From: Terriglobia bacterium
GTDB lineage: Bacteria; Acidobacteriota; Terriglobia; Bryobacterales; Bryobacteraceae
DNA: 64,000 nt
Direction: 5' to 3'
Assembly: GCA_020073345.1 (NCBI GenBank)
Contig: JAIQFI010000005.1
Location: 62,001-126,000, forward strand
Position numbers and translations under genes: made by a program. The notes beneath the pieces were generated by a model. It was not told where the DNA came from. It was given only the letters and a program-made list of their open reading frames with translations, and searched no databases. How positions within the stretch are numbered: position 1 is the first letter of the stretch; each line of letters starts with the position of its first letter. Positions 1 to 64,000 of this stretch are shown here, piece after piece.

Positions 1-1
1 G

Positions 2-715
2 TCCTTTGCACAAGGTAAACAAGGAAAACAGGCGCAAGCCAAGCAGGTAAATACTGCGCCGCCGGAGCCTGCTCCGCGCTGGCCCGACGGCCACTTGAAC
101 CTGGGGTCAGTACCAGGCAAGAAGGGATATTGGGAAGTCCGGCCAGGCCTGGGAGGGTTTCCGCGCGCGAACGACGTCCCCTTTCAGCCGTGGGCCAAGG
201 CGGTTTACGAATACCGGACCGCGACGTTCTCGCAAGACTCGCCGCTGGTGGACTGCAAGGCGTCGCCCGGGCCGTCGTTTCTCAACGCGCCCGGATTCGA
301 GATCGTGGATGTCCCCGAGCTTAAGAGTATTTTCATCCTCAATATGGCCGGGCCTCATTCCTGGCGTGTGATTTACCTGGACGGCCGGATGCATCCTCAG
401 GGCGAGGACGTCAGGCCAACTTTCCTGGGCCACTCGATCGGGCACTGGGAAGGGGACACGCTGGTGATCGATTCGGTGGGCTTCAACGAAAAAATGTGGG
501 CCGTGGGAGCGTTTCCGAATACCTCGCAGCTCCACCTGGTGGAACGCATCTCGCGCCCGAACCTGAAATCGTTGTCATACGAGGTGACGGTGGACGATCC
601 CGGCGCGTACACGAAATCCTGGTCCGGCAAATGGACTATCACCGAGACTACGGCTTCGAAGTGGATCGCTGACGGCGAAATGTTCGAATACATTTGCCAG
701 GACGCGGGCAGGTAA
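2..715 (+). CDS. Secreted GKPDLSGVW-family protein, 5' end outside window
   Basis: The reading frame is already open at base 2, so the true start and probably the signal peptide lie upstream. The visible part begins with a Lys/Gln-rich linker, then RWPDGHLNLG, which corresponds to the DGKPDLSG box of the full-length members at 47.4-51.1 and 62.4 kb. Family hallmarks follow in order: FQPWAKA, an FLNAPGFEIV segment with two nearby Cys, IYLDGR, the GHWEGDTLVID box, and a C-terminal VDDPGAYTKSW box ending in FEYICQD. No enzymatic motif is recognised. The gene ends 3 bp before the amidohydrolase and is probably co-transcribed with it. Function unknown; membership of the family is well supported. 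Confidence 0.75.
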   Translation, partial: SFAQGKQGKQAQAKQVNTAPPEPAPRWPDGHLNLGSVPGKKGYWEVRPGLGGFPRANDVPFQPWAKAVYEYRTATFSQDSPLVDCKASPGPSFLNAPGFEIVDVPELKSIFILNMAGPHSWRVIYLDGRMHPQGEDVRPTFLGHSIGHWEGDTLVIDSVGFNEKMWAVGAFPNTSQLHLVERISRPNLKSLSYEVTVDDPGAYTKSWSGKWTITETTASKWIADGEMFEYICQDAGR

Positions 716-718
716 AGA

Positions 719-2137
719 ATGCGCCGGACCTTCGTAGCATGTCTCTTCATCGCCTCTGCGTGCTCTTTCTCGCAGTTGAAAGCCCAGGCGACATTGTTTG
801 AAGGCGCTCGATTGATCACGGGTGACGGCAGCGCGCCTATCGAAAACTCCGCGTTCCTGGTCGAAAATACCCAATTCGCGCGGGTCGGCCGCCGCGGGCA
901 GATCCAACTGCCGGCCGGAGGCGTGCGCGTCGACCTGACGGGGAAAACCGTGATGCCGGCGAAGGTCGACCTCCATGGGCACTTCGGATACCAGCACGAC
1001 TGGGACGGAACGATGGCCAAGGAGTATTTCACGCGCGAGAATCTCGTCGACCATCTGGAGCGCCTGGCGTATTACGGGGTCAGCGCGACGATCGGCGTCG
1101 GCGATCTGGTCGACCGTTCCGATCTGCACGGTGGCAGAACCGGTTGGGGTAACGTTCCGCTGCGCGTAAGGGACGAGATTAATCCCGGCGCGGCGCTGTT
1201 TCGCACGGTAGGTCCGGGGATCGCATCGCCGGACTCCGGAGCCCAGGGCCATCCGTCCCGGGCAGACGTCCCTTATCCCGTCACGACGGTCGCGGAAGCT
1301 CGCGCCGCGGTGCAGGATAACGCCAAAATGAAGCCCGAGTTCATCAAGATTTGGGTGGACGATCGCGGCGGTACGAGAAAGAAACTCACCCCGGAACTGT
1401 ATCTGGCCATCATCGACGAAGCGCACAAACTCAATCTTCCGGTCGGGGCGCATAACGTGACGCTGGCGGACGCCAAGTTACTGATGAAAGCGGGTGTCGA
1501 GGGATGGCTGCACCTCCCCGTCCGCGGCGGCGAAGCGCCGGATGAAGAACTGCTCGCCATCATCCGGGATCGGATCGCCAGGAAAGACCGGCCCAACATG
1601 TGGTTCCATCCAAATGTCGGCACGGCCTTCACAACCCGGGAGGACTGGAACGATCCGCTGCTGCGCGAAACCGTTCCGCCCCAGCAGATCCAGCAGCTCT
1701 GGGGCGAGCAATTGGCGCGGATTACTCCGGAATCCGTCTCGCGCGGGCGCGAGAATCTGAAACAGCTCGGGGCAACGAACGTTCTGAAGCTGCGCGACGC
1801 CGGAATGAAGATCATTCTCGGAAGCGATACCGGCCAGTCGCGCTTCTTCATCGGCTGGATGGGGCAGCTCGAGTTCGAGAGCTGGGTCTACCTGGGCCTG
1901 ACGCCCATGCAAGCGATCGTCGCGGCGACCAGGGATTCGGCCGAAGCCGCGCACATCAACACGGGAATGATTGCGTCGAGCAAGCTGGCGGATTTTATTG
2001 TTTTGGACGCGAATCCGCTAGAGAATATCGCCAATTCACGGCGGATTAACAAAGTCTACCTGCGGGGAGCGGAAGTGGATCGCGCGGCAATGCGGGCCAA
2101 GTGGCAGAAGCGCTGGCCTACTTCTTCGCAGCGTTAA
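719..2137 (+). CDS. Secreted metal-dependent amidohydrolase (imidazolonepropionase-like)
   Basis: 472 residues with a Sec signal peptide (about residues 1-23). Amidohydrolase-superfamily landmarks are in order: HGH at 86-88 after beta-strand 1, FIKIW with Lys210 as the likely bridging carboxylated lysine, His245 in VGAHN, His265 in WLHLP, and Asp370 in GSDTG. These residues form the usual binuclear or mononuclear metal site that hydrolyses C-N bonds of imides, dipeptides or rings. The substrate cannot be read from sequence. The gene starts 3 bp after the upstream GKPDLSGVW gene, and its last 20 bp overlap the convergent substrate-binding-protein gene tail to tail. Confidence 0.9.
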   Translation: MRRTFVACLFIASACSFSQLKAQATLFEGARLITGDGSAPIENSAFLVENTQFARVGRRGQIQLPAGGVRVDLTGKTVMPAKVDLHGHFGYQHDWDGTMAKEYFTRENLVDHLERLAYYGVSATIGVGDLVDRSDLHGGRTGWGNVPLRVRDEINPGAALFRTVGPGIASPDSGAQGHPSRADVPYPVTTVAEARAAVQDNAKMKPEFIKIWVDDRGGTRKKLTPELYLAIIDEAHKLNLPVGAHNVTLADAKLLMKAGVEGWLHLPVRGGEAPDEELLAIIRDRIARKDRPNMWFHPNVGTAFTTREDWNDPLLRETVPPQQIQQLWGEQLARITPESVSRGRENLKQLGATNVLKLRDAGMKIILGSDTGQSRFFIGWMGQLEFESWVYLGLTPMQAIVAATRDSAEAAHINTGMIASSKLADFIVLDANPLENIANSRRINKVYLRGAEVDRAAMRAKWQKRWPTSSQR

Positions 2138-3026
2138 GAACACTACCGTCAATCAAGATAGATAAGCTGGCGCGCGGGCGGGGTTGGCGATACTGCACGG
2201 CCGCCACGAAGATCTCGACGTCCCCGAGCACGGCTTGGAGATCTCCTGGAAGATTCGCGGGGAAGAGGAACCGGTTCCATACGCGCCCGATGGTTGCAGC
2301 TGGCGTGTTAATGAAAGGCGCGAGTTGCATCTGGGTTGTGGCAGGCTGCCGGCGAGCGCGCTCCGAGGCTCGAATCACAGCGTGCAGGAAATCGACTAAC
2401 CCGCGTCGCTTGTCGGGGTCCCTCAAGACTTTCGTGGTGGTGTTCAGGTTGAATCGTTCACGGTAGACGGACGGATTCTGTAAGACCACGGCGTCGCTGC
2501 CAAGCGCTTCAAGCGAATTTTGCGCGTGCGGTTCCCAAATCGCCACTGCGTCCACGTCCCCCCGCTTAAGCGCGGCGGGCATATCCGGACCTTCCAGATT
2601 CACGAAGTGGACGTCGGAATCGAGCAGCATGCCTGCCTTGCGCAATATCTCCCTCAAATAGTACTGGGACGACGTGTTGACGGTTGCGGCGACTTTCTTG
2701 CCGCGAAGATCCTCGACGCGGTGTATGCCGGCGGAACCGCGGGCGATGATGCGGTAACGTGCCTCGGCAAGCGTGAGGATGATGCGAATTCCCGGCTCGG
2801 CGATGGAGTTGAGAAGCATCTGCGTTTCCGATCCCGTGGCCGCATCGACGTCTCCATGCAACAGCCGTTCCATTGCCATACGTCCGTTGGGGACCGGAAC
2901 GATTTGCACCGCGGGAGTCCGCTCGGCCAGAAAAATCGGCGCCGACTCGATGGTGGTGGCGTTGACGGCGATCTTGATTTGAGCACTTGTGGCGGCCGCC
3001 AGGAGGATAAAGGCGAGCAGTCGCAT
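2118..3026 (-). CDS. Periplasmic substrate-binding protein, NMT1/SsuA-like (orphan)
   Basis: 302 residues. The start chosen at 3026 gives a clean signal peptide (MRLLAFILLAAATSAQ); an in-frame extension to 3143 would run into the dipeptidase gene. The fold is that of ABC-type nitrate/sulfonate/thiamine-precursor binding proteins: IKIAVNATTIESAP at the N-terminus, GDVDAATGSE, RGKKVAATVNTSSQYYLRE, and KRGDVDAVAIWEP. The start lies 1 bp after the dipeptidase stop, so the two form an operon. No permease or ATPase lies nearby, so the protein is either an orphan receptor working with a distant transporter or a binding protein recruited to another role. Ligand unknown. Confidence 0.85.
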   Translation of the reverse strand: MRLLAFILLAAATSAQIKIAVNATTIESAPIFLAERTPAVQIVPVPNGRMAMERLLHGDVDAATGSETQMLLNSIAEPGIRIILTLAEARYRIIARGSAGIHRVEDLRGKKVAATVNTSSQYYLREILRKAGMLLDSDVHFVNLEGPDMPAALKRGDVDAVAIWEPHAQNSLEALGSDAVVLQNPSVYRERFNLNTTTKVLRDPDKRRGLVDFLHAVIRASERARRQPATTQMQLAPFINTPAATIGRVWNRFLFPANLPGDLQAVLGDVEIFVAAVQYRQPRPRASLSILIDGSVLNAAKK

Positions 3027-3027
3027 T

Positions 3028-4227
3028 CTAGTTAGAAACCCTGGCTGAATCGAACACGCGCAGCCAGTTCTCGCCAAGTATTTCGGGAGTTGCCAGATTG
3101 TGCTTGCGCAGCGCCTCGACCAGTTCCGGATAATGGCTGGCATCGAAATTCTTGAGAGTGCTGCGGGCGTTGGTCAGATCCAATCCGATCGCGACGCTCC
3201 TTGGGCCGCCGATCGCGATGGCATGTGCCACATGCGCGACCCAATCGTCGATCGACGGAACCACGGCCTCGCCCTCGGACGATTCATGCCAAGGCTGGGA
3301 ATAGAAACGGCGCCAGCGGTCGCCCTGCTGGGCGTCGAGCGCGTCGATATACTCTCCGTAATCGCGATTGGGCGAGCGTATCAGGGACATTTCGCCGAAC
3401 AGGATATCCTCGCGCGTGACCCCGTTCACTGGAATCGACGGCTTGCCACGCGACCAATCGTAATAACGCTGCCCGATCTGCTCCGCCGCGCTGTGGATGC
3501 CGATCATGCCGCCTTTAGCGACCAAAGCGCGCAGGACGTCATCGGAAAGATTGGATGGATTGGAACATATCGCCCGCAGAGCCACGTGACTGGCGACCAC
3601 CGGAGCGCGGCTGGCCGCGACGATCTGGCGCTGGGCGGCTTCGGTGGCGTGCGAAATATCGATCAGCATGCCGAGCCGGTTCATCTCCGCGATCAAGCGT
3701 CGTCCTTTTTCGTTGATGCCGGACCATTTGGCTCCGCCACGGACGGAGGAGTCTGCGTAGGCGGTGGTCGCCTGGCTTGAGAATTGGATCACGCGCACGC
3801 CCAGGCGGTACCAAAGCCGCAGGATGTCGATGTCGCCTTCCTGGTCGAAGCCGGCTTCGATGCTGAGCATCACTGCCAGTTTGCCTCTTGCCACGATACT
3901 CCGCACGTCGGCGGAGGTGAGCGCGAGCTCCATCTGGTCGCGATGCGCTTCGAGCGTCCGGTGGAACGTCTCGATCAGACGTCCGGCGTGCTTCACCGTG
4001 GTGTTGTAGGTGTTGTACCCGTATGGCGCAACGTTCTCGATGACGAAGTTGACGCCGCCGGCGCGGGCGCGAGCATAATCGAACTGGCCCACTGGCTGCG
4101 GCTTCCAGGGATCGATGCCTTCCCAATAGACGCGGTTGGTGATGTGGACGTGGCCGTCGGCCAGAATCTGCCCGTGGAGCGCGGCGCAGAAGGCGAGCGG
4201 CAGAATCCTCTTTAGACTTGCAAGCAC
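3028..4227 (-). CDS. Membrane dipeptidase-like protein (peptidase M19), secreted
   Basis: 399 residues from a GTG start, with a signal peptide (residues 1-20). It matches the renal dipeptidase (M19) fold: His26-Val-His28 in ADGHVHIT, Glu124 in LSIEAG, His193 in DISHA, His214 in ASHVALR, and a C-terminal GENWLRVF box. The spacing from His193 to His214 (21) equals that between the corresponding ligands of human renal dipeptidase (His198/His219). Unusually, the second ligand of the classical HxD pair is His28 instead of Asp. Likely hydrolyses dipeptides or related amides in the periplasm. It is first in an operon with the substrate-binding protein and lies 26 bp from the divergent PQQ-type gene. 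Confidence 0.88.
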   Translation of the reverse strand: MLASLKRILPLAFCAALHGQILADGHVHITNRVYWEGIDPWKPQPVGQFDYARARAGGVNFVIENVAPYGYNTYNTTVKHAGRLIETFHRTLEAHRDQMELALTSADVRSIVARGKLAVMLSIEAGFDQEGDIDILRLWYRLGVRVIQFSSQATTAYADSSVRGGAKWSGINEKGRRLIAEMNRLGMLIDISHATEAAQRQIVAASRAPVVASHVALRAICSNPSNLSDDVLRALVAKGGMIGIHSAAEQIGQRYYDWSRGKPSIPVNGVTREDILFGEMSLIRSPNRDYGEYIDALDAQQGDRWRRFYSQPWHESSEGEAVVPSIDDWVAHVAHAIAIGGPRSVAIGLDLTNARSTLKNFDASHYPELVEALRKHNLATPEILGENWLRVFDSARVSN

Positions 4228-4253
4228 GACGAACCCCGGTTATTGTAGCAAGC

Positions 4254-5801
4254 ATGCTCTCATGGCGCGCCACATTGTTCATCGCGGCCGGGATGGTCCC
4301 AGCCATTCGCGCCCAGGCGGTGTGCAGCGACAAGACAGTGAAGATCGCCCGTGCGCTCGCCTCCGACTGGAACGGCTGGAGTCCGACGCCCACCAACACT
4401 CGCTTTCAGAGCGCCGCGGCCGCCGGATTGACAGTGGCCCAGGTGCAGAAGCTGAAACTCAAATGGGCCTTCGGGTTCGAGGGAGACACGATCGTGTTCG
4501 CGCAGCCGTCGGTGATCGGGAATAATCTTTTCGTGGGGAGCGCGTCGGGCAAAGTGCACGCGCTGGATTCACGAACCGGCTGCGACCATTGGATGTTTCA
4601 AGCCGAGAGCGCGGTTCGTCCGGCGATTGCGATGGTTCCTGTCGGCACGGCTCACGCTCTGCTGTTCGGCGACCGCGGCGGCACGTTTTATTCGCTCGAA
4701 GCGGAAACGGGAAAGGTGCTATGGAAGAAGAAAGTGGACGATCACGCCGGCGCCCGCGTGACCGGCGCGGCCGTGGTCCATGAGGGAGTAATCTACATTC
4801 CCGTGGCTTCCGGCGAAGAAACGCTGGCCCGGGGCAATCAATATGCGTGCTGCACGTTTCGTGGAAGCGTAGTTGCGCTGCGGGTCCAGGACGGCTCGCA
4901 GGTATGGAAGACGTACATGATTCCTGAGGCAGCCAGCAAAAACGGTGAAGTGTGGGGACCGTCCGGAGCAGGGGTCTGGTCGGCGCCGACGATCGACGTG
5001 AAGCGAGGCCGGCTGTATGTCGGCACGGGGAACAACTATTCCGAGCCCGCCACCGCCACCAGCGATGCGATCGTCGCGGTGGATCTGAAAACCGGCCGGA
5101 TCGCATGGGTGCGGCAAGTCCAGCCCGGTGACATTCTGAATGGCAATTGCCAGTCGAAGAACACGTGTCCTGGCCCAGACTACGACTTCGGCGCATCGCC
5201 CATCCTGGAGAAGTTGGAGGGCGGACGCGAGCTGGTTCTGGTGGGGCAGAAATCGGGAATCGTGTATGCGCTCGATCCGGATAAAGACGGGCAGATCGTG
5301 TGGCAAGCTCGCGTGGGGAAGGGCGGCGTCAATGGCGGGGTCCAATGGGGCATGGCGAGCGACGGCAGGAATGTGTACGCCGCCACGTCCGACGTGGTGC
5401 GCCGAGGAGCCGCCGGCTATGATCCGAAAGAGGGCGGCGGTCTGACGGCTCTGCGCATCCGTGACGGTTCAAAGGTCTGGTACGCGGCGCCACCGCCGTG
5501 CAGCGACAAGATGGGCTGCAGCCCGGCGCAATCGGCCGCCGTGAGTGTAATTCCTGGAGTCGTATTCTCCGGATCGCTTGACGGGCACCTGCGGGCATTC
5601 TCCACGGAGGACGGCAAGGTCCTGTGGGATTTCGATACGGTACGCGACTTCGCCACGGTGAACGGCGTCAAAGCGAGCGGCGGCGGCATCGACGGTCCGG
5701 GTGCGATTGTGTCGGGAGGAACGGTGTACGTCGGCTCGGGCTACCAAAGGACCGGCGGCATGGGCGGCAACGTCCTGCTGGCATTCGGGGCGGGTGAATA
5801 A
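4254..5801 (+). CDS. PQQ-type beta-propeller protein, polyvinyl-alcohol-dehydrogenase-like, without haem domain
   Basis: 515 residues. The start at ATG 4254 gives the signal peptide MLSWRATLFIAAGMVPAIRAQ; an upstream GTG at 4218 is in frame but lies inside the divergent gene. The propeller carries tryptophan-docking repeats (ALDSRTGCDHW, SLEAETGKVLW, ALDPDKDGQIVW, AFSTEDGKVLW) and a vicinal Cys-Cys in YACCTFRGS, as in PQQ-dependent PVA dehydrogenases. The paralogue at 54455 has an N-terminal CAACH haem motif; here the equivalent stretch keeps only the WNGW-x-NTRFQ boundary and has no CxxCH. It would therefore need an external electron acceptor, or is not a dehydrogenase. Confidence 0.82.
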   Translation: MLSWRATLFIAAGMVPAIRAQAVCSDKTVKIARALASDWNGWSPTPTNTRFQSAAAAGLTVAQVQKLKLKWAFGFEGDTIVFAQPSVIGNNLFVGSASGKVHALDSRTGCDHWMFQAESAVRPAIAMVPVGTAHALLFGDRGGTFYSLEAETGKVLWKKKVDDHAGARVTGAAVVHEGVIYIPVASGEETLARGNQYACCTFRGSVVALRVQDGSQVWKTYMIPEAASKNGEVWGPSGAGVWSAPTIDVKRGRLYVGTGNNYSEPATATSDAIVAVDLKTGRIAWVRQVQPGDILNGNCQSKNTCPGPDYDFGASPILEKLEGGRELVLVGQKSGIVYALDPDKDGQIVWQARVGKGGVNGGVQWGMASDGRNVYAATSDVVRRGAAGYDPKEGGGLTALRIRDGSKVWYAAPPPCSDKMGCSPAQSAAVSVIPGVVFSGSLDGHLRAFSTEDGKVLWDFDTVRDFATVNGVKASGGGIDGPGAIVSGGTVYVGSGYQRTGGMGGNVLLAFGAGE

Positions 5802-5802
5802 A

Positions 5803-6783
5803 GTGAAACTTCGTATTGCAGCTCTGTCATCGACTCTGTTACTGACGTTAGCAGCGTTCGGACAATCCTCACACACGGCCACCAAAGCCGATTTTGACCG
5901 CTGGATGAAGCAGCTCTCCAACTGGGGACGCTGGGGCAAGGACGACCAGCGCGGGACGGTCAATCTGATCACACCCGCGAAGGTGAAGCAGGCGGCGTCG
6001 CTCGCCAAGCAGGGCATCACGGTTTCACTCGAGCATCCCGTCATGACCGAGGCTGCCGCGGACAACACCAGTCCGTTGACGCACACCATGACGGCGACCG
6101 GCGCAAATCCGGTTCTCGGCGCGTATGCGATGGACAGCTACGCGATCGCCTTTCACGGCTACGGGCACACGCACATGGACGCGCTGGGTCACGCGTTTCA
6201 GGATGGCAAGATGTACAACGGCTATCCGCAGTCGTCGGTGACCAAGGATGGCGCGATGAAGAACGACATCACCGCCTATCAGAACGGCATCGTGACCCGG
6301 GGCATCCTGGTCGATATCCCGCGCCTCAAGGGGATTCCGTATATGGAGCCAGGCGCGCCGATCTACGTCGAGGACATCGAGGCGTGGGAAAAGAAGGCCG
6401 GCGTGAAGATCGGAAGCGGCGATGCGGTGTTCGTCCGCACCGGCCGATGGGCTCGCCGCGCCGCCAAGGGGCCGTGGAACGCCGGGGAGATCCTCGCGGG
6501 TCTGCACGTTTCCGTGGTGCCATGGCTGAAGCAGCGCGATGTCGCGATTCTGGGTGGCGATGGTGCCAGCGACTTGATGCCTTCGCAGGTGGAGGGCGTC
6601 AGCCAGCCCGTGCACTTTCTGATGCTGGTCGCGCTGGGGTCGCCTCTGTTCGATAATTGCGACCTGGAGCAACTCGCCGAGACCGCCAACCGGCTTGGGC
6701 GGTGGGAGTTTATGTTCACCGCGGCTCCTTTGGCCGTGCCGCGCGGCACGGGGTCGCCCTTGAACCCAATTGCAGTGTTCTAG
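5803..6783 (+). CDS. Cyclase-family metal hydrolase (kynurenine formamidase-like), secreted
   Basis: About 326 residues. The chosen start is GTG 5803, giving the signal peptide VKLRIAALSSTLLLTLAAFGQ. A GTG at 5794 would add three residues and overlap the preceding stop by 8 bp. The cyclase-family metal motif appears as HGYGHTHMDALGH, matching the canonical HxGTHxDxxxH pattern with Gly-His replacing Gly-Thr. A second box, DAVFVRTGRW, and GGDGASD near the C-terminus also fit. The family includes formamidases and isatin-type hydrolases that cleave amide or ring C-N bonds. Translationally coupled to the PQQ-type gene. It overlaps the convergent ankyrin gene by 4 bp, with both stops in one CTAG. 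Confidence 0.85.
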   Translation: MKLRIAALSSTLLLTLAAFGQSSHTATKADFDRWMKQLSNWGRWGKDDQRGTVNLITPAKVKQAASLAKQGITVSLEHPVMTEAAADNTSPLTHTMTATGANPVLGAYAMDSYAIAFHGYGHTHMDALGHAFQDGKMYNGYPQSSVTKDGAMKNDITAYQNGIVTRGILVDIPRLKGIPYMEPGAPIYVEDIEAWEKKAGVKIGSGDAVFVRTGRWARRAAKGPWNAGEILAGLHVSVVPWLKQRDVAILGGDGASDLMPSQVEGVSQPVHFLMLVALGSPLFDNCDLEQLAETANRLGRWEFMFTAAPLAVPRGTGSPLNPIAVF

Positions 6784-8141
6784 CGAGCCATCAGCTGGCG
6801 CAACAGCGCGGCAGTGCTTTCGCGGACCGTCGATTCGCCGCCAATGCGCGGCCGAACGCCTTTACCCATCGCGATGTCGAGCGCGGTACGGCCCTGCTTG
6901 TCCTTGGCGTCGAGATTCGCTCCGTGCTCCGCGAGGTACTTCACGATGCCATCGGATGCCTGCGCGGCGATGTGCAGCGCTGTCTGACCACTTTCATTGG
7001 CTGCGTTGACGTCGACACCCGCTTCCACCAGAAACTTGACGGCCGCGAGCAGCTCCGCCTCCGTCGCGTAGTCTTTGGCGAACACTCCCGTGCCGCGGCC
7101 GACGCCCGCCGCGAGCATCAGAGTCGTGGTCCCGTTCTTCTGCTTCAGCGAGGCGTCCGCGCCGTGGGCCATCAGTACGCGCATCGCCGCAGTGTCGCCG
7201 TTCTTGGCCGCGCGCATGAGCGGCGTGGTCCCTTCGCCTAAACTGGGCTCGCCAGGCGTATGGGCGCGGGTGAGTATGGGAGCCTTCAGCGCCGCGTTGG
7301 GATCCGCACCATGGGCGAGCAGAATCGGCAGGAGATCCACCGCACTGAGTTTATCGGTGAACTTGCGGCCCGGACGGCCGTAAATCTCACCGAGCGTGTT
7401 CATGTCGACCGCCGCATACAGCGCCGCCATGCTCGTGGAGTCGGCGATGTTGGGATCGGCGCCTTTTTCGGTCAGCATCCCTGCCGTATCGAAGTGCCCG
7501 TTGAGGATCGCCAGCTCCAGCGCGGTGCTTCCGTCGGGATCGGCCAGGTTCAGATCGGCTCCGGCTTCGGCGAGCGCCCGGGCGGCTTCGAGCGAACCCT
7601 GACGCGCCGCGTACATCAGCGCTGTCCAGCTCCCGCGAGGCAGGATCGTGGTGACGCCTTCCAGCCCAAACCGGTCTTTCGGATACACCAGCTTGTCGGA
7701 TCGCGTGTTGGGATCGGCGCCGTGCTCGATCAGCGCCCGGACGGCTTCCGGATGATTCTCCGCTGCGGCCCACATGAGCGCGGTTTCACCCAGAGAACTT
7801 TCGCGAGCGTTGGCATCCGCACCGCGGGCGAGCAGCATCCGGACCACTTCGGCGTTCCCCGTCCGTGCCGCGTCCATGAGAATCGCGCTCGTGGGGTGCG
7901 CGCCTGCCTGCAAGAGCGCCTGGATCAGCGGTGCACTGGCATTTTCCGCCCCCAGCGAAAGCGGAGTGACGCCGTAGCGATTGGCGGCATCGGGATCTGC
8001 CCCAGAGCGGAGCAGGCGCTGCGCGGCATCTAGGTCGTTGGCGCGGACGGCCCAGTGCAGGGGAGTGGTTCCGTCAGGATCGTCCGCTGCGGTCAACGTG
8101 AACGCGAGCGCCCCTACTAGCAGCCACCTAAAACAGATCAT
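6780..8141 (-). CDS. Secreted ankyrin-repeat protein (module 1)
   Basis: 453 residues. The start at 8141 gives a signal peptide (MICFRWLLVGALAFTLTAA), then about ten ankyrin repeats of the form DGTTPLHWAVRANDLDAAQRLLRSGADPD. It overlaps the end of the upstream DUF1552 gene by 14 bp, so it is the last gene of a DUF1592-group / DUF1552 / ankyrin operon. Exported ankyrin proteins are presumably periplasmic scaffolds; the partner may be the co-encoded DUF proteins (inference from linkage, which recurs at 32.1-37.6 kb). A longer frame to 8303 was rejected because it runs through DUF1552 and lacks a signal peptide. Confidence 0.88.
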   Translation of the reverse strand: MICFRWLLVGALAFTLTAADDPDGTTPLHWAVRANDLDAAQRLLRSGADPDAANRYGVTPLSLGAENASAPLIQALLQAGAHPTSAILMDAARTGNAEVVRMLLARGADANARESSLGETALMWAAAENHPEAVRALIEHGADPNTRSDKLVYPKDRFGLEGVTTILPRGSWTALMYAARQGSLEAARALAEAGADLNLADPDGSTALELAILNGHFDTAGMLTEKGADPNIADSTSMAALYAAVDMNTLGEIYGRPGRKFTDKLSAVDLLPILLAHGADPNAALKAPILTRAHTPGEPSLGEGTTPLMRAAKNGDTAAMRVLMAHGADASLKQKNGTTTLMLAAGVGRGTGVFAKDYATEAELLAAVKFLVEAGVDVNAANESGQTALHIAAQASDGIVKYLAEHGANLDAKDKQGRTALDIAMGKGVRPRIGGESTVRESTAALLRQLMAR

Positions 8142-9447
8142 CGACAAGCCCCGTGCTGTCGCCGTAGTGTTCGATGGGAGTGTCGTACTTCGCCGCCACG
8201 GTGCGCCACAGATTGCCGACCGGCGTCCGCTTCGGAAGTTCGATGTGCCGGTGCCCTTTGAGACTCCCGCTAATCGCAGCCACGGGAAGAGGGTCGGTCG
8301 CATGACCGTTCGAATCGCCCATGCCCGCGCCGTAGAAAATCAGCGACTGATCCAGCAACGAACCCGGGCCGTCTTCGGTCTTTCGGAGCGTCTCCAGGAA
8401 CTTAGCGAACAATCCCATGTGGTAGGTATTAATCTTCACCACCTGCGCCATTTTGTCAGCGTTGTTCTGATGATGCGAGACGGAATGGTGTTGCTCGCTG
8501 ACGCCCAACTGCGGATACGTCCGCTGGCTGAGTTCGCGCGACAGCATGAACGTGAACACGCGTGTCACGTTGGCCTGGTACGCGGCCGCGATCAGGTCGA
8601 ACATGAGACCAACGTGTTCCTCGAAGGACTCGGGTACGCCCACGGGAGCGTCCAGCGCGGTCTCGGAAACGTCCTTCTGCGATTCCGCCCGCTGGATGCG
8701 GCGCTCGATTTCGCGCAGGTTATCCAGGTAGTCGCCCACGCGCGCGCGATCGCGACCGCCCAAGGTACGTTGCAGATCGTTCGCATCTTCAGCGATCGAA
8801 TCCAGAATACTGCGTTGCGTGGCGACTCTCGCCCGGCGCTCTGCCGCACTCCCCGCGCCGCCGAAGAGGCGTTCGAAGACCGTACGCGGATTGGTCTCCA
8901 TGGGCAGCGGCGTCGTGGGCGTCTTCCACGATATCGTGTTCATGTAAGTGCAGCTGAATCCTGGCGAACAAGCCCCGACGTATCCGGTGAAATCTTCCGT
9001 GGCGAGCTCCAGCGAGGGGAGTGGAGTGTCTTGCCCGATCTTCTGCGCCACCACCTGGTCGATGGTCGTGTTAGCGAGCACATCCTCAGCTTCGGTTCGC
9101 TTGGGCCAAACGCCCGTGAGGAATCCGGCGCAACTGACGGCGTGATCGCCGATCACGCTGCCCGGGCGCGAGCGCGTGAGGTTGTTGACCAGCACCAGCG
9201 AATCCTTGAATGGCTCCAGAGGCTTCAGAATCGGAGTGAATTCGAACCCCGAGCCAACGGTCTTTGGAGTCCACTGCTGCATGATGGCGCCGTTGGGAAT
9301 GTAAACTACGCCGAACCGCATGGACGGGATCGCGGCCGCCTTGGCTTGTGGGGTGAAGGCGGGCACCATCGCATCCAGAAACGGCAGAGCAATAGCCGCT
9401 CCGGCGCCCCGCAGGACGGTTCGTCGCGATATGGATTTCTGCCGCAT
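8128..9447 (-). CDS. DUF1552 protein, Tat-exported (module 1)
   Basis: 439 residues. The N-terminus SRRTVLRGAGAAIALPF is a twin-arginine (Tat) signal. The body matches the DUF1552 family: WTPKTVG, an NNLTRSRPG-like box, SWKTPTTPLPME, FERLFGG, HVGLMFDLIAAAYQAN, HHSVSHH and the C-terminal YGAGMGDSNGH-x-LP box. The family resembles sulfatase/DUF1501-like alkaline-phosphatase-fold proteins of Planctomycetes and Acidobacteria, but its biochemical role is not known to me. Its ATG shares one base with the TGA of the upstream DUF1592-group gene, so translation is coupled. Tat export suggests cytoplasmic folding, possibly with a cofactor. Confidence 0.9.
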   Translation of the reverse strand: MRQKSISRRTVLRGAGAAIALPFLDAMVPAFTPQAKAAAIPSMRFGVVYIPNGAIMQQWTPKTVGSGFEFTPILKPLEPFKDSLVLVNNLTRSRPGSVIGDHAVSCAGFLTGVWPKRTEAEDVLANTTIDQVVAQKIGQDTPLPSLELATEDFTGYVGACSPGFSCTYMNTISWKTPTTPLPMETNPRTVFERLFGGAGSAAERRARVATQRSILDSIAEDANDLQRTLGGRDRARVGDYLDNLREIERRIQRAESQKDVSETALDAPVGVPESFEEHVGLMFDLIAAAYQANVTRVFTFMLSRELSQRTYPQLGVSEQHHSVSHHQNNADKMAQVVKINTYHMGLFAKFLETLRKTEDGPGSLLDQSLIFYGAGMGDSNGHATDPLPVAAISGSLKGHRHIELPKRTPVGNLWRTVAAKYDTPIEHYGDSTGLVDDLF

Positions 9448-11786
9448 CAGTCCTTTACTATTGTCGTACGCATTTGGAAGGGCGTGCTGCGGACCACCCC
9501 CAGGATGACGGATGCGATGCGGTAGTTGTTCTGTGCGGCCTCACGGACGATTCCACGGACCGCGGGCATATCGCGATAGTCCAGCCCGCGCCCTAGCGCA
9601 TAAATCAAGAGCTTCTGGGCCAGCGTTCCCGCGAACATCTCGGGCCGGCTGACGATCGAGTTCCGCAGGTCCACGATACCGTTCACCTTGGTTCCATCGG
9701 CCAATTCCCCGGAAACGTCGATGGGCCCACCGGCGTCGCGTGTCCGCCATGCTCCCACGGCGTCGAAATTCTCGAGCGCCAGCCCGATCGGATCCATGGT
9801 CTTATGACAGCTCGCGCACACGGCGTTGGCGCGATGCTCCACCATCTGCTCGCGCATCGTGAGAGGTTTCTCTCGATCTTTATTTTCCTTGAGCAGAGGA
9901 ACATCGGGCGGCGGCGGAGGCACCGGCATCCCCAGGATATTCTCCAGGATCCACTTGCCGCGCACCACCGGCGACGTGCGCTCGGCTTTTGAGGTCAGGG
10001 CGAGGATGCTGCCTTGTCCCAGCAATCCCCGGCGGAAATCGTCTTTGAGAATCACCCGGCGGAACTGGCTCCCATAGATTCCGGCGATTCCATAATGCCG
10101 GGCGAGCCGTTCATTGAGGAACGTGTAATCCGCCGTCAGAAGATCCAGCACGCTGCGGTCTTCGTTCAGAATGCTCTCGAAGAACAGCTCGGTCTCGTGC
10201 TGAAAAGCCTGACGGAGGTTGTCGTCGAAATCGGGGAAGTCGTCCGAGTTGGGCAGCACGTTGCGCACGTTCCGAAGCTGGAGCCACTGGCCGGCGAAAT
10301 TGCTCACCAGGGCGTGCGATTTCGGGTCGCGCAGCATGCGCATCGTCTGCTCACGCAGAACTGCCGGTTCGTGAAGCTTGCCAGTGCCGGCGATCGTGAG
10401 TAGTTCCTCATCGGGAAAGCTGCTCCAGAGAAAGAACGACAGACGCGAAGCCAGTTCCAGATCGTTGACTCGGTAGACCGCCCCGGGCGTAGCGTTCGCA
10501 GGATCTTTTTCCACGCGCAAGACGAACTTCGGGCTGGTGAGAATCCGTTCGAGCGCCAGCTCGACCCCCGATTCAAAACCGCCGTCCTTGCGGCCGGATT
10601 CGTAGAAGCTCAGAATCCGTTTCAGGTCCGTATCGCTCACAGGCTGCCGGTACGCCTTGCGGGCCAGGGCGGTGAGAATCTTCCGTGCGCAGGCCGACTC
10701 CGAAGTCGTTTTGTCCGGGCGGCACGTGAAGATCCGGCGGCGGCTGGGCGTATCGCCGGGACCCGTCGCGTTAAAAGGACCCGTGATTGAGAGTGTCTGG
10801 ATATGCGGCCATCCGCTCCAGTCGAAATTGTCGGTGGAGCTGCGCTGAAACGCCTGGAGCCGGTCGGGCCGCTGGACTTGCGGACCTTCGAGGAACGCAG
10901 CCGTGACGTTTTGAGGGCCCGCCTTCACCTCCACGCGCACGCGCAGCCGGGCATCCACGGCGTCGCCCAGTTCGGTGGGTTTCTCGAACATCGAGGCGAG
11001 GTCGGCCGGTCCGCCGATGTTCGCGAGATGAATCCGCTGGCCCGCGACGGTGAACTCCACCTGATGCGCGAATTCCAGCCCGCGCATGATGTTCAGGTTG
11101 GTCCGATAGAGCTTGGCCTGGAACTCGTACTCGCCGTCGAGCGGAAAATTGTGATGCACCAGGATCCCGCCGATGGTGCCGAGAGGCAGCCCCTCGATGT
11201 GCTGATTCTGCGAGAGGTCCTGGCGGATCCGGTAGGTGGCGCCAGCCGCTTTCACGGTGGGATCGCCGATCGCCAGGGCGCTGATGCTCGCCGCGGCCGA
11301 CAGGTAGCGCTCCTGCAGCGACGGCGAAAGACCCAGAACATCGGAAATGTTGTCGAAGCCGTAGGCGGAATCGTCGGGAGGCAGCAGAGCGGCCGGATCG
11401 ACTTCGATCGCGAGCAGATCGCGGATGGCGTTCGCATACTCGGCGCGATTCATGCGGTGGAGCAGAGGACGGCCCGCGTAGGGCTTGGCCTGCGCGGCGC
11501 TATCCAGTCTCGTCTCGATGGAGGAGACGAATCCCTGCTTAGTCGCCGCGTCTGGACGGGGCATCCCGGGAGGCGGCATGGCGCCGGTGCGCAACTTCAC
11601 GATCACTTTTTCCCAGGTCTCGGCGTCGGCGGGAACTTTCGCCGGGTCGAGCGTCTCCAGGACGAGTCCGCCGGTCTTGAGGCGCTGGCTATGGCAGGTG
11701 ATGCAATACTGTTTCACGAACTGCGGATCTTGCGCGGAACACATGGTCCCCAGCACGGCGGCAGCGATCCACAGACTCTTCGGCAC
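9447..11786 (-). CDS. DUF1587/1595/1592/1588/1585 cytochrome-like secreted protein (module 1)
   Basis: 779 residues. The start at GTG 11786 is chosen for the Shine-Dalgarno-like AGGGGA 5 bp upstream and the signal peptide PKSLWIAAAVLG. The open frame continues to 12833 but only antisense to the next gene. Order: haem motif CITCH (residues 28-32), the MPPPGMPRPD box, LHRMNRAEYANAIRDLL (DUF1587), GFDNISDVL, TCRPD and LARKAYRQPV (DUF1595), LELASRLSFFLWSSFPDEEL (DUF1592), RTSPVVRGKWILENILG and a second haem motif CASCH (DUF1588), and a C-terminal LIYALGRGLDYRDMPAVR (DUF1585). Typical of large c-type cytochrome proteins of Planctomycetes and Acidobacteria. Activity unknown. First gene of the module 1 operon. 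Confidence 0.9.
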   Translation of the reverse strand: MPKSLWIAAAVLGTMCSAQDPQFVKQYCITCHSQRLKTGGLVLETLDPAKVPADAETWEKVIVKLRTGAMPPPGMPRPDAATKQGFVSSIETRLDSAAQAKPYAGRPLLHRMNRAEYANAIRDLLAIEVDPAALLPPDDSAYGFDNISDVLGLSPSLQERYLSAAASISALAIGDPTVKAAGATYRIRQDLSQNQHIEGLPLGTIGGILVHHNFPLDGEYEFQAKLYRTNLNIMRGLEFAHQVEFTVAGQRIHLANIGGPADLASMFEKPTELGDAVDARLRVRVEVKAGPQNVTAAFLEGPQVQRPDRLQAFQRSSTDNFDWSGWPHIQTLSITGPFNATGPGDTPSRRRIFTCRPDKTTSESACARKILTALARKAYRQPVSDTDLKRILSFYESGRKDGGFESGVELALERILTSPKFVLRVEKDPANATPGAVYRVNDLELASRLSFFLWSSFPDEELLTIAGTGKLHEPAVLREQTMRMLRDPKSHALVSNFAGQWLQLRNVRNVLPNSDDFPDFDDNLRQAFQHETELFFESILNEDRSVLDLLTADYTFLNERLARHYGIAGIYGSQFRRVILKDDFRRGLLGQGSILALTSKAERTSPVVRGKWILENILGMPVPPPPPDVPLLKENKDREKPLTMREQMVEHRANAVCASCHKTMDPIGLALENFDAVGAWRTRDAGGPIDVSGELADGTKVNGIVDLRNSIVSRPEMFAGTLAQKLLIYALGRGLDYRDMPAVRGIVREAAQNNYRIASVILGVVRSTPFQMRTTIVKD

Positions 11787-11882
11787 CTGTTCCCCTAGGG
11801 TGAATCCTAACGTAGGCAGTGCTGTAAGGCAACCCGTGGCCAAAAAGTGATAATGGAAAGACCCCACGTCCGGGGCGTCACC

Positions 11883-13262
11883 ATGAGCGTCTCTTTCGAG
11901 GCCATTATTATCGGCACCGGACAGGCCGGACCGCCCTTGGCCAGACGCCTGACCGCCGCGGGAATGAGGGTCGCGATCATCGAGCGTGGGCTGTTCGGCG
12001 GGACGTGCGTAAATACCGGCTGCATCCCGACCAAGACCATGGTCGCGAGCGCTTATGCCGCGCGTTTGGCCAGCCGCGCGGCCGAATTCGGAGTCGTGAC
12101 CGGCGCGCCCGTGTCGGTCGATATGAAGCGCGTCAAAGCGCGGAAGGACGAAATCTCCGACCAGGCCAATCACAGTGTGGAAAACGGGCTGAAAAGCATG
12201 GCGAACTGCACCGTGTATCAAGGCCACGCCCGGTTCGAGTCGCCACATGAAGTCAGCGTCGGCGATGTGCGACTCACGGCGGACAAGATCTTCCTCAACG
12301 TGGGCGGTCGCGCCGCAGTGCCGCCGATTCCGGGATTGGATCAGGTTCCGTATCTCACCAACAGTTCGATGATGCACTTGGACTTCCTTCCAAAACATCT
12401 CGTCATTCTGGGCGGAAGCTACATCGGCCTGGAGTTCGGCCAGATGTTCCGTCGCTTCGGCAGCGAGGTGATCATCATTGAGGGCGGTCCGCGGTTGGTC
12501 GCGCACGAGGATGAAGATGTATCCGCTGCAATCCTGGATATTTTGAATCGTGAAGGCATTCGAGTTCATCTCAATGCCAAGTGCAAGAGTTTCGCACGCC
12601 GGAGAGACGAGACGATCGCGACCGTGGATGCCGCCGGCATAACCTCTGAAATCCGCGGTTCCCACGTGTTGATCGCGACTGGGCGGCGCCCGAACACCGA
12701 CGATCTGGGACTCGACAAGGCGGGACTGGCGGTTGATTGGCGCGGGTACATCATGGTCGACGATCAGCTCCGCACCAACGTCCGCGGCATCTGGGCAATG
12801 GGCGACTGCAACGGGAAGGGTGGGTTCACCCACACTTCGTATAACGATTTCGAAATCGTCGCAGCGAATCTTCTCGATAACGACCCTCGCAAGGTCAGTG
12901 ATCGCATTCTGACTTACGCTTTGTACATCGATCCGCCGCTGGGGCGCGCCGGGATGACCGAGACCCAGGCCAGAGCCACTGGGCGGAAGGTGCTGATGGG
13001 TACGCGCCCGATGACAAAAGTTGGCCGCGCTGTTGAAAAGGGTGAAACTTTTGGCTTCATGAAAGTTCTAATAGAGGCGGACACGAAGCGGATCATGGGA
13101 GCTTCCATTCTCGGCACGGGTGGCGATGAGGCCATTCACTCCATCCTCGATGTGATGTATGCTGACAAGCCGTACACCGTGATTCAGCGGGCCATGCACA
13201 TCCACCCGACGGTATCCGAACTGATTCCGACCATGCTGGGAGAGTTACAGCCGCTCGCGTGA
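11883..13262 (+). CDS. FAD-dependent pyridine nucleotide-disulfide oxidoreductase (MerA/lipoamide-dehydrogenase-like)
   Basis: 459 residues from ATG 11883. FAD-binding GTGQAG occurs at 11-16, the redox-active disulfide in GGTCVNTGCIPTK (Cys42/Cys47), an NAD(P) dinucleotide fold at ILGGSYIGLEFGQ, ATGRRPNTD, and the C-terminal catalytic pair His441/Glu446 in HIHPTVSE. It lacks the N-terminal HMA domain and the C-terminal vicinal cysteines of true mercuric reductase, so another disulfide substrate is likely. Its stop overlaps the GTG of egtB by 4 bp and opens the ergothioneine-type operon, so a role in reducing an ergothioneine- or sulfur-linked disulfide is an attractive inference. Dihydrolipoamide dehydrogenase is an alternative. 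Confidence 0.85.
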   Translation: MSVSFEAIIIGTGQAGPPLARRLTAAGMRVAIIERGLFGGTCVNTGCIPTKTMVASAYAARLASRAAEFGVVTGAPVSVDMKRVKARKDEISDQANHSVENGLKSMANCTVYQGHARFESPHEVSVGDVRLTADKIFLNVGGRAAVPPIPGLDQVPYLTNSSMMHLDFLPKHLVILGGSYIGLEFGQMFRRFGSEVIIIEGGPRLVAHEDEDVSAAILDILNREGIRVHLNAKCKSFARRRDETIATVDAAGITSEIRGSHVLIATGRRPNTDDLGLDKAGLAVDWRGYIMVDDQLRTNVRGIWAMGDCNGKGGFTHTSYNDFEIVAANLLDNDPRKVSDRILTYALYIDPPLGRAGMTETQARATGRKVLMGTRPMTKVGRAVEKGETFGFMKVLIEADTKRIMGASILGTGGDEAIHSILDVMYADKPYTVIQRAMHIHPTVSELIPTMLGELQPLA

Positions 13263-14548
13263 CCGCCATGCTTGCCGCGCCAAACAAAGTAGGAAGCTTG
13301 CTCGACCGTCTGGATCGAGCCCGTGCGCAAACCGACAAGCTGTTCGAAATCGTCCGGCCGGACTCTTTGTATGACCGTCCGATTCCCGAGCGCCACCGGA
13401 TCGTCTTCTACATCGGGCATCTGGAGGCATTTGATTGGAACCTGCTGCGGTCCGAGTCGAGCTTGCGACCGTTCGATGCGGATCTGGACCGGTTATTCGC
13501 ATTTGGAATCGATCCGGTGGACGGCGGTCTGCCGTCCGACCATCCTTCGGACTGGCCGGTGCTGGAGCAAGTCCGTCGCTACGGGGCGCGCGTACGCGAT
13601 GCGCTCCAAAGCGTCAGTAGTTTTTCGGAAATACTGCTGAATACGGCGATCGAACACCGGCTCATGCACGCCGAGACGCTGGCGTACATGTTTCACCGGT
13701 TACCGCTCGACAAGAAAATCCGCCAACCGCAGGCTGGTGTTCCGGAGCGCGAACCACCACTGTCTGAATCCATCGAAATCCCGGACGGGTGCGTCACACT
13801 CGGACTGTGTCGCGATGCCGCGGACTTCGGCTGGGACAACGAATACGACGCTCACACCGTGAGAGTTCCTGCGTTCGCTATCGACCGCTACAAAGTGACC
13901 AACGGCCAATACCTCGAGTTTCTGCAAGCGGAGGGATATCGGGACCGAAGCCTGTGGACGGCGGCGGACTGGGAATGGAAATCCGCGAGCGGTATTTCGC
14001 ATCCCGTTTTTTGGAAACGCGCGGGCGACGCCTGGCATCTACGGACAATGTTCGACGAGATCTCCTTGCCGCCGTCCTGGCCGGTTTATGTGAGCCAGGC
14101 CGAAGCTTCCGCTTACGCCCGCCGGGCCGGCAAACGACTACCCACCGAGCCCGAATGGCAAAGAGCGGCCTACGGTTCGAACGATGGCCGCTTTCCATGG
14201 GGCGATCAGAGACCCGATCCCGAGCATGGGTATTTCGACTTCGAACGTTGGGATCCCGCGCCGGTCGATGCCTTCCCGCAAGGACGAAGCGCGTTTGGAT
14301 TGGACGGACTCCTGGCCAACGGCTGGGAGTGGACCGCGACGCCCTTTGGTCCATTCGAAGGATTTCAGGCGGTCCCGTTTTACGAAGGTTACTCCGCCAA
14401 TTTCTTCGACGGTAAACATTTCGTGATGAAGGGCGGCTCGCCGCGCACGGATCGCAGCATGCTTCGGCGGTCTTTCCGGAACTGGTTCCAGCCCCACTAT
14501 CCGTACGTGTATGCGGGATTTCGCTGTGCGAGTAATGGGTCTAAGTAA
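13259..14548 (+). CDS. egtB: Ergothioneine biosynthesis sulfoxide synthase EgtB
   Basis: 429 residues from GTG 13259 (ATG at 13268 is an alternative). The N-terminal DinB-like domain has the three-histidine iron site His54, His133 and His137 (the last two in EHRLMHAE), nearly the same numbers as mycobacterial EgtB (51/134/138). The C-terminal formylglycine-generating-enzyme-like domain has RLPTEPEWQRAA, NGWEWT, VMKGGSPRTD and the terminal YAGFRCA. EgtB joins a sulfur donor to hercynine (trimethylhistidine) by iron-dependent oxidation. With no egtA or egtC nearby, a cysteine-using EgtB, as reported for the acidobacterium Chloracidobacterium, is plausible. Followed by egtD after 9 bp. Confidence 0.92.
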   Translation: MTAMLAAPNKVGSLLDRLDRARAQTDKLFEIVRPDSLYDRPIPERHRIVFYIGHLEAFDWNLLRSESSLRPFDADLDRLFAFGIDPVDGGLPSDHPSDWPVLEQVRRYGARVRDALQSVSSFSEILLNTAIEHRLMHAETLAYMFHRLPLDKKIRQPQAGVPEREPPLSESIEIPDGCVTLGLCRDAADFGWDNEYDAHTVRVPAFAIDRYKVTNGQYLEFLQAEGYRDRSLWTAADWEWKSASGISHPVFWKRAGDAWHLRTMFDEISLPPSWPVYVSQAEASAYARRAGKRLPTEPEWQRAAYGSNDGRFPWGDQRPDPEHGYFDFERWDPAPVDAFPQGRSAFGLDGLLANGWEWTATPFGPFEGFQAVPFYEGYSANFFDGKHFVMKGGSPRTDRSMLRRSFRNWFQPHYPYVYAGFRCASNGSK

Positions 14549-14557
14549 AGGCGATTT

Positions 14558-15526
14558 ATGCGAACAAGCGCGATCATGGCTCGGGCGGCAGGCGAGTTTG
14601 CCACCGATATCCGAAACGGACTCACCAAACCGGGGCAAAAAGAATTGCCGTCCAAGTATCTCTATGACACCATCGGATCGAAACTTTTCGAAGTGATCGC
14701 CGAGCTTCCCGAGTACGGTTTGACGCGCGCGGACGAGCGGCTGATTCGCGGGCACGCCGGCGAGATTGTGGAGCGCATCGCGGGCGACGTGGTGCTTTGC
14801 GAGCTCGGCAGCGGAAGCGGCACCAAGACTCGCTGGATCCTGGAGGCGCTTTCCCGCCGCCGTCACACGTACTACTTTCCGATCGAAATTTCTTCCGCCG
14901 CGCTGGCTGTGTGCCGCCGGGAGCTGGCCGATATCGATTCGGTTGGAATCGTCGGCCTCGAACGCGAATACCTGGACGGCTTGCTGGAAGTGGCCGCCCG
15001 CAGGCGCGATGGGCAGCGGATTCTGGTGCTATTTCTGGGCAGCACGATCGGCAACTTCAGCCATCCCGCGGATATTAACTTCCTCCGAAACGTCCGCATG
15101 ATTCTCAAAACCGGCGATGCGTTGCTGCTGGGGACGGATCTCGAAAAGTCGGTTCCCCAGCTCATCCAGGCGTATGACGATCCACTTGGAGTCACGGCGG
15201 CGTTCAATCTCAATCTGCTGGTCCGCATCAACCGGGAGCTGGACGCGGATTTTGACCTCGATCAGTTCCGGCACTTGGCCCGATTCAATTCCGACACCGG
15301 AAGCGTCGAGATGCATCTGCAGTCTCTGCGGAAGCAATCCGTCACTATCCATGCCGCCGATCTGCAAATCGCGTTCGAGGATGGCGAAACGATCTGGACC
15401 GAGAACAGTCACAAGTATTCTCACGACGAGATCGCGCGCCTGGCCGAAGTGGCCGGATTCCGTTGTGAAGCGCAGTGGATCGACCATGAATGGCCGTTTA
15501 CCGAGAGCCTGTTCGTGGTGAAGTAA
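14558..15526 (+). CDS. egtD: L-histidine N-alpha-methyltransferase EgtD
   Basis: 322 residues, the normal EgtD length. Diagnostic boxes are KYLYDTIGSKLFE, ELPEYGLTRADERL (usually LPEYYPTRTE), the SAM-binding ELGSGSGTKTRW, FLGSTIGNF, LLLGTDLEK, AFNLNLLVRINRELDA and the C-terminal ENSHKYS. The enzyme trimethylates histidine to hercynine, the substrate of EgtB directly upstream. Its TAA overlaps the ATG of the ABC ATPase (TAATG), so synthesis and transporter genes are translationally coupled. No separate C-S lyase (EgtE) is visible in the window. Confidence 0.93.
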   Translation: MRTSAIMARAAGEFATDIRNGLTKPGQKELPSKYLYDTIGSKLFEVIAELPEYGLTRADERLIRGHAGEIVERIAGDVVLCELGSGSGTKTRWILEALSRRRHTYYFPIEISSAALAVCRRELADIDSVGIVGLEREYLDGLLEVAARRRDGQRILVLFLGSTIGNFSHPADINFLRNVRMILKTGDALLLGTDLEKSVPQLIQAYDDPLGVTAAFNLNLLVRINRELDADFDLDQFRHLARFNSDTGSVEMHLQSLRKQSVTIHAADLQIAFEDGETIWTENSHKYSHDEIARLAEVAGFRCEAQWIDHEWPFTESLFVVK

Positions 15527-16254
15527 TGCCGCCGGTCGAGTTTCGCGACGTCTCGTATGAAATCGCGGGGAAACCGATTCTTCAGGATCTGAGTCTGCAT
15601 GTGGAAGTCGGTGAAACTTTGGTCCTCCTGGGCCGTAGCGGCTCCGGCAAGACTACCGCGCTCAAGATGATCAACGGCATGCTGTTCCCGAAGCGGGGAC
15701 AGGTGTTCGTTGATGGTCGTGCAACTACCGACTGGGATCCGATCAAGCTGCGGCGGAGAATCGGCTATGTGATCCAGGAAGTCGGACTCTTTCCTCACTT
15801 CACGGTCGAAAACAATGTCGGTCTCGTCCCGAAACTCGAAGGCTGGAGCGCGGGAGATATCGAGAGCCGTGTGAATCTGCTGCTCGAGAAGGTCGGTATG
15901 CCAGCGGGCGAGTTCCGCTCGCGTTATCCCCGGCAACTCTCCGGCGGGCAGCGTCAGAGAGTCGGCGTGGCCCGAGCTCTCGCGGCCGATCCGCCTGTGC
16001 TGCTCTTCGACGAACCCTTTGGTGCACTCGATCCAGTGATGCGCTTGGAATTGCAGCAGCAGTTCGTGACCTTGCGGCAAGACTTCCAAAAAACGTCCAT
16101 ATTTGTCACACATGACGTGCGGGAAGCGTTGATGCTCGGCACCAACATCGCGCTGCTGACAGCCGGGCGCCTGGATGTCATGGCTCCGCCACAGGAATTC
16201 CGGCGGGCGCGCAGCGAGGAAGCCCGGGCATTCTTGGCTTGCCTCCATAACTGA
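15526..16254 (+). CDS. ABC transporter ATPase, betaine/quaternary-amine (OpuCA/EgtV-like) type
   Basis: 242 residues from ATG 15526, which shares a base with the egtD stop. Walker A is GRSGSGKT (36-43), signature LSGGQRQRVGVAR (from 138), Walker B VLLFDEP, and H-loop FVTHD. The INGM, RRRIGYVIQEVGLFPHFTVENN and LDPVMR segments are typical of the osmoprotectant (OpuC/ProV) family. It ends soon after the ATPase core and lacks the C-terminal CBS domains found in many osmotically gated members. Together with the egtBD linkage, this argues for uptake of ergothioneine (itself a betaine) or hercynine in preference to osmoprotection. Confidence 0.9.
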   Translation: MPPVEFRDVSYEIAGKPILQDLSLHVEVGETLVLLGRSGSGKTTALKMINGMLFPKRGQVFVDGRATTDWDPIKLRRRIGYVIQEVGLFPHFTVENNVGLVPKLEGWSAGDIESRVNLLLEKVGMPAGEFRSRYPRQLSGGQRQRVGVARALAADPPVLLFDEPFGALDPVMRLELQQQFVTLRQDFQKTSIFVTHDVREALMLGTNIALLTAGRLDVMAPPQEFRRARSEEARAFLACLHN

Positions 16255-16266
16255 TACAAAGTAGTG

Positions 16267-16884
16267 ATGCGCTCGGACCTGTGGGGTGAGATCCTCCAGC
16301 TTGCAGCGGAGCACCTGCTGCTGGTGCTGAACGCGATGGTGCTCGCGATCGCCATCGGCGTGCCCTTGGGGATCTACTTATCGCGCAAACAGGCCGCGCG
16401 CCCGTGGCTGCTTGGATTCGCGAACATCATGCAGACCATCCCCAGCCTGGCGTTGTTCGGCTTCTTGATCCCGATTCCGCTCATCGGCGGAATAGGTAAG
16501 CGGACCGCGATCGTCGCCCTGGTGTTGTACGCGCTGCTTCCGATCCTGCGCAACACGCTGGTCGGGATCCTCGGCGTGGAAGCCGCGGTTTGCGAGTCTG
16601 CAGTGGCGATGGGAATGACAGACGGACAGTTGCTACGCCAGGTTCAGATCCCGCTGGCCGCGCCGACCATCATGGCCGGGATCCGGGTCGCCACCGTGAC
16701 GACCATCGGCACGGCCACCATTGCCGCGGCGATTGGCGGCGGCGGTCTCGGTGTTTTCATCTTTAGAGGAGTCGCGTCGGTGGATACGGTACAGATACTC
16801 GCGGGAGCGGTTCCGGCGGCATTGATTGCGTTAGCGGCAGACTGGGGACTGGGATGGGTCGAACGAAAATTATCGCGGCTCTGA
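16267..16884 (+). CDS. ABC transporter permease, betaine/quaternary-amine type
   Basis: 205 residues from ATG 16267; a GTG 3 bp upstream would add one residue. About five to six hydrophobic spans. Characteristic OpuCB/EgtU-type segments: HLLLVLNAMVLAIAIGVPLG, IMQTIPSLALFGFLIP, YALLPILRNTL, and the EAA-like loop ESAVAMGMTDGQLLRQVQIP followed by IMAGIRVATVTTIGTATIAA. A single permease protein of this length would act as a homodimer. It lies 12 bp after the ATPase and overlaps the binding-protein gene by 31 bp. In the known EgtUV system the permease and binding domain are fused; here they are separate. Confidence 0.9.
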   Translation: MRSDLWGEILQLAAEHLLLVLNAMVLAIAIGVPLGIYLSRKQAARPWLLGFANIMQTIPSLALFGFLIPIPLIGGIGKRTAIVALVLYALLPILRNTLVGILGVEAAVCESAVAMGMTDGQLLRQVQIPLAAPTIMAGIRVATVTTIGTATIAAAIGGGGLGVFIFRGVASVDTVQILAGAVPAALIALAADWGLGWVERKLSRL

Positions 16885-17759
16885 CGCTCGTGGTCGCGCT
16901 GATTGGGGCGCTGGCGTTGTGGACCGTGAGCAATCGGGGTATCCGCGTAGGTTCGAAAAACTTTACCGAGCAGGTAGTCCTCGGCGAGATCATCGCACAG
17001 CATCTGGAACATCGCCTGCAACAGAAGGTGAACAGGCAACTGAACCTGGGAGGTACGCTGTTGGCGCACGGAGCCTTGGTCAATCAAGAAATCGACGTCT
17101 ATCCGGAATACACTGGCACGGCCCTGACCGCGATTTTGAAGGACGCTCCCGACAATGATCCGGCGCGAGTCCTGGCCCATGTTCGATCCGAATATGCCAA
17201 GCGGTTCAAAATCGAGTGGCTGGATCCGCTCGGGATCGATAATACTTTCGCGATGGTGGTGAGCGGGGCTGATGCCCGCGCGAAGCACCTGGAGAATTTG
17301 ACCGACGCATCGATGGCTGGCACCGCCTGGACGCTGGGCGTCGGTTACGAGTTTCAGCAGCGCCCGGATGGGCTCGCGGCGCTCGATCGGACCTATCATT
17401 TGCATTGGACTGGAGGTCCCAAGACCATGGATCTCGGACTGCTGTACAAAGCGCTCGAGGGGAACCAGGTGACCATGATCGCGGCCAATGCCACGGACGG
17501 CTTGTTGTCGAAAATGGACCTGAAGATTCTCGCCGACGACAAGCATGCGTTCCCGCCGTATCAGGTTTCGATTGCAGCTTCGCAAGACCGGCTGCGCGAA
17601 ACGCCAGGTATGCGTGAGGCCTTGCAGGAGCTATCGGGCAAGTTCACCAACCAAACCATGCAAAAGCTCAACTATGAGGTGGATGGCGAGCATCGCCCGG
17701 TATCGCAAGTGGCTGCGGAATTTCTAAAGGAGATGTATGGCACCACGTCTGGAAAGTGA
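16854..17759 (+). CDS. Betaine-type substrate-binding protein (OpuBC/EgtU-domain-like)
   Basis: 301 residues, with an N-terminal membrane anchor or signal (IIAALTLVVALIGALALWTV). The mature part starts with IRVGSKNFTEQVVLGEI, the usual opening of glycine-betaine/choline/ergothioneine binding domains, then YPEYTGTALTAIL, LGIDNTFAMVV, and a C-terminal LSGKFTNQTMQKLNYEVDGE. Binding pockets in this family are aromatic cages for trimethylammonium groups. Given the egtB-egtD context I infer ergothioneine or hercynine as the ligand, but pocket residues cannot be assigned without an alignment. Its 3' end overlaps the DinB gene by 23 bp. Confidence 0.88.
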   Translation: MGRTKIIAALTLVVALIGALALWTVSNRGIRVGSKNFTEQVVLGEIIAQHLEHRLQQKVNRQLNLGGTLLAHGALVNQEIDVYPEYTGTALTAILKDAPDNDPARVLAHVRSEYAKRFKIEWLDPLGIDNTFAMVVSGADARAKHLENLTDASMAGTAWTLGVGYEFQQRPDGLAALDRTYHLHWTGGPKTMDLGLLYKALEGNQVTMIAANATDGLLSKMDLKILADDKHAFPPYQVSIAASQDRLRETPGMREALQELSGKFTNQTMQKLNYEVDGEHRPVSQVAAEFLKEMYGTTSGK

Positions 17760-18225
17760 CAAACCCGTTCGCGAACATCTGGTAAAGCTCTTGGAAGGCG
17801 GGCAAGCGCATGTGACGCTCGAGGCTGCTATCAAAGGTCTTCCCGCTGCGCTGCGCGGCAAGAGACCCAAGGGCGCGGAGCATTCGCCTTGGGAGATTCT
17901 CGAGCACATGCGCATCGCGCAGTGGGACATCCTGGAATTCAGCCGCGACGCGAAGCACGTTTCGCCCGAATGGCCCTCGGGTTATTGGCCAAAGTCCAAG
18001 ACGCCTCCGAACGACAAGGCTTGGGCTAAGAGCTTGCGAGCTTTCAATTCCGACCTGGAAGCCATGCGCAAGCTGGTGGCGGCGCAATCGACGGATCTGT
18101 ATGCTCCCATCCCGCACGGCGACGGGCAGACGATCCTGCGCGAAGCGCTGCTGATCGCGGATCACAATGCGTATCACATCGGCGAGCTGGTACTGGTGCG
18201 GCGGCTACTTGGCGCGTGGAAGTAG
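17737..18225 (+). CDS. DinB-family protein (thiol S-transferase-like four-helix protein)
   Basis: 162 residues; ATG 17737 is preceded by AAGGAG at good spacing, inside the end of the binding-protein gene. The DinB/YfiT four-helix fold is indicated by HSPWEILEHMRIAQWDIL, YWPKSKTPPND, and the C-terminal DHNAYHIGELVLVRRLLG. Histidines in the first and last segments could form the family's three-His metal site. Relatives include bacillithiol and mycothiol S-transferases. As the last gene of the egt operon it is a candidate ergothioneine-dependent S-transferase, which is inference from context only. It overlaps the convergent cytidine deaminase gene by 21 bp. Confidence 0.85.
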   Translation: MAPRLESDKPVREHLVKLLEGGQAHVTLEAAIKGLPAALRGKRPKGAEHSPWEILEHMRIAQWDILEFSRDAKHVSPEWPSGYWPKSKTPPNDKAWAKSLRAFNSDLEAMRKLVAAQSTDLYAPIPHGDGQTILREALLIADHNAYHIGELVLVRRLLGAWK

Positions 18226-18939
18226 CCGGAACTCCGCCCGGGGCGCGATCACCGCAAGCAGGGGTTTGGTGGTGCTGAGCTGGCTGATGGAGTTGTTGGC
18301 AGCCTCGGCCAGGACGGCCTCTACTATATCGCTGAAGTCCTCATTCGCCATCGCCATCGCGACCAGCGCTACTTGCAGCGGCGCAAGGCTGGGATTGAAC
18401 GCGGCGTTCTCGATGTACGATCCGCGATAAACGTTTCCGCGGCGCGACCGGATCGCGACTCCGGACGGAGAGTTGGAATACGGAGCGTAGGCATTCGCGG
18501 CGGCGTAACGGGCTGCCCGCACCGGATCACCCTCGACATCTTGGGTCGCGATCTTGGTTCGGGAGAGTGGACCTTGCGTGACATTGAGATCACTTGGGCC
18601 GAAAGGCCGCGGCAGCAGAGCTGATAGTCCGATCGCGGGTTGCTCCGGAAGCAGTATGTCGATGTCGCGTCCCTCGGCGAACTCGTACAGAAACTGTCGG
18701 CAGTGCCCGCAAGGAGGCGAGCTCACGGCGATCGCTTGGATGCCGGGCTCGTCGTGCATGAACGCGTTCGACAAAGCGGCTTGTTCGGCGTGCACCGTCT
18801 GGCTGAGGCTCGCGCCTGCAAACTCGATATTCGCTCCCATGTAGATCGCCCCGGAAGTACCTCGGACCACCGCACCTACGCGAAAGTTGGTCAGCGCCGG
18901 ACGCGCATAGGATTGCGCTTGCGCCAAAAGCTCAAGCAT
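18205..18939 (-). CDS. cdd: Cytidine deaminase, two-domain type
   Basis: 244 residues from ATG 18939. The catalytic zinc site is His50 in TVHAEQAA with the proton-shuttling Glu52, plus Cys77 and Cys80 in PPCGHC. A second, inactive copy of the domain follows (residues about 130-230), as in the dimeric E. coli-type enzyme. It deaminates cytidine and deoxycytidine to uridine and deoxyuridine. Its start lies 8 bp inside the end of the nucleoside phosphorylase gene, so deamination and phosphorolysis are co-expressed for pyrimidine salvage. A longer frame to 19437 is antisense or overlapping and was rejected. Confidence 0.93.
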   Translation of the reverse strand: MLELLAQAQSYARPALTNFRVGAVVRGTSGAIYMGANIEFAGASLSQTVHAEQAALSNAFMHDEPGIQAIAVSSPPCGHCRQFLYEFAEGRDIDILLPEQPAIGLSALLPRPFGPSDLNVTQGPLSRTKIATQDVEGDPVRAARYAAANAYAPYSNSPSGVAIRSRRGNVYRGSYIENAAFNPSLAPLQVALVAMAMANEDFSDIVEAVLAEAANNSISQLSTTKPLLAVIAPRAEFRLLPRAK

Positions 18940-19759
18940 ACTTGGGCAGTTCACGCGATCGATACGGCGCGAGGCTGGCTTCCTCGGACAAGCTGACCAA
19001 TGCGTCGAGAGCGATCTCAGCCGCCAGCTCCTCGCCGGCAATGCCCCATTCGTTAGTGTGTCGATTTGCAAAAACGGCGTTGATCGCGCCGGCGGGCAGC
19101 CCGCCGCCTTCCGTCGCGCACCACACGAACAAATCCGCCGCTTCCATGGAGTAACAGGCGGCTCCGAGTCGCAAGACCTCGTCATGCCGGGCTTGCATGC
19201 GCTCCGGCACGACTCCGAACAGGTTCGGCCTGCCCTGTCCCGTATAAAAATCACTGGTGGTGCATTCGACGCCGGCGTGGAACCGGCCCGGAGCCTTCGC
19301 CTGCGCGGCTCGATGCAGGGCGCTGACCACGCGCCAGTCGGCTGCGGCCGGATACTCGGGCGGCGCCCAATCGTCCGCGGTCCGATCGAAGCGAATAGCC
19401 GCGGTGGGAATAATGACGTCGCCGATTTTGGATTCACGGATCAAGCTGCCGCACGATCCTACACGAACGAAGATCCGGGCGCCGCTTTGGACGGCTTCCG
19501 GAAGCACGATGCCCATCGACGGGCCGCCCATCCCCGACGTGGTCACCGAAATTTCGATGTCGCGATACTTTCCGGTATGTGAGACCAGGCCGCGAACGTC
19601 GTTCGAAAAACGCCGCGACCCTTTCAGATACTTCTCGGCGATCATGTCCGCGCGGCCCGGTGCGCCAACGATCAGGCACATCGCCGCCAGGTCGCCGGGA
19701 CCGGTGTGGGTGTGATAGCTCACGCCGCCGGCTGCTTTGGGGCTGTCCGCCCGTTCCAT
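18932..19759 (-). CDS. Nucleoside phosphorylase (uridine phosphorylase-like)
   Basis: 275 residues from ATG 19759. Family landmarks are IVGAPGRADMIAEKYL (phosphate site), HTGKYRDIEISVTTSGMGGPSMG, the FVRVGSCGSL glycine loop, TSDFYTG, and SMEAADLFVWC holding the ribose-binding Met-Glu. It uses phosphate to release the base from uridine-type nucleosides. Uridine is favoured because cytidine deaminase, which makes uridine, is translationally coupled downstream; purine nucleosides remain possible. The short divergent gap to the aldehyde dehydrogenase gene (19760-19819) must hold both promoters. Confidence 0.88.
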   Translation of the reverse strand: MERADSPKAAGGVSYHTHTGPGDLAAMCLIVGAPGRADMIAEKYLKGSRRFSNDVRGLVSHTGKYRDIEISVTTSGMGGPSMGIVLPEAVQSGARIFVRVGSCGSLIRESKIGDVIIPTAAIRFDRTADDWAPPEYPAAADWRVVSALHRAAQAKAPGRFHAGVECTTSDFYTGQGRPNLFGVVPERMQARHDEVLRLGAACYSMEAADLFVWCATEGGGLPAGAINAVFANRHTNEWGIAGEELAAEIALDALVSLSEEASLAPYRSRELPKYA

Positions 19760-19819
19760 GATTGTCAAGAATAGCAAGAGCTGCAGACCGAGACCGTATA
19801 CTGGAAAGTCGAGATCACC

Positions 19820-21184
19820 ATGGCTATAGCGAGTGTCAATCCCGCCACCGGAGAAGTGCTTCGAAACTTTGAGCCGCTTTCTAATGCGCAGATCGAAGCC
19901 AAGATTCAGACCGCCGCAAAAACGTTTCTCACGTTTCGCAAGTTGCCCTTTGCCGATCGCGCCCGGATGATGAGCAAGGCCGCGGATATTCTCGAAGCCG
20001 AGAAAGATGCCTTGGGCGCGCTGATGACCATGGAGATGGGCAAGACGCTTGCATCCGCCATCGCGGAAGCCGCCAAGTGCGCGACGGCCTGCCGCTACTA
20101 CGCGGAAAACGCCGAACACATGCTGGCCGACGAAACGGTTGTGACCAGCGCCAGCCGCAGCTACGTTCACTACCAGCCCTTGGGCGTGATCCTCTGCGTG
20201 ATGCCGTGGAACTTTCCGTTCTGGCAGGTATTCCGCTTCGTTGCGCCGGGTCTGATGGCCGGCAACGTCGGCTTGCTGAAGCATGCCTCGAACGTCCCCC
20301 AGTGCGCGCTCAAGATCGAAGAGATTCTCCTGCGCGCGGGTTTTCCGGAAGGCGCCTTCCAGACGCTGCTCATCGGCGCGAGCCAGGTGGACCGCGTTCT
20401 TACCGATCCGCGCATCGCCGCGGCGACGCTCACCGGAAGCGAGGGAGCCGGGATTCAAGTCGGCGTCTCTGCCGCGAAGAACATCAAGAAAGTTGTGCTC
20501 GAACTGGGCGGGAGTGATCCCTTCATCGTCATGGCCAGCGCGAATCTGGACGACGCGGTCTCCGCCGCGGTCAAGGCGCGCATCGTGAACAACGGACAGT
20601 CCTGCATCGCGGCAAAACGCTTCATCGTTCTAGACCAAATCGCCGATGAATTCGAGCGCAAGTTCGTGAAAGGGATGGAAGCGTTAAAGGTCGGCGATCC
20701 CATGCAGGCTGAGACTGAGCTCGGCCCGCTGGCGTCCACCGATGCTGTCACCACACTGCAGGCGGACGTTCAAAAGACCGTGGCCGCGGGCGCACGCGTA
20801 CTGACCGGCGGAAAGCCGGTCGATCGGCCTGGAAGTTTCTATGCCCCCACGGTGCTAACGAACATCCCGAAGGAGTCGCCTGCCTACCGCGAGGAGCTAT
20901 TTGGTCCCGTGGCGAGCGTGTTTCGCGTGAAGAACATCGACGAAGCGATTCAGGTCGCCAACGACAGCCGTTTCGGCCTGGGAGCCAGCGCCTGGACCAA
21001 CGACCCCGCCGAGCGCGAGCGCTTCGCCAATGAAATCGACGCGGGAATGGTCTTCATCAACCAGATGGTGGCATCCGATCCTCGCATTCCTTTCGGCGGC
21101 GTAAAGGCTTCCGGCCACGGACGCGAGCTGGGCGTCCATGGAATTCGGGAATTCATGAACGCCAAGACCGTCTGGATCAAGTAG
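19820..21184 (+). CDS. NAD(P)-dependent aldehyde dehydrogenase, succinate-semialdehyde type
   Basis: 454 residues, full length for the short SSADH-like branch. Catalytic residues: Asn131 in MPWNFPFW, Glu228 in LELGGSDPF, and the nucleophile Cys262 in NNGQSCIAAKRF. The N-terminus IASVNPATGEVL and C-terminus PFGGVKASGHGRELG are typical of GabD-like enzymes. Oxidises a short-chain aldehyde (succinic or similar semialdehyde) to the acid. It heads the plus-strand catabolic run, with the beta-hydroxyacid dehydrogenase starting 32 bp downstream, which suggests sequential alcohol-aldehyde-acid chemistry. Confidence 0.93.
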   Translation: MAIASVNPATGEVLRNFEPLSNAQIEAKIQTAAKTFLTFRKLPFADRARMMSKAADILEAEKDALGALMTMEMGKTLASAIAEAAKCATACRYYAENAEHMLADETVVTSASRSYVHYQPLGVILCVMPWNFPFWQVFRFVAPGLMAGNVGLLKHASNVPQCALKIEEILLRAGFPEGAFQTLLIGASQVDRVLTDPRIAAATLTGSEGAGIQVGVSAAKNIKKVVLELGGSDPFIVMASANLDDAVSAAVKARIVNNGQSCIAAKRFIVLDQIADEFERKFVKGMEALKVGDPMQAETELGPLASTDAVTTLQADVQKTVAAGARVLTGGKPVDRPGSFYAPTVLTNIPKESPAYREELFGPVASVFRVKNIDEAIQVANDSRFGLGASAWTNDPAERERFANEIDAGMVFINQMVASDPRIPFGGVKASGHGRELGVHGIREFMNAKTVWIK

Positions 21185-21216
21185 GCCCAGCCCGCCCTAG
21201 GCGTTAGACTAAAACG

Positions 21217-22098
21217 ATGGCGAATTTGGGATTTGTCGGCCTGGGGGTCATGGGCGGCGATATGGTCGCGCGGCTCCTGGACAAGGGCCACACCGTTACT
21301 GGCTACAATCGCACCAAATCGAAGGCACAGCGCCTGATCGACCGCGGTATGAAATGGGCCGACTCGCCTCGCGCGGTCTGCGCCGCAGCCGATGTCACGT
21401 TGTCGATGGTCACCAACTCCGCAGCCCTTACCCAGGTGTTCGACGGACCGGATGGAATGCTAGCCGGACTGAGCGCCGGTAAGATTCTGGTCGACATGAG
21501 TACGGTGAGCCCCGCGGTCAGCCGCGCGCTGGCCGCCCGGGTTCGCGAAAAGGGTGCGGATATGTCGGACGCGCCCGTCTCGGGCAGCGTGATTACCCTC
21601 CAGCAGGGAAAACTTTCGGTGATGGTTGGCGGGCGTCCCGATACTTTCGAGCGCCTGAAGCCCTTGCTGCTCGATATCGGCCCGAAAGTGACCCACGTGG
21701 GCGATAACGGCCTGGCTCTCGTGATGAAAATTGCGACCAATCTGAGCCTTGCGGTGCAGATGCTGGCGTTCTCGGAAGGCGTGTTGCTCGCCGAGAAAAG
21801 CGGGATCGCACGCGAGACTGCGGTCGACGTGATGACTCACAGCGTGATCGGGTCGCCGATGGTCCAATACCGCGGGCCGTTCGTGCTCAAAATGCCCGAA
21901 GAAGCCTGGTTCGATGTCAACATGATGCAGAAGGATATGCTATTAGCATTGGAGTTGGGCCGCCAAGTGGACGTGCCTTTGCCGACCACCGCCGCGACCA
22001 ATGAAATGCTGACGGCTGCGCGAGGCATGGGCCTGGCGAAGAAAGATTTCGCCATCCTGTTTGAAGTACTCGCTCGAATGTCTGGAGTAAGTAAATGA
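21217..22098 (+). CDS. 3-hydroxyisobutyrate-dehydrogenase-family NAD(P)-dependent oxidoreductase
   Basis: 293 residues. The N-terminal Rossmann motif GLGVMGGDM (residues 8-16), substrate signature DAPVSGS (118-124) and catalytic Lys171 with Asn175 in MKIATNLSL are all intact. The family oxidises beta-hydroxyacids to semialdehydes (hydroxyisobutyrate, tartronate and related substrates). Next to a semialdehyde dehydrogenase it could feed that enzyme. The stop overlaps the E1 alpha start (ATGA), so the pair is translationally coupled. Exact substrate unknown. Confidence 0.9.
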   Translation: MANLGFVGLGVMGGDMVARLLDKGHTVTGYNRTKSKAQRLIDRGMKWADSPRAVCAAADVTLSMVTNSAALTQVFDGPDGMLAGLSAGKILVDMSTVSPAVSRALAARVREKGADMSDAPVSGSVITLQQGKLSVMVGGRPDTFERLKPLLLDIGPKVTHVGDNGLALVMKIATNLSLAVQMLAFSEGVLLAEKSGIARETAVDVMTHSVIGSPMVQYRGPFVLKMPEEAWFDVNMMQKDMLLALELGRQVDVPLPTTAATNEMLTAARGMGLAKKDFAILFEVLARMSGVSK

Positions 22099-23093
22099 GC
22101 ACTGTTATCGCGGGTTCGCCGCCCGATTCGGCCATCGACAACAAGCTGTTCCTGCGGATGTATCGCCGGATGGTCATGATCCGCCTGTTCGAGGAGCAGG
22201 TTAACGACTTGTACACCCGCGCACTCATGCCCGGGCTCGCTCACCTTTATATCGGCGAGGAGGCAATCGCCGTGGGTGTTTGCGAAGCGCTCCGCGCCGA
22301 CGACTACATCACCAGCACGCACCGCGGCCACGGGCATTGCCTGGCGAAAGGCGCCGCTATCGACCGCATGTTCGCCGAGCTGCTCGGCAAGGAAGCTGGA
22401 TATTGCAAGGGCAAAGGCGGCTCGATGCATATCGCCGATCCCGATACGGGCAACCTGGGAGCGAATGCGATCGTCGCCGGCAGCGCGGGAATCGCGACGG
22501 GCGCGGCGTTTTCATCGAAGCGTTTGGGGAACGGCCGGGTTACGGTCTGCTTCTTCGGCGAAGGCGCGCTGGGACAGGGCGTGGTCTACGAAGTGATGAA
22601 CATGGCGGCGCTGTGGAAGCTGCCCGTGATCTACGTTTGCGAGAACAACATGTACAACGAGTACACCCACATCTCGGAAACAGCCGCGGGCGATATTCTG
22701 GCGCGAGGCCCGGCTTTCGGCGTGCCCTCGGAAAGCGTCGACGGGCAGGATGTGCGGGCTGTCTACGCTGTAACCAAGCGTTTAGTCGATCGAGCGCGTA
22801 AAGGTGAAGGTCCCGCGTTCCTGATGGCGAACACCTATCGCTTCATGGGTCATCACGTGGGCGATATCAGCCGCGAATACTATCGCTCCAAACAGGAAGA
22901 ACAAAAGTGGAAGTCCGAGCGCGATCCCATCAAGGTGGCCACCGAGGCCATCCTGGCGCAGAAGATCACCGACCAAGCCGCGCTGGATCAGATTCAATCG
23001 GAAGTGAAGGCTGAGATCGAGAACGGTGTGCAATTCGCTATGGCGGCGCCGTATCCGAACGTGGACAAGGTGGAGCAAGACGTGTATGCCTGA
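22095..23093 (+). CDS. Thiamine-dependent dehydrogenase E1 component, alpha subunit (pyruvate/acetoin type)
   Basis: 332 residues. It contains GLAHLYIGEEAIAVGV, HRGHGHCLAKGA, GKGGSMHI and the thiamine-diphosphate region GEGALGQG ending in ENNMYNEYT. Length and motifs fit AcoA/PdhA-type alpha subunits. With E1 beta and E2 downstream it builds a 2-oxoacid or acetoin dehydrogenase that transfers an acyl group to lipoate. Start overlaps the preceding stop by 4 bp; end overlaps E1 beta by 8 bp. Confidence 0.93.
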   Translation: MSTVIAGSPPDSAIDNKLFLRMYRRMVMIRLFEEQVNDLYTRALMPGLAHLYIGEEAIAVGVCEALRADDYITSTHRGHGHCLAKGAAIDRMFAELLGKEAGYCKGKGGSMHIADPDTGNLGANAIVAGSAGIATGAAFSSKRLGNGRVTVCFFGEGALGQGVVYEVMNMAALWKLPVIYVCENNMYNEYTHISETAAGDILARGPAFGVPSESVDGQDVRAVYAVTKRLVDRARKGEGPAFLMANTYRFMGHHVGDISREYYRSKQEEQKWKSERDPIKVATEAILAQKITDQAALDQIQSEVKAEIENGVQFAMAAPYPNVDKVEQDVYA

Positions 23094-24084
23094 AACCGCT
23101 GTGGCCGTTCGCGAGCTGACGCTGGGGGAAGCCGTCCGCGAAGCACTCGCGGAAGAGATGCGGCGCGATTCCCGCGTGTTCATCATGGGCGAAGACGTGG
23201 CCGAAGCGGGCACGGCGTTCAAGGTTCTCAGCGGCCTGGTTCAGGAGTTTGGGCCCGATCGGGTGCTGGACACGCCGATCTCCGAGCCAGGTTTTACTGG
23301 AATCGGCGTCGGCGCCGGGATGACCGGCATGCGTCCCGTCGTCGACATCATGTTCGGCGATTTCGCCGGCCTGATCATGGACCAGATGGCAAACCAGGCC
23401 GCCAAGATCCATTACATGTCGGGCGGCAAATGGAAATGTTCCATGGTGCTGCGGACCACTCTGGGTGCGACACGCAGGTCCGCTGCACAGCACTCGCAAT
23501 CGCTGCACGCGTGGTTTTGCCACATTCCGGGTCTGAAAGTGGTGATGCCTTCGACGCCCTACGACGCCAAGGGACTGCTCAAATCCGCGATTCGCGACGA
23601 CAATCCGGTGGTCTTCTACGAAGACAAGATGATGTACAAGCTCAAGGGTCCGGTGCCCGAAGAAGACTACACAATCCCACTCGGCGTCGCCGATGTGAAG
23701 CGCCAGGGCGACGATATCACCATCATCGCGACCAGCAGCATGGTGCAGGTGGCGTTGGGCGCGGCGAGGCTGCTCGAAGAGCAGGGCGTGAGCGCGGAAG
23801 TGGTGGATCCGCGAACGCTGTGGCCGCTCGACGAGAAAACGTTGATCGACTCTGCCAAGAAAACGTCGCGGGTGATCGTGGTCGACGAAGGCTATGGACG
23901 CTATGGGGCGACTGCCGAGCTCGCATCGGTGATACAGGAAAACGCTTTTTTCGATCTGGAAGCCCCGGTGAAACGAATGGGCGCGATGCATGTGCCGATT
24001 CCGTTCTCGCCGCCGCTTGAAGACGCCACCGTTCCCAACGAGCGTACGGTATGCGAAGCCGCCCTGGCTCTTTGCGGAAAGTGA
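23086..24084 (+). CDS. Thiamine-dependent dehydrogenase E1 component, beta subunit
   Basis: 332 residues from ATG 23086. It contains MGEDVAEAGTAFKV, DTPISEPGFTGIGVGAGMTG, MDQMANQAAKIHYMSGG, QHSQSLHAWF, the cation-binding GLLKSAIRDDNPVVF and the C-terminal VDEGYGRYG. This is the canonical transketolase-like beta subunit that completes the E1 active site with the alpha subunit encoded just upstream. A 27-bp gap with a strong GGAGG precedes the next gene (M24 protein), which lies unexpectedly between E1 and E2. Confidence 0.93.
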   Translation: MPETAVAVRELTLGEAVREALAEEMRRDSRVFIMGEDVAEAGTAFKVLSGLVQEFGPDRVLDTPISEPGFTGIGVGAGMTGMRPVVDIMFGDFAGLIMDQMANQAAKIHYMSGGKWKCSMVLRTTLGATRRSAAQHSQSLHAWFCHIPGLKVVMPSTPYDAKGLLKSAIRDDNPVVFYEDKMMYKLKGPVPEEDYTIPLGVADVKRQGDDITIIATSSMVQVALGAARLLEEQGVSAEVVDPRTLWPLDEKTLIDSAKKTSRVIVVDEGYGRYGATAELASVIQENAFFDLEAPVKRMGAMHVPIPFSPPLEDATVPNERTVCEAALALCGK

Positions 24085-24111
24085 AATAACTTTGTCAACT
24101 GGAGGATTTTC

Positions 24112-25455
24112 GTGGCTCTAAGAACTCACGGAACCATGGCGGTCGACTGGGAGCAGCGGATCGATTTCGACCGTCTCCGCAAGGAGAGGCTCGCGCGCGC
24201 GAAGTCTCTGTTAGCCAAGTCGGAGATGGGCGCGCTCCTGTGCTTCGACATGAACAATGTGCGGTATATCACCGCGACGCACATCGGCACGTGGGCGCAA
24301 GACAAGATCAGCCGCTTTACGCTGCTGCCGCAGAATGACGAGCCGATCCTATGGGACTTCGGCTCGGCCGCCAAACATCATCAGCTCAATTGTCCCTGGC
24401 TGGGCGAGCGATCCAGGCCCGGAATTTCGCTGCTGCGCGGCGCGATGTCGCCGGAGATGGGACGCGCCGAAGACGTGGCGCGCAAGATCAAGATCGAGCT
24501 CGAAATGCGCGGCCTGCACAAGCAGCCTCTCGGAATCGACGTCGTCGAGCCGCCGATCCTGTTTGCTCTGCAGAAGGAAGGCATCACCGTCGTCGACGGC
24601 CAGCAACTCATGTCCGACGCCCGTGTCATCAAGACGCAGGACGAGATCTCGCTGCTCAATACGTCGGCGATGATGGTCGACGCGGCCTACGAGGAGCTGT
24701 ACCGCGCTATGCGCCCGGGCTTCAGCGAGAATGAAGCCGTCGGGTTGGCGAGCAAGGTCCTGTACGATCTGGGCTCGGAGTACGTCGAGGGCGTAAACGC
24801 CATTTCCGGCGAACGCTGCAGCCCGCATCCGCACGTGTTTTCCGATCGCGTGCTGCGCCCCGGCGATCCGGTGTACTACGACATCCTGCATTCTTACATG
24901 GGGTATCGCACCTGCTACTACCGGTGCTTCGCGATCGGTTACGGATCGCCCGCGCTGGTCGACGCGTATTCACGCTGCCGCGATTATCTGGACGCCGCGA
25001 TTTCTCTGATCCGCCCCGGTCGCACGACCGCGGAGATCGCCTCGGTTTGGCCCAAGGCGCAGGAGTTCGGATTCGCCAACGAAGAAGCGGCTTTCGCGTT
25101 GCAGTTCGGCCACGGCATCGGCCTGGCGATCTGGGAAAAACCGGTGATCAGCCGCCTGGTTTCGCTGGAGCATTCCTACGAACTCAAGCCCGGCATGGTG
25201 TTCGCGCTTGAAACCTTCTGGCCGTCGAAAGACGGCTGGAGCGCGGCCCGGATCGAAGAAGAAATTGTGGTCACCGAAACAGGTCACGAAGTCATCACGC
25301 GTTTCCCCGCCGAAAAGCTGCTCGTCGCGGGTACGCAGTACATCACCGTTGATGGACCGCTCCCCACTACGCGCGAGCACGATCCCGCACCGAGCAACCG
25401 CATCGTCGAAATGGTCGAGGCCAGCGCCCGCACCGAAGCAGGAGCAGTTCGCTAG
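24112..25455 (+). CDS. M24-family (creatinase/prolidase-like) protein with an incomplete metal site
   Basis: 447 residues from GTG 24112, with GGAGG about 7 bp upstream. N-terminal creatinase-type domain (to about residue 165), then the pita-bread fold. Of the five canonical dimetal ligands, Asp257 (VYYDIL), His334 (FGHGIGL), Glu367 (FALETFW) and Glu382/383 (RIEEEIV) are present. The position 11 residues after Asp257, normally the second Asp, is Cys268 (GYRTCYYR), and the usual HE after GIG-x-x is WE. It may bind one metal or none, like creatinase or DMSP-lyase-type relatives. ATG of the E2 gene follows its stop directly. Confidence 0.85.
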   Translation: MALRTHGTMAVDWEQRIDFDRLRKERLARAKSLLAKSEMGALLCFDMNNVRYITATHIGTWAQDKISRFTLLPQNDEPILWDFGSAAKHHQLNCPWLGERSRPGISLLRGAMSPEMGRAEDVARKIKIELEMRGLHKQPLGIDVVEPPILFALQKEGITVVDGQQLMSDARVIKTQDEISLLNTSAMMVDAAYEELYRAMRPGFSENEAVGLASKVLYDLGSEYVEGVNAISGERCSPHPHVFSDRVLRPGDPVYYDILHSYMGYRTCYYRCFAIGYGSPALVDAYSRCRDYLDAAISLIRPGRTTAEIASVWPKAQEFGFANEEAAFALQFGHGIGLAIWEKPVISRLVSLEHSYELKPGMVFALETFWPSKDGWSAARIEEEIVVTETGHEVITRFPAEKLLVAGTQYITVDGPLPTTREHDPAPSNRIVEMVEASARTEAGAVR

Positions 25456-26637
25456 ATGGCCATCAGCGTGGTGATGCCGGCGCTCGAGCTGGCACAGGAA
25501 ACCGGGAAAGTTCTGGTCTGGATCAAGAAAGAAGGCGACAAGGTCGTCAAGGGTGAGCCTCTGCTCGAAATCGAGACCGATAAGGTCTCCTTCGAGCTGG
25601 AGGCGCAGGCCGACGGCATCCTGGCCGGCATCCGATCGCGGGAAGGCGATGTAGTGCCGGTGGGCCAGATCATCGCCTGGCTGGTCGCGCCCGGAGAGCA
25701 GCCGCCGGTGGCATCCGACGGTGCTGGGCGTGGCATGGCCGAGCAGGCTCGTCCGATGACCGCCTCGTCTGCTCCGGCTGCGGCCAGCGCGTCGTCTGCT
25801 GCGGCAAAACCCGCCGAGGGCGGTCCGAGAATTTCGCCGAAAGCGCGCAGGATGGCTCAAGAGCTTGGCGTGGATATCAGCCGCGTTATTGGTACCGGTC
25901 CGGGCGGAACGATCAGCGGCGAGGATATCCAGGCTGCGGCAGCAAAGCCGGCAACCGCTCCTGTCGCGGAGTCTCTGAGCGCAATCGCGCGCCTGATGGC
26001 CGAGCGAACCACGCAAAGCTGGACCACCGTGCCGCATTTCTTCCTGGCGCGCGATGTGGATGCCGGCGCGTTAATCGAAGCTCGGGAAAAACTTGGAAAA
26101 GACAAATTCACCCACACTGATTTTCTGATCGCTCTGGTGGCACGCACTTTGCTCGATCATCCCAAGATGAATGCGAGCTGGACCGGCAGTGCGATTCGTC
26201 TCAACCCTGCCGTCAACATCTCGCTGGCGATTGCCGTGCCCGAGGGTGTGGTCGGCGCGGTGATCCCGAACGCGGCCACGTCAGCCCTCGCCGACATCGC
26301 TGCACTGCGCAAGGATCTAGCGGAGCGCGCCAAATTCGGGCGTTTGCGCCCCACCGATATTACCGGCGGGACGTTCACCATCAGCAATCTGGGAATGTTC
26401 GGCGTCGACTCGTTCAGCGCGATCATCACACCGCCCCAGGCCGCGGTTCTGGCCGTCGGACGAATAGCAGATCGCGTCGTCGCCGTGAACGGCCAGCCCG
26501 GCGTTCGACCGGTCATGACGATCACGCTTTCCAGTGACCATCGCGTCGTGGATGGCGCGCAGGCGGCGGCGTTCTTGAACGATCTGGCAAGCGCGCTGGA
26601 GAAACCTCATCCCATGGAAAAGATCTCCAGGAGTTAG
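25456..26637 (+). CDS. Dihydrolipoamide acyltransferase E2
   Basis: 393 residues. One lipoyl domain with the lipoylated Lys43 in EIETDKVSF, an Ala/Pro-rich linker (about 85-122), a peripheral-subunit-binding domain (RISPKARRMAQELGVD, then GTGPGG), and the acyltransferase core with His362 and Asp366 in SDHRVVDG. It moves the acyl group from lipoate to CoA. No E3 (lipoamide dehydrogenase) gene is adjacent, so it must be supplied from elsewhere. The gene abuts the M24 gene with no gap. Confidence 0.93.
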   Translation: MAISVVMPALELAQETGKVLVWIKKEGDKVVKGEPLLEIETDKVSFELEAQADGILAGIRSREGDVVPVGQIIAWLVAPGEQPPVASDGAGRGMAEQARPMTASSAPAAASASSAAAKPAEGGPRISPKARRMAQELGVDISRVIGTGPGGTISGEDIQAAAAKPATAPVAESLSAIARLMAERTTQSWTTVPHFFLARDVDAGALIEAREKLGKDKFTHTDFLIALVARTLLDHPKMNASWTGSAIRLNPAVNISLAIAVPEGVVGAVIPNAATSALADIAALRKDLAERAKFGRLRPTDITGGTFTISNLGMFGVDSFSAIITPPQAAVLAVGRIADRVVAVNGQPGVRPVMTITLSSDHRVVDGAQAAAFLNDLASALEKPHPMEKISRS

Positions 26638-26644
26638 GATAACC

Positions 26645-28021
26645 ATGAGTTCCCAAAGCTTAGAAGACGTCATACGAACCGCCGGGAATCCGGTCGACCT
26701 CTTGCGCAATTCCCAGATAGGGCCCTACGCTTTTCCTGTCGTGCAGCACGAGTTCACCAACTGGAGAGATGAACAACGTTCCTGGCGCGAAACTTGCGCT
26801 CTGTTTGACCAGTCGCACCACATGACCGATCTGTATGTGGAGGGTCCTGATGCGCTCAGGGTATTCTCCGATCTGGGTGTGAATACCTACAAGAACTTTA
26901 AGGTCAATCAAGCCAAGCAATTCGTGGCCTGTAATCCCGACGGCTACGTGATCGGCGATGCGATTCTCTTTTACCTGGATGACAACAAGTTCAACCTCGT
27001 CGGGCGGCCTCCCGCCGCTAATTGGGTGCATTATCACGTAGAGACTGGCGGGTATAAAGCGAAGGCTGAACGCGACGAAAGGTCCGCCGTCAATCAGGGC
27101 CGCCGAAAGGTTTTTCGATACCAGGTGCAAGGGCCAAATGCTCTGAAGGTCATGGAAAAGGTCATCGGAAAGCCGACGCCGGATATCCGATTCTTCAATA
27201 TGGAAACCCTGAAGATCGCGGGCCACGACGTCCGTGCGTTGCGTCACGGAATGGTCGGGCAACCCGGCTGGGAGCTGTTCGGTCCATGGGAGCACGGCGG
27301 GGCAGTCCGCGACGCGATCATTACAGCCGGTCAGGAGTTCGGGATCCGGCAGGTCGGCGCCAGAACTTATCCCACGAGCTGTCTCGAATCGGGCTGGATT
27401 CCATCGCCTCTACCGGCGGTTTACGTCGGCGATGAGATGAAGAAATACCGGCAGTGGCTGAGCGCGAAGAGCTATGAAGCCATGGCTTCGCTCGGCGGCA
27501 GCTTCTACTCCAACGATATCGCCGACTATTATTTGACTCCCTACGATCTTGGCTACGGGCCGTTCGTGAAGTTCGATCACGACTTCGTTGGACGCACAGC
27601 CCTTGAAAAGATGGCTAACAACCAGAAGCGCAAGAAAGTGACGCTGGTCTGGAACGGCGAGGATATCTCGCGCGTCTTCAATACCCTGTTCCACGTCGGC
27701 GGGGACATCGCCAAGTACATCGATCTGCCCCTGGCAAACTATTCAACGCTCCCATACGACAAAGTATTGAAGGGCGGCAAGACAATCGGCTTGTCAACGT
27801 ACACCGGCTACACGTATAACGAACGCGCGATGATCTCGCTGGCCATGGTCGATGTCGAACACAGCGATCCGGGCGTCGAGGTTACGCTGGTGTGGGGCGA
27901 GCAAGGGCGCGGATCGCCGAAGCCGACCGTCGAGCGTCACCAGCAAGCTGAGATCCGGGCGACCGTCGCATCGGTGCCTTATGCCGAGGTTGCGCGTCTC
28001 GCGTACCGGCCCAAGAATTGA
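26645..28021 (+). CDS. GcvT-fold folate-dependent O-demethylase-like protein (LigM/DesA-type)
   Basis: 458 residues; GGAG and AGGA motifs precede ATG 26645. It has the aminomethyltransferase (GcvT) fold: LFDQSHHMTDLYVEGPDALRV-like N-terminus, NPDGYVIGDAILF, FRYQVQGPNALKVMEKV, GMVGQPGWELFGPWE, and a C-terminal barrel with GLSTYTGYT. Length and segments resemble LigM/DesA tetrahydrofolate-dependent vanillate/syringate O-demethylases more than GcvT proper (about 370 residues). It would move a methyl group from a methoxy or N-methyl substrate to tetrahydrofolate. Cupins follow directly. A MetE-like gene on the facing strand could use the methyl. Confidence 0.8.
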   Translation: MSSQSLEDVIRTAGNPVDLLRNSQIGPYAFPVVQHEFTNWRDEQRSWRETCALFDQSHHMTDLYVEGPDALRVFSDLGVNTYKNFKVNQAKQFVACNPDGYVIGDAILFYLDDNKFNLVGRPPAANWVHYHVETGGYKAKAERDERSAVNQGRRKVFRYQVQGPNALKVMEKVIGKPTPDIRFFNMETLKIAGHDVRALRHGMVGQPGWELFGPWEHGGAVRDAIITAGQEFGIRQVGARTYPTSCLESGWIPSPLPAVYVGDEMKKYRQWLSAKSYEAMASLGGSFYSNDIADYYLTPYDLGYGPFVKFDHDFVGRTALEKMANNQKRKKVTLVWNGEDISRVFNTLFHVGGDIAKYIDLPLANYSTLPYDKVLKGGKTIGLSTYTGYTYNERAMISLAMVDVEHSDPGVEVTLVWGEQGRGSPKPTVERHQQAEIRATVASVPYAEVARLAYRPKN

Positions 28022-28059
28022 AAGAGGAGAAGATATCCGGAGGATATCAGGAGAAAACG

Positions 28060-28476
28060 ATGGCTTACATTTTCCACGAGAACGAACTACCCAAGCTGGT
28101 CTCAGCCGTGCCGGGCCGCGAGCGCACGTTTTTCGTCAATAAAGAACTGACCAACATCGATGACATGCTGGCGGGCATAATGCGCTACAAGCAGGGTGCC
28201 GCATCGCCGCTGCATCTCCACGAGAACTGCGAGCACTTTTACTTCATCATGGAAGGGAAGGGAAGCGTCGAAACACCCGAGGGTATCCGCGACGTCAACC
28301 CGGGCGACATGGTTTTCATTCCGGCCGAGGCGACGCACCGCCTGCGCGCTACCGAGTCGCCGCTGTTCTACTTCGAGTTTCAGGCGCCCAATCGCTTCGT
28401 CACGACGATCCTCGACGGCACTCCGGAGGATCTCAAGTGGAATCGAGTGGACGGCCGCGTCTGGATCCAAACCTAA
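28060..28476 (+). CDS. Single-domain cupin protein
   Basis: 138 residues. ATG 28060 is preceded by CAGGAG at ideal spacing; an in-frame TTG at 28018 overlaps the previous stop but would add a charged extension with no SD. Cupin motif 1 is HLHENCEHFYFIMEG (two His plus Glu as metal ligands) and motif 2 GDMVFIPAEATHRL supplies the third His. Probably a metal-binding dioxygenase, isomerase or sensor for the pathway compound. The next cupin starts 5 bp later. Confidence 0.85.
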   Translation: MAYIFHENELPKLVSAVPGRERTFFVNKELTNIDDMLAGIMRYKQGAASPLHLHENCEHFYFIMEGKGSVETPEGIRDVNPGDMVFIPAEATHRLRATESPLFYFEFQAPNRFVTTILDGTPEDLKWNRVDGRVWIQT

Positions 28477-28481
28477 ATCTC

Positions 28482-28826
28482 ATGCCAAAGACGTTATTCA
28501 TCGATACCAACAAGCTCCCGCGCGTCAAGACGCCGCAGGGCGAAGCCACCGAGATCCTGAACGAGCAGCTCGCCGGGGCGAAGAACGTGCTCGGAACGCT
28601 GCGCTGGCTCAAGTCGGGCGAGAAATACAAGACGGATACTAGCGATAAGCACCAGCTCCTGTACCTGATGGAAGGCAAGGGGAGCATTCGCCTCGAAAAC
28701 AAGGATCACGAGGTGTCCAAAGGGATGGGTGTTTACCTGGGGCCGTCAGAAACGGCCACGTTCCAAGCCGCTGACGGAGCTTCGCTGAAAATCTTTCACC
28801 TTGTAGTCCCGCAAATCCCCAAGTAG
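28482..28826 (+). CDS. Second small cupin-like protein, degenerate metal site
   Basis: 114 residues from ATG 28482. A cupin barrel is suggested by DKHQLLYLMEGKGSIRLENK and KGMGVYLGPSETATFQA. Motif 1 keeps a single His (KHQLLYLMEG) and motif 2 lacks the usual His (SETATF), so metal binding is doubtful. It is last in the plus-strand catabolic run and is followed by a palindromic repeat that may terminate both this transcript and the facing one. Confidence 0.75.
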   Translation: MPKTLFIDTNKLPRVKTPQGEATEILNEQLAGAKNVLGTLRWLKSGEKYKTDTSDKHQLLYLMEGKGSIRLENKDHEVSKGMGVYLGPSETATFQAADGASLKIFHLVVPQIPK

Positions 28827-28827
28827 G

Positions 28828-28860
28828 GCAGGTCTCCAGACCTGCGCAGGGCTTTAGCCC
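28828..28860. repeat. Double palindrome, REP-like element, probable bidirectional terminator
   Basis: Two adjacent palindromes: GCAGGTCTCCAGACCTGC (28828-28845; 8-bp arms, 2-nt loop) and GGGCTTTAGCCC (28849-28860; 4-bp arms). They lie between convergent genes, and the second contains the stop codon of the minus-strand gene. The first shares its layout with elements at 50241, 51300 and 61279. Confidence 0.7.
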
Positions 28861-30014
28861 CGCCCCCACAAACGCGTCGACGCGATGTCCGCCCCTTCCC
28901 GCAGCGCTTTTAGCTTCAGCCACACCGCCGGCTCGATCACCCATTCGCGCCCGGTGAACGTTCCGAAACCGCAATCCGCGCTGGCGATCACCCGCTCGCG
29001 ATCGCCGACCGCCGCGACAGCCTCTTGAATCCGCCGTGCGACCACCTGGGGATGCTCGACGATATTCGTGGTCGTATCGATCGTTCCCGGAATCAGCGCC
29101 ATGTTCTTCGGCAAAGGATGACGGCGCAGCGCCTGGTATTCATGCTGATGCCGCGGGTTGGCGAATTCGATACTGAGCGCCCCGACGTTCGCCTGGTACA
29201 ACACCGGCAGGATCAGCTCCAGCGGGACGTCGTGGATGTGCGGACCATCCCAGTTGCCCCAGCAGCAGTGCAGCCGAACGCGGTCGCGCGGGATGCCTTC
29301 GATCCCCTTGTTGATCGCCGCGACATGCAGCTCCGCGGCCTTTATGAACTCGGCATCTGACAAGTCGCGATAGAACATCGAGCGGTCCATCGCCAGGTCC
29401 GGCGAATCGATCTGCAGCAGCAATCCCGCCTTGTGGATCGCCAGATACTCGTTGCGCATCTCACGCGCAATCGCGGCGAGGTAAGCTTCCTGCGAGTTGT
29501 AGAAGGCATTCAGCATCGTGCTGGAGATGATGCCGGGTGAGGGCGCCGTCATGAAGCACTCGACGAAGTTCGCTGGTCCCGCGGCGCGCTGCAGCCGCGC
29601 GATCTCCTGCTCAATCGGGGCCGTGTCCAGATAATGCAGCTCGGCCTGTGCCTCGGGAGCATTCTGCATCCGGCTGCGTTTCGGGAAGCGCTGCATCAGG
29701 AGCGTGACCAGCTCCGGGAATTCCTCGAAGTCCCGCCCACGCCGGCGTTTCGATTCGCCCGCGAAGCCCGACATTCTCTGCGGCACATAAGTCTGGAAGC
29801 CGACGCGCTGCTGTTCGCCGTCGTTGGCAATGTCGATGCCGGCCGCGGCTTGCTTGTCGACCACGCGATGCACCGCCAGATCCATCTCGCGCGCGAGCTG
29901 GTCTTTGTCGATCGCCTCCCCGTCCTCGCGCCGGACGAGAAGGTCGGACAAGGTTTCGTTGCGCGGCAGGCTGCCGACGTGAGTGGTCAGGATACGTTCT
30001 TTGCTTAAGATCAT
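28854..30014 (-). CDS. MetE-like cobalamin-independent methionine-synthase-family methyltransferase
   Basis: 386 residues. It matches the C-terminal catalytic half of MetE only (single-domain, methionine synthase II type): TTHVGSLPR at the N-terminus and the zinc ligands His249 and Cys251 (LHCCWGN), Glu283 (SIEFANP) and Cys348 (ASADCGFGTF). These proteins transfer methyl groups to thiols, but many single-domain members do not make methionine. It lies 2 bp downstream of an MFS transporter gene and faces the folate-dependent demethylase-like gene, so both may act on the same methyl group. Confidence 0.85.
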   Translation of the reverse strand: MILSKERILTTHVGSLPRNETLSDLLVRREDGEAIDKDQLAREMDLAVHRVVDKQAAAGIDIANDGEQQRVGFQTYVPQRMSGFAGESKRRRGRDFEEFPELVTLLMQRFPKRSRMQNAPEAQAELHYLDTAPIEQEIARLQRAAGPANFVECFMTAPSPGIISSTMLNAFYNSQEAYLAAIAREMRNEYLAIHKAGLLLQIDSPDLAMDRSMFYRDLSDAEFIKAAELHVAAINKGIEGIPRDRVRLHCCWGNWDGPHIHDVPLELILPVLYQANVGALSIEFANPRHQHEYQALRRHPLPKNMALIPGTIDTTTNIVEHPQVVARRIQEAVAAVGDRERVIASADCGFGTFTGREWVIEPAVWLKLKALREGADIASTRLWGRG

Positions 30015-30016
30015 GT

Positions 30017-31294
30017 TTAAGGTGCGAGGACTTTGCCCCGCGTTTCGGGCAGCAGAAAGGCCGCTATGGCCATGGTGGCATAAGCCAGCCCGGCGAAGAG
30101 GCCGATCGCCTCACCCAGAGGCATCTGGGCCGAAAGAAGGCCCACCAGCGTCGGAAACAACGCGCCCGTCGCCCGGCCAAAATTATACGCGAACCCTTGG
30201 CCGACGCCACGTACGCGCGTCGGAAAATGTTCAGTGAAGAACGGACCCATCGCGCTGAATACTCCCGACGCGAAGAAGCCTAGCGGGAATCCCAGTACTA
30301 ACATCGCGGCGTCACCGAACGGCAGCATCGTATATGTGATAGCGATAAGACCCGCCCCTACGGCGAATATCAAGAAGGTCAGGCGCCGCCCGATCTTGTC
30401 AGCCAGAAAGCCGGCCGTGAGATAACCGCAGAAGGCCCCGGCGATCGATACCGCCAGGTAGCCCGCGGAATCCAGGACCGACAGCTTGCGCTCGGTTCGG
30501 AGAAACGTCGGCAACCAGGTTGTGACGGCGTAATATCCGCCCTGCGCGCCGGTTCCCATCAGTCCTCCCAGGACGGTGATTCGAAGTAGTGGCGGCCGGA
30601 AAATCTCCAGTGCCGACGGCCGGTCGCCGCGCGCGGCGAGCTGGGATCGCGTTTCGAGATACACCGCGGGTTCCTCGACGTAGCGCCGCACGAAGAAAAC
30701 CAACAGCGCCGGAGCGATTCCGACTAAAAACAACATGCGCCACGCGATCTCCGGCGACAGCACGGAAAAGAAGAAAGCGTAGAGCAGAGCTGCCGCGCCC
30801 CATCCCACGGCCCAGCCCGCCTGCATCATTCCCAGCGCTTTTCCGCGATGCTCCGGGCGGACAACTTCGCCCAGCAAAACGGCGCCGGCAGCCCACTCGC
30901 CTCCGAAGCCCAGTCCCATCAGAGCTCGCGCGGCGAACAACTGCGCGAAGTTCTGCGCCAGGCCGGAAAGAAACGTGCAGACCGCGAACCATAGGATCGC
31001 CACCTGCAGCGTTCGTACGCGGCCGTAGCGGTCCGCGAGCCAGCCTGCCAGCCATCCGCCCACCGCCGATACCAGCAGCGCCGCCGTCCCTAGCGCGCCG
31101 GCTTGTGTCCGCGTGATGCCCCAGATCGCAATCAGCGTAGGGATCACGAAGCTATAGAGCTGGACGTCCATCGCATCCAGGGCCCAGCCCCCGGCGCAAG
31201 CCGCGAATGCTCGCCGTTCGATTTTGGTGAGGGAGGATAGCAGACGCCTGTGTTCCTGAGGAACTATCTTAGTCAATGGGGGATTGGCATGCAC
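30017..31294 (-). CDS. MFS transporter, aromatic-acid/sialate:H+ symporter type
   Basis: About 425 residues, twelve hydrophobic spans. TM1 carries GGWALDAMDVQLYSFVIPTL, the DxxD signature of AAHS/SHS symporters, and the loop 2-3 motif GWLADRYGRVRTLQ is present, as is a second-half DKIGRRLTFL. It imports an organic acid with protons. The start is uncertain: GTG 31294 overlaps the divergent bicupin start by 6 bp; TTG 31276 is an alternative and neither has a clear SD. Operon with the MetE-like gene. Confidence 0.85.
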   Translation of the reverse strand: MHANPPLTKIVPQEHRRLLSSLTKIERRAFAACAGGWALDAMDVQLYSFVIPTLIAIWGITRTQAGALGTAALLVSAVGGWLAGWLADRYGRVRTLQVAILWFAVCTFLSGLAQNFAQLFAARALMGLGFGGEWAAGAVLLGEVVRPEHRGKALGMMQAGWAVGWGAAALLYAFFFSVLSPEIAWRMLFLVGIAPALLVFFVRRYVEEPAVYLETRSQLAARGDRPSALEIFRPPLLRITVLGGLMGTGAQGGYYAVTTWLPTFLRTERKLSVLDSAGYLAVSIAGAFCGYLTAGFLADKIGRRLTFLIFAVGAGLIAITYTMLPFGDAAMLVLGFPLGFFASGVFSAMGPFFTEHFPTRVRGVGQGFAYNFGRATGALFPTLVGLLSAQMPLGEAIGLFAGLAYATMAIAAFLLPETRGKVLAP

Positions 31295-32128
31295 CACGTT
31301 TCGAAAATTGAGGAGTCCGCGGCCCGCACGCCGAAGCTTTATGAAGAGCACAGCAACGGCTTCCGCCGCGCGACCTACGTGGATCGATCCATGGGGTCGG
31401 TTCACATGGGCGTGGGCGTCTGCTATCTGGCGCCCGGAGGCGTGATCCAGCCGCATTTTCATTCCTTCGAAGAGAGCTTCTACATTCTGGAAGGACACGT
31501 TACTCTTCAGATTGGTGAGAAGAGCCACACGCTGGAACCGGGTCACTATGGATTGATCCCCACCGGGGTCCATCACGAGTGGCGTCATGTTTGGAGCAAC
31601 CCGGGCGATCGGTCCGCGAGGTGGCTCGAGATGCAGGCCCCCCAGCCCCGTCCGCTCGAATATGGCCGGGACACCTTTTTCGTCAACGGTCAGCCGCCCC
31701 CTCCGCATGCGGGAGATACGCACGCAGGCCACTTCGACGAATCCCAACTGCCGCGGCCCGGCGCGCCTTCGCAGATGGAAGGATTTAACCCGACCACTGG
31801 CGTCGCCATCAAGATGTTTGTGGACCGTTCCTTTGGAGCGATCCATCAGTCGCTGTTCCTGATCCAGTACATGCCGGGCGCGAAGATCGATCCGCACGAC
31901 CACACGTTCGAGGAGTCCTACCTGATTGTCAGCGGCCGAGTTCGCGCAACCGCAGACAATAAGTCTTACGATTTAGGTCCGGGCGATGTGATCTGGACTG
32001 GCGTCGGCTGCGTCCACAGTTTCGAGAACGCGGGCACCGAGCCCGTTCGGTGGATCGAAACGCAAGCGCCGCTGCCTCCGGCGAAGGAAGTATTCCGTTT
32101 TGAGCGTGATTGGGCGGCGAAGTACTGA
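31289..32128 (+). CDS. Bicupin protein
   Basis: 279 residues from ATG 31289, with GGGGGA upstream. Two cupin domains, both with metal motifs: HFHSFEESFYILEG (about residue 57) and HDHTFEESYLIVSG (about 200), each followed by a downstream His. The layout resembles (S)-ureidoglycine aminohydrolase-type or ring-cleaving bicupins; the substrate is not assignable. Its 5' end overlaps the divergent MFS gene, so the promoters interpenetrate. Confidence 0.85.
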   Translation: MHHVSKIEESAARTPKLYEEHSNGFRRATYVDRSMGSVHMGVGVCYLAPGGVIQPHFHSFEESFYILEGHVTLQIGEKSHTLEPGHYGLIPTGVHHEWRHVWSNPGDRSARWLEMQAPQPRPLEYGRDTFFVNGQPPPPHAGDTHAGHFDESQLPRPGAPSQMEGFNPTTGVAIKMFVDRSFGAIHQSLFLIQYMPGAKIDPHDHTFEESYLIVSGRVRATADNKSYDLGPGDVIWTGVGCVHSFENAGTEPVRWIETQAPLPPAKEVFRFERDWAAKY

Positions 32129-33724
32129 CTACTCGCGGCTGGCGACGGCCAGCCCCTTTTGAGCCATCGCCTTCTTGAGGATCTGCGCGGCCACCGGGAA
32201 TTCTTTCTTCGAATTCGCCATGAAGATGCCTTGCGTGATCGTGAACGGCGTCCAGCCGAGCCTGCTCTTGATCGTCGGATCCGCCCCTTTATCCACCAGG
32301 AATTGGAGGATCGAAGGTTGGTTACAGATGACTGCTCCGTGCAGAGCAGTAAATCCATCCCAACGCGGATCGCCCACACCGAGATTGGCCAGATCGTCAA
32401 AGTTGTCCGGGTAGTGCGCCAGCATGGATTCCGAGGTGCCCGTCATCGGATAGTCGCCCAAATGGGTCTTGGCGTTGATATCGTTGCCGAGTTCGAGAGC
32501 CAGTTTGACCGCTTCCAACCGCTCGGCTTCGGAAACTCCCGTTAGCGGACCAGGCGTTTCGCCTTCGTAATAGTCGAGGCAAGCGGCGGCCATCAGCGGT
32601 GTGACGCCGACTGCCGTGGCCATCTTCGGATCGGCGCCGTGTTCCACCAGCAGTTTCATCATGGCGGGATCGCCGTTCCGCGCCGCGTTATAGAACGGAG
32701 TCGATCCCACGAAGCTCATATAATGGCGTCCCAGATTGATATTGGGAGGATTCTTGGTTGTGCCGAGGCCCTTGGTCATCGGCATTTCCTTCCAGGTAAT
32801 GCGAGCGTTCGGATCCGCGCCCTTTTCCAGCAGCTTCTTGGCTAACTGGAGGTCGGTCACTCGCTGTCCGCTGGGACGTGGAACGGTGATCGGATCGGTA
32901 GCCGTGGCGGCCGCTTCCCAGGAGGTGCCGGGCTTGCGCATCCACACCAGCGAGTGCAGGGGCGTTCCGTTGAGATCCTGCACGTTGGGGTTGGCGCCGT
33001 AGTCCAGAAGAACGGATGCCATGTCGTAATAGGCGTTAATCACCGCCATGTTCAGCGTCGTGCTCCCGTCGATCGACTTGTCTTCGACGTTCGCGCCGTG
33101 CTCCAGCAAAACCTTGACGGCGGGGACTTGATTATTCATCACGGCAAACAGCAGGGGCGTGAATCCGGCTTTAGATTTGGCCTTCACATCGCCGCCGAAT
33201 TCGATGAGCATGGCCGCGGCCTCGGAGTTTCCTTCGCCGGCCGCCCACATCAACGCTGTCTGGCCCTTGTAGGGTTCGGTGGCGTTCACTTTCGCGCCGT
33301 GGGTCAGCAGCATTTTGATCGCGTCGACCTTGCCATTGAGCGCAGCGGTCATCAGCGCGGTCTGACCTTCTTCCGAAGTGCTGTTGGGGTCGACCCCGGC
33401 CTTCAACAGCCGCTCGATGATGGCGGCATTCCCGTTCGTGCAGGCCAGCGACATCGGCGTGATTTTGTAGCGCGTCTCGGCGTTTACGTTCGCGCCCGCA
33501 TCGATCAGCAGATTCACCAGCTCCAGGCTGTTGGACTTCACGGCCCAGTGCAACGGCGTGGAAGTGTCTACGCTGGGTGCATTCACGTCGGCTTTCTTGG
33601 AGAGCAATGCCCGGACGTTGGCGGTATCGCTGCGCTTCACCGCATCGATCAGCGCTGAGTCAGTCGCCGCACTGACCGAAAATGCTCCCGTCAGCAACAT
33701 CATGCCTGCTAAGAAACGAGTCAT
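32129..33724 (-). CDS. Secreted ankyrin-repeat protein (module 2)
   Basis: 531 residues from ATG 33724, with signal peptide MTRFLAGMMLLTGAFSVSA. About ten ankyrin repeats (STPLHWAVKSNSLELVNLLI, then GADPN/GANVN ends), interrupted by a non-repeat insertion around 275-330 (WMRKPGTSWEAAATATDP to KNPPNINLGRHY). It is divergent from the DUF1592-group gene of module 2 across a 186-bp promoter region, whereas module 1 has all three genes in one operon. Confidence 0.88.
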   Translation of the reverse strand: MTRFLAGMMLLTGAFSVSAATDSALIDAVKRSDTANVRALLSKKADVNAPSVDTSTPLHWAVKSNSLELVNLLIDAGANVNAETRYKITPMSLACTNGNAAIIERLLKAGVDPNSTSEEGQTALMTAALNGKVDAIKMLLTHGAKVNATEPYKGQTALMWAAGEGNSEAAAMLIEFGGDVKAKSKAGFTPLLFAVMNNQVPAVKVLLEHGANVEDKSIDGSTTLNMAVINAYYDMASVLLDYGANPNVQDLNGTPLHSLVWMRKPGTSWEAAATATDPITVPRPSGQRVTDLQLAKKLLEKGADPNARITWKEMPMTKGLGTTKNPPNINLGRHYMSFVGSTPFYNAARNGDPAMMKLLVEHGADPKMATAVGVTPLMAAACLDYYEGETPGPLTGVSEAERLEAVKLALELGNDINAKTHLGDYPMTGTSESMLAHYPDNFDDLANLGVGDPRWDGFTALHGAVICNQPSILQFLVDKGADPTIKSRLGWTPFTITQGIFMANSKKEFPVAAQILKKAMAQKGLAVASRE

Positions 33725-33783
33725 AGGGGTATCCGCGGTTAATTCTACCCCAGCGGCACCACGGAGACAAGGGCCTTCCCGGC

Positions 33784-33813
33784 TTGACAGACTGACCTGT
33801 CGATAGGTACACT
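33784..33813 (+). promoter_or_regulatory. Sigma70-type promoter with an operator-like palindrome in its spacer
   Basis: TTGACA (33784-33789), 18-bp spacer, TACACT (33808-33813). The spacer holds ACCTGTCGATAGGT (33795-33808), a 14-bp inverted repeat with one mismatched pair, and an overlapping GACAG-6-CTGTC (33786-33801). This geometry is typical of repression by a TetR-type dimer. A second possible -10, TATAAT, lies at 33881-33886. Presumed to drive the DUF1592-group gene at 33911. Confidence 0.5.
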
Positions 33814-33910
33814 TTCGATCAGTGGGCCGTTCTTGCATGCAACTTATGCAGAGGGGCTCGCTTCCGCTGTTCCAGCGCTGTATAATTGCTAACGGTCGAA
33901 TATCTCGAAA

Positions 33911-36286
33911 ATGCGCGCCAAATGGTTGACCGCAGTCACGATTCTGGGTGTGTTCCTGCTCAGCCAAACGGCGCGCACGCAGACGCCCGCTCCTCAGCAA
34001 AATGCTCAGGCAGCTGGTGCGACCGTCAAACAATATTGCGTTGGATGCCACAGCGCCGCTCTCAAAACCGGTGGCGTGGTTCTCGACCCCGCAGCCCTCA
34101 ATCAGGTTTCGAATAACGCTGAAACCTGGGAACGGGCGATCCGGCAACTAAGGGCGAGGTCCATGCCGCCGGTGCCGATGCCGCGCCCCGATGCGGCCAC
34201 CTACGACCGGGTCGCGTCCTTCCTAGAGACCGAGCTGGACCGCGCTGCGGCCGCCAAGCCCAATCCCGGCGACCTGCCCAACCTGCACCGGCTGACGCGA
34301 ACTGAATACCACAACGCCATCCGCGATCTTCTCGCCGTCGACGACCTTCCCAAGGAGATGGATTACACGCTCCTGCTGCCGTCCGACAATGGCTCGAGCG
34401 GTTTCGACAACATTGCCGATCTCCTGTACGTGTCTCCGGCGACCATGGAACGTTATCTCGACGCGTCCACCAAGATCAGCCGTCTTGCCGTCGGGGATCC
34501 GGCCATGCCGCTCATGGTGAGCATTTACCGGACGCCTCTCGAAGGACCTCAGGATTCGCAGGCGCAGGATCTGCCTTTCGGAACGCGCGGCGGAACGGCC
34601 ATCCGCAGCTATTTCCCGTTGGATGGCGAGTACGAAATCAATGTCGAGCTGGCGGGCGGAGCCCGCGATCCACACCAGCTCGAAGTCACCGTGGATGGAG
34701 AGCGGAAGCAGCTCGTGACGCTGGGCGGCGCGGGCGGACGAGGCGGGCGCGGCGGCGGTGGTGGACGAGCCGGACGCGGCGCGAGCCCCACGGATTTCCG
34801 GATCGCCGTGAAGGCCGGACCCAGGATGATCGGCGTCACGTTCCTCCAGAAAACCGAAGCGCTGGACGAAGCTACTTTGCGTCCCCGTCAGCGCAGCCGC
34901 GGAACGCAGCCGGCCATCGCCGCGGTGACGATTCGCGGACCGTATAACGTGACCGGGCCGGGCGACACGCCCAGCCGGCAGCGAATCTTCACGTGCCGCC
35001 CCGCGAACAGCGCGGCTGAACCAGCTTGCGCCAAGCAGATTCTTTCGACGCTCGCGCGCCGGGCGTACCGTCGTCCTGTAACCGATGGCGATGTCGCCAC
35101 ATTGCTCGCGTTCTACGATAACGGGCGCAAAGAACGCGATTTCGATCTTGGCATCCAGCGCGCTCTCGAACGTCTGCTGGTCAGTCCGCAGTTCCTCTAT
35201 CGCATCGAGCGCGATCCGGCCAGCGCGACTCCGGGATCGGTGCACTCCGTTAGCGATCTGGAGCTAGCCTCGCGACTCTCGTTCTTCCTGTGGAGCAGCA
35301 TCCCTGACGACGAGCTCATCAACGTCGCCGCTGCTGGCCGGTTGAAGCAACCCGGCGTTTTAGAGCAGCAGGTCAAGCGCATGCTGGCGGACGCGCGTTC
35401 CGAGTCCATGGTGGACAACTTCGCGGCGCAGTGGCTGTACCTGCGCGACGTCGACGTCAAGGCTCCGGATCTGTTCGTGTTCCGCGAGTTCGATGAGGGT
35501 CTGCGGCAAGCCTTCGAGAGAGAGACACAGCTATTCCTAGACAGCATCTTGCGGGAAAATCGCAGCGTGCTGGAACTGCTGACCGCCAACTACACGTTCG
35601 TCAATGAACGCCTGGCCAAGCACTATGGCATTCCCAATATTCGTGGAGCTGAATTTCAGCGCGTCACTTTCGCCCAGGACAGTCCCCGGGGTGGGCTGCT
35701 GGGGCAAGGCGGCATCCTGCTGCTGACGTCCTACTCGACGCGCACTTCGCCGGTGCTGCGAGGCAAATACGTTTTGGAAAATCTGCTGGCATCCCCGCCG
35801 CCGCCTCCTCCGCCCACGGTCCCGTCACTCAAGACCGAAAACGCGAAATCGGGCGAGCCGCTTACCTTGCGCCAAGCCATGGTGCAGCATCGGGCCGATC
35901 CGGCCTGTGCGAACTGCCATGCGCGCATGGATCCCATCGGATTCGCGATGGAGAATTTTGATGCGGTAGGCCAGTGGCGCGATCACGATGGAACCAACGC
36001 TATCGACGTCTCGAGCAAACTGCCGGATGGAACCGTCGTCGACGGCCTGGCCGGCGTGAAGCAGCTGCTGCTCAGCGATCCGCAAAGATTCGTCGGCGCG
36101 ATGACCCAGAAACTTCTGATGTACGGCATTGGACGCAACGTGCAGTATTTCGATGCGCCCGCCGTGCGGAAAATCGTTCGCGACGCTGCCGCAAACGACT
36201 ATAAATTTGAATCGCTGGTCCTGGGCGTGGCCAAGAGCGCCCCATTTCAGATGAGAACCGTGAAAGCCGAAAGGAAGAACCCATGA
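33911..36286 (+). CDS. DUF1587/1595/1592/1588/1585 cytochrome-like secreted protein (module 2)
   Basis: 791 residues with a signal peptide (cleavage after about residue 23). Same order as the module 1 homologue: haem motif CVGCH (43-47), MPPVPMPRPD, LHRLTRTEYHNAIRDLL, GFDNIADLL, LARRAYRRPV, LELASRLSFFLWSSIPDDEL, RTSPVLRGKYVLENLL, second haem motif CANCH in DPACANCHARMDPIG, and LMYGIGRNVQYFD. A Gly/Arg-rich insertion (GRGGRGGGGGRAGRG, about residues 274-290) is absent from module 1. Coupled by ATGA to the DUF1552 gene. Confidence 0.92.
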   Translation: MRAKWLTAVTILGVFLLSQTARTQTPAPQQNAQAAGATVKQYCVGCHSAALKTGGVVLDPAALNQVSNNAETWERAIRQLRARSMPPVPMPRPDAATYDRVASFLETELDRAAAAKPNPGDLPNLHRLTRTEYHNAIRDLLAVDDLPKEMDYTLLLPSDNGSSGFDNIADLLYVSPATMERYLDASTKISRLAVGDPAMPLMVSIYRTPLEGPQDSQAQDLPFGTRGGTAIRSYFPLDGEYEINVELAGGARDPHQLEVTVDGERKQLVTLGGAGGRGGRGGGGGRAGRGASPTDFRIAVKAGPRMIGVTFLQKTEALDEATLRPRQRSRGTQPAIAAVTIRGPYNVTGPGDTPSRQRIFTCRPANSAAEPACAKQILSTLARRAYRRPVTDGDVATLLAFYDNGRKERDFDLGIQRALERLLVSPQFLYRIERDPASATPGSVHSVSDLELASRLSFFLWSSIPDDELINVAAAGRLKQPGVLEQQVKRMLADARSESMVDNFAAQWLYLRDVDVKAPDLFVFREFDEGLRQAFERETQLFLDSILRENRSVLELLTANYTFVNERLAKHYGIPNIRGAEFQRVTFAQDSPRGGLLGQGGILLLTSYSTRTSPVLRGKYVLENLLASPPPPPPPTVPSLKTENAKSGEPLTLRQAMVQHRADPACANCHARMDPIGFAMENFDAVGQWRDHDGTNAIDVSSKLPDGTVVDGLAGVKQLLLSDPQRFVGAMTQKLLMYGIGRNVQYFDAPAVRKIVRDAAANDYKFESLVLGVAKSAPFQMRTVKAERKNP

Positions 36287-37623
36287 CGTTCATCACCAAA
36301 AAGAAAATGGCCCGCCGAACGATGTTGAAGGGTCTGGGAGCCTCGCTGGCGCTGCCCATGCTGGATTCGATGATCCCCGCGCTTTCGGCCGCTACCGCGC
36401 CGACAACGCGCCTGGGATGGGTTTACGTTTCGCACGGCGTGATCTGGAGCCAGTGGAAGCCCACCACACTCGGCCACGGTTTCGAGCTGACCCCCAACCT
36501 GAAGCCGCTCGAAAAGCTGAACGGCCAGTTCAACATCCTCACCGGCCTGTCGCACCTGGAAGCCGATACCAAGGGTGACGGCAGCGGCGACCACACCCGC
36601 GCTTCGGCCGCCTGGCTGACCGGCGTTCACGCTTATGACCGCACTCGTCCCGGTGTCGAAGTGAAGCTCGCGACGACGGCGGATCAACTTGCGGCTCAAG
36701 TGCTGGGCAAGAATTCGCAGATTCCCTCGATTGAAATGACGGTCGACACGGCCTCGGCAGGTTCCTGCGATTCGGGCGACTGCTTCTACGTGAATACTGT
36801 TTCCTGGCGCAATCCTGCCACCCCGAACATGCCCGAGAACCAGCCCCGAGTGGTGTTCGAGCGGCTATTCGGCGACGGCGGCTCCAGCACCCAGCGGCTG
36901 GCCCGCGCCAAGAAAACCGGCAGCATTCTCGATTCAGTAATGGAAGAAGCCAGCGGCCTGGCGAGCAGTCTCGGCAATAGCGACCGGTCCAAGCTCGGCG
37001 AGTATCTGGATTCGGTTCGCGACCTCGAACAGCGTATTCAAGGCACCGAATCGAAGACTGCGGAAAATTTCGAGCTGCCCGACCGGCCCGTTGGTATCCC
37101 GGACAGTTTCGAAGAGCACACCAAGCTCATGTTTGATCTGCAGATCATGGCGTACCGCGCCGATCTCACGCGCGTCTTCAGCCTGATCATGGCGCGCGAG
37201 CTGAGCGGCCGCACTTATCCGATGATCGGCATCCCCGGGCAGCATCACTTGATCTCGCATCACCGCGACGACGCCGAACTGATGTCGCAAAAAGCCCGCA
37301 TCGATACCTATCACGTGCAGATGCTGGCCTACCTGCTCGAGAAGATGCAGGCGACGCCGGATGGCGACGGCACGCTGCTTGATCACAGCCTGATCATGTA
37401 CGGCAGCGGCATGGGCAACGGGAACTTGCATCGTCACTCGGATATGCCGGTGCTTCTGGCCGGCAAGCTCGGCGGCAAGTTCAAGACTGGTTATCATCTC
37501 GACTACAAGATGGACACGCCCATGGCGAACCTGCTGGTGGCCATTCTCGACAAGGCCGGCGTGCCGATCGAGAAGATGGGCGACAGCACGGGTCCGCTGA
37601 AGCTGGAAGCGATCTCGGTCTAA
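36283..37623 (+). CDS. DUF1552 protein, Tat-exported (module 2)
   Basis: 446 residues. Tat signal ARRTMLKGLGASLALPML. Core boxes match module 1: WKPTTLGHGFELTPNLKPLE, SHLEAD, SWRNPATPNMPENQPR, VFERLFGDGG, HTKLMFDLQIMAYRAD, GQHHLISHHRDD and YGSGMGNGNLH-x-HSDMP. Role unknown. ATG overlaps the upstream TGA by 4 bp, showing the same coupling as in module 1. Confidence 0.92.
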   Translation: MTFITKKKMARRTMLKGLGASLALPMLDSMIPALSAATAPTTRLGWVYVSHGVIWSQWKPTTLGHGFELTPNLKPLEKLNGQFNILTGLSHLEADTKGDGSGDHTRASAAWLTGVHAYDRTRPGVEVKLATTADQLAAQVLGKNSQIPSIEMTVDTASAGSCDSGDCFYVNTVSWRNPATPNMPENQPRVVFERLFGDGGSSTQRLARAKKTGSILDSVMEEASGLASSLGNSDRSKLGEYLDSVRDLEQRIQGTESKTAENFELPDRPVGIPDSFEEHTKLMFDLQIMAYRADLTRVFSLIMARELSGRTYPMIGIPGQHHLISHHRDDAELMSQKARIDTYHVQMLAYLLEKMQATPDGDGTLLDHSLIMYGSGMGNGNLHRHSDMPVLLAGKLGGKFKTGYHLDYKMDTPMANLLVAILDKAGVPIEKMGDSTGPLKLEAISV

Positions 37624-37637
37624 AGGAGACCTGTTCC

Positions 37638-38609
37638 ATGTCTGAAAAAACTTCGCGCCGAAGTTTGTTGCAGAATACTGCTCTCGCGGCTGGAGCGGCA
37701 GCCCTGGTCGCCAACAAAGTCTCCGCGCAGGCGGAAGACCAGGGAGCCTGGAAGAAGCTCTTCCCGCCCGGCTTCCGCAATGAGCGGATCAAGACCACCG
37801 GCGCCGAGATCAACACCGTGATTGGCGGATCGGGCCCGCCGCTGCTGCTGTTCCACGGCGCTCCGGACTCGCTCATCACTTGGCGCATGATTGCGCCGGA
37901 GCTGGCGAAAGATTACACGCTGGTGATGTGCGACCTGCGCGGCTACGGCGATTCGAGCCGGCCCGAAGACAAGCCCGATCATTCCCAGCAGTCTAAACGG
38001 CCCATGGCGCTCGACGGTGTCGAAGTCATGGAGCACCTGGGCTTCCGCCAGTTCCGCATGGTCGGCCACGATCGCGGCGCCCGAGTCGGGCGCAGGATGG
38101 CGATCGATCATCCGGACCGCGTGCTTAAGCTCGCCGTGCTTGATATTGTCCCGGCACACTACCTCTACTCCCACGTCACGCTCGAATTCGCCCGCGGTTA
38201 CCCCCATTGGTTCAGTTATCTGTTGCCGGCGCCCGGGCCCGAAAACGACCTGGTCGCCGCTGCCAAACGCCAGGCGGAGCAAGCCACCAACGACGTCCAG
38301 CGCGAGTACCTTCGCCACCGTGTGAAATTCGAGATGGAGCACTGCATGTGCGAGGACTATCGCGCTTCGGCGTCCGTTGATCTGAAGATCGATCACGCCG
38401 ACATCCAGGCCGGGAAGAAAATCACCTCCCCCCTGCTCGCGCTATGGGCCGGCCGAGGCCTCTATCCGCGCCTGTTCGACGACGTCCTGGGCATCTGGAA
38501 AGAGGAAGGCACCAAGGTCAGCGGCAAGCCGATTGATGGCAGCCACAACCTTCAGGAAAGCGCTCCCAAAGAAACCCTGGCGGAGTTGCAGGCCTTCTTG
38601 AAAGGGTGA
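37638..38609 (+). CDS. Tat-exported alpha/beta hydrolase, haloacetate (fluoroacetate) dehalogenase-like
   Basis: 323 residues; AGGAG precedes ATG 37638. Tat-type signal (SRRSLLQNTALAAGAAALVA). The catalytic nucleophile is Asp145 in GHDRGAR, with Arg146, Arg149, Asp169, His190 and Trp191. These are the fluoroacetate dehalogenase residues Asp110, Arg111, Arg114, Asp134, His155 and Trp156, each shifted by exactly 35. The catalytic His is probably His303 (DGSHNLQESAP). FAcD enzymes are normally cytoplasmic, so export is unusual. Epoxide hydrolase is a less likely alternative because the halide-pocket His-Trp pair is present. Confidence 0.82.
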   Translation: MSEKTSRRSLLQNTALAAGAAALVANKVSAQAEDQGAWKKLFPPGFRNERIKTTGAEINTVIGGSGPPLLLFHGAPDSLITWRMIAPELAKDYTLVMCDLRGYGDSSRPEDKPDHSQQSKRPMALDGVEVMEHLGFRQFRMVGHDRGARVGRRMAIDHPDRVLKLAVLDIVPAHYLYSHVTLEFARGYPHWFSYLLPAPGPENDLVAAAKRQAEQATNDVQREYLRHRVKFEMEHCMCEDYRASASVDLKIDHADIQAGKKITSPLLALWAGRGLYPRLFDDVLGIWKEEGTKVSGKPIDGSHNLQESAPKETLAELQAFLKG

Positions 38610-38648
38610 TCCCACACGGCAATCGGAAAGAACCGAGGAGATGAAAGC

Positions 38649-39938
38649 ATGACCATCCGTATCATCATGGGCACTTTGGGAACGCTCGTCATGGCGAGCG
38701 CAGCCGAACTGAATAACGCACCCGCCACCTTTGCAAAGGACGTGGCGCCGATCCTTCAGGAAAAGTGTCAGAGCTGCCACCGCGCCGGGTCCATGGCGCC
38801 GATGTCGCTCGTCACCTACGAAGAAACTCGTCCCTGGGCCAAATCCATCAAGCAGCGAGTCGTCACGCGCAGCATGCCGCCTTGGCATATCGACAAGACG
38901 GTCGGCATTCAGCACTTCCAGAACGATATGTCGCTCACCGATGCGCAGATCTCCACCATCGCGCGATGGGCCGACGCCGGCGCGCCTCTGGGCGATCCAA
39001 AGGACATGCCGCCTGCCAAGCAGTGGCCGAAAGAAGACGGCTGGCAGCTCTCGCAGCAATTCGGCCAGCCGGACTTTGTTCTCAGCTCCGACCCCTACAC
39101 GATGCCTGCCAAGGGCCAGGACGTCTGGTTCAAGCCGCTCACGCAGATTCCGATCACCGAGCCGCGCTGGGTACGTGCGGTCGAGATGCGGCCCGCGACT
39201 TCCGCCGGGCGCAAGATCACACATCACGCCCTGGCCTATCTCCAGCAGGAGGAGCCCGGAACCAACACCGGGATCACCACGCAGGGTCTTCTGATGGAAT
39301 GGGCCGTCAATAAGAACTACGACATCTACCGTCCCAACACCGGAAAGCTGCTGGTGCCGGGCTCGCGCATCTGGTGGGAGATGCACTATCACGCCGTGGG
39401 CGAAGAAATCCGCGACCACGTCGAACTCGCCGTGTATCTTTATCCCAAGGGTCAGGAACCGAAGTATCGGACATTCCTGACGGCGTTTCCCGCGACGGCC
39501 GGCAGCGCCGCTTCAGGCGTGCTCGATATCCCGCCGAATTCCGTAACGGAATCCGAAGGCTACCAGACGCTGCGAGCTCCGGCGCGCCTCGAGAATTTTC
39601 AGCCGCATATGCATCTGCGCGGCAAAGCCATGCTGCTGGAAGCGATCCTCCCGGATGGCTCCAAGCGCACACTGAGCTACGTGGATCATTTCACCTTCAA
39701 CTGGATGACCAACTATATTTACGCGGACGATGCGGCGCCCGTGCTGCCCAAGGGCACCATCATCCACACAGTTGCCTGGCACGACAACACCACGAACAAC
39801 AAGAACAATCCGGATCCCGATCAGTGGGTCGGCTGGGGTGATCGTACGGTGGATGAAATGGCGCACGCCTGGGTCAACGTCACCTACATCAGCGAAGACG
39901 ATTATCAGGAGTACGTGGCCAAGCGCGCTAAGCCTTAA
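38649..39938 (+). CDS. Haem-c plus type II copper monooxygenase-like secreted protein
   Basis: 429 residues; GAGGAGATG lies upstream of ATG 38649. Signal peptide, then a c-type haem motif CQSCHRAG (Cys40, Cys43, His44) in a small cytochrome domain, then a PHM-like copper region: ITHHALAY, WWEMHYHAVG and PHMHLRGKA, as in ascorbate-dependent type II copper monooxygenases. The haem might replace ascorbate as electron donor to copper (inference). It follows the dehalogenase-like gene by 39 bp and overlaps the convergent VOC gene by 11 bp. Confidence 0.8.
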   Translation: MTIRIIMGTLGTLVMASAAELNNAPATFAKDVAPILQEKCQSCHRAGSMAPMSLVTYEETRPWAKSIKQRVVTRSMPPWHIDKTVGIQHFQNDMSLTDAQISTIARWADAGAPLGDPKDMPPAKQWPKEDGWQLSQQFGQPDFVLSSDPYTMPAKGQDVWFKPLTQIPITEPRWVRAVEMRPATSAGRKITHHALAYLQQEEPGTNTGITTQGLLMEWAVNKNYDIYRPNTGKLLVPGSRIWWEMHYHAVGEEIRDHVELAVYLYPKGQEPKYRTFLTAFPATAGSAASGVLDIPPNSVTESEGYQTLRAPARLENFQPHMHLRGKAMLLEAILPDGSKRTLSYVDHFTFNWMTNYIYADDAAPVLPKGTIIHTVAWHDNTTNNKNNPDPDQWVGWGDRTVDEMAHAWVNVTYISEDDYQEYVAKRAKP

Positions 39939-40764
39939 GTTCCATCATCAGACCGTTCGGATCCTTGAACCGCAGGAGACTCTCGTCATTCGAGGGAGCT
40001 ATCTCCGCGCCCATCTTCTGGATTTTATCGACTACTGTCTTACGGTCGAAGCCTGCCACGCGAATGCAAACATGGTCGATGCTGGGTGCCTTCCCAGTGG
40101 CCACCGTTTCCAGGCCGAGTCGCGTCTTGGCGGCCGCGAACCAGATCCGGTCCGGCTTTTTGGTCCGTGAAATTTCCATGCCGAAAATCTTCCGGTAGTG
40201 CGCAGCTGACCTGTCGAGGTCCGACACAGCCAATATGACGTGATCGAACCCGATGGCCTGTATCGCGGGCTCATCCTGCGAGATCCGCGAAGAGGGAATG
40301 ATGGTCCGTGCTAGTCCTGCGGGGACGGCTAGAAATTGCAGCCGCAGACCATCCGGATCGCTCGCCATCCCCAGGCCACCTTGCCCTGACATCGGAACGC
40401 CGGCGTCGTCGAGACTCTTCCGCATTTCCTGCGCCTTGTAGTCCACGACGACGGCGCAGAAATGGTCGATTATAGCGACCTTTACGTTCGCTGCAAGCCC
40501 GCCGAATGCAATGTAGGAAATACCGACCTTGACGTAAAAGCGCGGCGGCGGGTCACGCTCCTGGAAAAGCTGCGGGTCGAAAATCCGCCCGTAGAATTTC
40601 GCCGCAGCCTCCTGATCCGGCACCTGCATGCTGATGTGTTCCAGGCCGCTGGTCTTGATCGGCAGCTCGGAGGCCTGGGCAGCGCCGCCCGCGATCCAAG
40701 CGGCCACTCCCGTCCCCATCACTCTGAGCGTTTGCCGCCGGCTCGGATGGGCGAATCGGTGCAT
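39928..40764 (-). CDS. Exported two-domain VOC (glyoxalase/dioxygenase-fold) protein
   Basis: 278 residues. Start at ATG 40764, overlapping the TonB receptor stop (ATGA). Tat-like N-terminus (SRRQTLRVMGTGVAAWIAGG). Two vicinal-oxygen-chelate halves: SGLEHISMQVPDQEAAAKFY and IGFDHVILAVSDLDRSAAHY, ending in DPNGLMMELKA. The repeated beta-alpha modules can form a metal site of two His and one Glu. Extradiol dioxygenase, glyoxalase or binding roles cannot be separated. Part of the TonB receptor transcription unit. Confidence 0.82.
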   Translation of the reverse strand: MHRFAHPSRRQTLRVMGTGVAAWIAGGAAQASELPIKTSGLEHISMQVPDQEAAAKFYGRIFDPQLFQERDPPPRFYVKVGISYIAFGGLAANVKVAIIDHFCAVVVDYKAQEMRKSLDDAGVPMSGQGGLGMASDPDGLRLQFLAVPAGLARTIIPSSRISQDEPAIQAIGFDHVILAVSDLDRSAAHYRKIFGMEISRTKKPDRIWFAAAKTRLGLETVATGKAPSIDHVCIRVAGFDRKTVVDKIQKMGAEIAPSNDESLLRFKDPNGLMMELKA

Positions 40765-43508
40765 CAGAACGAGAATCGCATCTCCAGAGTGCCCTGGCGC
40801 GGCGGCAGGAAGGTGCTGCCACCCTGGTAGTTGATGAAGCCGAACCCATTGGTAAGCAGGCCCGCGGAACTTGTAACTGTCGCAGTGGAAGGGGCAGGCC
40901 CTTGGCCGAGCGGGGCGCTCGGGTTCGAAAGCTGAGTCCGGTTGAAGATATTCGTGAAGTTCATCCGGACCGTGAAGCGCATCCGCTCCTTGAAGGCGAA
41001 TACGCGGCCGAAGGTCATCGACTCCGACGGCCGGCGCTCGAAGCGATAGTCGTTGTAGTATGGAGCCGCGGTACCCCACTGCCCGGCGGTCGGATTGCTC
41101 CAGGCCGCGGGGTTCAGGACCAGATCCTTGGTCGGATCGATGCAGTGGCAGTTGAGATCCTTCAGGAACAAAGGCACTCCCGGATTGCGGTTGTAGGAGG
41201 TTCCGCCCCCAGGGGTTGCCGTACGGAACAGCAGCGAGTTCAGGTTGTTGGTGGAAGTTGGAGCGAGAATCGGTGTTCCGCTGGCGTAGCTCAGGGTCGC
41301 TCCCAGGGCCCAGTCGCGCAAGGCTTGCGACATGATCTTGTTCCCCGAAAGTGCCGGAACGCGGTAGTTGATCGAGAGAACGCTCACGAATGGCCGCGAG
41401 AAGCCCGAGATCGACTTGTTCTGAGAGCGGTTGAACACGTCGTTCACTGTGCCGAGTTCGACTCCTTGCTGGAGTTCCTTGGCCCAGGTAAATACATACT
41501 GCGCTTCCAGCCCGTGCCAGACACGCTGCGTAACCTTGGCTTGCAGCGAGTCGTACCAGGTGCGGCCCTGCGGCGCCCAAATAGGGCTCAGCCCGCTGAT
41601 GAATTGCGGGAAGGGCCGCAGGGACTGCGCCACGCTGCCGCTGAACCCCGCGTATGGCAGCTTGTTCTGGAAGCGGCCAGCGCCGGCCGATGTGATCTGG
41701 GAGGTTAGAATAGTCCGATCCGCGGCGCTGTTGATATCCAACCCGGCTGCCTGGAGCGCATTTGCCGAGATCGCGTTGTAGTTGTTCGAAATCGTGCTCA
41801 GCCACCACGCGCCGCGGTTGCCGACGTAGGAAGCCTCGACAAACGTGTTGCGGGTGACTTCACGCTGAAGCCCGACGCTCCATTGAACTTGCCGAGCGGG
41901 GCGTCCCGCGTTCTGGTCGACAACGGAGGTCGGGCCGCTGCCCGGGATTTTAGAACTCGGATAGACCCCCGGGGATAGATTGGGCCACCCAACCAAATTG
42001 GCCGGCGGCACTCCTGTTTGCAGTTGCATCGCAGCATCGCCAAAAACCGGATTCGTGAACGCATTGCTTACGCCGGCGCTCCCTGTCCCGGTAGCTGCAG
42101 TGGCCGTGCCGTCGTAGGTGACTCCGATACCGGCGCGGAACACCGTCTTGGGTGTGATCTGGTAAGCCATTCCCACGCGCGGACCGAACGCCCAGGGGTA
42201 GTTCTTGGCGAATTTACAGTTGCAGGTCGCCTCGTAGATGGTTGCCCCAGGATAGCCGTCCACGGTCGGATTCGCCACTCCGGCCGCCAGGGTCGGCATG
42301 CGGCCGTACTGCTCGCGCGGATAGGTGTCGTAGTCATAGCGCAATCCGTAGTCGAGAGTCAGCTTCCGCGTGACCTTCCAGGAATCCTGCGCATAGAAGC
42401 CCCAGAATTGCTTCCCGGTTTTCAGGTCCACGGGCGGATTGACGGTTGCGGTGTTCACGAGTCCCAGCAGGAAGCTGGCGTAGGGGAAACCCATGGTTCC
42501 GACGCCCAGCGTCGACGATTGCACCCCACTGCACGCCGCTGTGGGACAGTTGGAAAGCTGCGACGTCTGATTCGCCGAGAAGACGAAGTTTCCGTTCGTC
42601 GCTGTCAAACTGTGAAGCGGATAGCCAAAGGTCCGCAGCTCGCCGCCGAACTTATAAGTGTGGTTGCCTTTTACCCAGGTCAGTGAGGTGCCGTAGGTGG
42701 GCGTAAATTGTTTTGTAAGCGACTGGGCTGCTCCCACCCCCGGGCCCATGGGAGCCATCCCGCCGGTGGTCGCCGTTAGTCCGCTGAGAGTTGGAAAGCG
42801 TTTGCCCGGATTGGGTGCGCCTAGCAGTCCGATGCTGCTCTGATCGAAATTGGTGGTCGGGGAGTGATCGTCGAGCAGGTACTGCAAGGAGCCGACTCCC
42901 ACGTGCCATAGCATCGTCGGGGAGATGGTGTAATCGAAATTCAAACGCCAGTTCATCGATCGGCTGAAGGTTCCGCGGGTTTGCGTAATCACCGTCGGCA
43001 GTCCTTCGGAGCCATTCAGGCTCGTCGAGAATTGCGCGCCGCTGCCGTTGGTCAGCCATGTTCCAGAGATTTTGGCCTTCGAGCTCAACTGGTGATCGAT
43101 CTTCACGGACTCGTTGGTGGTGACACGATCAGTCGGGAAGTTCGGCAGATAGTTGCTCGTGAGCTTGGTGGGGTCCGTCGGATTTGGAATCAGCGCTTGG
43201 ATCGCGGCCGAAACCTTGTCGAACCGGGCCAAAGGGATCACGTTGCCCACAAACTGGGTCCGAACCGGCACTCCACCCACGGTGGCTGTGGACTGAGGAT
43301 CGTAGATCATTCCGTCGGCAATCGTGTTGCCAAGAGGATCCTTACCCAGATTGCGGTTCGTTAGCGCCGAGGCGAAATTTCCGGCGCGGTAAGCGGCCGT
43401 CGGAACGGTGATGGCGGTGTCATTTACCGAGAAGAACTCGCGGAACTGTTCCTTGTTGTAGAAGAAGAACGTCTTGTCTTTTCCACTGTACACCCTGGGA
43501 ATCCACAC
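40764..43508 (-). CDS. TonB-dependent receptor (Oar-like), C-terminal frame after frameshift
   Basis: This frame encodes the outer-membrane barrel: GKDKTFFFYNKEQFREF near its start, many antiparallel strand segments, and a C-terminal GTLEMRFSF ending in Phe, the usual BamA-recognised signature. Read backwards in this frame from 43508, codons continue as RRNDYGYSLGGPV, which belongs to the plug/barrel junction of the N-terminal frame. The two parts are therefore one gene interrupted by a one-base deletion near 43546-43549. Restoring one base gives about 1203 residues from 44374, normal for this family. Confidence 0.85.
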   Translation of the reverse strand: MWIPRVYSGKDKTFFFYNKEQFREFFSVNDTAITVPTAAYRAGNFASALTNRNLGKDPLGNTIADGMIYDPQSTATVGGVPVRTQFVGNVIPLARFDKVSAAIQALIPNPTDPTKLTSNYLPNFPTDRVTTNESVKIDHQLSSKAKISGTWLTNGSGAQFSTSLNGSEGLPTVITQTRGTFSRSMNWRLNFDYTISPTMLWHVGVGSLQYLLDDHSPTTNFDQSSIGLLGAPNPGKRFPTLSGLTATTGGMAPMGPGVGAAQSLTKQFTPTYGTSLTWVKGNHTYKFGGELRTFGYPLHSLTATNGNFVFSANQTSQLSNCPTAACSGVQSSTLGVGTMGFPYASFLLGLVNTATVNPPVDLKTGKQFWGFYAQDSWKVTRKLTLDYGLRYDYDTYPREQYGRMPTLAAGVANPTVDGYPGATIYEATCNCKFAKNYPWAFGPRVGMAYQITPKTVFRAGIGVTYDGTATAATGTGSAGVSNAFTNPVFGDAAMQLQTGVPPANLVGWPNLSPGVYPSSKIPGSGPTSVVDQNAGRPARQVQWSVGLQREVTRNTFVEASYVGNRGAWWLSTISNNYNAISANALQAAGLDINSAADRTILTSQITSAGAGRFQNKLPYAGFSGSVAQSLRPFPQFISGLSPIWAPQGRTWYDSLQAKVTQRVWHGLEAQYVFTWAKELQQGVELGTVNDVFNRSQNKSISGFSRPFVSVLSINYRVPALSGNKIMSQALRDWALGATLSYASGTPILAPTSTNNLNSLLFRTATPGGGTSYNRNPGVPLFLKDLNCHCIDPTKDLVLNPAAWSNPTAGQWGTAAPYYNDYRFERRPSESMTFGRVFAFKERMRFTVRMNFTNIFNRTQLSNPSAPLGQGPAPSTATVTSSAGLLTNGFGFINYQGGSTFLPPRQGTLEMRFSF

Positions 43509-44374
43509 GGGACCACCAAGGCTGTAGCCGTAATCGTTGCGCCGGATTTGGGCAGCGTATTGACGAACGGCGTGGAGGCATTGAAGGCTTCATTCATCAG
43601 GTAATCGAAACCGCCGCCGTGATACTGGTTGGTGCCGGACCGCATGGTGATATTGAAGAGCCCGCCGCCCACTTGGCCGAATTCCGCTGCGAAATTGCTG
43701 GTCTGGATAGCGGTTTCTTGAATCGCGTCCACGCTTGTGCCGGTACCCGCCTGTACCGCGTTAATCTGATTCGTCCCGTCCATGCCGTCGATCGTGGTGC
43801 GCTGCGTGCCGTTGGGCGCGCCGTTGACGCGCGCACCCGACGTGAATCCCGTCCCTGGAGCGAACGCGCCCGGAATGAGCTGGATTTCCGTCATGTAGAA
43901 CCGCAGGCCCTGGCTGGAGGAAAACGTTCCGCCGATGCCCAGTAGGCCCAGGTCTATGAGGCGCTGCGCCTGAATCGTGTGGCTCATCTCGCCGCTTTCC
44001 GTCTTCAGAAGCGACGTCTGCTCCGTTACCGTGACCGACTCTGCCGCCGAGCCCACTTCGAGTGCGATGTCCACGCGAACCGTCTGGGCCACTCCGACAG
44101 TGATGTTCTGCCGCACGTACTTCTTGAAGCCAGCGACGGTCACCGAAATTTCGTAGACGCCGACCGGCAATTGCGGAAGGGTGTAGTTACCCGTATCGGA
44201 GCTGGCGGCCTGGAACACCGCCCCGGTGTCCGTATTCTTGGCTGCGATCGGCGCGTTGGGCACAACCGCGCCGGCTGGATCGGCGATGGTGCCAGTGATC
44301 GTTCCGCGATCGGACTGGCCAAATAACGCGGCCGACAACAGCAGCAAACAAATCGAGACGAATCGTGCGCGCAT
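43424..44374 (-). CDS. TonB-dependent receptor (Oar-like), N-terminal frame before frameshift
   Basis: Starts at ATG 44374 with GGGGGA at good spacing and a signal peptide (MRARFVSICLLLLSAALFGQ). Then a carboxypeptidase-regulatory-like beta-sandwich (GTITGTIADPAGAVVPNAPI to VAGFKKYVRQNITV, about residues 23-105), and a plug domain (MDGTNQINAVQAGTGTSVDA, GQVGGGLFNITMRSGTNQYH). After LPKSGATIT the frame diverges from the family and ends in meaningless Ser/Arg-rich sequence. Outer-membrane import of large ligands, possibly oligosaccharides or peptides. Promoter recognised at 44446-44474. Confidence 0.85.
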   Translation of the reverse strand: MRARFVSICLLLLSAALFGQSDRGTITGTIADPAGAVVPNAPIAAKNTDTGAVFQAASSDTGNYTLPQLPVGVYEISVTVAGFKKYVRQNITVGVAQTVRVDIALEVGSAAESVTVTEQTSLLKTESGEMSHTIQAQRLIDLGLLGIGGTFSSSQGLRFYMTEIQLIPGAFAPGTGFTSGARVNGAPNGTQRTTIDGMDGTNQINAVQAGTGTSVDAIQETAIQTSNFAAEFGQVGGGLFNITMRSGTNQYHGGGFDYLMNEAFNASTPFVNTLPKSGATITATALVVPCGFPGCTVEKTRRSSSTTRNSSASSSR

Positions 44375-44445
44375 GTCAATTCCCCCTCCCCTTAGTGAAC
44401 CCTTGAGCAGCACCCCGTCCTGGACGGCGCTGCATGCAACTCCAG

Positions 44446-44474
44446 ATTCTATGCCAGACGCCCCCGGGAGTCAA
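44446..44474 (-). promoter_or_regulatory. Sigma70-type promoter of the TonB receptor gene
   Basis: On the minus strand: TTGACT (44474-44469), 17-bp spacer, TAGAAT (44451-44446), about 70 bp before the ATG at 44374. Spacing is ideal and both hexamers are close to consensus. A palindromic site lies immediately upstream. Confidence 0.6.
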
Positions 44475-44484
44475 GGGTAAAATA

Positions 44485-44523
44485 GACCGATCGACCGGTT
44501 AATTATCTGCCGATTGACCGGTC
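44485..44523. promoter_or_regulatory. Operator-like GACCGGT repeats upstream of the TonB receptor promoter
   Basis: An inverted repeat GACCGGTTAAT (44493-44503) / ATTGACCGGTC (44513-44523), 10 of 11 paired across a 9-bp gap, with an additional half-site GACCGATC at 44485-44492. It lies just upstream of the -35 element, a position suited to an activator or to a repressor blocking RNA polymerase. GACCGGTC-type sites are common for TetR-family regulators; none is encoded in the window. Confidence 0.4.
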
Positions 44524-44559
44524 CGTTATTGTTTTTAGAAGTACTTTTATTACAGTGCG

Positions 44560-44679
44560 TTATGGCTGTGGGCTTAGTTCCGGAGCCACGCCGCCTGGCA
44601 GAGGGTAGCGGTCGGTGTTCACAAGCATAGACACGGTGCCGTAATACCCCACGATGCCGAGCAATTCGACCACACTCGC
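44560..44679 (-). pseudogene. Remnant: C-terminal tail of a carboxymuconolactone-decarboxylase-family protein
   Basis: 39 codons plus stop. The reading begins directly after an in-frame TAG at 44680-44682 and includes VVELLGIVGYYGTVSMLVNT and YPLPGGVAPELSP. This is the characteristic last helix and tail of AhpD/CMD-family proteins. The other frame just upstream reads LELGE, the usual residues before VVEL, so a small frameshift also appears. No start codon or catalytic Cys-x-x-Cys region remains. It lies between the amidohydrolase stop and the TonB promoter. The rest of the 44375-44691 gap holds only the regulatory sites listed. Confidence 0.6.
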
Positions 44680-44691
44680 CTAGCTCGAGAT

Positions 44692-46350
44692 CTAACGAAC
44701 GGCCGCACTGTCGTACACGACTCTGCCGCCGACCACGGTCATCAGCGGCTTGATGTCCTTGATCTGGTCCGCGGGAATCGTCAGGTAATCGCGGTCGAGC
44801 ACCACCAAGTCCGCCAGCTTGCCCGGCTGGATCGACCCCAGATTGTCTTCCTGAAACACGAAGAACGCGTTCTTGCGCGTGTGCGCGATCAGCGCGTCCT
44901 CGCGGCTGATGGTCCCTCGGATCACCTTCGTGCCGCCCGCCATCTTCCCCGTCACGGCGAAATACAGCGTCGTGAATGGCAGCGTCTGATTGGCCGCGGT
45001 CCCGTCGGTCCCGAGTCCCCACATGATCCCGCTGTTTTGCAGGGTGCTCAGCGGCGGCATGTCGTAGGCGCCGTCCCCGAAGCCTTCGTGCATGATCGCC
45101 CCGTTGATCACCGCCCACGGATGCACGGCCGCGTACATTCCCAGCTTCTTCATGCGCTCGATCTGCGACGCATTGATCTGGTTGATGTGTGCCAGCGTCC
45201 AGCGCAGGCCCTTGATGGGATGTTCCTTGTTCACCGCCTCGATTTGATCGAGGAACGCGTCGATGGTGGCGCTCAGTTCCGCATGCACGTGCAGCGGCAG
45301 GCCGGCCTGGGCGATCGCCATGGCCATCTTCCTCCACTGCTCGAGCTGCTCGGGTGTTGGATTCGACTTCAGCGCGAACATCGGGTCATGCAGCGGCGAG
45401 TACACGCTTTCCCCGAAGAACACATTGTCGATATAACTGTCGCCCTGAAACAGCTTCATCTGCGCGATCTGCTGGATGGATCGGTCCACTGCCTGGGGAT
45501 TTCCCGCCGCCGCGCCGCCGATACAAAAGACCCGGACGTTGAGGCGTTCCTGCGTCTTCCACTTCTCGAAAATCGCGAGAACATCCGCATCGCAGCCGGG
45601 AACACCGAAGGACGTGAGGCCCGCCCGGTTCATATCGCGGACCAGATCCGCACTGGCGGCCTCTAGCTGCTCCGGCGCGACCCTGGGAAGCTTGTTCGCT
45701 ACCGCGCGCGTGGCCGCGATGTCGCCGCGAATCACGCCTGTAGGCTTTCCGGCAGCGTCCCGCAGAATCGACCCCTTCAGGAAATCCGGAGGATCGGGCG
45801 CGTTCGCCGCAATCTTCAGAATGTCCAGAGCCTTGCTGTTCAAAAAAACCTGATAGTAGGATTCCTGCAGCGCGACAGGATTGTTCGGCGCGATCTGATC
45901 CAGTTCCTCGCGCGTAAACGGTTTGGGATCGTCCGTGAACTGCTGATGGGCCCACCCGCCGATGTTGTAAATCCACTCTCCCGGTCCCGCCGCCTTAACC
46001 CGCGCGCGCAGCATCTCCACGGCCTGCTTGCGCGAATCCACACCGTCCCAGCGGACCTCTTTCACCCAGGTCGACGCCGCGCGCAGCAGATGCATGTGGT
46101 TGTCGATCAACCCGGGGATCACCGCCTTGCCCTTCAGATCGATCCTGCGCGTGTTCGGCCCCGCAAGTTGGGTGATCTCCTGATTGGTCCCGGCCGCCAA
46201 GAAGCGTCCGCCGCGGATCGCCACCGCCTGCGCGATCGAAAAGCGCTCGTCGACGGTGATGATCTTCCCGTTCGTGAAAACCAGATCCGGAGGCGATTGC
46301 TGCGCGTATAGGCCAACCGCAAGGAGTCCAACCAATGGGATCTTAGACAT
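44692..46350 (-). CDS. Secreted YtcJ-type amidohydrolase
   Basis: 552 residues with a short signal peptide (MSKIPLVGLLAVGLYAQQ). Amidohydrolase 3 (YtcJ) features: VFTNGKIITVDERFSIAQAV at the N-terminus, the metal-binding VIPGLIDNHMHLL, SYYQVFLNSKALD, GVIRGD, LPLHVHAELSATIDAFLDQIE, RWTLAHINQI, and GTDGTAAN with the catalytic Asp. These enzymes hydrolyse N-acyl or formamide-like compounds; substrate unknown. Its start lies 2 bp after the MBL hydrolase stop. It is the last intact gene of the 48974-44692 operon. Confidence 0.9.
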   Translation of the reverse strand: MSKIPLVGLLAVGLYAQQSPPDLVFTNGKIITVDERFSIAQAVAIRGGRFLAAGTNQEITQLAGPNTRRIDLKGKAVIPGLIDNHMHLLRAASTWVKEVRWDGVDSRKQAVEMLRARVKAAGPGEWIYNIGGWAHQQFTDDPKPFTREELDQIAPNNPVALQESYYQVFLNSKALDILKIAANAPDPPDFLKGSILRDAAGKPTGVIRGDIAATRAVANKLPRVAPEQLEAASADLVRDMNRAGLTSFGVPGCDADVLAIFEKWKTQERLNVRVFCIGGAAAGNPQAVDRSIQQIAQMKLFQGDSYIDNVFFGESVYSPLHDPMFALKSNPTPEQLEQWRKMAMAIAQAGLPLHVHAELSATIDAFLDQIEAVNKEHPIKGLRWTLAHINQINASQIERMKKLGMYAAVHPWAVINGAIMHEGFGDGAYDMPPLSTLQNSGIMWGLGTDGTAANQTLPFTTLYFAVTGKMAGGTKVIRGTISREDALIAHTRKNAFFVFQEDNLGSIQPGKLADLVVLDRDYLTIPADQIKDIKPLMTVVGGRVVYDSAAVR

Positions 46351-46352
46351 CT

Positions 46353-47447
46353 CTATCTCCCGGTTTTATACGTCTTGCTGAAGCCGTTCCGCGCGTTGGT
46401 CACTGTGAACGACCCATCCTGTTGCGCCGACAGCTTGATCCAGTACGCCGTGCCGTTGTGAACCGGCGCAGGCGGCGCACCAGGCCCGGGCGGCGGAGCA
46501 GGCGTCGGAGCGATCGCCATCGTGGGTTGCGGATCATCGATCGTATTGGCGATAAACAATCCCGGCACCGTGTATTCCTGCCCGCTCAAAGTCGAAAAGT
46601 GAAGCTGCCAGAGATCTTCGAGACCCGGAGACGAATGCACCGTCTTCATCACCTCCGGATCGCCGCCCTTGCGGGTGCCGTCGTTCATGATGGCGACCCG
46701 CGGACGCAGGGCGTGTACCATCACCTCCGAATTGGAGCTGGCTTGCCCGTGATGCAATCCCAGCAGCACGTCTACCGTGCCCAGACGGTTGTTGGGGCAC
46801 ATCAGCTCGAATTCCTTGTTCTTGGTCAAGTCGCCCAAGTGGACCGTACGGAATCGTCCGAACGTAACGTGGACCCCTACCGACTGCGGATCCTCCGCGT
46901 TATTGTCTCCCGCTTTGTAGGCCGCGCAATACGGATTCGGCTGCCCCGCGCCGGGCAGCGCCGTCTTGATGGTCTGGCCTGCCGACGTGACCACCCGCAC
47001 ATCCACGCCTGCCATGGCGATCTTGTCGCCCGGCTTCGCGACCGTGTGCTTGGCCTTGGCGATCAAGGGCGCGTAGGTCTTCTGCAGAAACGTGTCCGCG
47101 GCTTCCCCCGGCTGGACGTTCGGGCCGTGATCGATGAACTCGTGGATCGGAATCTTGGCAGCCAGCTCCGCCAGCCCGCCAAAATGATCGCCATGCCAAT
47201 GCGTGATGATCAGGTGATCGATCTGCTGGAGCCCGGCGTCTTTGATCGCGTCCAGGATGCGGCCCGCGTCGCGAACCGCCGCCGCGCCGGCATTGCCGGT
47301 ATCAATGAGCAACGACTCCCGGGAAGGTGAAACGAACAGAGTGGCGTTGCCGCCTTCCACGTCGATGACGTAGACGTTTAGCGCCGCTCCTGGAGTTTGA
47401 CCGGAGCAAATCCCCAGCGCCAGCAGCGGCAAGATCGCGAGGCGCAT
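46353..47447 (-). CDS. Secreted metallo-beta-lactamase-fold hydrolase (ComEC-like MBL domain)
   Basis: 364 residues from ATG 47447; signal peptide MRLAILPLLALGICSG. The zinc motif HWHGDHFGG (HxHxDH) follows LLIDTGNAG; further ligands are LGDLT (Asp) and LGLHHGQASSNSEV (His). The domain resembles the C-terminal nuclease-like MBL domain of ComEC, but no ComEC membrane part is present. A Pro/Ala-rich linker near residues 310-330 leads to a short beta C-terminus (GTAYWIKLSAQQDGSFTVTN). Gap of 1 bp to the upstream GKPDLSGVW gene. Confidence 0.87.
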   Translation of the reverse strand: MRLAILPLLALGICSGQTPGAALNVYVIDVEGGNATLFVSPSRESLLIDTGNAGAAAVRDAGRILDAIKDAGLQQIDHLIITHWHGDHFGGLAELAAKIPIHEFIDHGPNVQPGEAADTFLQKTYAPLIAKAKHTVAKPGDKIAMAGVDVRVVTSAGQTIKTALPGAGQPNPYCAAYKAGDNNAEDPQSVGVHVTFGRFRTVHLGDLTKNKEFELMCPNNRLGTVDVLLGLHHGQASSNSEVMVHALRPRVAIMNDGTRKGGDPEVMKTVHSSPGLEDLWQLHFSTLSGQEYTVPGLFIANTIDDPQPTMAIAPTPAPPPGPGAPPAPVHNGTAYWIKLSAQQDGSFTVTNARNGFSKTYKTGR

Positions 47448-47448
47448 T

Positions 47449-48219
47449 CTACTTGCCCACGGGCATATGCGGGAGGTCTTTTTCGTTTTCATTGCAGATG
47501 AATTCCAGAATATCCGTATCGAGCTGTAGAAACATCTTTTGCGTCGTCGTCGTCCACGGCTTCGCGTAGGTCTTGGGATCGTTGATCGTGGCCACCACTT
47601 CCAGCGTCCCGAAATTTGTTCGCCGGAAGCGTTCCGTCACACGCAGTGCATCCGTTGCCGGACGGCTTTTCTGCGTATCCAGCCACGCCTTTCCATTTAA
47701 TCCCGACGTCTCGATCACCAGCGTGTCGCCGTCCCACCGGCCCGTCGAATAACCCAGCCACGTCGGATTGAGGTCTTTCGCCAGCGTCCGGCCGTCCAGA
47801 AAAATCTGCCGGAACAGGTTCATTTGCTCATAGAGGATCACCACCAGTCCGGGCGTCTGGACGATCTTGAACGGAAACAAGCCATTGGTGTTGACACGGG
47901 GAACGCCGTGCGGCAGGCAACGCGAGAGGGGATCGTCGCCATGCTCGTTATCGATGCGCTTTTGTTGCAGCTCCTTGGCCCATGGCAGCATCACCACATC
48001 CTCGGGTTTCAGGCCGGCGGCAAGGTCGAAGAAATACGTCTGGCCGTCCGCCATCCAGACTCCCGAAAGATCCGGCTTCCCGTCCGCCATCTTCGGCGCG
48101 GCCGCCGAAAGATTCGGTTTGCCGTCCCGTGTCCGTGGAATCCCGGCCGTCGGATAATTCAGCCACTGGGCGCTTGCCATCCCGGCGCCGGCCGCCAAAG
48201 TCAATATAAGCTTGATCAT
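47449..48219 (-). CDS. Secreted GKPDLSGVW-family protein, copy 2
   Basis: 256 residues from ATG 48219; signal peptide ending at ASAQ. Signature start NYPTAGIPRTRDGKPNLSAA followed by DGKPDLSGVW, then RCLPHGVPRVN, QTPGLVVILYEQMNLFRQIF, LDGRTL, GYSTGRWDGDTLVIETSG, RVTERFRR, and INDPKTYAKPW, ending near FICNENEKD. All-beta, calycin-like character is suspected but not demonstrable here. No known function. Coupled by ATGA to copy 3 upstream. Confidence 0.8.
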   Translation of the reverse strand: MIKLILTLAAGAGMASAQWLNYPTAGIPRTRDGKPNLSAAAPKMADGKPDLSGVWMADGQTYFFDLAAGLKPEDVVMLPWAKELQQKRIDNEHGDDPLSRCLPHGVPRVNTNGLFPFKIVQTPGLVVILYEQMNLFRQIFLDGRTLAKDLNPTWLGYSTGRWDGDTLVIETSGLNGKAWLDTQKSRPATDALRVTERFRRTNFGTLEVVATINDPKTYAKPWTTTTQKMFLQLDTDILEFICNENEKDLPHMPVGK

Positions 48220-48974
48220 TTTCCCACCAGGTGCGGAACGTCCTTCTCGTTTTCCTGACAGACGAACTCCAGCATGTCCGTATCCGGCGCGATCGTCTGG
48301 TTCACCTGGATGCTCCACGGCTTAGTATAGGCCTTGGGATCGTCGACGGTGATGTCAATCTCAAGATTGCCGAAATTCCACCGGCGATATCGCTCCGTCA
48401 CTTTCGCCGCGTCCGTCAGCGGAGTGCCGCTGATGTCCAGCCACAACCCGTCCTTGAAACCGGTCGATTCCACCACCAGCGCATCGCCGTCCCATTTCCC
48501 CACCGAATAGCCGTTAAACCCTGGTTGCGGATCTTCTGGCAGCGGACGCCCATCCAAGAAAATCTGGCGGTAGGTCGTGTTGCGCTCGAACAGGATCAGC
48601 AGCAGGCCGGGAATCTGGATCATCTTCCTGGGATACGGATGCAGGTGCATCTTGACCAACCCCAACGGCTGGCAATGCCCGTCCGGATCGTCTTTGTTCA
48701 AGTCCGCCCGCCGCGCCTTGACCAGATCCGCCGCCCAGGGTTGAAACGGCAGTCCGCCCGCAACGTTCTTCGCGATATCCGTGAACTGCGGGTCAGCGCC
48801 CCTGGCGGCCGGTTCCCACAGCCCGGAAAGATCGGGCTTGCCATCGGCCGTCCGCGGCGCTGGCGCGGCAAGATTCGGTTTGCCATCCGGCGTCCGAGGA
48901 ATCCCCGGCGTCGGATAATTAATCCACTGCGCCGACGCCGTCGTCGCGAGCAGCACAAGCGGCCACAAATTCAT
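48216..48974 (-). CDS. Secreted GKPDLSGVW-family protein, copy 3
   Basis: 252 residues; signal peptide MNLWPLVLLATTASAQ. Box order as in copy 2: GIPRTPDGKPNLAAPAPRTA, DGKPDLSGLW, LPFQPWAADLVKARR, DGHCQPLGLV, MIQIPGLLLILFERNTTYRQ, LDGRPLPEDPQPGFNGYS, KWDGDALVVESTGF, VTERYRRWNFG, VDDPKAYTKPW, FVCQENEKD. First gene of the minus-strand operon running through copy 2, the MBL hydrolase and the amidohydrolase. Its start lies 38 bp from the divergent Vgb-like gene. Confidence 0.8.
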   Translation of the reverse strand: MNLWPLVLLATTASAQWINYPTPGIPRTPDGKPNLAAPAPRTADGKPDLSGLWEPAARGADPQFTDIAKNVAGGLPFQPWAADLVKARRADLNKDDPDGHCQPLGLVKMHLHPYPRKMIQIPGLLLILFERNTTYRQIFLDGRPLPEDPQPGFNGYSVGKWDGDALVVESTGFKDGLWLDISGTPLTDAAKVTERYRRWNFGNLEIDITVDDPKAYTKPWSIQVNQTIAPDTDMLEFVCQENEKDVPHLVGK

Positions 48975-49012
48975 TGTCCTTATTGTATAGAATTGACAGG
49001 CAGGAGACGTCT

Positions 49013-50236
49013 ATGACCAAAAGCTCTCTGTTCGTGCTTTTGACCGCCGTGGTGATTGCTCACGGCCAAGTGAAGGAACGGCCTTTGCCCGCCGGCAACG
49101 CGAAGGCCATCGTCGAAACGGCCTGCACCACCTGCCACGCCCTCACGCTCATCACCACCGCCGGGCACACGCCTGCCGATTGGAAGCTGCTGGTCGAGCG
49201 CATGGTCGCCGCCGGCGCCGACGTTCCCAAGACTCAGATCCCCGTCGTCACCGACTACCTCACCAAGGCCTTCCCCGAAGGCAACGTTCCCAAGGCTGTC
49301 ATCATTCCCGGCCCGATGAAGGTTAGCTTCAAGGAATGGACCGTGCCCACCGTCGGCTCGCGCCCGCACGATCCGCTCGCCACCCGCGACGGTTACCTCT
49401 GGTACACCGGCCAGTACGCCAACGTGCTCGGCCGCGTCGACACCAAGACCGGCAAGATCCAGGAATTCCGCCCGACCACCCCCGGGTCCGGCCCGCACGG
49501 ACTGGTCGAAGACAAGGACGGCAACATCTGGTTCACCGCGAATTCCAAGGGCTACATCGGCAAGCTCGATCCCAAGACCGAGAAGTTCACCGAGTACAAA
49601 CTGCCCGCCGACGCCAAGGATCCCCACACGCCTCTGTTCGACCAGAAGGGCACTCTCTGGTTCACTGTGCAGAACTCCCAGAAAGTGGGCCGGCTCAATC
49701 CCGCCACCGGCGAGATCAAGGTGGTCGATTCCCCCACCAAGCCGTCGAACCCGTATGGCATGGTCGTCGACACCAAGGGCACTCCTTATTACTGCGAGTT
49801 CACCGCTCCCAAGATCGCCGCGATCGATCCGGTCACGATGAAGATCAAGGAGTGGACGCTGACCAATCCCGACGCCCGTCCGCGCCGCATCGCCATCACC
49901 AACGACGATCTGATCTACTACGCCGATTACGCCCGCGGCTATCTGGGCCGTCTCGATCCCAAGACCGGCGCGATGAAGGAATGGCCCTCGCCCAGCGGAC
50001 GCGATTCGCAGCCTTACGGAATCACCGTGGTCAACGGCGACATCTGGTACAGCGAATCGAACGTGAAGCCGAATACGCTGGTCCGCTTTGATCCCAAGAC
50101 CGAGAAGTTCCAGACCTGGGCGATCCCCGCGGGCGGCGGCGTGGTGCGCAACATGATGACCACGCGCGACGGCAACAACATCGTGATGGCCGAAAGCGCG
50201 CTCAACATCGTCGCCCTGGTGACGATTACTAAGTAG
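49013..50236 (+). CDS. Vgb-like beta-propeller with c-type haem motif, secreted
   Basis: 407 residues; CAGGAG precedes ATG 49013. Signal peptide, then a short cytochrome segment with CTTCH, then a propeller of the virginiamycin B lyase (streptogramin lyase) type with repeated blades such as GRVDTKTGKIQEF, GKLDPKTEKFTEY, GRLNPATGEIKV, GRLDPKTGAMKEW and RFDPKTEKFQTW. Fusion to haem points to an electron-transfer or sensing role more than antibiotic lysis. A REP-like palindrome follows immediately and separates it from convergent copy 4. Confidence 0.85.
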   Translation: MTKSSLFVLLTAVVIAHGQVKERPLPAGNAKAIVETACTTCHALTLITTAGHTPADWKLLVERMVAAGADVPKTQIPVVTDYLTKAFPEGNVPKAVIIPGPMKVSFKEWTVPTVGSRPHDPLATRDGYLWYTGQYANVLGRVDTKTGKIQEFRPTTPGSGPHGLVEDKDGNIWFTANSKGYIGKLDPKTEKFTEYKLPADAKDPHTPLFDQKGTLWFTVQNSQKVGRLNPATGEIKVVDSPTKPSNPYGMVVDTKGTPYYCEFTAPKIAAIDPVTMKIKEWTLTNPDARPRRIAITNDDLIYYADYARGYLGRLDPKTGAMKEWPSPSGRDSQPYGITVVNGDIWYSESNVKPNTLVRFDPKTEKFQTWAIPAGGGVVRNMMTTRDGNNIVMAESALNIVALVTITK

Positions 50237-50240
50237 TGGA

Positions 50241-50276
50241 GCAGGCTTCAGCCTGCAAGCAGAACTTCAGTCCTGC
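50241..50276. repeat. REP-like palindromic element between convergent genes
   Basis: GCAGGCTTCAGCCTGC (50241-50256; 7-bp arms, TC loop) followed by an imperfect second hairpin (50259-50276, GCAGAACTTCAGTCCTGC). Same GTxG-arm-CTTCAG-arm layout as the other dispersed elements. It may terminate both converging transcripts. Confidence 0.65.
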
Positions 50277-50279
50277 CCT

Positions 50280-51083
50280 TTACTTTCCGGTCATGTGCCG
50301 AACGTCTCTCTCGTTCTCGGCACATATAAACTCGATCATCTCCGCATCCAGGATGATCGTCTGCTTCACCGTGACCGTCCACGGCTTGGTGTAAGCTTTC
50401 AGATCGTCCACTGTAATCTCGATCTCCAGGTTCCCGAAAGTCGGCCGCCGGAACCGTTCGATCATTTTGCCGGCGCTGGTCAGCGGGCTGCCGTTGATAT
50501 CCAGCCACACGTCGTCGCGGAAACCGGCCGTCTCCACCACCAGTGTGTCTCCGTCCCATTCGCCGGTCGAATAGCCGTACCACCACGGCTCCGCGTCGTT
50601 CAGCGGCAGCGGTCTGCCATCCATGAAGATCTGCCGGATCCCCGCGTTGCCCTCGTACAAAATCACCAGCAGGTCGCGAGTCTGCACCATCTTCCGGGGC
50701 TGTGGATGCGTGTGGAACTGCATGTTGCCCATGGGCAGGCAGTGGGCGTCGGGATTGTCTTTGCTGAAGTCCGCCATTCGCTTCTTCTTGAGCTCCGCGG
50801 CCCACGGTTGCAGCGGCAGGCCGCCTTTCATGTTCGTGCCGATGTCCCCGAACAGTTCGAGCCCCGTGGGCTCCGCATTCGGATCGCGCGTGGGAATTCG
50901 ATCCCCGAAGTCGCCGAGCCGCGCCGGCTGCGAGTTCCGCCAGATCCCGGTAAAATCCGGCTTGCCCTCGGCTGTCTTCGGAGCAGGCGCAGTCAGAGCA
51001 GGGTGAGTTGTCGGATACGTCGGCCACTGCGCGCAGAGCGCCAAGGGAAAGAGGAGAACGGTCCAGCGAAGCATGGTTTTCAT
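50280..51083 (-). CDS. Secreted GKPDLSGVW-family protein, copy 4
   Basis: 267 residues; signal peptide MKTMLRWTVLLFPLALCAQ (ATG 51074 is an alternative start). Boxes: LTAPAPKTAEGKPDFTGIW, LPLQPWAAELKKKRM, AHCLPMGNMQFHTHP, KMVQTRDLLVILYEGNAGIR, MDGRPLP, YGYSTGEWDGDTLVVETAGF, MIERFRRPTFG, VDDLKAYTKPWTV and FICAENERD. Function unknown. It stands alone, separated from copies 2 and 3 by the Vgb-like gene, so the family did not simply spread as one tandem array. Confidence 0.8.
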   Translation of the reverse strand: MKTMLRWTVLLFPLALCAQWPTYPTTHPALTAPAPKTAEGKPDFTGIWRNSQPARLGDFGDRIPTRDPNAEPTGLELFGDIGTNMKGGLPLQPWAAELKKKRMADFSKDNPDAHCLPMGNMQFHTHPQPRKMVQTRDLLVILYEGNAGIRQIFMDGRPLPLNDAEPWWYGYSTGEWDGDTLVVETAGFRDDVWLDINGSPLTSAGKMIERFRRPTFGNLEIEITVDDLKAYTKPWTVTVKQTIILDAEMIEFICAENERDVRHMTGK

Positions 51084-51164
51084 CTTATCCCGACTGCGGG
51101 GGAGTAGTAGGTCCGGCCTTCAGGACAGACACTGGACCTTCGGTAGTCCGAAATCCCGATTCAG

Positions 51165-51184
51165 CCCCGCCCGTCAGGGCGGGG
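51165..51184. repeat. Strong GC hairpin in intergenic repeat region
   Basis: CCCCGCCC (51165-51172), GTCA loop, GGGCGGGG (51177-51184): perfect 8-bp arms. It is preceded at about 51103-51124 by a degenerate REP-like copy (GTAGGTCCGGCCTTCAGGAC). The 51084-51343 gap contains this, the 27-bp palindrome and the 51300 repeat, and no gene that I can support. Confidence 0.6.
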
Positions 51185-51245
51185 GATGAGCCTCTGCGTT
51201 AGCGTCTCAGGTGGGCAGGCGATTTCGTCCGCCGGGTTGATCTCG

Positions 51246-51272
51246 TTTAAGGTCACAATTTGTGACCTTAAA
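51246..51272. repeat. 27-bp palindrome with perfect 13-bp arms
   Basis: TTTAAGGTCACAA (51246-51258), single T, TTGTGACCTTAAA (51260-51272). There is no T-run on either side to make it a classical terminator. It sits at the downstream edge of the retron-type island, 72 bp from the reverse-transcriptase stop. Candidate regulator or recombinase site. Confidence 0.7.
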
Positions 51273-51299
51273 GCCAGCAAGGCGCCGCAAGCAGTAGGC

Positions 51300-51315
51300 C
51301 CGGCCTCCAGGCCGG
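51300..51315. repeat. REP-like palindrome
   Basis: CCGGCCTCCAGGCCGG with 7-bp arms around CC, preceded by GTAGG as in the other family members. It lies 29 bp downstream of the reverse-transcriptase stop on the minus strand. Confidence 0.6.
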
Positions 51316-51343
51316 ACTTAGGATCTGCCAAGAAACTCTGTGG

Positions 51344-52051
51344 CTACGTTCCACGAGCGTAGCGTAGCTGTTCTCTCAGCGCTTTACCTTCCTCCGGGTG
51401 GTATTGGGATAGATATCCCACTTGCCCGGAGGCGTGATTGAAATCCTTGTCTCCTATGGCGTCCGTGCTCGATACTATGGAATTCACGGTTGCGCGGATC
51501 TGAGACCGTTGTTCGGCAGGAAGCGAAAGCTTCACGTTTACAACGAGCTTCGTGGCCACCATGCGTCGACTAGCGTGAGCAACGGTCTCTTTCTTGCGCT
51601 TTAGACGAAATCCAAACGAAGTGGCAATGTGGCGGAGCTTTCGAATAACCCAGCTAATCTCACCGCGCGATAGGTCTCGAACTGCAGAGCACGTGATGTC
51701 ATCGACGAGCCGCGTATACACAATTCCCCGCTTCTGAAACTCCAACACCAAGTCACGTTCGCGTTCCCAGAACACAATATTCGCCAATAAGGGGCTGGTC
51801 TTCGCCCCTTGAGGAAGTGATCCGTCTTTAGTCGTGAGCTTGGTCAAGCACTCAGCCACGTCTGGAGGACAGCGGAAGAAACGATGCCAGATGTTAAAAA
51901 CAACCTTCGCTGAGGTTGCGGGGAAGAAATTCTCCACGTCTTCCGTAATCAAAAGACGACGGCCCATATGCCGGCGAGCATTAGAGGCCTGCCCTCGCTT
52001 TTTGATGCTTCCCTGCAAATACTCCGGAAAATCAACTGTCCGGAGAATCAT
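51344..52051 (-). CDS. Retron-type reverse transcriptase, catalytic part (downstream of frameshift)
   Basis: 235 residues in this frame. Motifs in order: SNARRHMG (the retron-specific NAxxH), ITEDVENFFPA (RT motif with catalytic Asp), LPQGAKTSPLLANIVF, YTRLVDDITCS (catalytic DD; the usual YADD Tyr is Leu), FRLKRKKE, and MVATKLVVNVK, where retron RTs normally have VTG before L-V-N. The frame extends upstream as GRIQCMILRTVDFPEYL, continuing the N-terminal part encoded at 52310-52065. The reconstructed protein is about 321 residues, normal for a retron RT. Less GC-rich than its neighbours. Confidence 0.85.
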   Translation of the reverse strand: MILRTVDFPEYLQGSIKKRGQASNARRHMGRRLLITEDVENFFPATSAKVVFNIWHRFFRCPPDVAECLTKLTTKDGSLPQGAKTSPLLANIVFWERERDLVLEFQKRGIVYTRLVDDITCSAVRDLSRGEISWVIRKLRHIATSFGFRLKRKKETVAHASRRMVATKLVVNVKLSLPAEQRSQIRATVNSIVSSTDAIGDKDFNHASGQVGYLSQYHPEEGKALREQLRYARGT

Positions 52052-52310
52052 GCATTGGATCCGTCCCCTGTATGGTCTTCAAGGGAAACTTGGCATCAAA
52101 CAAAGGACGTACCGATCCGTCTGGCTTCCGCTTTAATCCGGCGACGCGATACAAGGAACTCGCCTGATCCGCAAAAGCCTGAAGTTCCTCTGAAGTCATC
52201 CCAGAACCCGGCAATCGAAGCATCCGGGCAAGAGATCTAAGTGTTCCGATTGGCCGGGTTCGAAAACAAGAGTCCAGAGCTCGGTAGTCCGAGGAGAGTA
52301 AGAGCTGCAC
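52032..52310 (-). CDS. Retron-type reverse transcriptase, N-terminal part (upstream of frameshift)
   Basis: Begins at a probable GTG at 52310, 74 bp inside the XRE gene. It reads TLRSLARMLRLPGSGMTSEE, SLYRVAGLKRKPDGSVRPLF and FPLKTIQ, the expected first RT motifs (Y-x-KxDGSxR-x-LKxIQ). Directly after TIQ a run of four G (C4 at 52065-52068 on the plus strand) carries one base too many and shifts to a frame ending in GTDPMHDSPDS. Removing one G gives TIQGRIQCMILRTV and restores the family pattern. Real inactivation, programmed shifting or an assembly error are all possible. Confidence 0.75.
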   Translation of the reverse strand: MQLLLSSDYRALDSCFRTRPIGTLRSLARMLRLPGSGMTSEELQAFADQASSLYRVAGLKRKPDGSVRPLFDAKFPLKTIQGTDPMHDSPDS

Positions 52311-52560
52311 GCGATAGCTTCTCCTTAAGTTCGTCGGTCAAGCCGGTGAGCTCTTCTGGCTCAGAGGCGAGAAAGACGAGAACGTTCGGCGGCAAATCAA
52401 ATGCATTCGCAAGCGCCTGCATCGTGGCCATTGACGGATCACGAAGGTTGTTCTCCAACATGGAGAGGTGGGGCACCGTGAGGCCAGTCCGCATGCTCAA
52501 CTCCGACTGTGTCCAGCCTTTCTGGGCTCGACACAGCCGGATCGCTTTTCCTGTGTCCAT
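52237..52560 (-). CDS. XRE-family helix-turn-helix regulator linked to the reverse transcriptase
   Basis: 107 residues. HTH domain at 5-60: AIRLCRAQKGWTQSELSMRT, GLTVPHLSMLENNLRDPSMA, TMQALANAFDLPPNVLVFLA. A C-terminal extension, EELTGLTDELKEKLSRAALT, overlaps the RT coding start by 74 bp, implying coupled translation. HTH proteins are known accessory genes of some retron types, acting as regulator or toxin-like effector. Upstream TTTACA-16-TATACA resembles a promoter but lies so close to the ATG that it would give a leaderless message. Confidence 0.85.
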   Translation of the reverse strand: MDTGKAIRLCRAQKGWTQSELSMRTGLTVPHLSMLENNLRDPSMATMQALANAFDLPPNVLVFLASEPEELTGLTDELKEKLSRAALTLLGLPSSGLLFSNPANRNT

Positions 52561-52591
52561 GTTTGTATATGATTCCTATAAATCTTGTAAA

Positions 52592-52604
52592 AGGTAGTCT
52601 GTCG
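52592..52604 (-). repeat. 13-bp inverted repeat, right-hand copy (CGACAGACTACCT on minus strand)
   Basis: Matches the copy at 52920-52932 in opposite orientation, 13 of 13 bases. It lies 32 bp upstream of the XRE start and 12 bp after the stop of the 80-residue gene. In a minus-strand transcript the two copies can pair, enclosing about 315 nt. Either an a1/a2-like pair of a retron RNA or twin operators for the XRE protein. Confidence 0.65.
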
Positions 52605-52615
52605 TATCTAGCTGC

Positions 52616-52858
52616 TCAAAATCGCCCCATCAAATCCACCACGCTAGCGCAGCAGCTCAGAAGCGAACTGATAATCATCAGCGCCTCCGCAACTGCGAGC
52701 CTAACGTCGGCTTCATCGAAGTGCGGCTCTTTTGAGTAACTCTCGAATCTTGCAATTACCGCATCAAGAGCCATGCCGATACTCGGATCAGTATCGCGAT
52801 GCAAACTACGCCGGACGTCTTTTAACGCCAGGACGCATTCTGAAATTGTTGTGTCCAT
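52616..52858 (-). CDS. Small helical protein of unknown function in the retron-type locus
   Basis: 80 residues. ATG 52858 has AAAGGAG 9 bp upstream, placed in the loop of a GGCGCT/AGCGCC hairpin. The sequence is predicted mostly helical (SECVLALKDVRRSLHRDTDP, IGMALDAVIARFESYSKEPH, ADVRLAVAEALMIISSLLSC) with a Cys-Cys near the end and no signal peptide or TM span. I do not recognise the family. It sits between the 13-bp repeats, upstream of the XRE and RT genes and in the same direction, so it could be a third component of the system. Confidence 0.6.
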   Translation of the reverse strand: MDTTISECVLALKDVRRSLHRDTDPSIGMALDAVIARFESYSKEPHFDEADVRLAVAEALMIISSLLSCCASVVDLMGRF

Positions 52859-52863
52859 TAACG

Positions 52864-52881
52864 GGCGCTCCTTTAAGCGCC
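52864..52881 (-). promoter_or_regulatory. Hairpin enclosing the ribosome-binding site of the 80-residue gene
   Basis: GGCGCT (arm), TAAAGG (loop), AGCGCC (arm) on the minus strand, perfect 6-bp arms; the SD AAAGGAG lies in the loop and the start of the second arm. Could modulate translation. Short, so chance occurrence is possible. Confidence 0.35.
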
Positions 52882-52919
52882 AGTCGTCAACGCCGAGCCC
52901 GTTTTTGGAAAATACGATC

Positions 52920-52932
52920 CGACAGACTACCT
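52920..52932 (+). repeat. 13-bp inverted repeat, left-hand copy (CGACAGACTACCT on plus strand)
   Basis: Partner of 52592-52604. Located 62 bp upstream of the 80-residue gene start, so in a minus-strand transcript it would lie at the 5' side of the enclosed region. Confidence 0.65.
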
Positions 52933-52989
52933 ATACACTGCGCCGCACCAGTCGTGGCGGTTTAGAACCAAAACTTAGCGACCCCGAAA

Positions 52990-53221
52990 GGCTCCCGCGA
53001 GCCGCTCCGCCAGAAGGGCGGAGCCTTGTACTGCACCGGCCCGGACTTCATGAACCAACAAGTTTTCAAAGAGCACCGTGACCGAAATCGGTCACCCACC
53101 AGAGAGTATAAGGCTGGACTTCACCAAAGTAAAGTATTATTTCACTAGCAGTGAATACCAAAACCTAACTACCAATAGTAGGTAGGTTGTCAATCGCCCC
53201 TTATATGGTGCTTCCGGAAGC
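52990..53221 (-). ncRNA. Hairpin-rich region upstream of the retron-type genes, candidate structured RNA
   Basis: The 539-bp gap 52859-53397 has no supportable gene. It contains GGCTC/GAGCC (52990-53003), GCTCCGCC/GGCGGAGC around AGAAG (53004-53024), GTGACCGA/TCGGTCAC (53078-53095), TTCACT/AGTGAA around AGC (53141-53155), AACCTA-A-CTAC/GTAG-G-TAGGTT (53162-53188, one mismatch) and GCTTCCGGAAGC (53210-53221). Retron msr-msd RNAs are encoded 5' of the RT genes and consist of consecutive stems. Strand and exact ends are not determinable here, and DNA-level operators are an alternative. Confidence 0.25.
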
Positions 53222-53290
53222 AGGGGTATCCATTTTCAGGTCTCCCGAACGCTTCCCTCGATCGCTTCAAACGACTCCAATCACCCAACT

Positions 53291-53352
53291 CCCGAGCCCC
53301 TATCCCCATAAACTCCCACAACATCCCCCTCCACCCGACCCTCCCATCCCCC
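53291..53352 (-). other. Two G-quadruplex-forming motifs on the minus strand
   Basis: The plus strand from about 53281 to 53370 is C-rich and almost free of G. The minus strand fits G3+N1-7 four times at 53317-53291 and again, with five runs, at 53352-53325. It lies 46 bp upstream of the plus-strand gene at 53398 and marks the upstream end of the retron-type island. Confidence 0.5.
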
Positions 53353-53397
53353 GCTCCTCCGCTACCCTCTCCGCACGAAGGGAATTATCGAATCATC

Positions 53398-54030
53398 ATG
53401 TCATCCGACCTTAAAACTAAATCCGCACGCGCCAACGGCGCCAAGTCCCGCGGCCCCGCCACCCCGGAAGGCCGAGCCAAGTCGTCCCGCAACAGCCTCC
53501 GCCACGGCCTCTCCGCCAAGACCGTCGTGCTCCCCGCCGAATCCCACGAACAGTTCCAGCTCCTCCTCGACGCCCACATCCAGCAGTTCCAGCCCGCCAA
53601 CCCTGTCGAGATGGATCTGGTCGAGGCCATGGCCGTCGCGCGCTGGCGCCTCCGCCGCATCTGGGCCATCGAAACCAGCCTGTTCACAGCCGAGCTGGTG
53701 CGCCGCGCTGAAGATATCGACGACGAATTCACCGACATGACCGGCGAAGATCGCCTTGCCTGGGTCTTTGAAACGCTGGCCGACGGCGGTCAGAGCCTCT
53801 CCCTGCTCGCCCGTTACGAAGGCAACCTCAATCGCGCCTTCGACCGCGCCTTCAAGCAGTTGAACCTCCTGAAATCCCAGCGACAGAACGAACCCAAGCC
53901 CGCACCTCCCGCTCCGCGCGAGAATGCTCTACACTGGCCAGAGCAGCAAGGAAAAGGAGAACGGCCATGCGCAGTCTTATCCGTAACACAAGCCTCTTCG
54001 CGGCAGGAATCGTTGTCGGAGCATTCCTGA
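53398..54030 (+). CDS. Conserved hypothetical protein with SRNSLRHGLSAKTVVL motif
   Basis: 210 residues. Basic N-terminus (KTKSARANGAKSRGPATPEG), then SRNSLRHGLSAKTVVLPAE, a pattern I recall from multi-copy hypothetical proteins of Acidobacteria, then a helical region (DLVEAMAVARWRLRRIWAIE, NLNRAFDRAFKQLNLLKSQR) and a Pro-rich tail. No known function; the basic start could bind nucleic acid. Weak SD. Overlaps the VOC gene by 64 bp in a different frame, so the last 20 residues may be poorly constrained. Confidence 0.7.
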   Translation: MSSDLKTKSARANGAKSRGPATPEGRAKSSRNSLRHGLSAKTVVLPAESHEQFQLLLDAHIQQFQPANPVEMDLVEAMAVARWRLRRIWAIETSLFTAELVRRAEDIDDEFTDMTGEDRLAWVFETLADGGQSLSLLARYEGNLNRAFDRAFKQLNLLKSQRQNEPKPAPPAPRENALHWPEQQGKGERPCAVLSVTQASSRQESLSEHS

Positions 54031-54464
54031 TGCAGCCGAGCCAAGCTCAGCAGAGTAAGTCCACCGGCCTGCGGCTGAACCACGTCGGAATCTACGCCAA
54101 GGATTACGACGAGTCCATGCGCTTCTACACCCAAACCATGGGCCTGAAGGAAGCCTTCACCATCAAGGACGCGGCGGGCAAGCCCACGCTCAGCTATCTC
54201 CAGATCACGAAGGACACCTTCCTCGAGATCGCTCCCGCCACCGGCGATCGGGCCGTCGGACTCAGCCACGTCGGCATCTGGCCCGAAAACCTCGCCGCCA
54301 CGGTCGCCCTCCTTCGCCAGCGCGGCGTGAAAGTCGACGACCCTCGCACCGGCGCGACCCTCACCAGCATCACCAACGTGACCGATCCCAACGGCATCCG
54401 GTTGGAGCTTCTCGACTTCCTGCCCGGCTCGGCCCCGAAGAAGGCAATGGACGATTGGAAGTAA
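53967..54464 (+). CDS. Secreted single-domain VOC (glyoxalase-fold) protein
   Basis: 165 residues; AAGGAGAAC precedes ATG 53967. Signal peptide (about residues 1-27, ending SQAQ). VOC halves: LRLNHVGIYAKDYDESMRFY, MGLKEAF and AVGLSHVGIWPENLAATVAL, ending TDPNGIRLELLDF, so metal-binding His and Glu positions are available. Possible lyase, isomerase or dioxygenase-like activity. Its stop lies within the start of the PQQ-type gene. Confidence 0.82.
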   Translation: MRSLIRNTSLFAAGIVVGAFLMQPSQAQQSKSTGLRLNHVGIYAKDYDESMRFYTQTMGLKEAFTIKDAAGKPTLSYLQITKDTFLEIAPATGDRAVGLSHVGIWPENLAATVALLRQRGVKVDDPRTGATLTSITNVTDPNGIRLELLDFLPGSAPKKAMDDWK

Positions 54465-56182
54465 GACTCATCTTCGTATTGGCCGCGGCTACCACCGTCG
54501 CCCAGACACCTGAGGCGACGTTTCAATCGCGCTGCGCGGCCTGCCATAGCGCGGGCAACGTCATGGGCGCGCCACTGCCCGAGACGCTGCGAAAAATGTC
54601 CTCGAAGGCGATCCTCACCGCTCTCGAAACCGGGCGGATGTCGAGCATCGGTGCAGGTCTGACCGCCGCTGAGCGTGAAACCGTCGCCAAGATCGGAGTG
54701 AGCGAGACTTCGGTGTCCGCCGCGAAGTGTACCGGCACGCCGCGTGCGAACGGTGGATGGAACGGCTGGGCCGACGCCGCCAACACGCGCTTCGCAAAAG
54801 CTTCCGGCTTGACGCGGCAGACTGCGCCGAACCTGAAACTGAAATGGGCGTTCGGCTTTCCCGGCGTCACGACCGCTTTTGGAAATCCCACCGTCGCCGG
54901 CGGCCGGGTTTTCGTGGGCGACGCCAATGGCGTCGTCAATGCTCTCGATGCGCGCACCGGCTGCACGTATTGGACCTACACTGCTGCTGCCGGAGTTCGC
55001 GCCGCGCCCGTCGTTGGCGGACAATCGGTCTATTTTGGCGACCTGCGCGGCAACGTCTACGCCGTCAACTCTTCTACGGGAGCACTGCTCTGGAAGGTTC
55101 GCGCCGACGAGCAGCCGATGGCTGTGATCACCGGATCGCCGAAGCTCGACGCAGGCCGCCTCTACGTTCCTGTGTCAGGACGCGACGAGTCCATCGCCGC
55201 CATCAATCCGTCCTATGAATGCTGTACGTTTAGAGGCAGCGTCGTCGCGCTGGACGCGGCCACAGGCAAGCGGATCTGGCAGGCCTATACCGTTCGTGAC
55301 GAGCCCAAAGTCACCGGTCAGAACGCCAAGGGCACCAGGACCTGGGGACCGTCCGGCGCGGTGCCGTGGTCGTCGCCGACGCTCGACCCGCAGAAGCGCG
55401 TCCTATATATAGGTACCGGCGTCAACTACTCCAACCCGCCGACCGATACCAGCGACGCGATCCTCGCCATCGATATGGACTCCGGCCGCCTATTGTGGTC
55501 GCGCCAACTCACCACGGCCGATAGCTACAACTTCGCTTGCGGCGCGGACGACAAGACCAACTGTCCCAAATTGCCTTTCGTCGATTACGACTTCGGCCAC
55601 TCACCGGTCTTGCGCAACCGCGTTCTCTTCGCCGGCGATAAGGGCGGCACCGTCTACGCACTCGATGCGGATCAGCAGGGCAAGCTGCTTTGGAAACAGA
55701 AGGTCGCCTCGGGCGGTGTGAATGGCGGATTCATGTGGGGCGCGGCGAGCGACGAGCAGGGCGTCGCTTACATCGGTATCTCTGACTTCACCGCAGGCAA
55801 GCCCGAAGTCGGCGGCGGCCTGGTGGCCTTCCAACTCAAGACCGGTGAGAAGCTCTGGATGACTCCCGCGCCGAAGCCCGCATGCATCGGAACGCCTGGG
55901 TGCAGTGCCGCGCAGCCTGCTCCTGTGACCGTGATTCCAGGCGTCGCGTTCCTCGGGTCATCCGACGGACACATCCGCGCGTATGAAACATCCAAGGGCG
56001 CGATCGTCTGGGACTTCGACACCGCCAAGGATTTCGAAACCGTCAACGGCGTCAAGGCTCACGGCGGCTCGATCATCAGCATGGGGCCGGTGGTCGCCGG
56101 CGGAATGCTCTACGTCACGTCTGGATATGGCGGCAACGGCATGCCGGGAAACGTCCTGCTGGCGTTTTCACTTCCACGCTGA
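54455..56182 (+). CDS. PQQ-type quinohaemoprotein, polyvinyl-alcohol-dehydrogenase-like
   Basis: 575 residues from a TTG start at 54455, the only one giving the signal peptide MEVRLIFVLAAATTVAQ. N-terminal cytochrome domain with CAACHSAG, then the same WNGWADAANTRFA boundary and propeller as the protein at 4254: ALDARTGCTYW, AVNSSTGALLW, YECCTFRGS with vicinal cysteines, ALDADQQGKLLW and AYETSKGAIVW. This is the complete PVADH arrangement, haem domain plus PQQ propeller, oxidising alcohol groups and passing electrons to haem. The last 15 bp overlap the convergent propeller gene. Confidence 0.87.
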   Translation: MEVRLIFVLAAATTVAQTPEATFQSRCAACHSAGNVMGAPLPETLRKMSSKAILTALETGRMSSIGAGLTAAERETVAKIGVSETSVSAAKCTGTPRANGGWNGWADAANTRFAKASGLTRQTAPNLKLKWAFGFPGVTTAFGNPTVAGGRVFVGDANGVVNALDARTGCTYWTYTAAAGVRAAPVVGGQSVYFGDLRGNVYAVNSSTGALLWKVRADEQPMAVITGSPKLDAGRLYVPVSGRDESIAAINPSYECCTFRGSVVALDAATGKRIWQAYTVRDEPKVTGQNAKGTRTWGPSGAVPWSSPTLDPQKRVLYIGTGVNYSNPPTDTSDAILAIDMDSGRLLWSRQLTTADSYNFACGADDKTNCPKLPFVDYDFGHSPVLRNRVLFAGDKGGTVYALDADQQGKLLWKQKVASGGVNGGFMWGAASDEQGVAYIGISDFTAGKPEVGGGLVAFQLKTGEKLWMTPAPKPACIGTPGCSAAQPAPVTVIPGVAFLGSSDGHIRAYETSKGAIVWDFDTAKDFETVNGVKAHGGSIISMGPVVAGGMLYVTSGYGGNGMPGNVLLAFSLPR

Positions 56183-57379
56183 GTAAACGGGCTTGCTAAC
56201 CAGTTGCGCCGGATTCGCGCCGGGCTTCGGGCGGAACTTCTGCACCCGGCCGCTGTCGACTTCGGCTGTATAGAAGTTGCCTTCCTGATCCACGCTGAAA
56301 CCGTGCACGCCCCAGAAGCCGCCGGGGAAGTCGCCCCAGATGCCCCACGAGTACAGGAACTTTCCGTCGAGATCGTACTTCAGCATCTTCGAAGTTCCGC
56401 GGTCGGCGGCCCATAGCGTCCGGTCCGCACCGATGTACAGCAAGTGAATATCGGACGGATCTTCGCCCATGCTGAACTCGAAGAGATACTTTCCGTTCTC
56501 GTCGAACACCTGAATGCGCTTGTTGCCGCGATCGTTGACGTAGACACGGCGAGTTTGCGGATCGACGGCGATGCCGTGCACGTTGTTCATGTAACCGGGA
56601 CGCTTCTCGTTCGGCTGCGTGCCCGGCTTGCCCCAATCCAGCAGGAACTTTCCGTTCTTGTCGAACTTGGCGACGCGCGTTCCGTTGTAACCGTCCGCGA
56701 CGAACATGGTGCTGTCGGGCAGCCACGCCAGGAACGTCGGACGATTGAAGTGCGTTCCGTCAGCGCCGGTCACTTTGGGCGTGCCGATGGTCTGGACCAG
56801 GTCTTTTCCGTCGTGCGTGAACTTATAGATGACAGCCATGTGATCGTCGACCAGCCACACGTGCTTCTCGGGATCATACGGGTTGATCGCGACGAAGTGC
56901 GGGCGCTGCAGGATCTTGTCCCATTGGGTCCAGCGCTCGACGATGTTGCCGTTCGCGTCGGCGATGACGATGCAGTTCTCCCACTTCGCATCGACACCTA
57001 ACGTTCCCGACCAGCCATCGGTGGGCGCGCCTGGGATCGATCCGCCTGCGCCGCCGCCGGGCAGGGAAGCCGTAGTTGCATCGCGCCAGGGCAAGCGGCC
57101 GATGGGGAACTGGATGCTCGGACCCATGTCGGTCAGCATTTTGGCGCGAGGCCGCGGGATCTTGGGCAGCTCGCCGCGATAGAGCATGAAGATACGGTTA
57201 GGACTCTCGGCGTAGACGCTCTGTCCGGCGCCGTAGGTCCACTTATCGTTGCCGGGAAGCGTGCTGATGTCCTTAGGCCAACCTTTCACAATTTCATACT
57301 GGCCAAACATGTCCTGGCCGCCCTTAGTCTGAGCGAAAAGGATCGCGGCAACAAATATCAGAAGTAGTTTCTTATTCAT
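56168..57379 (-). CDS. Secreted NHL/six-bladed beta-propeller protein
   Basis: 403 residues; signal peptide MNKKLLLIFVAAILFAQ. NHL-type blades: RPHFVAINPYDPEKHVWLVD, RPTFLAWLPDSTMFVADGYN, NVHGIAVDPQTRRVYVNDRG, GVHGFSVDQEGNFYTAEVDS. A Gly-rich loop, SLPGGGAGGSIPG, occurs near residue 105. NHL propellers bind ligands or proteins, and some are lyases or peptidylglycine-type enzymes. Its ATG lies 8 bp inside the end of the upstream haem/propeller gene, so the two are coupled. Confidence 0.85.
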   Translation of the reverse strand: MNKKLLLIFVAAILFAQTKGGQDMFGQYEIVKGWPKDISTLPGNDKWTYGAGQSVYAESPNRIFMLYRGELPKIPRPRAKMLTDMGPSIQFPIGRLPWRDATTASLPGGGAGGSIPGAPTDGWSGTLGVDAKWENCIVIADANGNIVERWTQWDKILQRPHFVAINPYDPEKHVWLVDDHMAVIYKFTHDGKDLVQTIGTPKVTGADGTHFNRPTFLAWLPDSTMFVADGYNGTRVAKFDKNGKFLLDWGKPGTQPNEKRPGYMNNVHGIAVDPQTRRVYVNDRGNKRIQVFDENGKYLFEFSMGEDPSDIHLLYIGADRTLWAADRGTSKMLKYDLDGKFLYSWGIWGDFPGGFWGVHGFSVDQEGNFYTAEVDSGRVQKFRPKPGANPAQLVSKPVYSAWK

Positions 57380-59018
57380 CGAGTGGTTCCACCTTCACTA
57401 TGGACGCTCCGTGGTTATTGCCGATCCATAATACCGGTTTCGGCCCCGAATTATCCACAAACACTCTGCGGATGTTGGTGAAACGCGGCATCAGGTACTC
57501 GGTGAACTGCCCCGATTTCGGATCGAGCCGCAGCACTCGGTCCGAACTCATGGATCCGGTCCAGGCATAGCCCTGCGTGTCGAGAGTCACGTCGTAAGGA
57601 GCGCTAAACGGCGTCGGAGCTTCCCATTCCTTGAAGCGCTCGGTCTTGGTGTCGAACATCGCGATCCGGTTGCCGCGGTATTCGCCGATCCAGAGCCGGT
57701 CCTCGGCATCCATTTGAGCACGGCGCGGGGCGGAAGCGTGCGTGGGAGTCGGGAACAGGCTGATTCTCCCCGTCTTAGCGTCAATACGCCCAATGTGTTC
57801 GGCGTAGAAGTCAGTGAACCAGGCGTTGTTGTGCGAATCCGGGATGACGTCGTAGATGTTGTGGTTCTCGCCTTCCTTGGCGTCTTTGAAGGGAGCGAAG
57901 TCCTCGAACTTGCCGGTGGCCGGGTCGAGGCGATGAATCATGGCGAAGCCGTTGTTCTGCAGCCAGACCTTGCCATCCACATGGCTGCTTTCGGGCGACG
58001 CCATGTTTATCTGCGTCATGTCCTTGTTGAACTCGCCGGTGAGCGGGAACATCTGGAACTTTTCGGTCTTCGGATCGAACTTCGCGATGGCGGCCTGGAA
58101 GCTGACGCCGAACCAGAGGAAGCCCTGGCGGTCGGTGCGCAATCCCAACTCGCCGAGCGCCCATCCAGGCTTGGTGACGGGGATCGAGAATTCGGTCAGC
58201 TTGGCGGTCTTGGGATCGAACCTGCCGATCTCCTGCTCGCCGAAGTTCGAGTACCAGACGATGCCGGCGGAGTCGACAATCACATCATGCGGCTGGATGG
58301 TTTTGCGCGGCAGATCGTACTCGGTGATGATGACCTGCGTGCCCTTGCCGCGGGGGCGGGGCAGCGTCTTGAGGTCGTAATTCCAGGTAGGACCGGCTTT
58401 GAGATTAACCGTGCTCATGTAGGCGGCCTGGCGCTCGCGGGCCAGACGACGGCTCTCGCCGCGGTCTTCGAGCAAGCGTTCCGCCTTGCGGCGCTGGGGT
58501 TTCAGGGGCGTGGCCGAGTTGGCGTACCCGCCCATGCGCTCCATGACCTGGATGAATTCGGCGGAGGTGTGGCGCGAGCGCGTGATGAAGTCCAGGCGAT
58601 GGCAGTTGACGCAGTTGAGCAGGAAGCTCTTCTGGTCGTCGGGGCCCGGCATGCTGAGGAGCCACTCGGCGTTGGAGAGCTGCGAGGCGAGGTCCTTGGT
58701 TTTGGCGAGCTTCAGGTCGGCGGTGGCGGTCTTGTTGGCGGCGATGTTGATGGGTCCTGGGTCTTCGAGGTCGTAACCCGTGGCACGGACGCGGAGCGTG
58801 TAGCGGCCGGGCTCGAGGTGGGTGCGAGGAAAGCTGTATCGTCCACTGGCGTCGGTGACGACCGTGGTGGTGATGGGTGTGTTTACGCGTTGGGCGCTGA
58901 CCAGGACGCCCTCCATGGGACCTTCGTCGGCGGAGCGGACGAGGCCTGTCAGGGCTTGGCCATCCGCGAGCGCAATGGCTCCCAGGACGAGCACTATGCG
59001 GTGTGCGGCATGCATCAT
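57372..59018 (-). CDS. Carboxypeptidase-regulatory domain + haem c + Vgb-like propeller fusion
   Basis: 548 residues (ATG 59015 also possible). Signal peptide, then a carboxypeptidase-regulatory-like fold (LTGLVRSADEGPMEGVLVSA to GRYSFPRTHLEPGRYTLRV, about 22-110), a cytochrome motif CVNCHRLDF near residue 160, and a Vgb-type propeller (GRFDPKTAKLTEF, AKFDPKTEKFQMF, GRIDAKTGRISLF, LRLDPKSGQFTEY). Domain composition overlaps both the TonB receptor N-terminus and the protein at 49013. Likely a periplasmic electron-transfer or binding protein. First gene of a two-gene operon. Confidence 0.85.
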   Translation of the reverse strand: MMHAAHRIVLVLGAIALADGQALTGLVRSADEGPMEGVLVSAQRVNTPITTTVVTDASGRYSFPRTHLEPGRYTLRVRATGYDLEDPGPINIAANKTATADLKLAKTKDLASQLSNAEWLLSMPGPDDQKSFLLNCVNCHRLDFITRSRHTSAEFIQVMERMGGYANSATPLKPQRRKAERLLEDRGESRRLARERQAAYMSTVNLKAGPTWNYDLKTLPRPRGKGTQVIITEYDLPRKTIQPHDVIVDSAGIVWYSNFGEQEIGRFDPKTAKLTEFSIPVTKPGWALGELGLRTDRQGFLWFGVSFQAAIAKFDPKTEKFQMFPLTGEFNKDMTQINMASPESSHVDGKVWLQNNGFAMIHRLDPATGKFEDFAPFKDAKEGENHNIYDVIPDSHNNAWFTDFYAEHIGRIDAKTGRISLFPTPTHASAPRRAQMDAEDRLWIGEYRGNRIAMFDTKTERFKEWEAPTPFSAPYDVTLDTQGYAWTGSMSSDRVLRLDPKSGQFTEYLMPRFTNIRRVFVDNSGPKPVLWIGNNHGASIVKVEPLDE

Positions 59019-59202
59019 GCGAAGTTTACTCTAAAGTCGGGGAGGTCACAACCGACGGGAGGGTTAGGAGATAGAGGAGTCCCAAACTGCCCTCTGTGGG
59101 GGACGATCTCCCAAGAGCGAATCGAGCGTGTGGCCAAGAACACGCCGCTCAGGCGGGAGTTCCGGTCCACTAAACTGAGTCCGAGGGGGCGTCAGTAATC
59201 AA

Positions 59203-59796
59203 ATGTCACCCAAGGTTCGGCATGCCTTGTCCGTATGCTTCGGCATCCTATTGATTGCGGGAATCGGCTATGGCACACTCGCGGCAGCACGCACCACAAT
59301 ACTTGCTCTCGCGTCGATGAAGTCGGATATCGTCGTAGCCATCATCGCCGCCGCCGCGACTGTTTTCGTGTCGGTCTTGTCCATCGTTCTGGGAAAGATT
59401 TATGAATCCCGATCGATAATCCAGAAGGAACACCGCGAGAAGAAGATTCCAGTTTACGAAGACCTGATTAGGTTCACGTTTCGAATCTTGATGGGTTCGA
59501 AAACCGGAGAATCGTTATCCGAAAAGGAAATGATTGTGCTCATGTCTGAGTTCACTCAGAGAGCAATGGTTTGGGGCTCTGACGAGATACTCGGAGCCTG
59601 GGTTAAATGGCGCCGTCTGTTGACTGACGATGCGGCCGTGAAGGCAAATCCCCTGAAGGCTATGTTTCTCTACGAAGAGCTGATCTTCACCATTCGTCGT
59701 GACTTGGGCCACAAGAACAAGGCTCTGGTTAAAGGCGATATTCTCGCCTTGTTCGTCAACGATATCGATCAGCACCTGCCGTTGAGGCGGCCTTGA
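59203..59796 (+). CDS. Hypothetical two-TM membrane protein with cytoplasmic helical domain
   Basis: 197 residues. Two hydrophobic spans: VCFGILLIAGIGYGTLAAAR and SDIVVAIIAAAATVFVSVLS, the second followed by VLGKIYESRSII and a charged KEHREKKIPVYEDLI stretch that should be cytoplasmic. The C-terminal domain is helical and hydrophilic. I do not recognise a family. Codon use is more AT-tolerant than flanking genes, and SD support is weak (AGGGGG about 15 bp upstream). Stands alone on its strand. Confidence 0.7.
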   Translation: MSPKVRHALSVCFGILLIAGIGYGTLAAARTTILALASMKSDIVVAIIAAAATVFVSVLSIVLGKIYESRSIIQKEHREKKIPVYEDLIRFTFRILMGSKTGESLSEKEMIVLMSEFTQRAMVWGSDEILGAWVKWRRLLTDDAAVKANPLKAMFLYEELIFTIRRDLGHKNKALVKGDILALFVNDIDQHLPLRRP

Positions 59797-59857
59797 CCCG
59801 CGTGCAGGCTCCTTTCATTCCAAGCTGGCGGTAGTCGGTTGTCCGGAGTCGTCGAGT

Positions 59858-60739
59858 CTACCGCATAGACAAGCTTGCTCCTTGTTTTGTCATCCGCCTT
59901 GCTTTTTCAGGAGGGCTAACCAGCATCTTTCCACGCGCATTTCCGACGCCGTTTGCCGGGACATTTACATCCTCGGAACCTGAATCTAGCTCAAAGTCAT
60001 CCTTATCGAAAATTGTGAAAGTTGCTCTAACCCTGAACGACATGTCGCACGAATTTGCGACATCCACCTTCCAAGCCAGCTCGGTATACACGTTGTTAGT
60101 AGAAAGCACGCTGGAATCGAAGGTCTGGATTTTCAGGCAATTTGTAGTAGCCGCACCGGACGTTGCGGGCGAGGAGACGGAAGGCGAAATGCCCTTCGGC
60201 GTTGCCTTTCCATCACCGCTGCCCTCGGTCGAGGCTGGGATAGACAATCCGTACTTTGCGGCGAGATACTGTTGTTCAAGCATGGCGAGCGTGTTGCCGG
60301 CCGTTGCGAATGTCGTCTCGGAAAGCGCCAGCGCTAGTCCGCCGGCGTATCGGTCAGCCTGTGCCCGAGCAGCGGATACTTTTTCCTTTTGGGTTTCAAT
60401 TTCCTTTGCTAGTTCGGCGGCTCTTGACGGATCGGTTTTGACGACGTTTACGACGACCGTAGTCCTTGTCCCTCCCTCTATGGTGTGAATCCTCTGCTCA
60501 ACCAGCGCTGCATTTGTTTTGAGTAGTTCAAGGCGAACGGCAATGCGCGACTTGATTAAGCCGCCAGTGTAACGCTGATCTTGTTTCTGGGCGTCGTCAA
60601 TGTCTCTCCTAATACCTTCAAGATCACCCTTAAGATCCGCAACCACCTGTTTCTGAACGGGCGTGAGTTCCTGAGAACAGGCTTGCGTTCCACAGGAAAT
60701 AAGAACCAGAACAAGTGGCAGCGGTCGAAAATGGTACAT
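59858..60739 (-). CDS. Putative lipoprotein with coiled coil
   Basis: 293 residues. N-terminus LPLVLVLISCGTQACSQE has a lipobox (LISC, Cys16). A helical, coiled-coil-like part (about 27-165: LTPVQKQVVADLKGDLEGIR, KDP-like SRAAELAKEIETQKEKVSAA) is followed by a Ser/Gly/Pro linker and a beta-rich C-terminal domain (TELAWKVDVANSCDMSFRVR, TIFDKDDFELDSGSED). No family recognised. Less GC-rich than the window average, in the same patch as the gene at 59203. Confidence 0.7.
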   Translation of the reverse strand: MYHFRPLPLVLVLISCGTQACSQELTPVQKQVVADLKGDLEGIRRDIDDAQKQDQRYTGGLIKSRIAVRLELLKTNAALVEQRIHTIEGGTRTTVVVNVVKTDPSRAAELAKEIETQKEKVSAARAQADRYAGGLALALSETTFATAGNTLAMLEQQYLAAKYGLSIPASTEGSGDGKATPKGISPSVSSPATSGAATTNCLKIQTFDSSVLSTNNVYTELAWKVDVANSCDMSFRVRATFTIFDKDDFELDSGSEDVNVPANGVGNARGKMLVSPPEKARRMTKQGASLSMR

Positions 60740-60895
60740 GTGGTGTTCCCTCTCACGTAACTATATCGTTTAGTGCCCTCGTGCGGCGGGAAGAAACTTC
60801 GCAATGCTCCATGATGAACTCGGAAATGTCATGCACCCTCGCGGTAACCAAGCAGCGAATATATCGTTCTATTACCCGGTTCGAGGTAATCCGCG

Positions 60896-61165
60896 TCAGG
60901 ATTCCTCTTTTCTGTAAGCTGCGATCTCCCGGTCAATCTGTCGCATGGTGAGCTTGTCCGTCCCTTTCTTCTGCGACTGCTCACCGATCACTTTCAGAAC
61001 CTTGGGTTCCGGCGCGAAAGTGCGGATGTAGTCCTCCATGCCAACCAGCACGCCTGCCGCTTCGCCGGGTTTGCCGAGGATAAAGCGGGTTTTTTGCCGG
61101 TTGGCTTTGCGGATCAACTGGTCAAGCTGCGCCGACGCCTTTGTGGTTGAAATTACTTTCGTCAT
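60896..61165 (-). CDS. Phd/YefM-type antitoxin-like protein, no adjacent toxin seen
   Basis: 89 residues from ATG 61165. It reads MTKVISTTKASAQLDQLIRK with FILGKPGEAAGVLVGMEDY, the N-terminal DNA-binding fold of Phd/YefM antitoxins (strand-helix with a Gly-x-x-x-a-V-L-V turn). The C-terminal tail is charged, as toxin-neutralising tails are. Neither flank (60740-60895, 61166-61404) contains a convincing RelE, Doc or PIN toxin. It may be solitary, a remnant, or a standalone regulator. Confidence 0.75.
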   Translation of the reverse strand: MTKVISTTKASAQLDQLIRKANRQKTRFILGKPGEAAGVLVGMEDYIRTFAPEPKVLKVIGEQSQKKGTDKLTMRQIDREIAAYRKEES

Positions 61166-61278
61166 ATGTTCCGCCAAGCGTTCCTCCACTATGATCGCTT
61201 CATTTTGGCCTCGACCGCACGCCCGGGTTCTTCTATTACAGGGGAAGTGTGCCAGCCAGGAGGCGGGCTGAGAGCTGC

Positions 61279-61323
61279 GGCCGGCCTGAAGGCCGGCCCT
61301 ACCCAAAAGGCCGGCCCTACCAG
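61279..61323. repeat. REP-like palindrome with a partial second copy
   Basis: GGCCGGCCTGAAGGCCGGCC (61279-61298, 9-bp arms, GA loop) followed by CCTAC, then AGGCCGGCCCTACCAGG (61307-61323), a partial repeat. On the minus strand it begins GTAGGGCCGGCCTTCAG, the common start of the dispersed family. It lies in the 61166-61404 gap. Confidence 0.65.
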
Positions 61324-61404
61324 GAGATCGGCGCGACTAAGAGGTTTCTACCACAGGGTGGGTGTAAAATGGCTCCGTACGGAAAGCCAAAACGGAGGCT
61401 CCGG

Positions 61405-61833
61405 ATGAGACTCAGACTTCTCGTTGTCTTCGCTGTGCTCCTAGCCGCGGCTCCCATCTGGGCGCATCATGGGTCCGCGGGATTCGATCAGAAGAAACCG
61501 GTCCATTTCACCGGAAAAGTCAGCCTGCTGGAATGGACCAATCCGCACATCGTGATCCACCTCGAAGTGGCCGGCGCGGACGGCAAAGTGGCTACGTGGC
61601 TCGTGAACACCATTCCTCCGAACACGGCGAAGAGGCGGGGCTTTTCGAAGAATTCCTTCGCGGTAGGGACGGAGATCTCCGTGGACGGTTATCAGGCCCT
61701 GGACGGACCGAATCACGTCAACGGCACGAACATCGTGCTCGGGGACGGGCAGAAGATCGTTACTCCCGATTGCTTTGATAATGGGCCGCATTGCTACAAA
61801 CCCAACCAGGGCAAAAGCATCCGCATCGAGTAG
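61405..61833 (+). CDS. Small secreted protein, DUF6152-like
   Basis: 142 residues; GGAGG lies 6 bp before ATG 61405. Signal peptide MRLRLLVVFAVLLAAAPIWA, immediately followed by HHGSAGFDQKKPV, the N-terminal histidine box of DUF6152 proteins. Further WTNPHIVIHLEV, TIPPNTAKRRGFSKNSFAVG and GTNIVLGDGQKIV. Probably an all-beta periplasmic protein; the HH motif at the mature N-terminus suggests metal (copper) binding, which is inference. Function unknown. Confidence 0.82.
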   Translation: MRLRLLVVFAVLLAAAPIWAHHGSAGFDQKKPVHFTGKVSLLEWTNPHIVIHLEVAGADGKVATWLVNTIPPNTAKRRGFSKNSFAVGTEISVDGYQALDGPNHVNGTNIVLGDGQKIVTPDCFDNGPHCYKPNQGKSIRIE

Positions 61834-61865
61834 GCTTGAAACGGAAGACCAAGCTATCGACCTCA

Positions 61866-62468
61866 ATGACTGTGACTCAGTTCGACAATGGTTATTGGTA
61901 TGCAACCGAGCTCAAGGAATTTGCGCAGACTATCGGGATTCCATTCGCGAACAGGCTACGTAAAGACGAGCTCGAAACAGCCATTAAGCACCTTCTCAAG
62001 ACCGGTAAGATCAAGAGCCCGACCAAAAGAAACCTCTCGACCTCAGGTCCTAAAGACGTCGAATTGGGGCTCAGCCTGAATCTTCCGGTGGTGGTCTACA
62101 CGAACGACAAAGAGACCAAGGCTTTCCTCGATCGAGAAGCGCAGAAACTTGCTCCGGGCTTAAAAAGGAAATCCGGCGTGCGCTACCGGCACAACCGTTG
62201 GCGGGAAGAGCAACTCGTCAAGGGCGTCAAGCTCACCTACGGAGACGTGGTCAAAGAATACGTTCGACTCAATCAGACCGAGGGACCTTTTCCTCAAATT
62301 CCCCTCGACTGTTACATCAACTTTGTGAGCGACTTCTTATCCGCGGAGAAGGGCGCCACTCGAGAGCAGGCCATGAAGGCTTGGAAGCAACTGAAGACGC
62401 TCGACATTCCCAAGAACTATCGTGCGTGGGCGAAGTACCAAGAGACAAGCCTTACTTCATGTGCTTGA
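61866..62468 (+). CDS. SAP-domain-like / DUF6434-like protein
   Basis: 200 residues from ATG 61866; in-frame codons further upstream overlap the DUF6152 gene and were not used. The N-terminal part RLRKDELETAIKHLLKTGKI resembles a SAP-type helix-extension-helix nucleic-acid-binding motif. The middle contains SGVRYRHNRWREEQLVKGVK, and the C-terminal part QIPLDCYINFVSDFLSAEKG, REQAMKAWKQLKTLDIPKNY resembles DUF6434-type domains. Cytoplasmic. Possible DNA-binding role; neighbours give no clue. Overlaps the convergent gene by 17 bp. Confidence 0.7.
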   Translation: MTVTQFDNGYWYATELKEFAQTIGIPFANRLRKDELETAIKHLLKTGKIKSPTKRNLSTSGPKDVELGLSLNLPVVVYTNDKETKAFLDREAQKLAPGLKRKSGVRYRHNRWREEQLVKGVKLTYGDVVKEYVRLNQTEGPFPQIPLDCYINFVSDFLSAEKGATREQAMKAWKQLKTLDIPKNYRAWAKYQETSLTSCA

Positions 62469-63342
62469 GGGACTGCTCACCCTCCAGGCAGACCTCGTCG
62501 ATCAGCTCTGTGTCGACCGCGATGCGCTGGTTTAGTGTGACCGTCCACGGCTTGGTATAAGCCTTGGGATCGTCGACTGTGACCTGGATTTCGAGGTGTC
62601 CATAGTCCGGGCGCCGGATCTGCTCTCGCACTTTGGCGGCCTGGGTCAGCACGCTTCCGCTCCAATCGATCCAAGTGTCGTCGCGCAAGCCTATGGTGTC
62701 GATCACCAGGGTATCGCCAGACCATTTCCCCGACGAGTATCCTTGCCACGAGGGGTTCGGATCTACGGGCAACGGCCGTGCGTCCGTGAAAACCTGGCGG
62801 TAGCCGGCATTCACTTCATTGAGCACCACCAAGAGACCGGGCTTGTGGACGAACTTCAGCAAGAACGGCATCCCGTACGCGCGAAGAAAGTTATCCGGCA
62901 GGCACCGGATGTGCGGGTCCTCTTTCGCCAGGTTGTCGGTGCGCTCCTTGACGATGGACGCAAGCCACGGTTGATACGGCAACCCTCCCGGAAGATCGAT
63001 CCCTATATTCGCCATTTGGCGCGAGCCGACGATCGCAGTGGGGTCAGCAGGCCTCTGCGCGTCGGGACTCCGCGGATCCTTCGGACCTGCCAGATCCTTG
63101 GGACTCGACAAGCCAAGCGCTCGGCGATCATAAGGCTCAGCCGTGGCCCAGACTCCGGAAAAATCGGGCTTGCCATCCGCCAGCCGAGGGGCGGGGGCCG
63201 ACATGTCCACCTTGCCATCGGCCTTTCGAGGCACTCCCGCGGTGGCAACCTTCAGCCACTGAGCCGCCGAAGGAGTCGATGCCAGGAGCGTGCCCAGAAT
63301 GACAAACGCGACGGAGCGTCGAGAACGAGACAGATCCGGCAT
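62452..63342 (-). CDS. Secreted GKPDLSGVW-family protein, copy 5
   Basis: 296 residues from ATG 63342 (an upstream GTG at 63366 would add eight). Signal peptide RSVAFVILGTLLASTPSAAQ. Family boxes: GVPRKADGKVDMSAPAPRLA, DGKPDFSGVW, LPYQPWLASIVKERT, IRCLPDNFLRAYG, VHKPGLLVVLNEVNAGYRQV, YSSGKWSGDTLVIDTIGL, VREQIRRPDYG, VDDPKAYTKPW. It carries a longer insertion after the first box (about residues 75-115) than copies 2-4. Function unknown. Confidence 0.8.
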   Translation of the reverse strand: MPDLSRSRRSVAFVILGTLLASTPSAAQWLKVATAGVPRKADGKVDMSAPAPRLADGKPDFSGVWATAEPYDRRALGLSSPKDLAGPKDPRSPDAQRPADPTAIVGSRQMANIGIDLPGGLPYQPWLASIVKERTDNLAKEDPHIRCLPDNFLRAYGMPFLLKFVHKPGLLVVLNEVNAGYRQVFTDARPLPVDPNPSWQGYSSGKWSGDTLVIDTIGLRDDTWIDWSGSVLTQAAKVREQIRRPDYGHLEIQVTVDDPKAYTKPWTVTLNQRIAVDTELIDEVCLEGEQSLKHMK

Positions 63343-63374
63343 TGGGCTAAGAATACACCAACGCACGCCGAGGC

Positions 63375-64000
<626 letters not shown>

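Follow-up and report, generated by a model that had tools for sequence, protein, structure and literature searches.

A betaine-family ABC importer encoded with ergothioneine biosynthesis genes in Acidobacteriota, a candidate for recapture of ergothioneine by its producers

Why would a bacterium that carries synthesis genes for ergothioneine, an antioxidant, encode a betaine-type ABC importer in the same operon, and is ergothioneine what this importer takes up? The question is raised by a locus in a soil Acidobacteriota genome (Terriglobia bacterium, contig JAIQFI010000005.1), of which a stretch of 64,000 nucleotides, referred to as the window, was analysed. Bacterial ergothioneine importers have so far been described in scavenging bacteria. 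A literature search of incomplete journal coverage returned no report of a combined ergothioneine synthesis-importer operon, and among the papers listed there was none on an ergothioneine disulfide reductase or on the transporter context of ergothionase.

The first-pass annotation proposed that seven tightly linked genes join ergothioneine synthesis to a betaine-family ABC importer. The operon is real and lies on the plus strand; all coordinates were confirmed, the gene content agrees with the proposed combination, and the intergenic spacings along the operon are -4, +9, -37, +9, -31, and -23 bp. The genes are, in order:

11883..13262, plus strand: FAD-dependent pyridine nucleotide-disulfide oxidoreductase (FDR), a flavin disulfide reductase (NF004992; C42-C47, HPTxxE with H441)
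13259..14548, plus strand: EgtB-type non-heme iron sulfoxide synthase, nearest EgtB-IV (H54, H133, H137)
14558..15526, plus strand: EgtD histidine N-alpha-methyltransferase (TIGR03438, above the curated cut-off)
15490..16254, plus strand: ABC importer ATPase, betaine/proline/choline type, no CBS (possible start at ATG 15526)
16264..16884, plus strand: ABC importer permease, the sole one in the operon, presumed homodimer (BPD_transp_1)
16854..17759, plus strand: substrate-binding protein, OpuAC family, subcluster F-III fold (from profile, predicted structure, and pocket residues)
17737..18225, plus strand: DinB_2-family protein, presumed metal site H57, H143, H147 (DinB_2, 44.2 bits)

The 37-bp overlap of egtD with the ATPase gene shrinks to 1 bp if the in-frame ATG at 15526 is taken as the ATPase start; the starts chosen in three relatives (L036, L038, and L039) align to this position. 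A promoter scan gave 0 sites, with 2.3 expected.

EgtD scores 305.4 bits against TIGR03438 (cut-off 290.9) and matches M. smegmatis EgtD at 3.6e-60. In particular, 11 of 11 checked positions, which we take to be the active-site residues of the M. smegmatis enzyme, are kept, and EgtD is thus intact, as first proposed. The second protein is, as predicted from its sequence, a type IV-like EgtB sulfoxide synthase: the three-His iron site ascribed to it at the outset (H54, H133, and H137) is kept in nine of nine aligned sequences. It scores 235.5 bits against the profile for EgtB proper (TIGR03440), below the curated cut-off of 360, and is also below cut-off for OvoA (259.9/400) and SenA (251.6/420); among its domains, FGE-sulfatase is above cut-off and DinB_2 is just under it (24.7 vs 24.8 bits). 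Its best solved matches are EgtB-IV structures (8vih, the nearest, at 8.4e-68, and 8vig), with which it shares the HxxxH iron motif and RNWF(R/Q)P; however, it has 429 aa versus 463-468 aa in the solved EgtB-IV chains, and it represents an Acidobacteriota branch. Moreover, N408 and W409 align with an Asn-Trp pair of MthEgtB that presumably binds hercynine. No EgtE lyase (TIGR04343) was found above cut-off in the genome (best match 67.1/400 bits), and weak matches to this profile occur in 14 of 14 control genomes too.

The reading favored here, with a probability of about 0.6, is that the importer serves the producer itself by recapturing ergothioneine (or hercynine) in the same operon as its synthesis. 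EgtD would trimethylate histidine to hercynine, EgtB would add sulfur, with cysteine as the probable donor, and the last step would fall to a lyase encoded at another site. Together with the ATPase and the binding protein, a homodimeric permease would form an ABC importer, which, if substrate and direction are as supposed, would recapture leaked or secreted ergothioneine or hercynine. The main rival is generic betaine import, in which an importer for osmoprotectants such as glycine or proline betaine is incidentally co-transcribed with the egt genes, perhaps through shared stress induction or because betaine aids methyl supply to EgtD. This is unlikely.

Among the matches listed, egtB and/or egtD stand beside the importer in 35 of 111 non-redundant binding-protein loci, a biased fraction because the loci were picked by similarity to the binding protein (the contig-derived part being the best 80 of 580). 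Of the other loci, 2 carry an EgtD-like enzyme, and the unlinked ones have long flanks in 46 cases and short flanks in 28. The pairing occurs in Acidobacteriota, Nitrospirota (including Nitrospira), and Gemmatimonadota, in eight gene orders that include convergent and divergent arrangements and the importer first or last, which indicates repeated rearrangement with linkage kept and argues against generic betaine import. This recurrence in varied gene orders suggests that producers also recapture ergothioneine. The nearest distance between egt and importer genes is 0-178 bp in 34 of the 35 linked loci; the exception is L126, where it is 1400 bp with an FDR gene in between. On a quick tree, the linkage label requires 17 changes, of which starred branches force 11, against a shuffled mean of 30.8, so that linkage is clustered, yet it has been gained or lost often. 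The expectation that joint synthesis and uptake in one operon would be unusual holds against the published systems examined but not within these lineages, where the pairing recurs often (35 of the 111 listed loci). EgtD adjoins the importer in four further loci (L161-L164). Among plasmid homologues of the binding protein, the top-scoring one, from R. leguminosarum (41.7%), adjoins a lyase that, among solved structures, matches an ergothionase best (265.5 bits; the next, a probable histidine ammonia-lyase, 241.8).

Co-occurrence in relatives, on which the first-pass annotation had made its proposal depend, was found together with this co-localization. In a draw of 199 genomes across the phylum, EgtD is present in 39 of 48 genomes with the binding protein versus 35 of 151 without it (Fisher 7e-13, kinship not corrected for), an association well above background, which counts against generic betaine import. 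However, 9 of these 48 genomes lack EgtD, and a true EgtD is missing from 14 of the 50 genomes examined whose loci are unlinked or cut short (L122 was left out), so the importer exists without ergothioneine genes too. Of the 74 EgtD-bearing genomes in the draw, 35 have no binding protein at the chosen threshold. Among 61 relatives, 33 bear EgtD (E 1e-30 or better), and in 12 of the 33 the binding protein lies no more than 10 kb away. In G015, only the ATPase adjoins EgtD, and in G017 a fragment of EgtD at the end of a contig has the ATPase as its neighbor. Of the 23 genomes in the genus, 13 have both EgtD and the binding protein (at least 54% identity) and 8 have neither, although these 8 still hold a second binding protein of 39-47% identity; the exceptions are G013, with the binding protein only, and G017, with the EgtD fragment only. 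The binding proteins of G010, G013, G015, and G016 fall in a tree clade of 20 rows without linkage. When the genus is recounted by tree, EgtD is present in 10 of 10 main-type genomes versus 3 of the remaining 13, with the fragment in G017 in addition.

The importer components were compared with known systems. ABC_tran is the only Pfam domain of the ATPase above cut-off, and the ATPase therefore lacks CBS domains, as had been noted at first. The permease (BPD_transp_1) shares 40-47% identity with the OpuC, YehY, and EgtU-like permeases compared, and, also as first described, it is separate from the binding protein, the two being encoded by overlapping but distinct ORFs. In seven distinct relatives (L131, L145, L152, L161, L162, L163, and L170; L152 equals L052 and was counted once), permease and binding domain lie in one open frame; L168 and L169 were rejected as such fusions because no frame holds both. 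The binding protein scores 179.3 bits against OpuAC (PF04069, cut-off 21.2), and its predicted structure (mean pLDDT 92.0) retrieves F-III type proteins in all of the first 36 rows at Z 30-35, with values of 20 or less below them. By sequence, EgtUC ranks below OpuBC/OpuCC-type proteins and related sensors; the structural ranking does not single out EgtU either, and OpuBC/OpuCC-type rows score highest.

The predicted pocket consists of K35, N36, F37, G67, T68, Y86, T89, N130, F132, E166, R170, N212, and Y236. The carboxylate clamp of SpEgtUC (K242, T296, and R379) corresponds to K35, T89, and R170, and its ligand-contacting E375 to E166; EgtU Gly244 and Phe293 are replaced by Phe37 and Tyr86, and each of these window residues is invariant in 17 of 17 aligned sequences, window included. 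According to PMC9732360, Gly244 is invariant in EgtU, the G244F substitution in SpEgtUC weakens ET binding ~100-fold, and AfProX, a glycine betaine binder, carries Phe and Tyr at positions 244 and 293. F37 and Y86 thus fit the AfProX pattern, which favors generic betaine import. When the pocket is compared with SpEgtUC, G244, F293, Y341, and Y419 are all replaced, and membership of the EgtU family was rejected on the first two of these determinants; by these tests, the sequence describes an F-III betaine-binding protein and not an EgtU family member. The initially suggested tie to EgtU survives in the clamp and the glutamate but fails at G244 and F293 and in both rankings. EgtU (EgtUA-EgtUBC; Streptococcus pneumoniae, Helicobacter pylori) shares with the window system the OpuAC family, the F-III fold, and a single permease, and its binding domain is 30-31% identical to the window protein in structural alignment. 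However, its permease and binding domain are fused, whereas those of the window are separate, and it is described from bacteria that cannot make ergothioneine, whereas the window importer sits with synthesis genes (PMC9732360).

The importers of generic betaines differ from the window system as well. In pocket alignments, OpuCC and OpuBC lack the clamp Lys and the ligand-contacting Glu, whereas the window protein keeps both (K35 and E166); at position 379 they read R/L in the first alignment and K/K in the second, so this column is unsure for both. OpuC-type systems have two permeases in all five loci compared versus one in the window, which counts against generic betaine import. Unlike OpuC/OpuB and AfProX-type importers, the window importer is linked to ergothioneine genes, and one of its cage tyrosines, at position 419, is replaced by Asn212. 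This position is Asn in 32 of the 35 linked loci (Ser in 3), as against Tyr in 7 and Phe in 2 of 11 F-III reference proteins; nevertheless, Asn also occupies it in 30 of 34 unlinked rows. Tyr293 in 8 and the K(N/D)F motif in 5 of the 11 references, together with a near-identical pocket in importers of genomes without EgtD, favor generic betaine import. In 34 of 35 linked loci, Thr occupies position 275, which in EgtUC lies near the imidazole; Ser275, which keeps the hydroxyl, occurs in 0 of 35 linked versus 9 of 34 unlinked rows. Only this Thr/Ser difference leans toward a pocket signature splitting linked from unlinked importers, and none of 15 positions separates them cleanly. Absent from the pocket table are 17 of the 111 rows (L054, L057, and L059-L073), mostly second copies with degraded pockets, and L103 is a partial binding protein only. 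Overall, recapture is supported by the egt-importer linkage, genome co-occurrence, the kept clamp and E375, Thr275, and the ergothionase-like neighbor of the plasmid homologue; the AfProX-like Phe37/Tyr86 pair, the absence of a clean pocket separator, importers without EgtD, EgtD-bearing genomes without the binding protein, and the lack of an EgtE above cut-off count against it.

It has also been considered, as a rather doubtful alternative that overlaps the hercynine part of the favored reading, that the importer takes hercynine or another aromatic amino-acid betaine and not ergothioneine. The importer has EgtD as its neighbor in L161-L163, with no EgtB match nearby, although candidate EgtB-like proteins (33-39% identity) are encoded elsewhere in these genomes, and EgtB is present in 32 of the 35 linked loci, which argues against this alternative. 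In its favor, an EgtD-like methyltransferase takes EgtD's place in L125, L132, and L165, in the first two without the histidine-binding residues, and G244 and the Phe293 switch, both contributors to ergothioneine affinity, are absent. It is very improbable that the sulfur product is a sibling compound (a selenium or 5-thiol analogue) served by the importer, in which it overlaps the favored reading, and by a disulfide reductase suited to a disulfide-forming thiol: the EgtB scores slightly higher against OvoA and SenA than against EgtB, all below cut-off, but its nearest solved relative is EgtB-IV, the putative hercynine-binding N408 and W409 are kept, and EgtD is intact.

The outer genes of the operon probably serve thiol redox chemistry within the same module. 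In a profile search, the FDR scores 793.6 bits against NF004992 (FAD-containing oxidoreductase, cut-off 629), and its redox pair C42-C47 and H441 of the HPTxxE motif are invariant in nine of nine aligned sequences. Assignment as a mercuric, glutathione, or mycothione reductase was rejected: the scores lie under all three curated cut-offs, and the protein has a single CxxxxC pair and lacks a Cys close to its C-terminus. Among the matches listed, FDR copies are linked in 8 of the 35 egt-linked loci (the L038 copy in two frames); in L044, an FDR gene adjoins the importer without egt genes. H57, H143, and H147 of the DinB protein are kept in six of six aligned copies. Reductases and DinB-type transferases are known for both mycothiol and bacillithiol. 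The genome has no GSH-S_ATP match for glutathione synthesis, and BshC, for bacillithiol synthesis, is present; thus, the reductase and the DinB protein could serve bacillithiol instead. A self-contained ergothioneine economy similar to the mycothiol and bacillithiol systems, in which EgtB and EgtD make the compound, the importer recaptures it, the flavin reductase is dedicated to re-reducing its oxidized form, and the DinB-family transferase uses it, is conceivable but doubtful.

If recapture is its function, an importer dedicated to ergothioneine and maintained next to the egt genes through changes of gene order in three phyla would mean that producers manage an extracellular pool of the compound. 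The importer would then be a concrete candidate for ergothioneine circulation in soil and nitrifying communities, and the flavin reductase may offer a handle on whether bacteria enzymatically re-reduce oxidized ergothioneine.

The seven genes, encoding a flavin disulfide reductase (FDR), EgtB, EgtD, an ABC ATPase, a permease, an OpuAC-family binding protein, and a DinB_2 protein, are all present and co-directional, with spacings, 5' to 3', of -4, 9, -37, 9, -31, and -23 bp. The operon noted in the first-pass annotation is confirmed, and the observation is stronger than sequence alone could show. The source genome comprises 6.23 Mb in 98 contigs (completeness 97.5%). By its binding protein, the nearest named relative is a Bryobacteraceae (Acidobacteriota) MAG whose copy is 90% identical, and the last 200 residues of that copy are identical in the genus-mate G019.

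The first-pass annotation credited EgtB with its three-His iron site and EgtD with being intact, and both points were borne out. EgtD scores 305.4 bits (curated cut-off 290.9) and retains 11/11 active-site positions checked; in some relatives, including 8/8 linked Nitrospirota, Cys replaces Ser284. In EgtB, the iron ligands H54, H133, and H137 are invariant across nine aligned copies (9/9). The protein falls short of the curated EgtB, OvoA, and SenA cut-offs, and among solved structures EgtB-IV matches it best. Because its Phe410 and Tyr414 align with Asp416 and Arg420 of MthEgtB, gamma-glutamylcysteine would be an unlikely sulfur donor. No EgtE lyase scored above cut-off in the source genome.

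Egt genes adjoin the importer in many relatives. In a first set of 40 loci, taken around binding-protein matches, egtB and/or egtD adjoins the importer in 11 (L034-L042, L046, and L050). A species-genome scan added 80 further loci (the best 80 of 580), and removal of duplicates left 111. Because sampling followed resemblance to the binding protein, the linked fraction is not an unbiased one. Linkage is present in 35 of these and absent from 46 with long flanks and 28 with short ones; the other 2 have an EgtD-like enzyme in place of the egt genes. The linked loci (20 named Acidobacteriota, 8 Nitrospirota, 1 Gemmatimonadota, and 6 other relatives) show eight arrangements.

Gene arrangements in the 35 linked loci
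egtB-egtD-importer: 14/35
FDR-egtB-egtD-importer: 7/35
importer facing egtD-egtB: 5/35, all five Nitrospirota
egtD-importer: 3/35; the contigs of two (L041, L105) end in egtD
divergent importer / egt: 2/35
importer-egtB-egtD: 2/35
importer-FDR-egtB-egtD: 1/35
egtD-egtB-importer: 1/35

Persistence of linkage across eight gene orders is the strongest evidence that importer and egt genes share a function. On the binding-protein tree, the linkage label changes 17 times (shuffled mean 30.8); linkage is gained and lost often. Permease and binding domain occupy one open frame, as in EgtU, at loci L131, L145, L152, L161, L162, L163, and L170, and at L161-L163 this frame adjoins EgtD and the ATPase. 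The binding protein of L101, a record titled Nevskia soli (Pseudomonadota), clusters with Acidobacteriota rows and may reflect a misnamed record or a transferred gene.

Co-occurrence in relatives, whose absence the first-pass annotation said would count against its reading, was confirmed not only by linkage (35/111 loci) but also by gene content. In a phylum draw of 199 Acidobacteriota genomes, EgtD occurs in 39/48 with the binding protein vs 35/151 without it (Fisher 7e-13, kinship ignored). The two genes lie at most 10 kb apart in 5 of those 39 genomes (G000, G119, G185, G194, and G306), and in G119, G185, and G306 a single open frame of 541-559 aa holds permease and binding domain. EgtD (E 1e-30 or better) is found in 33/61 relatives, 12 of which carry the binding protein within 10 kb of it; in one more of the 33, G015, only the ATPase of the importer is beside EgtD. 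In G017 the contig breaks off in a fragmentary EgtD that adjoins the ATPase. Of the 23 genomes in the genus, 13 combine EgtD with a binding protein of at least 54% identity, and 8 lack both, having only a second copy of 39-47%; the exceptions are G013 (binding protein without EgtD) and G017 (EgtD fragment alone). The tree places the binding proteins of G010, G013, G015, and G016 in an unlinked clade, and a recount on this basis finds EgtD in 10/10 main-type genomes vs 3/13 others, plus the G017 fragment. Among 50 genomes with an unlinked or cut-short locus, a true EgtD (E 1e-50 or better) is encoded elsewhere in 36; a further 4 have just an EgtD-like protein, and the other 10 have neither. The association is strong, yet not absolute in either direction.

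The SpEgtUC study describes K242, T296, and R379 as holding the ergothioneine carboxylate, E375 and T275 as located at its imidazole, and G244 and F293 as distinguishing EgtU from glycine betaine binders (PMC9732360). Like SpEgtUC, the window protein has K35, T89, R170, E166, and T68 at positions 242, 296, 379, 375, and 275, respectively; unlike SpEgtUC, it has F37 and Y86 at G244 and F293, and F132 and N212 at Y341 and Y419. By the determinants tested, F37 and Y86 speak against membership in the EgtU family. The predicted structure is confident (mean pLDDT 92.0); sensor precursors and OpuCC lead its structural ranking at Z about 35, with EgtU of H. pylori at 33.4 and the SpEgtUC entries at 32.0 or less. 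Given the kept clamp, the changed markers, and this ranking, this pocket suits carboxylated betaines without singling out ergothioneine. Import of betaines in general is the main rival reading, though we regard it as rather unlikely.

Pocket letters are almost constant over 94 tabled subfamily rows, linked and unlinked alike (17 mostly degraded second copies excluded); the sole lean is Ser at position 275, in 0/35 linked vs 9/34 unlinked rows. In 11 F-III references outside the subfamily, position 419 is Tyr in 7 and Phe in 2, the exceptions being Ala in R. leguminosarum and Gln in S. meliloti. The source genome encodes a second binding protein (L064:6947-7819, C48; 45%) with a degraded pocket; window queries found no permease or ATPase within 7 kb, and on the tree this second copy falls within a 20-row clade that shows no egt linkage.

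Of the 61 relatives, 11 encode an FDR orthologue (E 1e-120 or better), and all 11 of them have EgtD (33/61 overall), a coincidence expected by chance at about 5e-4, kinship ignored. FDR is linked in 8/35 linked loci and also in L044, an importer locus without egt genes. A second flavoprotein of about 550 aa, thioredoxin-reductase-like by a match under cut-off and with a probable cyclic-nucleotide-binding N-terminus, is no more than 1 kb away from the cluster in 6/39 stretches compared, from two phyla.

Loci of the thioredoxin-reductase-like flavoprotein
L081:3-1658
L085:3906-5555
L087:3699-5333
L120:3325-4971
L121:5791-7236
L126:10190-11893

The DinB protein is found in 6/39 stretches compared (window counted), its three His conserved. 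Since BshC is present in the source genome and GSH-S_ATP has no match there, bacillithiol is a possible alternative client of FDR and DinB. On a Ligilactobacillus salivarius plasmid (L075:1356-4846), an NAD(P)/FAD-dependent oxidoreductase with 30% identity to the window FDR comes after an EgtU-like permease-binding protein and an ATPase.

The top-scoring plasmid homologue of the binding protein (41.7% identity) follows a gene annotated hutH on R. leguminosarum pSK01 (locus L175:4361-6867). The hutH-annotated product scores 384.5 bits, below the hutH cut-off of 539; among solved structures it matches ergothionase best (6s7j, 265.5 bits), ahead of a probable histidine ammonia-lyase (241.8 bits). 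These scores hint that a related binding protein adjoins a probable histidine-betaine lyase, and the locus is possibly a catabolic operon for ergothioneine or hercynine. An EgtD-like methyltransferase (26-28% identity; L125:4626-5582, L132:4164-4946, and L165:7128-7910) lies directly upstream of the same importer ATPase at three loci; the two aligned, from L125 and L132, have lost the histidine-binding Asn166 and Glu282. The product at the three loci may be another amino-acid betaine.

Among the matches listed in the literature searched, no description was found of a combined synthesis-importer operon or of Nitrospira or Acidobacteria ergothioneine loci of this kind; because subscription journals were thinly covered, this silence is no proof of absence. 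The joint synthesis and uptake suggested by the first-pass annotation is partly supported: by the determinants tested the window importer is not an EgtU family member, and its best reading, with a probability of roughly 0.6, is that it serves a producer in taking up ergothioneine or hercynine.
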